Below, one piece after another: positions 1 to 27,205 of a stretch of DNA of 27,205 nucleotides. The stretch lies in the IMG/VR virus record IMGVR_UViG_3300022699_000083, positions 1 to 27,205 of that record; one strand, 5' to 3'. The first letter of the stretch is position 1. Each line of letters starts with the position of its first letter. The notes below the pieces were generated by a model. It ran no database searches. It saw only the letters and a program-made list of their open reading frames with translations, and was not told where the DNA came from. The stretch comes from a virus. The translations under genes were made by a program, and so were the position numbers.

Positions 1-1
1 A

Positions 2-319
2 AAAAACTTTAGAATTGGGAATTGGGTACAGTATAAAGCCAAAAAAGATGACTTTACAACATTAACAAACAGTAGCTTTGAGGGTGACTGGATAGAAAAA
101 ACTTACAACCCTATATTATTAGATGATGCGTGGTTGTTAGATTTAGGATTTAAACAATTAGATAAATACACTTTTGTTAATAAAAGTTTTTTTGTACACA
201 AAAGAAAAAGAGGTTTTGTTTTTGGCGGTAAAAAAGCTGGAACTATAATCAAATATGTACATACTTTACAAAATTTGTTTTTTGCGTTAAATGGTACTGA
301 ACTTGAATTTAAGCCATAA
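2..319 (+). CDS. Small hypothetical phage protein, 5' end outside the window
   Basis: The frame is open from the left edge to a TAA at 317-319, so the gene starts upstream of the window and only its last 105 residues are seen. The readable part contains RIGNWVQY, then ILLDDAWLLDLGF, and ends with VHTLQNLFFALNGTELEF. That order resembles a small protein I know as frequent in flavobacterial phages and prophages (a RIGN start, a LTEEWLLKFGF-like middle, a HxLQNLYFALTGEEL end). Its function is not known to me. A TTG at 134 lies in frame but is internal to clearly coding sequence, so it is not the true start. It is the first of five or six small + strand genes. Confidence 0.75.
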   Translation, partial: KNFRIGNWVQYKAKKDDFTTLTNSSFEGDWIEKTYNPILLDDAWLLDLGFKQLDKYTFVNKSFFVHKRKRGFVFGGKKAGTIIKYVHTLQNLFFALNGTELEFKP

Positions 320-341
320 GTAGTAATTAATTATATACATT

Positions 342-374
342 GTTGTATGACTAAGCGGATTAATAATAAATAAA
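342..374 (+). repeat. Leader repeat A, copy 1
   Basis: This 33-bp element starts GTTGTATGAC, has AAGCG in the middle and ends ATTAATAATAAATAAA, 9 bp before the ATG at 384. It matches copy 2 at 909-941 at 31 of 33 positions. Both copies sit just upstream of a tiny zinc-ribbon gene. The GTTGTATG at its left end is the inverse of CATACAAC in repeat B downstream of the same gene. Its function is unknown; leader or operator is an inference. Confidence 0.75.
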
Positions 375-383
375 TTTTGAATT

Positions 384-527
384 ATGGTAAATAAACCAAA
401 TAGTTACAGACCAAGAGATTTTAGTAAAAAAAGTAAGCGAAGTAAACAGTTTGTTTGTGTTACTTGCGGAAGTGAGCCTATGTGTAAAAGTTGCTTAAGA
501 ATACCTAAAGAATGGATTAAGCAATAA
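384..527 (+). CDS. Tiny zinc-ribbon protein (47 aa)
   Basis: This ORF of 47 codons runs from ATG at 384 to TAA at 525-527. It has two CxxC knuckles (CVTC and CKSC) separated by a short loop, typical of a zinc ribbon, after a basic N-terminal half rich in Lys, Arg and Ser. It has the same layout as the ORF at 952-1107, and the stretch before the first knuckle is similar in DNA sequence (AGCGAAGT followed by AACAGTT in both). It is flanked by leader repeat A on the left and the CATACAAC motif of repeat B on the right. Nucleic-acid or protein binding is plausible, but the exact role is unknown. Confidence 0.55.
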   Translation: MVNKPNSYRPRDFSKKSKRSKQFVCVTCGSEPMCKSCLRIPKEWIKQ

Positions 528-537
528 CTTAAAAACA

Positions 538-551
538 AATTGCATACAACG
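538..551 (+). repeat. Leader repeat B, copy 1 (AATTGCATACAACG)
   Basis: The 14 bp are identical to 1106-1119. Similarity continues more weakly to the right, with TTG, then ATATGAA and AG in both copies. Its CATACAAC is the reverse complement of GTTGTATG in repeat A. The element follows the first zinc-ribbon gene and precedes the gene at 617. Confidence 0.65.
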
Positions 552-616
552 TTGGTAATATGAAAAGTTGCCGAATAATCACAGAAATTAATAAATAAAC
601 CAAAAAATAAAAACCG

Positions 617-835
617 ATGAATAAAAACGAACAAGAATTTATGAAAGTTTGGGAATACCTAACTATAACAGCAATGGAAAAAATGAACATTACCAGAAGA
701 ACTGCTGAATTAAGGATTAACGCAATTAGAAAAAGCGGAATATTAACAGAACTTGGTGACCCTGATGGACAACCTTTTCAAATTGGAATTGATGTTGCTA
801 TGAGAATACCGCAACTTGGTGAAAAGGAAGATTAG
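617..835 (+). CDS. Small hypothetical protein (72 aa)
   Basis: ATG at 617 follows an A-rich leader (AAAAAATAAAAACCG), as is usual for Bacteroidota genes that lack a Shine-Dalgarno sequence. The first 45 residues are predicted mainly helical (TAMEKMNITRRTAELRINAI is an amphipathic basic stretch), which could be a helix-turn-helix-like or dimerising segment. The tail is acidic (GEKED). I do not recognise a family. Its first residues (MN, then EQ, then F) resemble the start of the ORF at 1165, but the rest does not. Confidence 0.55.
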   Translation: MNKNEQEFMKVWEYLTITAMEKMNITRRTAELRINAIRKSGILTELGDPDGQPFQIGIDVAMRIPQLGEKED

Positions 836-908
836 GTTTTTATTTTCTTAGATTAAGCGACTACCTTAATTAAAATGAACTGACCTAAAGCAATTTTTTA
901 TATTACGT

Positions 909-941
909 GTTGTATGACGAAGCGAATTAATAATAAATAAA
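909..941 (+). repeat. Leader repeat A, copy 2
   Basis: Second copy of the 33-bp leader, differing from 342-374 at two positions. It lies 10 bp before the ATG at 952. The spacing from its GTTGTAT to the ATACAAC of the following repeat B is about 210 bp in both units. Confidence 0.75.
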
Positions 942-951
942 ATTAGTAAAT

Positions 952-1107
952 ATGGGACAATCTTGGTGTGGCAGTAGCCAAAAAGAAATAAAAGAAAGAG
1001 AGCGAAGTGAACAGTTGTTTTGCCCTTATTGTGAAATTGCATTTGTTTATGATTGGCACGTTGAATATGAAAACTGCCCGAAATGTGGAAATGACTCAGC
1101 AAAATAA
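952..1107 (+). CDS. Tiny zinc-ribbon protein (51 aa)
   Basis: ATG at 952, TAA at 1105-1107. It has two clear knuckles, CPYC and CPKC, about 18 residues apart, with a charged N-terminal half (KEIKERERSEQ). This is the more canonical zinc ribbon of the pair; the ORF at 384-527 is the likely paralogue, with partly conserved DNA before the first CxxC. The stop overlaps repeat B copy 2 by 2 bp. A small regulator or adaptor produced early in infection is possible but not shown. Confidence 0.6.
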   Translation: MGQSWCGSSQKEIKERERSEQLFCPYCEIAFVYDWHVEYENCPKCGNDSAK

Positions 1108-1119
1108 TTGCATACAACG
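1106..1119 (+). repeat. Leader repeat B, copy 2 (AATTGCATACAACG)
   Basis: Identical 14-mer to 538-551, again directly downstream of a zinc-ribbon gene and upstream of another small gene (ATG at 1165). It closes the second inverted-repeat-flanked unit. Confidence 0.65.
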
Positions 1120-1164
1120 GATTGCAGATATGAATAGATTTTTTAACGATTAAATACAAAATAA

Positions 1165-1476
1165 ATGAACGAATTAGAACAGATTTTTACAGAAATGCTT
1201 AATAATATTGACGACCATAAGCAAACATACAGTAAACCAGAATGGACAAATAAATTAATTGTGCAAACTTGGATAAAAGCCAACGAACACAAGTTGAAAA
1301 ATTTATTTATATCTGGTGTTAGCAAATCGTCAAATGTTTTCTTAGTAGGCGATAATGTTTTATTTGGACATCAAAAAGGTAAAGTTGTTTGGACTAGCTT
1401 TAGATATGTAGATATAAAACTAATTAACGGTAAGCTACATCAAGGAATACCAGTAGCATTGGTTAAACACCCTTAA
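1165..1476 (+). CDS. Hypothetical protein (103 aa)
   Basis: ATG at 1165 follows a TACAAAATAA leader. The N-terminal half is helical and charged. The C-terminal half, from about residue 55 (SNVFLVGDNVLFGHQKGKVV), reads as short beta strands separated by Gly and Asp, suggesting a small SH3- or KOW-like barrel. No catalytic motif or membrane segment is seen and I do not recognise a family. The antisense ORF over the same bases is less protein-like. A promoter-like element overlaps its 3' end. Confidence 0.6.
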   Translation: MNELEQIFTEMLNNIDDHKQTYSKPEWTNKLIVQTWIKANEHKLKNLFISGVSKSSNVFLVGDNVLFGHQKGKVVWTSFRYVDIKLINGKLHQGIPVALVKHP

Positions 1477-1491
1477 AACATTTTATGTTTG
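1459..1491 (+). promoter_or_regulatory. Bacteroidota-type promoter for the gene at 1538
   Basis: TTG at 1459-1461 and a perfect TAnnTTTG element (TATGTTTG, 1484-1491) are separated by 22 bp, about 46 bp before the next start codon. This fits the -33/-7 promoter consensus known for Bacteroidota. The spacing equals that of the - strand element at 24383-24415. Confidence 0.55.
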
Positions 1492-1537
1492 CTAACAAGT
1501 GTATATACTTACCTTTACTTAACCTAACTAATTGATT

Positions 1538-1756
1538 ATGAATAACAACTATGTAACTTTAACAATTCCATATATTTGGCATTTTAAGCAATATCAACAT
1601 ATAAAAGTAACTCGATGTGGTATGGTTATTAATAGTCGAACTAATAATATATTAAGATATACAACTAGAGGATTCTACATTGAAGGTAAATATTACAAGC
1701 GTAAAGATGTTAGAAAAGCTGTTGAGAAACCAGAAGAATGCGTATGCCCGTTTTAA
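1538..1756 (+). CDS. Small conserved phage protein ending in CPF (72 aa)
   Basis: I chose ATG at 1538 over the in-frame TTG two codons earlier. The protein carries IKVTRCGMVINS, then RGFYIEGKYYKRKDVRKAVEK, and ends in ECVCPF. This pattern (a CGxVxN turn, a xYxxGKxxxxKxLR segment, a terminal Cys-Pro-Phe) resembles a family I know from flavobacterial phages. The turn recalls the beta strands of NUMOD4-type DNA-binding modules, but no nuclease motif is present. It is the last + strand gene and converges with the metallophosphoesterase, with only 21 bp between stop codons and no hairpin terminator. Confidence 0.65.
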   Translation: MNNNYVTLTIPYIWHFKQYQHIKVTRCGMVINSRTNNILRYTTRGFYIEGKYYKRKDVRKAVEKPEECVCPF

Positions 1757-1777
1757 GGTATTTATTTAATTATGCCG

Positions 1778-2959
1778 TTATTTAATCATGTTTATGTTAA
1801 TTATAGAGCGTCCTACTTCACCAAAGTCTTGATGATAGGTTATTACTTTACTGTCTCTACCACTTAAATAGCCACCTCTTGAAGCATAAGCATCTTTAGA
1901 TGCTAGGGTTCTGTGTTGCTCTAATACCATTAAATTACTTTCTATTTTTAACTCATGGTGTAAGTGTCCTGTGTGACCGTAAACATATTCAGATGATCCA
2001 AACTCTTTTTTAAATTTACCGACAAACGTAGTATCAATATTTTTAATATTCTTTTTGTGTCCATGATGGTAAAATAAACAAACCTTCCCAAAAGTAATAC
2101 AATAATAAGGGTATGGGTTAGTGTCTATGTTTAATCTAGGCTCATGGTCATAAAATGCACTTAACATTTCACTAAGCCACACACTACTCGCTGGGTCATG
2201 ATTGCCTTCTGCCATTATAACATTTACTTTTTCGTATTTTTCTAATAGCATTGCAATAATTCTACGAATAACACGAATAGCAACTCTTACTAATTTAGTA
2301 AATCTAGTATCTGCATCTAATACGTGCTTACTAACAGGCGTTACCGCATCTAATCCGTCCCAATGTAAAAAATCACCTATTTGTGCAAAAATACATTCCT
2401 TAGCATCAGGACTTTTTAACATAGCAACCTCAAAAAATTTAACTAGAGTATCTTCGGCAATTTTTAAATCCCAATCCGCACCAGTTTCTTCTGACCAACT
2501 CATCATGCCTAAATGATAATCCGTTAACGTGTATTGATTAATTAAATTAACGTTGTTTAAGCGTTCTTTATATTCTGTTGGTGTAGTTGGTTCAATTTCC
2601 TCTTTAAGTGCGTCTATTGCGTTTCTAAGTGCTTTTAAACGTTCTTCTTTAGGTAAATCATACTTAGCCCATTTACCATCGCCAAATGGATTAGTCGTGT
2701 AAGATATTGGTGTAAATTTAGAAGTATCAAAGTCTTGTTTAGATTGCTTTTTACCGAAAGTTTCAGATATTACTTCACCGTGTTTGTTTTTAGTTAGCTT
2801 TTTAACTTCGTAGTTATTTTCAAAGCGTATAATGGCTAGTTTTTTAAGTTGTTTTTCGTCAAGTCTATATTCTCCGTTGCCATGTTTTGTTTTGGATTTT
2901 ACTTTAAATCCTAAAAATTCAGCTTCACTTGGTTTTAACCGCTTTCTAATTTTTGCCAT
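1778..2959 (-). CDS. Calcineurin-like metallophosphoesterase
   Basis: The 393-residue protein has the ordered motifs of metal-dependent phosphoesterases: DYH at 147-149, GD at 195-196 (with HWDG just after), GNHD at 252-255, an HHGH at 298-301 and GHTGHLHH at 328-335. These provide the His and Asp ligands of a dinuclear metal centre. The first 130 residues are basic, precede the catalytic domain and are not assigned. Homologues in phages are often described as nucleases or phosphodiesterases of DNA metabolism; the substrate here cannot be read from sequence. It is the last gene of the leftward late block, starting 3 bp after the spanin candidate's stop. Confidence 0.85.
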   Translation of the reverse strand: MAKIRKRLKPSEAEFLGFKVKSKTKHGNGEYRLDEKQLKKLAIIRFENNYEVKKLTKNKHGEVISETFGKKQSKQDFDTSKFTPISYTTNPFGDGKWAKYDLPKEERLKALRNAIDALKEEIEPTTPTEYKERLNNVNLINQYTLTDYHLGMMSWSEETGADWDLKIAEDTLVKFFEVAMLKSPDAKECIFAQIGDFLHWDGLDAVTPVSKHVLDADTRFTKLVRVAIRVIRRIIAMLLEKYEKVNVIMAEGNHDPASSVWLSEMLSAFYDHEPRLNIDTNPYPYYCITFGKVCLFYHHGHKKNIKNIDTTFVGKFKKEFGSSEYVYGHTGHLHHELKIESNLMVLEQHRTLASKDAYASRGGYLSGRDSKVITYHQDFGEVGRSIININMIK

Positions 2960-2962
2960 ATT

Positions 2963-3463
2963 TTACGTGTTCATTTTCTGTAATAGCAAGTTTAAAGTTT
3001 TAGTGTTTTTGTTTAAAAAGTTAAGCCCAAAAAACAGACCTATTGCAAATAAGAATCCAATCCCTAAGAATCCGTATAATATTATTGAGCTGTCAAACTC
3101 TTCTGTTTTTTCTTTGTCCTTTTGTTTGATTACTTCTACTAATTCTCGGTTAGAGCGTGTAATTTCTTCAATCATTGAGCTAAAACATTCTATTTGCTCA
3201 ATACTGCCTTGATTATCGTAAACAGTTCTTAAAGTAGTTCCTTTTCGGTTTACAGTGTATATTGTGGTGTCTTTGTAAGTTATTTTTGGAACTGTGTATG
3301 TAACGGTGTCTCCAACTCTTTTAACTACTTTCTCGTTTGATTCCGTTACTGTTCTGTTCTCTTTATTCTTAATTGCTTTTTTTTGAATATCGCAACTAGT
3401 AAGTGTAAGTAGTATAGATGCTATTAGTAGTATTTCAAACCAGTATTTTTTAATTTTATTCAT
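2963..3463 (-). CDS. Candidate unimolecular spanin (lipoprotein with C-terminal TM)
   Basis: The 166-residue protein has a type II signal peptide with lipobox LTSC (lipidated Cys24) after a hydrophobic stretch at 9-22. It then has a beta-strand-rich middle (about 46-82, VTYTVPKITYK and similar), a helical charged segment at about 90-122, and a strong transmembrane segment at about 126-149 with a short basic tail. An outer-membrane lipid anchor at one end and an inner-membrane TM at the other is the architecture of u-spanins such as phage T1 gp11, which fuse the two membranes at lysis. The position two genes after the M15 endolysin supports this. The ATG overlaps the upstream gene by 8 bp. Confidence 0.65.
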   Translation of the reverse strand: MNKIKKYWFEILLIASILLTLTSCDIQKKAIKNKENRTVTESNEKVVKRVGDTVTYTVPKITYKDTTIYTVNRKGTTLRTVYDNQGSIEQIECFSSMIEEITRSNRELVEVIKQKDKEKTEEFDSSIILYGFLGIGFLFAIGLFFGLNFLNKNTKTLNLLLQKMNT

Positions 3464-3644
3464 CTGTTTTATAAATAAAGTACCACGATAATAATATGTA
3501 TTTATAAGAATCTCGTTGACTCATTACATACAATAAAGAAAAAGCAAAGTTCTCACCTGTTATATCAGAATATTTTTCGGCTAATTCTAAAGCAACCGAA
3601 ATACAACCTATTAAATAAATACCTATTATTAATCTAATTATCAT
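3456..3644 (-). CDS. Small membrane protein in the lysis module (62 aa)
   Basis: The N-terminal hydrophobic helix (about 2-20, IIRLIIGIYLIGCISVAL) is followed by a soluble stretch and a second weakly hydrophobic, aromatic segment (about 46-58, SYKYILLSWYFIY). It lies between the endolysin and the spanin candidate, overlapping the latter by 8 bp. An accessory holin, antiholin or lysis timing role is possible by position only; small proteins like this are common and unassigned in flavobacterial phages. Confidence 0.6.
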   Translation of the reverse strand: MIIRLIIGIYLIGCISVALELAEKYSDITGENFAFSLLYVMSQRDSYKYILLSWYFIYKTDE

Positions 3645-3702
3645 TTAAAGCTTTTATTAATTCTATTATTTGTGCTGATGTTAATTGCATTAATAAGTCC
3701 AT
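3634..3702 (-). CDS. Possible micro-gene (22 aa)
   Basis: An ATG at 3702, 13 bp inside the endolysin's 3' end, opens 22 codons ending in TAG at 3634-3636, which overlaps the next gene by 11 bp. The product contains MQLTSAQIIELIKALNDN, a well-formed amphipathic helix. It exactly fills what would otherwise be a 45-bp gap between two genes, and the double overlap is the packing style seen elsewhere here. Its length makes chance a real alternative. Confidence 0.35.
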   Translation of the reverse strand: MDLLMQLTSAQIIELIKALNDN

Positions 3703-4043
3703 ATTACATTACCAACCTTATAAGGGTCGTTATCTAAATGAATAAAATTACCACTAACACCGATTCTATTAAAACCAACTTTTAAAGCTGAATCAATTAT
3801 TTTGAATCTATCTTTAGAGTTTCTACACCTAATATCTACAGCGTAACCTTTTGTGTGACTAGAACTATTTACACCGCCAACTCTTTTATTATGTGCCCTT
3901 GTCCTGTAACCACTCGTAATAACAAAAGGCGTATCTGCTAATTCTCTAGTTTTGTTTAAAAGTTCTAATGTAGAAGCTTTCATTTTTCTGCCAGACCCTA
4001 ATACATCTGGGCTATCAAATTCATTTATATTAAAGTATTTCAT
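3690..4043 (-). CDS. Endolysin, peptidase M15 family (D-Ala-D-Ala-type carboxypeptidase)
   Basis: The 117-residue single-domain protein has the M15/VanY-type motif SSHTKGYAVDI, giving zinc ligands His63 and Asp70, and a second HLD motif with His102. TSGYRT near residue 45 is the usual upstream substrate-site segment. It would cut peptidoglycan stem peptides. There is no signal peptide, so export depends on a holin; candidate holins lie immediately upstream. Its length is normal for minimal phage M15 endolysins without a cell-wall-binding domain. Confidence 0.88.
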   Translation of the reverse strand: MKYFNINEFDSPDVLGSGRKMKASTLELLNKTRELADTPFVITSGYRTRAHNKRVGGVNSSSHTKGYAVDIRCRNSKDRFKIIDSALKVGFNRIGVSGNFIHLDNDPYKVGNVIWTY

Positions 4044-4100
4044 CTACCTCTTAACTTTACGTTTTTTATAAAACCAATGCATTTTCCCCAAATTATAGTA

Positions 4101-4286
4101 TCATTTTCTATTTGCTTTAAACCAAGCCTTAAAAAATAACTTCCATTGACCATTATACTTTCTATCTACAATATTAAACTTTAACATAGAGATAAAGTAA
4201 ACTATGATTACTAAACTACTTATAATATTAAGTAATTTCGGCAATGTGAAACTGTAAATTAATGCAGCGATTGTTGTTTTTGTCAT
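4101..4286 (-). CDS. Small membrane protein, possible holin component (61 aa)
   Basis: I start at ATG 4286 rather than the GTG four codons earlier. A short N-terminal region is followed by one strong TM helix (about 17-39, PKLLNIISSLVIIVYFISML) and a basic aromatic tail (WKLFFKAWFKANRK). The tail resembles that of small phage membrane proteins common in flavobacteria. It lies between the two-TM holin candidate and the endolysin, so an antiholin or second holin is a reasonable inference. Confidence 0.6.
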   Translation of the reverse strand: MTKTTIAALIYSFTLPKLLNIISSLVIIVYFISMLKFNIVDRKYNGQWKLFFKAWFKANRK

Positions 4287-4314
4287 GGTTTGTGGCACGG
4301 TGTTATTTTATTAA

Positions 4315-4545
4315 TTACTTTGTTTTGTTTTTTAAAACATTCTGAAACGTCTTAGCTAACGTTACTATCTCTCCCCATAAAAAGATGATGCCAAGCCCTA
4401 TAAAAATGAAATTACTGGTTTTCCATGTATGCTCACCTTCAGTTAAAAGAAGGGATGATTTTGCTGGTGCATATAAACCCACTATAAGGCACAAAGTGCC
4501 TAGAATAATAGCAAGTGTGTTTTTGTATTTTTGTATAAAGCTCAT
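4315..4545 (-). CDS. Candidate holin with two transmembrane helices
   Basis: The 76-residue protein has TM helices at about 9-26 (LAIILGTLCLIVGLYAPA) and 44-62 (NFIFIGLGIIFLWGEIVTLA), a short periplasmic loop (LLLTEGEHTWKTSN) and a basic C-terminus (KNKTK). Size, topology and charged tail fit class II holins, which release the endolysin to the periplasm. It precedes the endolysin by one gene. No holin family can be named from sequence alone. Confidence 0.6.
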   Translation of the reverse strand: MSFIQKYKNTLAIILGTLCLIVGLYAPAKSSLLLTEGEHTWKTSNFIFIGLGIIFLWGEIVTLAKTFQNVLKNKTK

Positions 4546-4586
4546 TGTCTCTTTTTTAAATTATATTTAGTAACTAATAACACTTT

Positions 4587-5984
4587 TTAATCGTAAGGAA
4601 ATACATTATCTCTACTATACGATTGAGTTAGATTAATAATATCGTTTATAGCTCTAATATCTTCTGCATCTCTTTGTGGTAAATAATTTCCCGAAAATAG
4701 TAGTATTTTTTCTACCAACTCATTAGCCTTATATATTTTCATACCTTGCTCTAAAGCTGGTGTGTTAACTGCTTGTGATAATTTAAAAATATCTGGTAAC
4801 GCATTATCTATATTTCCCTGACCGTTTAAGAATTGGACAACATCATATTCGTCGCCTTCTAATGCGTTAGGTCGTTTTACACTTTCATTACCTTTTAAAT
4901 ACATATAAACCTTACTATCTACTTTTACAGTCATCATTCTACGAGATATCCCACCACCTTGATTCTGAAAAGATTTACCGTTTATTAGGTTTAAAAAGAA
5001 ACTACCCTCACCCTCATTTCTTGGTTTATTTATTTGATAAGTAAAACCAGTTGAAGTATCATAAAATATAGGGTTGATAACTTCAAAATATGAATCATAA
5101 CTATAATCTTGTGATGTTGGTGTAGAGATTGCTGGCGTTCTTGTTTTTGTAGAAGCAAATACTGGTCTTATTAAACTAATATTTGTTGCACCACCTGTTA
5201 TTAAAATACCTTTATCACCATAAGTATAACCAAATAAACAGTCTTGTACGGTTATATTATAAGTGCCTTTTGTATTTCTATCAGTAGTATAATCTGCTAT
5301 TGCTAAAAGTTCATCACTGGCCCAGCTTAATGATAGATTTTGTAATAAAATATTATTACCTTTTTCTATGTAAATACCATCTGAATTTTGACTACTTACA
5401 TCTGTTAAAGAACGCCTTACCGTTAAAAATTTAAGTATAACTTCTGGTGTGGATATTCTAATCACAAACTTATTAGGATAACCTTCCATACTTAGCGTTA
5501 TATCAGCATCACTACCATCTATTGTTATAAATGGATTTTTAAGATGTAAGCTTGTCTTTAAATTAATTCTACCATTTACGGTAAATTTTACTATTCGCTT
5601 TCCAGTAGCTTCTACAGCTTCTCTTAATGAGCCACTACCACTATCGTTAAGATTAGTAACCTCTATAATTCTACCACCTGTTCCACCAACTGTATTTTTA
5701 CCATAGCCATATATTTTATTCTTAGGTGATACTACAACACTATCAATAGGGTCAATAGGGTCTGGCTCAACAACAATAATACTGTCTTTGCTGTTTTCTA
5801 AGATATAAACCTTGTTTTCTAAAGTCTTAACCTTAGCTTCTAAATTTGCAATCTTTTTATCTATAGTTTGCAAATAGTCATAAAGTACTGTACTTCTATC
5901 TTTATCTACACTTATAAGTTTTTCTGATTGTGCGTTAGCAAACAAACAAAATGTTATTGCTATTAATGTTATTAGTTTTTTCAT
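4587..5984 (-). CDS. Secreted pectate-lyase-like beta-helix protein (PL1-type)
   Basis: The 465-residue protein has a Sec signal peptide (about 1-18, ending in ANA) and a heptad-like coiled coil (about 35-66). A Pro/Asp linker (VEPDPIDPIDS) and a beta-helix domain follow. The domain opens with the hallmarks of family 1 polysaccharide lyases: GGTGG, VTNLNDSGSGSLREAV and FTVNGRI. LSWASDEL near 219-226 matches the family's SWxxDE region, but the preceding WIDH-like segment reads LLQN, so one usual calcium ligand may be missing; RTPAI near 282 may be the catalytic Arg loop. It would cleave uronic-acid-type polysaccharides, or only bind them if inactive. It overlaps the previous gene by 4 bp (ATGA). 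Confidence 0.82.
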   Translation of the reverse strand: MKKLITLIAITFCLFANAQSEKLISVDKDRSTVLYDYLQTIDKKIANLEAKVKTLENKVYILENSKDSIIVVEPDPIDPIDSVVVSPKNKIYGYGKNTVGGTGGRIIEVTNLNDSGSGSLREAVEATGKRIVKFTVNGRINLKTSLHLKNPFITIDGSDADITLSMEGYPNKFVIRISTPEVILKFLTVRRSLTDVSSQNSDGIYIEKGNNILLQNLSLSWASDELLAIADYTTDRNTKGTYNITVQDCLFGYTYGDKGILITGGATNISLIRPVFASTKTRTPAISTPTSQDYSYDSYFEVINPIFYDTSTGFTYQINKPRNEGEGSFFLNLINGKSFQNQGGGISRRMMTVKVDSKVYMYLKGNESVKRPNALEGDEYDVVQFLNGQGNIDNALPDIFKLSQAVNTPALEQGMKIYKANELVEKILLFSGNYLPQRDAEDIRAINDIINLTQSYSRDNVFPYD

Positions 5985-6355
5985 TTTTTTCTTCTATTTT
6001 TCCTACCTACTAAAAAATCAAACGTATATGTAGCTACTATTCCACCACCTACTGTGTAGCCTAAATCAGCCCAATCAAATCCTGTGGTGTTTATGTCTGA
6101 CAATTCTTTTAAGGTACCTAATACAGTAGATGCTAAAACACCCCATAGTTTAGCGTTACCTCTTCTGTGTCCATTAGCACCATAAGCAATAGTATAACCA
6201 GTAACACCACCCCACCCACCAGCAACAAAATGTAGTTGTTTGTCTGCATCTATGGTATTGGTGTTTATAAACATCCAACCTAATGAACTTTCTTGTTGTG
6301 CGTTACCAATAATTGGTAATAGTGCTATAAGTAAAATACTAAATAACTTCTTCAT
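5981..6355 (-). CDS. Secreted protein with DKQLHF motif (DUF2279/YfiM-like)
   Basis: The 124-residue protein has a cleavable signal peptide (about 1-19, ending GNA before QQ). The mature part has DKQLHFVAGGWGG, a later KELSDINTTGFDWADLGYTVGGG segment and a basic RKNRRKK tail. DKxxHF followed by glycine-rich helices resembles the DUF2279 (YfiM-like) periplasmic or envelope family, including a possible hairpin of weakly hydrophobic helices. No enzymatic activity is established for that family. It is coupled to the pectate-lyase-like gene by an ATGA overlap, so both exported proteins are probably co-translated. Confidence 0.6.
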   Translation of the reverse strand: MKKLFSILLIALLPIIGNAQQESSLGWMFINTNTIDADKQLHFVAGGWGGVTGYTIAYGANGHRRGNAKLWGVLASTVLGTLKELSDINTTGFDWADLGYTVGGGIVATYTFDFLVGRKNRRKK

Positions 6356-6548
6356 TTTCTTCTATTGTTATACCACCTTCAACTAATTTAGCTTCCCATT
6401 CAGCTTTATCTAAATAGGTGTCAACTATTGGCTGTCCCGTGTTCATTGTTTGGTGTGGCTCTACACTTCCGTAGGCTACGATTGTAAACGTTTCATCTTC
6501 TCTACAGATGAAATACGTTGTTTGTTCTGGGTTCTTTATTGAGTTCAT
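6339..6548 (-). CDS. Small hypothetical protein (69 aa)
   Basis: I chose ATG at 6548, ten bases after the upstream stop; an in-frame GTG at 6575 would overlap the leucine-rich-repeat gene by 17 bp. The acidic protein has TYFICREDETFTIVAYGSV and ends TIEENEEVI, mainly beta strands, with no signal peptide or TM. It lies between the tail-fibre-like genes and the secreted genes, and may be a fibre chaperone or minor tail component. The family is not recognised. Confidence 0.55.
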   Translation of the reverse strand: MNSIKNPEQTTYFICREDETFTIVAYGSVEPHQTMNTGQPIVDTYLDKAEWEAKLVEGGITIEENEEVI

Positions 6549-6558
6549 ATTATTGTTA

Positions 6559-7476
6559 TTACGGTGTATATCCACCTGTTACTGTTATAGTCCATCCTTT
6601 ACCTACTAAACTATCAATAGCTGCTTCACCTGTTGCACTTGGTGCTTGACCACCACTTTGTGTAAATGTACCGTTACTAACACCGCTTGTGTCTAAACTA
6701 ACTAATATATCGTCTATTGATTGGGTTGTTAGGTTAGTGTTTTTAAATGCATCTGAGTAATTAGTAGCTGATGTTGTATCAAAAGCGTTTGCAGGGAACG
6801 ATGCAAGACTTGAACAACTATTCCAAGTATTTACAAAAGTAGTATTACTACTTGTATCTAATAACGGAAATGATGTTAGACTTGAGCAACTAGTAAAGGC
6901 ACTTCCAAAACTAGTAACACTACTTGTATCAATTAAAGGAATAGAAATTAATGATGAACACCCTATAAACATTCTTTCTAATCTTGTGGCACGACTTGTA
7001 TCAATTAAAGGTATAGAAATTAATGATGAACACAATCCAAAACAGTTAAAAAAATCAGTAACATTATCAAAATTACCTGCATCAGTAGCACTTATAACCA
7101 TATTAGAACAACCCATAAAAGCTCTAAATTGACTTGTACTACCTAATCCATAAATACCAAAATTCTTTATATCTAACAACTTAAACCTATCTCCAACATT
7201 AGCAAAATACATATAAGGAAAACTACCACTTATAAATATATCATAAGTACCTGCACTGGGGAATGTAATAGTTTGATTACCTGTAACACCTGTTATAGTT
7301 TGACCATCTGATGTTTCAATATCGTAGTTAAACGCTTGTGTTATTCCTGTTGTTCTTGTAGGTATTGTAAATTGGTCGCTATTAGACGTACCTGCGTTGT
7401 CTGTTTTAACTGTAATTATAAAACGCTCGTCTACTGCACCACCGCCATATTTCCTTGCTATTACTCGTCTTTGCAT
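6559..7476 (-). CDS. BspA-like leucine-rich repeat protein, probable receptor-binding appendage
   Basis: The 305-residue protein starts with a beta-rich module (TDNAGTSNSDQFTIP, then TYDIFISGSFP) like the N-terminal part of BspA-type surface proteins. From about residue 120 it has at least four 24-residue repeats of the DTSxVTxFxxxFxxCSSLxSxPLL type (the DUF285/BspA leucine-rich repeats). Each repeat has CSSL, and PL in the best copies. There is no signal peptide, so it should act on the virion rather than be exported by the host. With an Mtd-N-like gene directly upstream (1-bp TAATG overlap), a host-adhesion role is likely. Confidence 0.75.
   Translation of the reverse strand: MQRRVIARKYGGGAVDERFIITVKTDNAGTSNSDQFTIPTRTTGITQAFNYDIETSDGQTITGVTGNQTITFPSAGTYDIFISGSFPYMYFANVGDRFKLLDIKNFGIYGLGSTSQFRAFMGCSNMVISATDAGNFDNVTDFFNCFGLCSSLISIPLIDTSRATRLERMFIGCSSLISIPLIDTSSVTSFGSAFTSCSSLTSFPLLDTSSNTTFVNTWNSCSSLASFPANAFDTTSATNYSDAFKNTNLTTQSIDDILVSLDTSGVSNGTFTQSGGQAPSATGEAAIDSLVGKGWTITVTGGYTP
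6922..7033 (-). repeat. Near-identical 72-bp-period repeat inside the BspA-like gene
   Basis: Forty bases at 6922-6961 and 6994-7033 differ at one position. They encode successive CSSLISIPLIDTS segments, so the period of 72 bp equals one 24-residue leucine-rich repeat. Near identity at DNA level suggests recent duplication or gene conversion of one repeat unit. Confidence 0.8.
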
Positions 7477-7970
7477 TAGCTTAGGTTTTCAATGGTTAGT
7501 ATATTAACTTGCGTGCCGTCTGCTTTTTTATAGCAATCAAACGTTAATCTATTGTCTATTGTACCGTCGTATGTGTCACTTGTAGGCGTTACCGTTGTGC
7601 TTAACCACGTTGGCGCAAAGTCACCTGTAAGTGTAACATTAAACGCTGCTGCTTTTCCTATAACTAAACTTTCTACGCTAAAGTCGGTATCTGCTGTCAT
7701 CTCTAATACCTTACGTCTTGAATTGTCAAAGTTAAAGGTATAGGTACCGCTAACTGTATTATCTTCGGTTAGGTCGGAAAATATTTGTTGTTCGTCTGGC
7801 GTTGCACCGCTTAAATAACTTAAATCATTCCAATTATCAGTTCCGTTGCCTATTTTACTTTGCAATGTATCGGTTTCAAAACCATATTCCCCATCTGCTA
7901 AAACAGGGTTAGCACTCGTCCATTGTGCTGCTGTTCCTCTTCTTAATTTTATTAAATCTATTCTTGGCAT
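7476..7970 (-). CDS. Tail fibre protein with Mtd-like N-terminal domain
   Basis: The first 55 residues contain LRRGTAAQWTSANPVLADGE, then GFETDT, KIGNGTDNWNDLSYL. This is the conserved N-terminal attachment domain seen in the Bordetella phage major tropism determinant and many other fibres. The remaining 110 residues are beta-rich with no further recognised motif. The protein (164 aa) is much shorter than Mtd, so it may attach or trimerise while neighbouring gene products contact the host. Confidence 0.75.
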   Translation of the reverse strand: MPRIDLIKLRRGTAAQWTSANPVLADGEYGFETDTLQSKIGNGTDNWNDLSYLSGATPDEQQIFSDLTEDNTVSGTYTFNFDNSRRKVLEMTADTDFSVESLVIGKAAAFNVTLTGDFAPTWLSTTVTPTSDTYDGTIDNRLTFDCYKKADGTQVNILTIENLS

Positions 7971-7975
7971 ATCTA

Positions 7976-8110
7976 TTATGGTGTTCCGCCATCTATTGTA
8001 CCATCAAAGCCCTCGCTTCTATTTACAATAGGTTGCAATGTTACTTTATTATTATTTTGTGTTACCTCAACATTGACCAATTCAACGTTTTGAGTTACTT
8101 CTATTGTCAT
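7976..8110 (-). CDS. Micro-gene in the tail-fibre operon (44 aa)
   Basis: The ATG at 8110 overlaps the upstream TGA (ATGA), and 44 codons run to TAA at 7976-7978. The peptide alternates VTQNVELVNVEVTQ-type strands and ends in DGGTP, the same five residues that end the product of 8457-8771. The 4-bp coupling and protein-like composition make it a credible gene. Short beta-strand proteins of this sort are common among fibre genes of Bacteroidota phages; function unknown. Confidence 0.6.
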   Translation of the reverse strand: MTIEVTQNVELVNVEVTQNNNKVTLQPIVNRSEGFDGTIDGGTP

Positions 8111-8460
8111 TTTGTGTATTCTTTAATGATTGTGTATTCTACATTAAAATACGTCTTTTTATCACCGCTAACCTCTGTTATCTCTAAGTCACCAATAAAT
8201 GTACCTACTGGCAAATTATTATTGTTAGCAGAAACTTCGTCAATCTCAAAATTATTAGCATCAATTACAGTAATACCGTTACCGTTGCTTATATCTATTA
8301 TTTTACTGTTGCCTTTATAAATTTGCATTTTAATTGTAGCAGTTGTTAAGTTGCCACTATAATTACTTAATGCAAATGATATTTTAGGTATTGTATCGCC
8401 TTGCTTTATAAAACCACATACGGGTATTTTTAACGTTACTATGTTGCAATTACTACTCAT
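8107..8460 (-). CDS. Beta-sandwich appendage protein (BppU-like N-domain)
   Basis: The 117-residue protein reads as one beta-sandwich. After a Cys-containing start it has FIKQGDTIPKISFAL, TTATIKMQIYKG, and ends DLEITEVSGDKKTYFNVEYTI. The order (a GDT start, a TATIxMQI strand, LPVGTFIGDLEI, then TYxxVEYTI) resembles the N-terminal domain of baseplate upper proteins such as BppU. A structural connector in the host-recognition device is therefore likely. It overlaps both neighbours by 4 bp. Confidence 0.55.
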   Translation of the reverse strand: MSSNCNIVTLKIPVCGFIKQGDTIPKISFALSNYSGNLTTATIKMQIYKGNSKIIDISNGNGITVIDANNFEIDEVSANNNNLPVGTFIGDLEITEVSGDKKTYFNVEYTIIKEYTK

Positions 8461-8771
8461 GGTGTACCTCCGTCTATTTCGCTTAACGTTACCTCTGTTG
8501 TGCCACCAGCAAACGGATAACCTAAAGCTATTAATCTTTGTTTTAATTCATTAGCATTAGGAAAGGTCTCTGCACTCCCACCGTCATCAAAAACAGTTAC
8601 ATTAGCAAAGTTATAACCCTCTCTATCAAATATTACACGACCACTAAAACTTCTTAACTTAACTATATCACCATCAAATATTATAGTAATATCATTAGCA
8701 CCATAATCATTATAATTTGGGTCTTCATGCTGAAAGTTCTTGTTTCCGTATTTACGTATTGTTAAACTCAT
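8457..8771 (-). CDS. Hypothetical tail-appendage protein (104 aa)
   Basis: The protein has a beta-rich N-terminal half (NDITIIFDGDIVKLRSFSG) and a helix with NANELKQRLIALGYPFAGG before a terminal EIDGGTP. There is no signal peptide or TM. It sits in an ATGA-coupled run of appendage genes and overlaps its upstream neighbour by one base (start 8771, neighbour's stop 8771). Probably a minor structural or fibre component; family not recognised. Confidence 0.6.
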   Translation of the reverse strand: MSLTIRKYGNKNFQHEDPNYNDYGANDITIIFDGDIVKLRSFSGRVIFDREGYNFANVTVFDDGGSAETFPNANELKQRLIALGYPFAGGTTEVTLSEIDGGTP

Positions 8772-9829
8772 TATATTAATCTTTTTCTAACAACACATTG
8801 CCAACCTATAACCTCTACATCTGCGGTATCGTCTGTAAATATTTCAAACCTTGCACCATTGTTTAAGGTTTCTGTATTTAACATTGTTATACTTCCGTAA
8901 CTTGGCAAATCATGTTCGGTTGCTGTTTTAAACTCTGCTGCTGTTATAAAAGGTATGTCGTATTCGCTTCCAGTTCCCATGGCTGCTTTTAATCTTAATT
9001 TAACCGTTTGGTTTGCTGAATTTGTAGTTATTTTAGCCATAAAACGTATTACAACTTCATCACCTAATTCTAAACCACTAAAATCAAATAAATTTCCACT
9101 TGTGTCCCAAACATCAAGAATATTATTTAAAGAGTATGTTTTATTTGTAAAAGCACCTGCACCATCATTAGTAAGTGCTGTCCAAGTTGATGCACTTACA
9201 GCAATTGGTGTCGTAGATGTTGCATTGTCATTGTAATCATAAATACCAAACGACTGCGCTTTTTCACCAATTGGTTTAACATAACTAGGTACTATTGTAT
9301 TACCTCTACCAGCTTTATTAACCATTAATCCATCTACATAGACAAAAGTAGTAATCTCTGCCGTTATAGCACTTTTTAAAGTAAATTGAAATGTAATATC
9401 GTCACCTTTGCCTAAATTATAATTTTGATCCGCTTGAAATCTAACCCAAGTGTCATTTATATCCTCATCTGCATCTGTACTACCTAACGTACAAGTTTGT
9501 GTATCTAATCTCACCGCATTTTGATATATTAAAACATCTACAACCCTAACCTCTTCTGCAATATCTTTCTTTAAAAACCATGATATTTGATAATCACCAG
9601 CGGTAGGTATTGCAGTATCTTGGTCGCTATTTGTTACAATTATATCACTCGCAGGTGTATTATTCTGTATTCTTAAAGAACTTTCACCCTCTATATAATT
9701 GTCTGCATTTAAAACAACAGTGCCACTACCACTAGCAACTGTCCACGTTCCTGTCTCAAACGTTAAAGCTGGGTTTGCTATGTTATCAGCGTAATTTTGT
9801 CCGTTTATTCTATTTACTACGTGTGCCAT
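8771..9829 (-). CDS. Tail appendage protein with carbohydrate-binding-like beta-sandwich
   Basis: The 352-residue protein has an N-terminal half with the layout of CBM4/9-like jelly rolls: NPALTFETGTWTVASGSGTV, ESSLRIQNNTPASD, then YQISWFLKKD and VYVDGLMV. The second half (from about 195) is another beta-rich unit with GDEVVIRFMAKI. It probably binds a surface glycan as part of the tail tip or fibre. No catalytic residues are evident. It lies between two other fibre-type genes. Confidence 0.6.
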   Translation of the reverse strand: MAHVVNRINGQNYADNIANPALTFETGTWTVASGSGTVVLNADNYIEGESSLRIQNNTPASDIIVTNSDQDTAIPTAGDYQISWFLKKDIAEEVRVVDVLIYQNAVRLDTQTCTLGSTDADEDINDTWVRFQADQNYNLGKGDDITFQFTLKSAITAEITTFVYVDGLMVNKAGRGNTIVPSYVKPIGEKAQSFGIYDYNDNATSTTPIAVSASTWTALTNDGAGAFTNKTYSLNNILDVWDTSGNLFDFSGLELGDEVVIRFMAKITTNSANQTVKLRLKAAMGTGSEYDIPFITAAEFKTATEHDLPSYGSITMLNTETLNNGARFEIFTDDTADVEVIGWQCVVRKRLI

Positions 9830-9832
9830 ATC

Positions 9833-10309
9833 TTATAAATTTGAGCCAAATGTTATGTTAAAATTCAAAACCTCTTCAGGGAAAATAACACCATTAAATC
9901 TTAATCTACTTAAAGCTAAAGGTGTTGTTTGATTTTGAACAGAACACCAACTAGGTGAACTGCCATTGCCATAAAACGCATTGCCATAAAATGTTTTATC
10001 TTCAACGCACTTATAATCGTTGTCATCTATATTAATTATTGCAACTCTAGCAGAAGAACCTGTGTTACGAACTGTACCTGTCATGTGTATCTGCCTTCCT
10101 ACTTTCATTATTTGTATAACATAATCAAAATATGCTGCTGCGCTAAGTATAGAACCACTTGCTTCAGTTTCTTCTATGACATCACCATAAACCAACTCAC
10201 CAATACTATTAGCGTTTGTGTGCATTGTCGCTCTATGATCTGCACTCGGGATATTACCCCCATCTGGTAAATTTGCGTTAATTAAACTTATATAATCTGC
10301 CTTATTCAT
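9833..10309 (-). CDS. Tail fibre-type protein (158 aa)
   Basis: The start MNKADYISLINANLPDGGNI, followed by PSADHRATMHTNANSIGELV, matches a short N-terminal helix-turn module I know from many Bacteroidota phage fibre proteins. The rest is beta-rich, with IQIMKVGRQIHMTGTVRNT typical of fibre shaft or head strands. There is no signal peptide. Likely a small trimeric fibre or receptor-binding protein. Confidence 0.65.
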   Translation of the reverse strand: MNKADYISLINANLPDGGNIPSADHRATMHTNANSIGELVYGDVIEETEASGSILSAAAYFDYVIQIMKVGRQIHMTGTVRNTGSSARVAIINIDDNDYKCVEDKTFYGNAFYGNGSSPSWCSVQNQTTPLALSRLRFNGVIFPEEVLNFNITFGSNL

Positions 10310-10315
10310 AATATC

Positions 10316-11500
10316 TTAATTTGTAAAATAATCTGTACTATCATAATCCACACTACTATAATCACCAGCTCTTAATGTAAATACCCATGTGATACTATCA
10401 TTGATAGCTTCATTAAAAACACCTAAACCACTAACTAAACCTTCTGAAACATGAACATAATACGTATCATCAGCTAAAGTATTTACTGGCGAAGTGTCTG
10501 TTATTACTTTTAATTGGTTTCCATCCTGTATAAGCATATCAGACTCATCAAAAGTATCTATTAAAGCATTAGAACTATTATATACTTTTACTGTTCCTGT
10601 ATTTAATGTTATGTCAATATTAGCATCAACAGACATAGCGTCTATAATATATCCTGTAACATAAGTTCCGAAAGGATTAAAATTACTTAATATAAGACCT
10701 GTGAATAATTGGAAAGTGTAAGGACTTGTATCGTTGTAATTCTTAGCAACCGTTAAGTCAGTAGCGAAATAATTAGTGTCACCTAAACGCTCTGAACTAC
10801 CCACAACTGGCTTATTGGTAACCCTAACGCTATCCATATAAATCAATTCGTGCTTTAACAATATATTTAAACGCTCGAATGTGAATCTATTTATTTGCTC
10901 AATAGCGTATTGCTCAAACTTCTTAATTAAAGCCCTTGCGCTTATGGTATTGTTGCGGGATATTTGGAAATAGTCCTCTGTTTCTGTGTCATCAACAGGA
11001 ATATCAAAATACATCGATAAAGATATTGACTGCCATACATTAGCATTAGTATAACCTATCCCCTCGAAGTCGTCGTAATTCTTATACTTAAAAAAAACAG
11101 TTCGTTCAGATTGGTAAGCGGTTATATTTATAGGGTTAGTATAAAAGTTGGCATTTGAACTAAGCATATCAAACTTAATTAACACCGTTTGCCTATAAAA
11201 GTCAACACCTAAATTTATTAATTCAATTTTACATTGGTTGTTTCCGTTGCTATCTGTAAATTCTTCTATAAATACATTATCTGTAATATCTTCCAATACG
11301 TTATCTTGGCAATCAATAACAAATACTTCGCAATCGCTATCTAAAGATACGCCACCGTCAAAGTTAGTTATTTGTAAATAAGATTTATTGGGTAATAATT
11401 GTATAGGGTTGTAGAAGTAATGCGTAGCGACTGGACTGTCGTCTATATTTAGGGCATCACTTAAATTGTCTTTAAGTCGTAAAAAAGAATAATCTATCAT
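10316..11500 (-). CDS. Tail tip / baseplate structural protein
   Basis: This 394-residue beta-rich protein follows the large tail-tip gene and begins the receptor-binding gene run, and its last part (GDYSSVDYDSTDYF) is acidic. I see no enzymatic motif. Position between an 877-residue tail-tip protein and fibres fits a baseplate hub or fibre-attachment component. It has its own leader with a TAnnTTTG element and a hairpin, so it may head a separate tail-fibre transcript. Confidence 0.6.
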   Translation of the reverse strand: MIDYSFLRLKDNLSDALNIDDSPVATHYFYNPIQLLPNKSYLQITNFDGGVSLDSDCEVFVIDCQDNVLEDITDNVFIEEFTDSNGNNQCKIELINLGVDFYRQTVLIKFDMLSSNANFYTNPINITAYQSERTVFFKYKNYDDFEGIGYTNANVWQSISLSMYFDIPVDDTETEDYFQISRNNTISARALIKKFEQYAIEQINRFTFERLNILLKHELIYMDSVRVTNKPVVGSSERLGDTNYFATDLTVAKNYNDTSPYTFQLFTGLILSNFNPFGTYVTGYIIDAMSVDANIDITLNTGTVKVYNSSNALIDTFDESDMLIQDGNQLKVITDTSPVNTLADDTYYVHVSEGLVSGLGVFNEAINDSITWVFTLRAGDYSSVDYDSTDYFTN

Positions 11501-11504
11501 TAAA

Positions 11505-11523
11505 CGATGTTATCACAACATTG
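11505..11523. promoter_or_regulatory. Hairpin/dyad in the leader of the fibre operon
   Basis: CGATGTT and AACATTG flank the 5-base spacer ATCAC, giving a 7-bp stem (one G-T pair) that ends 4 bp before the ATG complement at 11498-11500. It could be an operator or an RNA hairpin that controls access to the start codon. There is no U-tract after it, so it is not a terminator. Confidence 0.4.
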
Positions 11524-11532
11524 TACTTATTA

Positions 11533-11540
11533 CAAAAATA
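11533..11540 (-). promoter_or_regulatory. TAnnTTTG-like -7 element for the fibre operon
   Basis: On the - strand it reads TATTTTTG, 32 bp before the start codon at 11500. No TTG is present at the expected -33 distance, and the region is T-rich, so the match is weaker than the other promoter candidates. Confidence 0.35.
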
Positions 11541-11587
11541 TAAAAAAAATCCGATTATTAGTAAAATTATTTTAGAATTACAAATTT

Positions 11588-14221
11588 TTAACCAACTAAA
11601 TACCCTAATAAGTCACTAACACTATCAAAAGTTAAACCATCTACGGTAACTTGGTCAAATCTTGTAGGGTTAATCACTGGCAATTTTTTAGCATCGTAAA
11701 TTTTAAAATAATCACCATCAAACTCGTAAAAAGGACTTGATAATGTGTCTAATGGATAACCGACTTCGTTTATAATAACATTGTCATTACTTAACTCAAT
11801 ACTAACACCATTACCCTCGTTGCGCTCCTCACCCGTTAATGTTAATGTTTCGGTACTTGGTATGTAGTCTAACTTTGTAGGATATAATTTAATAACCTTG
11901 CCTTTATTGTCAACGCATCTAATAAAGCCACCTATGCTATTGTCTGCGTTAACAGTATCTAAATCGGTTAAGACGTTGCTCATAGCGTCAAAAGGTACTA
12001 ATAACCTTGTCGTGTATAAATAAGGCGTTATTAAGCCATTGCCTAAGTTTTCATTAGTTATATCAGCATCCTCTGTTATTGGTAAAGTTTCATTATTAAA
12101 TTGCGTAGTACATTCGCCGTTATCCTTAAAGTAAGTATTCCTAAAAGTGCCATCAGGTTTGAATTTAGATGCCGTTGCAAGGTATGGCTTCCAAGTGTCA
12201 ATATTACGTTTAATTGAGTATCTTAAATTAGCGTAATTGTCACCATTTAGTAAGTTATCAAAGAATATTAAGCCCTCGTTTGTTCTATTGGTGAATAAAA
12301 CGTTTGTATAAGGATATTCAACCTCTGTATAGCTTGGACCCTCAAAAGTTTGGTTAATAGGATTAATAGGGTTTAACGTTATTATAGTTGTTTCTATTTC
12401 AGCAACTGTATAAGTACCCTCGTTGTCATCGCTCAATATCTCAAAGCTATCACCAACGCCAAAGCCTAAAAGTTCCCAACTTGGTAAGTTAGCATCTTTT
12501 AATAATTGCACTTGACCGTCGTCGTTTACGTTGTGTTCCATTTGTGCGCTAAAACCACCTTTACTGTTAGGTGCTAACGGCACAACATCTAACAAGAACA
12601 TTTTATCGTCATCACTTGTTGAGGTCGTTTCTTTGGCTGCGAGTTTCCTTGTTGCTTCCAACTTAAACGCATCACGTATAGCGTTAATCTCAATGCTTTT
12701 AGTGTTTTCTACTTGCTTATTAGATAATAGCCATTGACTCTCTGTATGTATGGCGTCTGTGGTATTTTGCTCTTCACGATCTTGCTCATACGTTTTGTAT
12801 TTAAACTCAAACTCGTTTATGGCATAACGCTCATTAAAAGTAGAGTTAAAACTATCGTCTGGGCTTGTAACAAATGCCCCTATTTCGTTATTAGCGTAAT
12901 AATCTGAATAATGACCAATGTATAAATTATCTTTAACTTGATAATCTGCATTTAATTCTAAAAGGTCATCCATTAAATCATTGAACTTAACAGGAAATGC
13001 TAAATCGGTACGTTGTTTAATTAAGTTACCAGTCGTGGCAAATTGCTCATAATACTCACCGTTTAGGTCGTAACGTGGTGCAAATACATCATATCCGTTT
13101 ATTCTGTCTATATTCGCTTTAATTACATCTATGTACCTAACGCCTTTTATTACGGTGTCTATGGCTGTAGCGGTTGCCGTTATTTTAATATCCATACTAT
13201 CGTATGTAAATAACGTGTTTGACCCTAAAACAGTTGTAACGGTAAAATCCATTGATAAAAACAACCCTTGCGGAATATTTGGTATTGTTAAAGTGTAGTC
13301 ACTATTAAAACTACCTACATTATTTAATTCATCTACAACATACTCATTAATTACATCACCGTTAAAATTAGACACAACAAAGCGTAAAACCATAGAATAA
13401 AACGTTGGATTTTGTACACTTGTTATAACAAAATCAAAATTAGATATTTCTATAATTAGATTTGACAAATTAAAAAGTGCTTCTACATACCTAAAGTTTA
13501 ATCTGTTTTTACTTTGAACAAAAGCCAAATTTCCAATTACAGTAACATCGTTAGGAATAAAAGACAAAGTGTTTTCTATGCCTGATGTTTTTACTTGTGG
13601 TGTAAAATTAAAAGATCCACTCGCATCTAAAGCATATGACGTAAAGTTGTTTGATGGTGTTTCAAAACTACTTATCTGAGTTATAGGCTTCGCTTTTAAT
13701 AATATGTTTTCGGTTGCTGCTGGTGTTACATTATTACCATCTAAGTCCTCTTTACTAAATATATTCGTAACAATGTCTGAACGTCTTTTAACAAGTTGCT
13801 TAGATTGCACTTGTACGGCTCGGCAACTAAAATACGTTATGCCGTCCGTTTCTGCTGTTTGAAAGTCTAAGTTTGACGGTATAAACAAAGTACCGTCTAA
13901 TTCTATTTCTAAATCAACATCAGCCTCAAAGCCGTGTAAATTATATGTTTCTATTAACCAATCAAAACCTTGCGTTAGGTTATAAATTACCGTTCCATTT
14001 GGTAATTGCTGAAAACTATCTACACTATCATAATTGCCTTTGTAAAAGTTTAGGTTTATTTCTTCGTTTATCTTGTAAACGTCACGACCATAACGCTTAT
14101 CTTCTTGCTCAACAATAAAAGAAGCACCATCAAAACCAATAGGCTCTGTTATTTCCTTACGACCAAAAGACCCTTCATTTTTGAAGTTAAGGTAAAATTT
14201 ATATCCTAAAACGTTTGACAT
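11588..14221 (-). CDS. Large tail-tip / baseplate protein (Dit/Tal-like by position)
   Basis: The 877-residue protein is the first gene after the tape measure. It begins YKFYLNFKNEG and EITEPIGFDGASF, resembling baseplate proteins of flavobacterial siphophages. The middle contains VIKANIDRINGYDVFAPRYDL and repeated beta segments, and the C-terminal part has VVIRC-like strands and FDQVTVDGLTFDS. No peptidase or lysozyme motif is visible. Position and size fit the distal tail hub with tail-associated protein functions combined. An 87-bp AT-rich gap with a run of eight T residues follows its stop. Confidence 0.65.
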   Translation of the reverse strand: MSNVLGYKFYLNFKNEGSFGRKEITEPIGFDGASFIVEQEDKRYGRDVYKINEEINLNFYKGNYDSVDSFQQLPNGTVIYNLTQGFDWLIETYNLHGFEADVDLEIELDGTLFIPSNLDFQTAETDGITYFSCRAVQVQSKQLVKRRSDIVTNIFSKEDLDGNNVTPAATENILLKAKPITQISSFETPSNNFTSYALDASGSFNFTPQVKTSGIENTLSFIPNDVTVIGNLAFVQSKNRLNFRYVEALFNLSNLIIEISNFDFVITSVQNPTFYSMVLRFVVSNFNGDVINEYVVDELNNVGSFNSDYTLTIPNIPQGLFLSMDFTVTTVLGSNTLFTYDSMDIKITATATAIDTVIKGVRYIDVIKANIDRINGYDVFAPRYDLNGEYYEQFATTGNLIKQRTDLAFPVKFNDLMDDLLELNADYQVKDNLYIGHYSDYYANNEIGAFVTSPDDSFNSTFNERYAINEFEFKYKTYEQDREEQNTTDAIHTESQWLLSNKQVENTKSIEINAIRDAFKLEATRKLAAKETTSTSDDDKMFLLDVVPLAPNSKGGFSAQMEHNVNDDGQVQLLKDANLPSWELLGFGVGDSFEILSDDNEGTYTVAEIETTIITLNPINPINQTFEGPSYTEVEYPYTNVLFTNRTNEGLIFFDNLLNGDNYANLRYSIKRNIDTWKPYLATASKFKPDGTFRNTYFKDNGECTTQFNNETLPITEDADITNENLGNGLITPYLYTTRLLVPFDAMSNVLTDLDTVNADNSIGGFIRCVDNKGKVIKLYPTKLDYIPSTETLTLTGEERNEGNGVSIELSNDNVIINEVGYPLDTLSSPFYEFDGDYFKIYDAKKLPVINPTRFDQVTVDGLTFDSVSDLLGYLVG

Positions 14222-14280
14222 TTAATTTTATTTTATTAATTTAGTAATGTTTTGAATTTTACACTCATTAATTAATAGCG

Positions 14281-14311
14281 AAAAAGAGAGTTGTGCGTCG
14301 GCTCTCTTTTT
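14281..14311 (-). terminator. Rho-independent terminator after the tape measure gene
   Basis: AAAAAGAGAG and CTCTCTTTTT form a perfect 10-bp stem around an 11-base loop. The A and T tracts at both ends make it usable in either direction. It starts one base after the tape measure stop (14312-14314) and precedes the next - strand gene by 60 bp. That 60-bp gap is AT-rich, with no recognisable TAnnTTTG element. Confidence 0.8.
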
Positions 14312-16963
14312 TTATACACTTCTCCCACGTCCTTTATATCTTGCGTTCATTATTTTAGAAGTGTTTGACTTTTTGTAAATATACTTATTTATTCCGTTTT
14401 CATCAATGTTAACGCTAAAGCCTTTTTGATTACTTATAGTTTTTTCTAATCTCGAAGCGTGATTACTCATAACATCTAATATATCTGACTTACTTAAACC
14501 TTGATTAATAACCATAGGCATAATATTGGGCTGTCCTATTGGCATAATATTGTTGTTAAGCAACTCACTATCTAAAGACTGCATAAAAGCATTATAAGTT
14601 GGGTGTACTATTGTGCCTTTTGGTACTGTCATTTTAACATTCTTACCAGTAGGTGTTAATATTTGACCATTCGGCTTTTCTATAACTTCTTTGTAGTTTC
14701 TGCCTTTAACACCATACGGGTCGTCATTAACCATAATTTGTTGCTGACCGCCGACCTCACCACCTTGCCAGAACTGTGGTATTGGTTGCGATGCTACTAA
14801 TGCTAATTGTGCAGCAGCAAGACCACCTACAACGGCTGCTAATGCTGGTCCGCCTGTCTTTAACGCTCTTACTATTGCTGGTGGTGTATCTATTAATACT
14901 TGGAAAATAGACTGCAACTTTTGCGCTCTTGCTTGCTTCTGTTGTATTTGCTTTCTCTTTTCTTCAAATTGGCGTTCTATTTCAGCCCTTGCAGTTGCGC
15001 TTTCACCTGCAAACTGCAAAGCTGCTTCTTTTTGTTTCTCTAAGTCTGCAAATTGCTTTTGGAATGACCTTTCGCTTAGTTGGTTTATTATACCAAATGT
15101 TCTGCTTGCAACATCGCTAATGCTTTGGAAGGTTGTTTCCCAATTCTCTTTTATTTCTTTAGACTTATTACTTGTAGGGCTATAAGATTTGACTAAGTTA
15201 TCTATTAGTGTTTCCCCTGCTTCAGTACCTTCTAAGTCGCTATAAGTACCTTTAAGCATACGTCTTAACGTTTCTAAAGACCCCTCAACCGCATCTATTT
15301 GTTGCTGATAAGCATACCAGTCTTTTGATGTTCTTGATAGTTGCGTTTGTTGTTCTTTTAACCCCTTTAATATTTCCTCATAATATGGTATTGTCCCAGT
15401 TAAAAAACCAAAAGTGTCATCTGCGACATCGTTATAATCTTGTGATGCTTGCGTTTGATTTTTTACAGCATTAGTACTTAAATCAACATTATCAATGTAA
15501 GTGCCCATTAAAGAATTAATTTCCTCTAAAATAATACTTTCCTCTTTTTTAGACTTATTATAATCATCAATTAAATTTGAAGCCTGAGATGTCATATTGT
15601 TTAATCTTTTATCCCTACTTGCGGCTTTTATTTTAATCATTGCTTGCCTTTCTAACTCTGCCGTAGCTTTTTCTATTATTTTATTTTGTTCACTTTGCCT
15701 TTCTGATAGGTCTTTTATGCTCTGTGTTTTATCAAAATCAGCTTTTAAACCAGTTTTTGTGAGCATATCATTTAACCTTTGTTTAGTTTCTTCTTCTTTA
15801 ATTATTAAAGCAGAATATTTTTCCTGCATTAAGTTCATTGATGCTTGCGCTTTAGCCTTTTGTCCTAATTTATTTATATACTCTGCAATAGCTACATTAA
15901 CAGTATCTGTATTGTTTCCCTCTTTTAGTATATTAGCATTAAAATCTGGATATTGATCGTTTAATTCTTTTATAGCATTCGCACGCCTTTCTTCACTCTC
16001 TGTGACATCTGTGGCTATTTGTACAAGTGCTTTAAATTGTGGTATGGTTTGACCGCTTAATTTTGCACTTTCTTCGTTTATTTTCTTAGTGTTTTCTGCC
16101 ATTCTATCCGCAGCCGTTCCTGCACCCATAACACTACTCGCCCAATCACCTATTTCTTTTCCGTATAATACTAACAAAGTAATACCAACCGACATAAGGG
16201 TTTGAAAACTAAACAAAGATTTCATTATTTGCCTAAAAACACTAACAGTTGGCTTGCCTTCAGCTTGTAATGCTTTATTAGCAGCAACTAAACGACCTAT
16301 CTCGTCAGTTAAAATGGGTATGTTATTAGACAATGCCATAAAACCAGTCTGAACACTATTAGCAAAGGCAGGTGCTTCACGTGTTAATTGGTTAATTGAG
16401 TTGCCTAATCCATTCCATCCGCTTGCATAATTACCTACATTTCTTTGATATTTACCAATGTTAGCGTCAACTTTCTTTAAAACACCTTGATATTTATTAA
16501 GTTTTGAAGATAATCTATCAAGTTCTAATGCTTCTTCTTCTGTTAATCGTCCGTTTAAAGCCTTTTTAGCCGCTAAATCGTTGTATCTTCTTGAAACCTC
16601 TGTAACACCTCTTTGTATTCGGTTGTATAAACCTGATGTTCTTTTTAATTGCCTTTCTTCTCTTTGTAATTGCCTTTCGTACTTATCAAAAGCCCTTTCT
16701 CTTTTCTTTTGTAGTCTTAATTCTGATAAGCGTTCACGTTGTAGTTTCTTTTGCTCACGCTCTACATCTCTCGTTGATTTTGTTATTTTCTTGTTTAAGT
16801 CATCAACACTTTTAAGACTATTTACGTAGTCACTTGGCAATTTTGCGCTATTAACGTATTTATTTAATGACGTAGCAGCCTGATCTAAATAACCGCTATG
16901 TTTAGCCAATATTTCATTAGCCCTTTGTATTAATTCGGTTGTCTGTAAAATATTACTTGCCAT
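14312..16963 (-). CDS. Tail tape measure protein
   Basis: The 883-residue protein has a long N-terminal helical and coiled-coil region rich in Lys, Arg and Glu (about 50-170). It has a hydrophobic segment near 255-275 (SFQTLMSVGITLLVLYG), a second helical region around 590-700 with KQKEAALQFAGESA and KRKQIQQKQARAQKLQ, and a Gly/Ala-rich hydrophobic stretch (PALAAVVGGLAAAQLALVAS). It sets tail length; by the usual 1.5 Å per residue this would give a tail of roughly 130 nm. It overlaps the upstream gene by 11 bp, and a terminator follows immediately. Confidence 0.88.
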   Translation of the reverse strand: MASNILQTTELIQRANEILAKHSGYLDQAATSLNKYVNSAKLPSDYVNSLKSVDDLNKKITKSTRDVEREQKKLQRERLSELRLQKKRERAFDKYERQLQREERQLKRTSGLYNRIQRGVTEVSRRYNDLAAKKALNGRLTEEEALELDRLSSKLNKYQGVLKKVDANIGKYQRNVGNYASGWNGLGNSINQLTREAPAFANSVQTGFMALSNNIPILTDEIGRLVAANKALQAEGKPTVSVFRQIMKSLFSFQTLMSVGITLLVLYGKEIGDWASSVMGAGTAADRMAENTKKINEESAKLSGQTIPQFKALVQIATDVTESEERRANAIKELNDQYPDFNANILKEGNNTDTVNVAIAEYINKLGQKAKAQASMNLMQEKYSALIIKEEETKQRLNDMLTKTGLKADFDKTQSIKDLSERQSEQNKIIEKATAELERQAMIKIKAASRDKRLNNMTSQASNLIDDYNKSKKEESIILEEINSLMGTYIDNVDLSTNAVKNQTQASQDYNDVADDTFGFLTGTIPYYEEILKGLKEQQTQLSRTSKDWYAYQQQIDAVEGSLETLRRMLKGTYSDLEGTEAGETLIDNLVKSYSPTSNKSKEIKENWETTFQSISDVASRTFGIINQLSERSFQKQFADLEKQKEAALQFAGESATARAEIERQFEEKRKQIQQKQARAQKLQSIFQVLIDTPPAIVRALKTGGPALAAVVGGLAAAQLALVASQPIPQFWQGGEVGGQQQIMVNDDPYGVKGRNYKEVIEKPNGQILTPTGKNVKMTVPKGTIVHPTYNAFMQSLDSELLNNNIMPIGQPNIMPMVINQGLSKSDILDVMSNHASRLEKTISNQKGFSVNIDENGINKYIYKKSNTSKIMNARYKGRGRSV

Positions 16964-17669
16964 CTTTTTTTGCTGCTTTTTGTTTGTCCTTTACTTGTTT
17001 TTCAATTGCTATCCAATGACTAACGACCATATCGTTAATATTCAAATTGCGTTCTAACCAACTCTCTGCACTTGCCACAACCTCATAAACGTTGTCAATC
17101 TCTTTTTGTACCTCTTTAGTATTGTCTTTATGCTGTTGGTTATATCTATTAATTAAGGCGTTTATAACACGCTCTAAGTTCTTTAAATTAGCCTCTATGC
17201 CATCAAAATACAATGGCTTTATCTTAGGCTCAATATTTTTTAAACGCTCATAAGTTTGTTGCTCGTATTGCGAAATGTCTTTGTCTGGTATTTGCCCACG
17301 ATACTGAATTAAAGACACTAAGAAATCATAATTGTATTTTATTTGGTTTATCTTATCCCTTAACTTTAATTCATCAAATGTTTTATTCATTTTAAACCTC
17401 GCTTCACTGTCATCCGTTAATACATAATATTCATCGTACAACCTTAACCAAGTTTGCTCTAATTCGTGTAGCTGGTCTTTAGTGTATTTCTTGCCATCGT
17501 AATAATCAAAGTCTAACAAAAGAATATTTTTGTCTTTAATTATCTGCCAATACGTTAAAATCTTTAATTTATCTAAATATTTATAGTATTTAATTGGATT
17601 TGTATTCTGAAATATGCGCATATTCTGCACCTTTTTTAAAGTTTGGTTTAATGTATTTTTCAAAGACAT
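16953..17669 (-). CDS. Tail protein upstream of the tape measure, possible tail assembly chaperone
   Basis: The 238-residue protein is mainly helical, charged, and has no recognised domain (YYKYLDKLKILTYWQIIKDK near the start; KEVQKEIDNVYEVVASAESW near the end). It overlaps the tape measure by 11 bp. The first ATG (17669) lies 80 bp inside the previous ORF; an ATG at 17621 (residue 17) gives a 32-bp overlap and seems equally good. The gene pair before the tape measure is where siphophages encode tail assembly chaperones, often joined by a programmed frameshift; here the frames differ by +1 (equivalently -2). Confidence 0.65.
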   Translation of the reverse strand: MSLKNTLNQTLKKVQNMRIFQNTNPIKYYKYLDKLKILTYWQIIKDKNILLLDFDYYDGKKYTKDQLHELEQTWLRLYDEYYVLTDDSEARFKMNKTFDELKLRDKINQIKYNYDFLVSLIQYRGQIPDKDISQYEQQTYERLKNIEPKIKPLYFDGIEANLKNLERVINALINRYNQQHKDNTKEVQKEIDNVYEVVASAESWLERNLNINDMVVSHWIAIEKQVKDKQKAAKKDGK

Positions 17670-17814
17670 AGTTAAATTGATTCTTATTTACTATTTTAAC
17701 GTCACCTGTGGCACTTTCTTTATAAAAGTAAACATCTTTATTCTCACGTTTTAAACGTTGCAGTAAATCGTTTACAGTACCGTTAAAGGTTTGACCACAA
17801 CTAAAGCAAGGCAT
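17590..17814 (-). CDS. Small tail-region protein with CxxC (74 aa)
   Basis: It starts MPCFSCG, giving one CxxC knuckle, followed by a helix (DLLQRLKRENKDVYF) and a charged C-terminal part that still looks coding (YIKPNFKKGAEYAHISEY) within the overlap with the next ORF. The ATG lies 14 bp inside the upstream gene. A TTTAAAAAAG run sits in the overlap at about 17631-17640. Either a stand-alone small protein or the N-terminal half of a frameshifted chaperone. Confidence 0.6.
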   Translation of the reverse strand: MPCFSCGQTFNGTVNDLLQRLKRENKDVYFYKESATGDVKIVNKNQFNYVFEKYIKPNFKKGAEYAHISEYKSN

Positions 17815-18247
17815 AGGTATTATTCATTACATCATTTAACACTACAACTAATATTTTATCAAATAATTCTTTGCGCTCATCTTCTGAAATATTGAAATTA
17901 TAATAACCATACTTCTCTACTATGTCTGTATATTTTCTATCGGTTGAAAATATTTCATATTCATCATTAAAACCGGTTATTTGTATGCCACGACCTAAAG
18001 CACCTGTTAAAGTTAAATCGACATTACCAAAACCAGCAGCGTTATTTAATTGGTATTTATCCTCTGCATAATCCTCACTACGATACAATCCAATTAATGA
18101 GCCATCGGGCTTTTTACCTAATAGCCATCTACTTCTTATCTTTTCTCTTATCCACTTTTCGTTTTTGTGAAGTTCGTAATCCACGAGGTCTTGAAGCATC
18201 GCTATCTGACTTTTTAACTCTCTTGCGACTGGCTGTAAATAATCCAC
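17801..18247 (-). CDS. Tail-region structural protein (148 aa as GTG start)
   Basis: The frame opens with GTG at 18247; an ATG at 18199 (residue 17) is an alternative start. The early segment ARELKSQIAMLQDLVDYEL reads as a continuous helix and looks coding, which favours the longer form or entry by frameshift from the upstream ORF. The rest has LLGKKPDGSLIGLYRSEDYA and later TLTGALGRGIQITGFNDEYE, mixed alpha/beta. It lies between major tail protein and tape measure; role in tail completion or chaperoning is inferred. The frame is +1 relative to the upstream gene. Confidence 0.6.
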   Translation of the reverse strand: MDYLQPVARELKSQIAMLQDLVDYELHKNEKWIREKIRSRWLLGKKPDGSLIGLYRSEDYAEDKYQLNNAAGFGNVDLTLTGALGRGIQITGFNDEYEIFSTDRKYTDIVEKYGYYNFNISEDERKELFDKILVVVLNDVMNNTYALL

Positions 18248-18389
18248 TATCTTTAATTTCTTTGTTTATTATTTTTAACGCTTTGTCTTTAGGCATTTGA
18301 TAAAACTTATTCGTTTGTAATGCCATTTCAATTAACCTTTCTTTACTTGGTAAACTTTTATCATTTATTCCTACTTCTGCTATCTTCAT
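18129..18389 (-). CDS. Small tail-region protein (86 aa), C-terminus overlaps the next gene
   Basis: ATG at 18389 follows the terminator by about 20 bp. The first 50 residues (KERLIEMALQTNKFYQMPKD, KALKIINKEIKDSG) look like a compact helical domain. The last 35, in the 119-bp overlap with the next ORF, are low-complexity and very basic (KRVKK, QKRKVDKRKDKK), as expected either of a disordered tail or of a frame read through another gene. The unusually long overlap is noted as a finding. Confidence 0.55.
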   Translation of the reverse strand: MKIAEVGINDKSLPSKERLIEMALQTNKFYQMPKDKALKIINKEIKDSGLFTASRKRVKKSDSDASRPRGLRTSQKRKVDKRKDKK

Positions 18390-18410
18390 AATATTATTTT
18401 AAATAGAAAA

Positions 18411-18431
18411 CCCCACCCACTAAGGGTAGGG
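18411..18431 (-). terminator. Terminator after the major tail protein gene
   Basis: On the - strand CCCTACCC and GGGTGGGG form an 8-bp stem (one G-U) around the 5-base loop TTAGT, followed by TTTTCTATTT. This GC-rich hairpin stands out in AT-rich DNA. It lies 28 bp after the major tail protein stop and would reduce transcription into the tail chaperone and tape measure genes relative to the abundant tail tube protein. Confidence 0.8.
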
Positions 18432-18459
18432 CTTCCCGATCAACATGGGGCAAAAAATT

Positions 18460-19392
18460 CTAACTCACAGTTACGCTATTAGAAGTGCCTTTGTAGAGGT
18501 TACCTAATGAATCAGCAACCACATCATAACTTCCATCACTTAATTTAATTTGTACGCTATCAGTCGCAACTAACGCAGGTGTTGTGGTAAAGTCATATTT
18601 ACCAGTAGATGCATTATAAGCAACGGCACTAATTGTCGTGCTACTTGCTTGCGTTCCTAAAAGTACATAATTAGATGGGTCTGCTAAATCTAAAATAGTA
18701 TTGTCTTTGTTACAAGCAGAAACGATTGATGCACTAAAAGTATCACCAGCAGATATTGCGTCTATTGTTATATCTGTTTCGATTGCACCAATAACGCTAT
18801 CTAAGTCACCTACCTTGCTAAAAGGTATAAACTCATTTCTTGCGTTAAATTCTTCTGCATCTAACAACTGAACAATAGCAGTTGACATTTGTGGGTCTGT
18901 ACCTTGTAATAGTCTAAACGTTTCTACGCTTAACATACCACCATCAAAACCTTTTAATTTGTCAGCTGCTGAATTAGTTGCTAAAAGCAAACCAGATTCA
19001 AATAAAATACCAAAATCCCAAAGTGCATTACCTCTTTTATCAAATAATGACTTGTGGAAGCAGCTGCCTTTAGTAAACATAAAAGAAAACTGTGGCTTTC
19101 CGCTTCTAATTTCTGTTAACACACCAGTAGATGACGTGTTTTTTTCGTTTTCTGGCGTATCTTGCGCAAAGTCATAGATACCAACAAAAGGAAATGCATT
19201 TAAAGACTTTACCTCGTTAGTGTAAATGCTTAAATCAAATGCAGCAACCCCGTCCGTAATATCGAACGAAGTACCTTTCTTTAGTAATACTAATCCTTTA
19301 GCATCGCCAAACTCTGTAATATCACACGTGCCAACACCAGACCCTTTAAAGTCGGTTGTACAGTTGCCGTATGACCCTATTATATAACTCAT
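18460..19392 (-). CDS. Major tail (tube) protein candidate
   Basis: The 310-residue protein is beta-rich, with MSYIIGSYGNCTTDFKGSG at the start. The last 90 residues form a separate Ig-like unit (AGDTFSASIVSACNKD and VQIKLSDGSYDVVADSLGN), which is common at the C-terminus of tail tube proteins. It is followed by a strong terminator and lies just before the tail chaperone and tape measure region, the expected place. Family-level identity could not be checked. Confidence 0.65.
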   Translation of the reverse strand: MSYIIGSYGNCTTDFKGSGVGTCDITEFGDAKGLVLLKKGTSFDITDGVAAFDLSIYTNEVKSLNAFPFVGIYDFAQDTPENEKNTSSTGVLTEIRSGKPQFSFMFTKGSCFHKSLFDKRGNALWDFGILFESGLLLATNSAADKLKGFDGGMLSVETFRLLQGTDPQMSTAIVQLLDAEEFNARNEFIPFSKVGDLDSVIGAIETDITIDAISAGDTFSASIVSACNKDNTILDLADPSNYVLLGTQASSTTISAVAYNASTGKYDFTTTPALVATDSVQIKLSDGSYDVVADSLGNLYKGTSNSVTVS

Positions 19393-19393
19393 T

Positions 19394-19945
19394 TTATATA
19401 CAATTTGTTTTAATTCTTAATTCTAATTCTATTATACGTCCATCGACAACATCTAAGCTAATCGATTCCGTTCCCTTTTTACTTTTATTAGTAAAATCTG
19501 ACTGTCCTAGTCTAATCCCGTCGGTATTAACACCGTAACTTGGCTCATCCTTAATTCTGTACTTATTAGGTAAGTTGCCTACTACCGTAATATGCTCATT
19601 TAACTCTATAACTCTTTTTATCTTTTGCCATACAGGCTCAATAATTTCGTCATAGCTTTTAATGGTACGCTTAGTATTTAACCACTCTATTTGTGTACTT
19701 TGCATTATCAATAAATTAGTCTTAACCACTTTGTAGTTATCTGGTTGCTCAAAGTAAGGTTGCGTTACATACCACACTAAAGGATATTTTTTCGCTCTGT
19801 ACCTATCTTTGTCTTTTATCCATTTAACTAACTCTTTATGGTCGCCGTAGTGGAATTGAATAGGTCGATTAACGGTATTGCCATCAATAGTTAAATCAAT
19901 GGTTAAGCCATCAAATAAACGCCTTAACGCTTCGCCTATTATCAT
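19394..19945 (-). CDS. Neck / tail terminator-like protein
   Basis: The 183-residue protein starts IIGEALRRLFDGLTIDLT, then PIQFHYGDHKELVKWIKD, and has the strand KYPLVWYVTQPYFEQ. The C-terminal IIELELRIKT strand follows a Ser/Lys segment. Its position between head connector and major tail protein fits a tail terminator or head closure protein. The assignment is by gene order; the sequence itself shows no diagnostic motif. It starts with a 4-bp ATGA overlap. Confidence 0.55.
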   Translation of the reverse strand: MIIGEALRRLFDGLTIDLTIDGNTVNRPIQFHYGDHKELVKWIKDKDRYRAKKYPLVWYVTQPYFEQPDNYKVVKTNLLIMQSTQIEWLNTKRTIKSYDEIIEPVWQKIKRVIELNEHITVVGNLPNKYRIKDEPSYGVNTDGIRLGQSDFTNKSKKGTESISLDVVDGRIIELELRIKTNCI

Positions 19946-20586
19946 AATCCAAATTGGTTAATAAATTGATAACGTTTTAATGCTGCTTCTGGATAATCGT
20001 CCTTATTGTCTATTAAAAAACGTGTAAGGCTAACATAATCGTCATCATAAGCATTACCTAAATAATCTACAATTTTAATGTCTCTGTAGTAGTAGGTGTG
20101 TTTATAATGCTCAAACATTTTACCTTGATACATTTTAACAAACTCATTCCAAACTGTTACAAGTCTTTGCGTACTATTTATGCTTGTTGCGTTCTTAGCG
20201 TTAAGCACCGCCTCACCGACGCCTGTCATCGCTGACTGGTTATCGTAAAGCCAATAATAATAAACAAAGTTTGCTAATAGTGACTTGTTAAACGCACCCT
20301 CTGTATTGATAAGACCATCCCAACGGAATAAAGTACCGTCTAAAGTGTACTCTTTACCGTTTACTAAATCTTGCCATTTTTGAGGCGCACCAACATCTAA
20401 AACACCATCAATCACATTGTTATCAAAGTCTTTAAACAATTCATATCCTAAAGCACCTTTAAGGCATAGACGAGCCTTAGAATCAATGTACTCTTGCAGT
20501 TCTGCATAAGCACCGCTATTTAATTCATCTGCGTTAGGCACCTGCAAATTACGCTGAAAATAAGTCTCGTCTATGATATAAGCCAT
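19942..20586 (-). CDS. Head-tail connector/adaptor protein candidate
   Basis: The 214-residue, mostly helical protein (YIDSKARLCLKGALGYELFKD; NKSLLANFVYYYWLYDNQSAMTGVGEA) follows the capsid gene. Helical adaptor proteins that dock under the portal usually lie here. The YYYWL and TGVGE segments resemble proteins found at this spot in Bacteroidota phages. No enzymatic motif or membrane segment is present. Confidence 0.6.
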   Translation of the reverse strand: MAYIIDETYFQRNLQVPNADELNSGAYAELQEYIDSKARLCLKGALGYELFKDFDNNVIDGVLDVGAPQKWQDLVNGKEYTLDGTLFRWDGLINTEGAFNKSLLANFVYYYWLYDNQSAMTGVGEAVLNAKNATSINSTQRLVTVWNEFVKMYQGKMFEHYKHTYYYRDIKIVDYLGNAYDDDYVSLTRFLIDNKDDYPEAALKRYQFINQFGL

Positions 20587-20596
20587 TTCTTAAATG

Positions 20597-20815
20597 TTAC
20601 TTAATTAATCCCTTTGCTCTAAAAAGTTCTTCAGTTGGTCTGCATAAAGATACTTTCTCACCTTTTGACAAGTGATTGCCATCTTTGATTATTTCAAACT
20701 CTTTACGTTCTGATAATCTTACAGCACCAACGGATTGCGCAGCACGAATAAACTTGTTTTCCTTACTGTCCTTTTTAGGGCTTTGTTTTAATACTTCTTT
20801 AGCTTTTTCTGCCAT
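20597..20815 (-). CDS. Small head-region protein (72 aa)
   Basis: A basic N-terminal half (KAKEVLKQSPKKDSKENKFI) is followed by a compact C-terminal part (EFEIIKDGNHLSKGEKVSLCRPTEELFRAKGLIK). It lies 25 bp after the major capsid gene and 10 bp before the connector. A head decoration, head-completion or DNA-binding role is possible, but nothing in the sequence settles it. Confidence 0.6.
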   Translation of the reverse strand: MAEKAKEVLKQSPKKDSKENKFIRAAQSVGAVRLSERKEFEIIKDGNHLSKGEKVSLCRPTEELFRAKGLIK

Positions 20816-20840
20816 GATTTTACTATTTAAAAATTAATTA

Positions 20841-22076
20841 TTATGCTGTTTCAAGGGCTGTCTTAGCAACACTGAATTGATCGTAAACGAAAGCAATTTT
20901 TTCGTTTTCTGAAATCCATAAGTGCTGTCTTGATTCACCTAACAATGTTACAAGGTTTTTCTCAAAGTCATCACCTGTATAACCTACACGAATACTAAAG
21001 TCTTGGTAAGTTCTTACGTGTGCTTTACTAAAGTCACCAATTAAGAAACGCCCTACTGGTATTTTAGTATTCTGTACAACTCTAACACCGTTAACAACCT
21101 CACCAGATGCATCAGTAAAAGGTGGTAAAATATAGTTGTTATCAACATCCTTAGTTAACTTCATCAATGTAGCATCAGTTGGGTGTACAAAGATAGCGTT
21201 AGGGATATAATTAGAATCAGAAGCAACAAGAATCTGATTGTAAGCAGCTACAATAACATCGTAGTTTTGAGCGTTGTCAATAGCAGCAGCAAGACCACCA
21301 GCAGCAAACGCAGCAGCAACTTCGGTAATACCTGTTAAATTAGCACCAAGTCCGTCACCGTTTAAGATACCATCTTGTAATGCAAGATCGTGTCTTTGTC
21401 TTAACTTACGGTTAATTTCAGCTTGCATAAAAGGAATATCAGCTAAAGCCTCTTCAGATACTTTTACTTTACCAGCTACTTTCTTAGCTTGTGAATATCT
21501 AATCTCATAGTCAACATCAAATAAAGGCTTAACAATACCCTCACCAATAAAAGCAGCGTCACCCTCTTGTCCTACTTCATCAACATAAGCTAATGATACT
21601 CTGTCGGTGTTACCGTTATCAGTCCAATTTTGAACAAATGGAATAAGGTCTGGCGCAGGAATTAGCGCATTATCCATTTGGTAAGTGTACGCTGATGGCG
21701 TTGCACTTGGTAATGTTACGTTTCCAGTTGTTTCGGTTGCAGGTGCTTTTACAGTCATAACCACATCACCAGCGTTAGCATTACCTTTTAACGCTTTTAA
21801 CTTGTCTGCATTAGCTTTTAATTGCTCTGCAACTTGTTGTTCAAATGATTTAAACACTTCCTTTCTTGTTTCGTTATTGTCTTTTAAGACGTTAATTTGT
21901 TCTTGTAAGTCCTCAATAGCTGACTTATTTGTTTCGGTTAAATCTTTATCCGAAAACTCATTTAATTTGTTTTCCAACGTTTCAAAGTCTGATTTTTTTA
22001 CAGCGTCGGAAAGTTCTGTTTTTAAGGCATCGATTTTCTCGTTAATATCGCTTGCCATTTTAGTTACATCTTCCAT
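20841..22076 (-). CDS. Major capsid protein, HK97 fold
   Basis: The 411-residue protein starts with a charged coiled-coil segment of about 95 residues (a delta/scaffolding domain that the prohead protease would remove). The capsid domain follows, with GEGIVKPLFDVDYEI, KKVAGKVKVSEEALAD, LQDGILNGDGLGANLTGI and NAIFVHPTDATLMKL, all usual landmarks of HK97-type capsid proteins, and GRFLIGDFSKAHVR near the end. It starts 4 bp after the protease stop. Confidence 0.9.
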   Translation of the reverse strand: MEDVTKMASDINEKIDALKTELSDAVKKSDFETLENKLNEFSDKDLTETNKSAIEDLQEQINVLKDNNETRKEVFKSFEQQVAEQLKANADKLKALKGNANAGDVVMTVKAPATETTGNVTLPSATPSAYTYQMDNALIPAPDLIPFVQNWTDNGNTDRVSLAYVDEVGQEGDAAFIGEGIVKPLFDVDYEIRYSQAKKVAGKVKVSEEALADIPFMQAEINRKLRQRHDLALQDGILNGDGLGANLTGITEVAAAFAAGGLAAAIDNAQNYDVIVAAYNQILVASDSNYIPNAIFVHPTDATLMKLTKDVDNNYILPPFTDASGEVVNGVRVVQNTKIPVGRFLIGDFSKAHVRTYQDFSIRVGYTGDDFEKNLVTLLGESRQHLWISENEKIAFVYDQFSVAKTALETA

Positions 22077-22080
22077 TTAA

Positions 22081-22842
22081 CTAAATTTTAATTTTTGTTA
22101 ATAATTCTACTAATTGTTTTTGAGTGTCATCCGACGGCTCGTTGGCAAGAGTGTCAACAGACGGCTCTTGTTTATTTTCCATAGTTGGCGTTAATTCATT
22201 TGATCCCATTAACACCGCACTAATCTCTACTAATTTTGCTTCACGCACTAACCAAAAATATCCCATTTCTTCAGCACGTTCTTTATTACCTATATTATCA
22301 ATATTATCTTGCCATACCTTGTATTCCATTTCATAACCACTGTCATTAACGGCAAGGTCTATTTTAACATATTGCATCCCAACAGAGTGTTGGTTTATTT
22401 GCCCTTTCTTATAGGCATTAAATATTTTCTCGTTATAATCTTTAATTATTTCAGAATCCATCATTAAAGCAGTTGTACCACCAGCCTTATTTATGCCAAA
22501 GTCTGACCATAACATTTCCTTTTCATATACTCTTTTAGGCTCACCAACTTTAGCAGTTAACTTAAACTCATGATCGTGCAAATGGAATACGTTATTGCCA
22601 CGCTCTTGAATTGACTTTGTAAATACACCTTTAGCGTGTACGTCGTCGTGGTTATCCATCCACATATAAGTATTGCCTACAATAGTACGCTCTAACTTAT
22701 CCTCTGTGTCGTTATAAGCCTTATTAGTCTTTATAACAGCATCGTTAGCCAAAGTAGTTAAACCGCCCTTAACAGTCTTTATTTCGGCTTTTTTTAAAGC
22801 TATTAACTCGGACTTACGCTCTATTAATTCTTTAATTTCCAT
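22081..22842 (-). CDS. Prohead protease, S78 family
   Basis: The 253-residue protein has the HK97-type protease pattern. A His-rich segment (VFHLHDHEF, 86-93) supplies the catalytic His, QHSVGMQY (151-158) supplies Ser153, and AKLVEISAVLMGSN (202-215) is the typical EISxVxxGxN end of the domain. It should cleave the capsid delta domain and itself during head maturation. The C-terminal 35 residues are charged and likely processed. It lies between portal and capsid genes, as in HK97. Confidence 0.85.
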   Translation of the reverse strand: MEIKELIERKSELIALKKAEIKTVKGGLTTLANDAVIKTNKAYNDTEDKLERTIVGNTYMWMDNHDDVHAKGVFTKSIQERGNNVFHLHDHEFKLTAKVGEPKRVYEKEMLWSDFGINKAGGTTALMMDSEIIKDYNEKIFNAYKKGQINQHSVGMQYVKIDLAVNDSGYEMEYKVWQDNIDNIGNKERAEEMGYFWLVREAKLVEISAVLMGSNELTPTMENKQEPSVDTLANEPSDDTQKQLVELLTKIKI

Positions 22843-22960
22843 CTTTAATAATGGTTTTATTGTCCTGTAATTTTTCTATTTTATTATCAATTACCTTGAT
22901 AAATTCAGGATTTTTAATTGTTTTCTTTACTTCTTTTAGTTTTTCTACTTCCTTATTCAT
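22832..22960 (-). CDS. Micro-gene between portal and protease (42 aa)
   Basis: ATG at 22960 overlaps the portal's 3' end by 8 bp, and the TAA at 22832-22834 overlaps the protease start by 11 bp, filling a 110-bp interval exactly. The Lys/Glu-rich peptide (KEVEKLKEVKKTIKNPEFIK, then IDNKIEKLQDNK) is predicted as two helices with heptad-like hydrophobic spacing. A mini-scaffold or protease partner is possible. No homologue known to me. Confidence 0.6.
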   Translation of the reverse strand: MNKEVEKLKEVKKTIKNPEFIKVIDNKIEKLQDNKTIIKDGN

Positions 22961-24161
22961 ACTGCATTATTTCTTTCGCTCTATTACTAACTTCTTCTGG
23001 TGTTAATGCACCTAATGATTGAGCCATTTGTAAATTTGCTAATTGGTCTTTTTTAGTTAAAGCCTTTTCACGCTCTGCGAATTGCATAAACGATAAGTGA
23101 TTCCAACTAATAACTAAGTCAATATTTCTTTGTTCGTAACCAAATATGCGTTCTAATCCATTAACAAGGTCATAACCTTTAGGCTTTAAACAATACTCAA
23201 CGTGCATTAACCTCGCTTTTTCTTGGTTTTCGTATGTAGAGCCATTAACGTTAACTTCTAAAACATCTCTTGGTATTCCGTACATATTGCCAATAGTAAA
23301 ATAGTCCTCTCGGTAACTCTCATCTAACTTTAAGTTGGCAATATTATCTACAAACCTTTTTATGTCTGCCATAGTTTTAACAGCGTGAACTGGTTTGTTT
23401 TTTCTTACGTTGCGTTCAATGCTGTCCTTTTCATCACCCGACATTGGCGCACCATAAATATCAGTTTCTTTGTGCTGACCTGTAACCATGAATTTACGGC
23501 TAAACTCTAAGTTGATGCCTTTAGCATCTAACGATTGGTCTGAATTATAAATAACTTTGTATAACGCATCAATAGCAGAGTTGCCACGATACCAATTGCC
23601 AACACCATTAGACAAGTCAAAGAATGGCATTATATCCTTTAATGTGTAAGTTGTATAAGTGCCATCTAAATTGTAATACTGTATTGTTTCGCGCTCTAAA
23701 TCATTAAACGATTGTCTTGATAAAATGTTTTTATCCAGCTTTTGTATTAGTTCTGTTTCCCATACAAATCTAGATGGATCTAAGAAATAAGATACAGTTG
23801 AGTTATTTAGCGTCTTTGTATTAGTGTAAAGGTATGCAGTGCCTAACATATTCCAAAACATATAATCCCAAAGGTATTGCCTTTGCGTTTGGTATAAATT
23901 AGGCTTTTTTAAGAAGTTAACTAACGGATCATTTTGCAATACCCTTTCATTTCTAACGGCATTTATTTTAGCCAATGAAAACATATCGCATTGCAGTTTA
24001 AATACTTTAAGCACCGCAGGATTGCAAAGCACAGCATCTAAACGCTCTTTTTCTGTTCTTAATTTTGTTGTTTTAAGGTCTGAATCGAATAACTTAAAAA
24101 ACCAATCACCATTGGTATAACGTTCAGCTTCGTATATGTTAGTGGAGAATGGGTTATACAT
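22953..24161 (-). CDS. Portal protein, HK97-type
   Basis: The 402-residue protein follows the usual portal order. It has an N-terminal clip and wing region (LQNDPLVNFLKKPN, then QRQYLWDYMFWNMLGTAYLY), a segment VSYFLDPSRF, LSNGVGNWYRGNSAIDALYK, then FMVTGQHKE. The C-terminal crown helix region has GIPRDVLEVNVNGSTYENQ and ALTKKDQLANLQMAQSLGALTPEE. It forms the dodecameric DNA channel at the capsid vertex. Its start overlaps the small membrane-protein gene by 8 bp. Confidence 0.88.
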   Translation of the reverse strand: MYNPFSTNIYEAERYTNGDWFFKLFDSDLKTTKLRTEKERLDAVLCNPAVLKVFKLQCDMFSLAKINAVRNERVLQNDPLVNFLKKPNLYQTQRQYLWDYMFWNMLGTAYLYTNTKTLNNSTVSYFLDPSRFVWETELIQKLDKNILSRQSFNDLERETIQYYNLDGTYTTYTLKDIMPFFDLSNGVGNWYRGNSAIDALYKVIYNSDQSLDAKGINLEFSRKFMVTGQHKETDIYGAPMSGDEKDSIERNVRKNKPVHAVKTMADIKRFVDNIANLKLDESYREDYFTIGNMYGIPRDVLEVNVNGSTYENQEKARLMHVEYCLKPKGYDLVNGLERIFGYEQRNIDLVISWNHLSFMQFAEREKALTKKDQLANLQMAQSLGALTPEEVSNRAKEIMQYE

Positions 24162-24375
24162 TTAGTTCCCTAGTGTGTTTTAATGACCAGTTTTTTATAA
24201 GTATTACAATGGCACAAAACACGTTAATTAATATCAAAGGAATTGATACAATCAAGATAAGTCTTGGTAATAAAGTAAATGCAAGGAATAACCGAACACT
24301 TTTAAATATTCGTTTACCCCTTGCAAATATTAACTTTAAAAACTCAAACAATCGATGTTTCACAACATTGAACAC
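24154..24375 (-). CDS. Small membrane protein between TerL and portal (73 aa)
   Basis: It opens with GTG at 24375 (an in-frame TAG lies just upstream, and no ATG is available) and ends overlapping the portal ATG by 8 bp. A basic amphipathic N-terminal half (KHRLFEFLKLIFARGKRIFK) precedes one long hydrophobic segment at about 35-61 (LPRLILIVSIPLILINVFCA and on). A membrane gene at this place is unusual. A promoter-like element directly precedes it. The antisense ORF here is a less convincing alternative. Confidence 0.5.
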   Translation of the reverse strand: MFNVVKHRLFEFLKLIFARGKRIFKSVRLFLAFTLLPRLILIVSIPLILINVFCAIVILIKNWSLKHTRELNV

Positions 24376-24382
24376 TATTTTA

Positions 24383-24415
24383 CAAAACTAATAAAAATAT
24401 TTTTAATATATGCAA
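24383..24415 (-). promoter_or_regulatory. Bacteroidota-type promoter before the head genes
   Basis: On the - strand TTG (24415-24413) and TAGTTTTG (24390-24383) are separated by 22 bp, the same spacing as the + strand element at 1459-1491. It would start transcription at about 24379-24376, almost on the GTG of the small membrane gene and upstream of portal. The surrounding DNA is T-rich, which raises the chance of a random match. Confidence 0.45.
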
Positions 24416-24421
24416 GTTTTT

Positions 24422-25693
24422 TTATATTTTTTTTATTAAGCCTTTTTTATGCCACCACATAGCCCCATACCTTATTCGATCTATTTCGTGGTTATGCATA
24501 TCAATAGGCTTTTCTAATTGGTTGCCGTTCTTGTCAACGTCCCAACAGTAAACACGTTGTTCATATGCTATGCTTTCACTTGTATCTGTATAATAAACGT
24601 CTAAGTTATGCAATAAATCAATACCATCTAATATCTTCTTAGAACTGCCATCAATAGCTTGTGCATATTCCCATCCTGCACGTCTTAAAGATAATATTTT
24701 TTCTGGTCTGTTACTGTCGCATATTATAATAGCATTCTTAGGTATGTTTAATTTGTCAAACATCCACGTTACAAAGCCATCACCATCACGCCCTTTAATT
24801 TGCGCTAATTCTGATGAGGTCATTGTTGAGCGTATTTCATTTTCTGATTTGTAGTTAAGTGAATGGTTAAATAACATACCATCGTAATACTTCATTTCTC
24901 CTATTGCAAAAGGGTCTTGCTTACCCCAGTCAACTGTATAAATATTAGGTGCATCAATAGATAAATATTCGTGATACGTAATAGGCTTCCAAAAGAATAT
25001 ACGACCCTCAACGCCACCAATTTGACCTAAGCCATAGATGCGCCACTTATTAGCCCAATACTCAGACTGTACGTTTTCGGCTTTGTCGTAATCTTTTAAG
25101 TCTGGATTCTTATAACCACGCTTTTTATAATTTAGTATTTCGTTAACTTCTTCTTTAGATAGGTATTCGTTATCAAGGTAAGTAAGAATAAGAAAGTCAC
25201 AGTCATCACGTGGTAACACTTCCTTGTGAAACCAAAACGATTCGTTAGGGTTAAAGTCTATAATAATACGTTTAGCCCTTGATGTTAACTCTCTATACGT
25301 TTCAAAGTTTACTTTATTAGCCTCATTGACAAACATTATATCACTTCTTAGCCCTTTACCCACGTCCTCTTTATCTAAACCCAAGAAGCGTATAAAAGAT
25401 TTATTAGGGAACTCTATTTTAGGCGCACCAAAATCAACACCAGTAGCTTTAACCTCATCATACTTATTAAACGACCTAAGAATATTAATACAGTCTTTTA
25501 TAACGGTATCACGCATTTTAGAAAGTTCTGCTGATGCTATGTATATCTCTTTGTTTGGGTGCTTAATTGCGTGGTTAATGATAAGTATGAGACAACTATA
25601 AGTTTTTGATGCGCCCTGTCCCCCTTGTAAACCCCATATCCTTTTCTTTAATGCTGATATTTTACGAAGCCCAGTTGTTACAGTAACACTCAT
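24422..25693 (-). CDS. terL: Terminase large subunit
   Basis: The 423-residue ATPase-nuclease drives DNA packaging. Walker A is GGQGASKT (24-31), with Ser in place of the usual second Gly. Walker B is DIMFVNEAN (118-126), with Asn-Glu in place of Asp-Glu. IIDFNPNESFW follows at 144-154. The nuclease half has VDWGKQDPF (Asp255), IICDSNRPEK (Asp326) and HEIDRIRYG (Asp405) as metal-binding acids. Length is normal for phage large terminases. It overlaps TerS by one base (TAATG). Confidence 0.9.
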   Translation of the reverse strand: MSVTVTTGLRKISALKKRIWGLQGGQGASKTYSCLILIINHAIKHPNKEIYIASAELSKMRDTVIKDCINILRSFNKYDEVKATGVDFGAPKIEFPNKSFIRFLGLDKEDVGKGLRSDIMFVNEANKVNFETYRELTSRAKRIIIDFNPNESFWFHKEVLPRDDCDFLILTYLDNEYLSKEEVNEILNYKKRGYKNPDLKDYDKAENVQSEYWANKWRIYGLGQIGGVEGRIFFWKPITYHEYLSIDAPNIYTVDWGKQDPFAIGEMKYYDGMLFNHSLNYKSENEIRSTMTSSELAQIKGRDGDGFVTWMFDKLNIPKNAIIICDSNRPEKILSLRRAGWEYAQAIDGSSKKILDGIDLLHNLDVYYTDTSESIAYEQRVYCWDVDKNGNQLEKPIDMHNHEIDRIRYGAMWWHKKGLIKKI

Positions 25694-26076
25694 TATTCAT
25701 TATCTAACGGATCAATGTTTAATATTGGTGTTTGTATTTTTTCGTTTTTAGAGGTCTGGTCTATTCTATCAGTCCATCCATGATTAGATTTCAAGTTCAT
25801 TATAGCAAGGCTAGGAACTATATCCCCTGTTTTACCGTGTGAAAAACAATTACTTTCACATTGTTGCTCAAGCCTTTTATAAAGCGTCTTACACTCTTTA
25901 AATTTGTCTTTAAGATAAACAAAAATTTCTCTGTAAGTATCTAATTCACTCGCAACCTCACCAATAAAATCTAGTTTCTTTTTTTTAGCAATAAGCAAAG
26001 CGGATTCCATAAAATCAATAGATTCGTCTAAAGTCCATTTTTCTGCATTCTTATTTTCTTTTGGTGCACCAGCCAT
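25693..26076 (-). CDS. terS: Terminase small subunit
   Basis: The 127-residue protein starts MAGAPKENKNAEKW, a GAPxxNxxA pattern common at the start of Bacteroidota phage small terminases. It has a helical body (DFMESALLIAKKKKLDFIGE) and ends SLAIMNLKSNHGWTDR, the usual LKxxxGWxDR landmark. It recognises packaging-site DNA and recruits TerL. A TAnnTTTG element about 74 bp upstream probably starts the packaging transcript. Confidence 0.85.
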   Translation of the reverse strand: MAGAPKENKNAEKWTLDESIDFMESALLIAKKKKLDFIGEVASELDTYREIFVYLKDKFKECKTLYKRLEQQCESNCFSHGKTGDIVPSLAIMNLKSNHGWTDRIDQTSKNEKIQTPILNIDPLDNE

Positions 26077-26144
26077 TACAACAACTTTAATTGAATTATA
26101 CTATCTATAATTGCCTCTTTAATTTGTTTTTTAAAATACGCCAT
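26076..26144 (-). CDS. Possible 22-aa leader peptide coupled to terS
   Basis: ATG at 26144 opens 22 codons (MAYFKKQIKEAIIDS, then a short hydrophobic end) whose TAA overlaps the terS ATG by one base (TAATG), the coupling used elsewhere here. The ATG lies only 5 bp after the -7 element, so the transcript would be nearly leaderless. It may be a translational leader or simply chance. Confidence 0.3.
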   Translation of the reverse strand: MAYFKKQIKEAIIDSIIQLKLL

Positions 26145-26149
26145 ATCTA

Positions 26150-26157
26150 CAAAGATA
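26150..26157 (-). promoter_or_regulatory. -7 element (TATCTTTG) upstream of the terminase genes
   Basis: This is a perfect TAnnTTTG match on the - strand in the only gap before terS. The expected -33 TTG is not at 19-22 bp (the nearest TTG is at 13 bp), so a phage-specific activator may replace it. It would start the late packaging and head transcript. Confidence 0.5.
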
Positions 26158-26163
26158 AAAAAA

Positions 26164-26415
26164 TTATTTACAATTCTTAACTTTTCTAAACCAATGATTG
26201 TTTGGTAGGTTTTGTTGTTCTCTAAAAACATCAAAATTATCAGAATTATTAAATTGATTATCGCACGTATTAGGTACGTCTATTATCGTATAACTACCAG
26301 TTACACCTGCTGATCCGCTAACTATTATAATTTCAACGTCACACTTGCAACTGTTGTCGTCTTTACTGCACGACGCTAATATAAGCATCGCTAAAATTAA
26401 TATTAAATTTCTCAT
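26164..26415 (-). CDS. Small surface lipoprotein candidate (83 aa)
   Basis: The protein has a type II signal peptide with lipobox LASC (Cys16), followed by SKDDN. Lys then two acidic residues shortly after the lipidated Cys matches the export signal that moves lipoproteins to the cell surface in Capnocytophaga-like Bacteroidota. The mature part is about 68 residues with four Cys (NSCKCDVEI, NTCDN, KNCK), probably two disulfides. Small lipoproteins like this occur in other flavobacterial phages. Blocking the outer-membrane receptor after infection is the main functional idea. It overlaps the upstream gene by 4 bp (ATGA). Confidence 0.65.
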   Translation of the reverse strand: MRNLILILAMLILASCSKDDNSCKCDVEIIIVSGSAGVTGSYTIIDVPNTCDNQFNNSDNFDVFREQQNLPNNHWFRKVKNCK

Positions 26416-26795
26416 TGTTGTAATTGTTTTAATTGTTGTTCGTAAAAATTTATACGTCTTTTAATAAAATCCACTTTATTAATGTTTACTTTAACCTTAT
26501 CTTTTTTATTATCCATAAACTTAAATAATACTTTCTCAAAGTGGTTTACCTCGTTTTTGAACTTAGTATCTAATAACATAAAGTTAGGAAATTCTTTAAT
26601 GCCATGTATAACTGTTGCGTGGTTAAACCCAGCTGCATTTCCGATGGCTTGATAAGTTAAGTACTCTGGAATATAATTGTAAGCGTAATAATAAAACAAA
26701 TATCTTATTTTAATTATTTCTACTTTCCTTGTCTTTTTTGTAATATCTACATTAAAGTAATCTTGTGTAAATTGTTTAAGTTGTTCTACTGTCAT
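26412..26795 (-). CDS. DnaA domain IV-like DNA-binding protein
   Basis: The 127-residue protein has YQAIGNAAGFNHATVIHGIK (48-67). This closely follows the helix-turn-helix signature of DnaA domain IV (IGxxFGxRDHTTVxHA), with His and Thr-Val-x-His conserved. No AAA+ ATPase domain is present, so it is not an initiator by itself. The C-terminal third is basic and helical (KVKVNINKVDFIKRRINFYE). It may bind DnaA-box-like sites for replication or late-gene regulation. The structured intergenic region lies immediately upstream. Confidence 0.75.
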   Translation of the reverse strand: MTVEQLKQFTQDYFNVDITKKTRKVEIIKIRYLFYYYAYNYIPEYLTYQAIGNAAGFNHATVIHGIKEFPNFMLLDTKFKNEVNHFEKVLFKFMDNKKDKVKVNINKVDFIKRRINFYEQQLKQLQQ

Positions 26796-26817
26796 TGTTT
26801 ATTTATTAAAATTAAAT

Positions 26818-26921
26818 GCTCGTCTTTCCGAGCCGTCAGTCTTGTAAGTATTAACGGTTTTTATGGACCATAATAAAATGGCAAAGCTGCTCCGAATTAA
26901 GGTAAATGTACCCATACTTAC
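26818..26921. ncRNA. Structured non-coding region: three-way junction plus hairpin
   Basis: The 144-bp gap between DUF3310 and the DnaA-like gene has no ORF but clear pairing. P1: GTAAGTAT (26844-26851) with ATACTTAC (26914-26921). P2: TAACGG (26852-26857) with CCGAATTA (26892-26899), with a two-base bulge. P3: GGTA (26901-26904) with TACC (26909-26912). P1 encloses P2 and P3 with almost no unpaired junction bases. Next to it, GCTCG/CGAGC (26818-26833) forms a hairpin with a 6-base loop. Read on the - strand, it would be the leader of the DnaA-like gene; strand is not certain. I recognise no known riboswitch, tRNA or ribozyme. Confidence 0.5.
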
Positions 26922-26939
26922 GTCCTACATTAGCGACAA

Positions 26940-27155
26940 CTAAGGATTTTCACGCAGCTTTCTTAAATATTTAATCTCTCTTTCAATATAATCTTTTGCC
27001 TTTAGTAAGTCTGGCAAAGGATCTTTTGTTTTTTTACCTGCTCGACATATGTATTTAAGAACGTTAAATCTAAAGAAGTTTAAATTATAATTAATTGCAA
27101 CATCTATAAGGTCGTAATCTTTTCCACTATCGTAGTGCGGGCGTGATGCTTTCAT
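26940..27155 (-). CDS. DUF3310 family protein
   Basis: The 71-residue protein has the landmarks of DUF3310: RPHYDSGKDYDLIDVAINYN, then FRFNVLKYICRAGKK, and LLKAKDYIEREI. The family is common in phage nucleotide-metabolism and early regions, often fused to or near nucleotide kinases; its activity is not settled. The ATG at 27155 overlaps the end of the preceding gene by 4 bp. Confidence 0.85.
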   Translation of the reverse strand: MKASRPHYDSGKDYDLIDVAINYNLNFFRFNVLKYICRAGKKTKDPLPDLLKAKDYIEREIKYLRKLRENP

Positions 27156-27205
27156 GTTTTAATATTTTTAATTCTATTATTATTACCCATTAATTTTTCT
27201 CTAAT
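27152..27205 (-). CDS. C-terminal end of a gene cut by the right edge
   Basis: The frame is open from the right edge to a TGA at 27152-27154 that overlaps the DUF3310 ATG (ATGA). Only 17 codons are visible, basic and Asn-rich. The overlap with the next start, as in the other coupled pairs here, supports a real gene end, but the piece is too short to identify. Confidence 0.35.
   Translation of the reverse strand: MREKLMGNNNRIKNIKT

Follow-up and report, generated by a model that had tools for sequence, protein, structure and literature searches.

The boxA element of rrn leaders is a linear sequence, and boxB of the lambda nut site, a small hairpin whose loop is rich in purines, depends on the phage-specific N protein. 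In lambdoid phages, nut or put occupies the early-left leader, and GOLLD and ROOL are structured non-coding phage RNAs that often lie near tRNAs. The latter two are large, phage-associated and assigned to separate families (PMC12286853). The put RNA of HK022 (putL and putR) is a protein-free antiterminator that binds the zinc-binding domain of the RNA polymerase β′ subunit (PMC9378689). Theta ribozymes are HDV-like RNAs beside phage tRNAs and start at the tRNA 3′ end (PMC10879173).

The RNA analysed here lies in a virus record of 27,205 bases (the window) and ends in a short hairpin that recurs in many phages. The element resembles HK022 put in having two adjacent stem-loops in phage leaders, and the early-left leader position refers to relatives (L385, L469 and L384) rather than to the window itself; put is known from lambdoid phages, whereas the new class spans several bacterial phyla. 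A search of HK022 positions 25000–32500 yielded no UGRC-hairpin with a GA..A loop of this type beyond unrelated chance matches. By analogy the element perhaps acts like put, but by sequence it is not a member of the put family. It shares with rrn boxA and lambda nut the setting in leader RNA of untranslated or early operons, but its loop and joint are common to several phyla. Like the theta ribozymes, it is a phage-specific structured RNA beside tRNAs, with a pseudoknot topology in the window subclass; however, its hairpin ends 3–7 nt before the tRNA, on the opposite side. With GOLLD and ROOL it has in common that it is a structured non-coding phage RNA near tRNAs. An Rfam 15 scan of the window gave no family match at gathering or permissive thresholds, in agreement with the initial annotation, which knew of no similar RNA class. 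In scans of 23 related loci, tRNA and tmRNA were the sole families to reach gathering score, the other matches being sub-threshold and due to chance; HDV-family, GOLLD and ROOL matches were absent from the window and these loci. Literature text searches for the hairpin or the core retrieved nothing relevant within a coverage that left out preprints and most subscription journals, where a prior description is possible. We rate the element as a categorically new RNA class, mechanism aside.

The gap between the two flanking genes (26796–26939) is 144 nt long, and the minus strand is the coding strand around it. The structured RNA comprises approximately 145 nt of the minus strand, from 26961 to 26817, and therefore reaches past the gap into the DUF3310 gene. 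The gap had been described as 144 bp and free of ORFs; the length is correct, but a 38-aa ATG ORF (26799–26915, minus strand) runs through most of it. The features are as follows, in the direction of transcription.

26940–27155, minus strand: gene for a DUF3310 protein (PF11753, E 1.4e-9), whose last codons form part of the RNA
26954–26961, minus strand: 5′ strand of P0, AAAGCUGC, at the end of the DUF3310 gene; partner at 26883–26890, forming a pseudoknot with the 8-bp stem
26922–26945, minus strand: 5′ core, CCUUAGUUGUCGCUAAUGUAGGAC, overlapping the DUF3310 stop codon and near-invariant in 21 aligned relatives
26914–26921, minus strand: 5′ strand of P2 (the 8-bp stem), GUAAGUAU
26901–26912, minus strand: P3 hairpin GGUA-CAUU-UACC inside P2, from the MFE fold; by reading, relatives have other sequences there
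26892–26894, minus strand: 5′ strand of P4, CGG; partner at 26855–26857; weak (3 bp) in the window
26883–26890, minus strand: 3′ strand of P0, GCAGCUUU, pairing with 26954–26961
26867–26882, minus strand: P5 hairpin GCCAU...AUGGU above the CGG/CCG stem, from the MFE fold of the window
26855–26857, minus strand: 3′ strand of P4, CCG, assessed by own-versus-swapped pairing in relatives
26844–26851, minus strand: 3′ strand of P2, AUACUUAC, covarying in relatives
26839–26841, minus strand: GAC directly abutting UGACG; may pair with GUC of the core loop (26935–26937); invariant in 21 of 21 relatives
26834–26838, minus strand: conserved UGRCR joint (UGACG in the window)
26818–26833, minus strand: terminal hairpin GCUCG-GAAAGA-CGAGC, the defining part of the class
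26817, minus strand: A after the hairpin; A in 15 of 24 unselected copies
26412–26795, minus strand: gene for a Bac_DnaA_C domain protein (PF08299, E 2e-8), with its ATG 22 nt past the hairpin

The GC content at 26818–26921 is 40%, while the genes on either side have 26% and 32%, as the initial annotation had indicated. The three-way junction that it proposed is borne out by the MFE fold and by the covariation of P2 in relatives: the perfect 8-bp stem (26921–26914 with 26851–26844) encloses the GGUA/UACC hairpin and the CGG/CCG stem topped by GCCAU/AUGGU. Comparison with shuffled sequences, which had been named as a possible refutation, gave a z-score of −2.36 for the minus strand of the 104-nt stretch, but 5 of 200 shuffles folded equally well; the values for the whole gap on the minus strand and for the plus strand were weaker (−1.70 and −1.48, respectively). 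The folding energy is only moderately unusual and alone would not have settled the case. The reality of the RNA was decided by comparison, since its relatives show covariation.

Direct relatives, sought by a scan for GAC-UGACR-hairpin, were found in other viral contigs (at least about 20). They have in common the core CCUUAGUUGUCGSUAAUGUAGG, the 8-bp stem, AAGAC (CAGAC in one) and UGACR. The letters of P2 in most relatives are GUUGUAAU with AUUACAAC or AUUACAAU, very unlike those of the window. P2 is nevertheless paired in 99.4% of the cells across 21 relatives and 6 of its 8 pairs have changed on both sides, a count that is not a probability for these related sequences; the compensatory changes that the initial annotation asked to look for are thus present. 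The covariation score of the whole structure exceeded all 500 of 500 shuffles and every slid control.

P0 is a perfect 8-bp pairing in the window, and runs of at least 8 bp occur in 3.1% of shuffles of its two segments; from the window sequence alone P0 is only suggestive. Because MAFFT alignment failed to put P0 in register, it was assessed by comparing own with swapped partners, and own pairing scored 8.0 against 5.5 (p 3e-10, 19 non-redundant relatives); a handful of members score best with a stem other than the one at the usual place. P4 is longer in relatives and covaries (own versus swapped, p 2e-6). The GUC/GAC pair (P1) is invariant in the 21 relatives, and covariation speaks neither for nor against it. 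The 5′ part of the window subclass is a pseudoknotted domain of approximately 120 nt. The structured RNA first noticed in the gap is confirmed and larger than first described, the pseudoknot into the upstream gene having been missed.

A covariance model built from the 8-bp stem and hairpin only matched five members of a second, marine group outside its training set (E 1e-5 to 1e-7), and by eye the marine members have the same stem order. R1 had no match in four bacterial genomes with the exact 22-mer described below; from this it follows only that the copies there are members of other subclasses or fall short of the threshold. A blastn search of the whole gap and its neighbours against annotated phages found no full-region relative, and the contigs of the nearest terminase relatives (L083, 97% identical, and L084) stop before the gap or carry other genes there. 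Homologous gaps had been proposed as material for comparison; among DUF3310 neighbours in 80 contigs, no copy of the RNA was found. A 17-nt exact match at the start of another phage gene was discarded as coincidental.

Two further observations concern these genomes. In most direct relatives (L389, L394, L397, L402, L403 and others), the terminal hairpin has one bulged base, GG-A-CG/CG-CC, and the variants GC-A-CG/CG-GC and GU-A-CG/CG-AC compensate around the bulge. The ~97% identical phage L083 (IMGVR_UViG_3300008963_000468) has a GIY-YIG-like homing endonuclease gene between its terminase genes and an additional HNH-like reading frame within an extended terminase reading frame, both lacking in the window.

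The terminal hairpin had been taken for a separate perfect 5-bp stem-loop; it is present as described but is part of a widespread phage element. It is the most conserved part of the window RNA and, with its 5′ flank, reads UGRCR-[5 bp]-GAAAGA-[5 bp]-A. When the gap was compared with annotated phages by blastn, only this short stretch matched, in unrelated phages of Vibrio and of the gut and in one crAss-like phage. The exact 22-mer TGRCRGCTCGGAAAGACGAGCA occurs in at least 119 viral contigs of IMG/VR, where we estimate well under one match by chance (assuming a size of ~45 billion bases). In bacterial and archaeal genomes, 257 billion bases in all, the same pattern turned up in 34 stretches; the element is therefore phage-associated, and the E. 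coli copies examined all lie within prophages. It was found in phages of Bacteroidota, Proteobacteria and Bacillota with a nearly identical hairpin, and Bacillus phages carry it with a different, compensated stem. Matches in Halorubrum viruses contained no complete hairpin. The IMG/VR counts are lower bounds for members picked by sequence, and stem diversity is underestimated because the scan patterns fixed most letters.

In a second scan, two stem base pairs were left free and the common stem was left out. Both free pairs were complementary in 95 of the 95 non-redundant matches listed, which comprised 11 different stems, against an estimated chance expectation of ~17%; 82 of these matches had Watson-Crick pairs only and 13 had G-U. 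This complementarity, together with the G-U pairs, identifies the RNA strand as the conserved entity, and the G-U pairs favour the strand read here, the one on which the downstream gene or tRNA lies. In a set unselected for UGRCR, this joint preceded 24 of 40 GAAAGA-loop hairpins with a G-C closing pair and none of 18 with another closing pair. The constant parts are therefore UGRCR, the closing G-C and the loop, while the stem varies.

Stems whose 3′ strand ends exactly at UGRCR occur more often than in shuffles (22% versus 6% for a stem of 5 bp or more within 40 nt), and stems offset by 2 or more from the joint are at background level. By reading, the abutting stem is compensatory in three small groups (e.g., CCUUA/UAAGG, CCAUA/UAUGG and CCUUG/CAAGG), and in many members the region upstream of UGRCR holds merely a short hairpin. 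The class plan is therefore a stem, UGRCR and the hairpin, the first stem being variable in content and usually adjoining the joint. The window hairpin passes a lax consensus scan for intrinsic terminators with its tail ATTTAATTTT. The T run is absent in many relatives, and terminator character is thus not a common feature of the class. Ten contigs (L100, L113, L117, L118, L123, L137, L142, L166, L190 and L199) show a subclass of their own ahead of UGACR, with the pattern RRG-AUAGGCGnAA...CYY...AUAGAACGC, in which GCG and CGC may make a second small pseudoknot.

Among the matches listed, a tRNA starts within 10 nt of the element, usually at 3–7 nt, in 25 of 130 distinct contexts; in the remainder an ATG commonly lies 18–37 nt downstream (22 nt in the window). 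Elements avoid long ORFs, 29.5% of them lying inside ORFs of at least 100 aa compared with 75.4% of random positions, and in the contexts read they share the strand of the gene or tRNA that follows. In the contigs holding the element, 44 of 259 tRNAs bear it; 38 of these 44 are the first of a cluster, and only 6 of 107 later tRNAs have the element (p 1.8e-5). Two unrelated E. coli prophage types (L385 and L469) carry it between a CI-like gene and the recombination/integration (left) operon, as does Stenotrophomonas phage L384. The order in the L274/L385 type is a promoter-like sequence, element copies, a T-rich terminator-like hairpin and the operon. In Erwinia phage phiEt88, the element comes after the Q antitermination gene and ahead of a tRNA and the holin gene. 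A tRNA-like sequence begins within a few nucleotides after the element in Bacteroides phage BS-TP2, and in several phages other structured RNAs lie directly behind it.

Some of these loci have additional features. The long leaders of enterobacterial prophages (L385 5148–5470, L274 6927–7400, L266 and L106) contain tandem hairpin copies, further hairpins with a GACCAA loop, and repeated GAGGAAAGACC stretches that are ribosome-binding sites in places. Structured RNAs just past the element at L097 ~722–800, L463 4022–4210 and L469 4023–4105 have long closing stems (AACACUCUGUAAGUGGU/ACCACUUACAGAGUGUU; ACACAAC/GUUGUG) and look like uncharacterised phage non-coding RNAs. A copy of the form ACUCAUUUGAGU-UGACA-GCUCGGAAAGACGGCU lies behind the replicase gene of the ssRNA phage Esthiorhiza.2_44 (L470, NC_073863.1, ~490–522). 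It has an abutting hairpin, ACUC-AUUU-GAGU, and a terminal stem with one bulge, and reads as a complete element; it could be a chance match.

The DnaA-domain-like gene lies directly downstream, as had been noted. A leader specific to it is not upheld, since downstream genes differ among relatives of the same RNA and the association is not conserved among them. Nor does a riboswitch tied to one pathway fit, as there is no common downstream pathway and the element also precedes tRNAs. A free-standing small RNA, likewise among the initial proposals, is possible. In L124, L141, L173, L373, L410 and L431 the RNA is followed by MNIFQETW...KDRTT(V/I)YHYLRSHE, a protein of marine phages, or by a close relative; it has the look of a small helix-turn-helix protein and no Pfam match. 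It was considered as a DnaA partner and set aside, having no Bac_DnaA_C match.

Sequence comparison thus establishes an RNA structure, its strand, its position and its association with phages, and from these we infer that the element probably controls the making or keeping of the RNA that follows. Our preferred explanation, held tentatively, is that the window RNA belongs to a large phage-specific class of cis-acting antitermination leaders, like HK022 put or rrn boxA. It is favoured because the first tRNA of a cluster, the early-left leader of the E. coli prophages and the Stenotrophomonas phage, the position after Q in phiEt88 and early-gene leaders are places where antitermination is used by phages or bacteria. 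Placement mostly at the first tRNA of a cluster is expected of an operon leader and not of a per-tRNA processing signal. The near-identity of the hairpin across Bacteroidota, Proteobacteria and Bacillota implies that its partner should be a universal bacterial machine. The nascent RNA would fold on leaving RNA polymerase and alter the elongating polymerase complex or a conserved host factor associated with it, and the following untranslated or newly starting stretch would then be transcribed through pauses and terminators. In the window, transcription would be carried beyond DUF3310 to reach the genes for the DnaA-like protein, lipoprotein and terminase. Against antitermination, downstream terminators showed no significant enrichment over all contexts (same strand 16 of 222, opposite strand 11; p 0.43), and the motif is absent from the searched HK022 region.

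A close rival, possible if somewhat unlikely, is a processing or stability element that sets the 5′ boundary of the tRNA, structured RNA or mRNA behind it, stops exonucleases or guides an RNase, and thereby separates and shields what lies downstream. The tight spacing of 3–7 nt to tRNA 5′ ends and often 18–37 nt to an ATG would suit such a role, but could merely reflect the compactness of phage genomes. The structured RNAs directly following the element in several phages are in line with it, as is its occasional location just ahead of a terminator, whereas the small share of tRNAs bearing the element (44 of 259) excludes a general tRNA processing signal. The genome of an ssRNA phage is never copied by host RNA polymerase. 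The possible copy at the 3′ end of Esthiorhiza.2_44 fits an RNA-level role and, if real, would make a purely transcriptional role unlikely and RNA decay or processing likelier.

It is less probable still that the element is bound by a ligand, or by a conserved protein of host or phage, and so governs how the next gene is translated. A stem that varies freely while its loop and joint stay constant is typical of a recognised RNA, and the element often lies just upstream of ribosome-binding regions; however, such control would make no sense ahead of tRNAs and non-coding stretches, where the element also occurs, and the downstream genes are diverse. A self-cleaving ribozyme, in which the pseudoknotted core and UGRCR hairpin would cut the transcript between the DUF3310 and DnaA-like genes, appears doubtful. 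The pseudoknot, the conserved and apparently unpaired core and the precedent of HDV-like theta ribozymes beside phage tRNAs (PMC10879173) would be compatible with cleavage, but many members outside the window subclass have only a short hairpin before UGRCR, and no Rfam ribozyme was matched.

A site acting as DNA, for example an origin, an operator or a packaging site, with binding to the inverted repeat, was suggested by the inverted repeats beside the DnaA-like gene, 0.7 kb from the terminase genes, and the initial annotation had considered an origin bound by the DnaA-like protein. This is very improbable given the covariation at the RNA level, with 95 of 95 complementary free pairs including 13 with G-U, which would be mismatches on the other strand, the long-range pseudoknot pairing, the constant strand relative to the downstream gene or tRNA in the contexts read and the diversity of downstream genes. 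A small protein gene is the least credible explanation, since the 38-aa ORF, although it starts with ATG and occupies most of the gap, has no family match and no match in phages, and is not kept in 22 related elements.

The most far-reaching reading, which we put forward tentatively, is as follows. A single RNA module of phages of Bacteroidota, Proteobacteria and Bacillota, and possibly of an ssRNA phage, may directly bind one universal bacterial machine and give phages control over the making or survival of untranslated RNAs; the window subclass would join this module with a pseudoknotted domain, sensor-like or catalytic, whose fold incorporates codons of the upstream gene. The element is small and easily placed in reporters, and natural compensatory variants are at hand, so that its function is directly testable. 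A covariance model of the element would improve the annotation of phage tRNA clusters and leader regions. A conserved RNA that is common across phages of distant phyla yet absent from Rfam suggests a basic, unrecognised step in phage gene expression. Should RNA polymerase be its target, protein-free antitermination would cease to be a lambdoid curiosity and become a general strategy of phages; should RNA decay be the target, nuclease-resistant viral RNAs would gain a general counterpart in bacteria.
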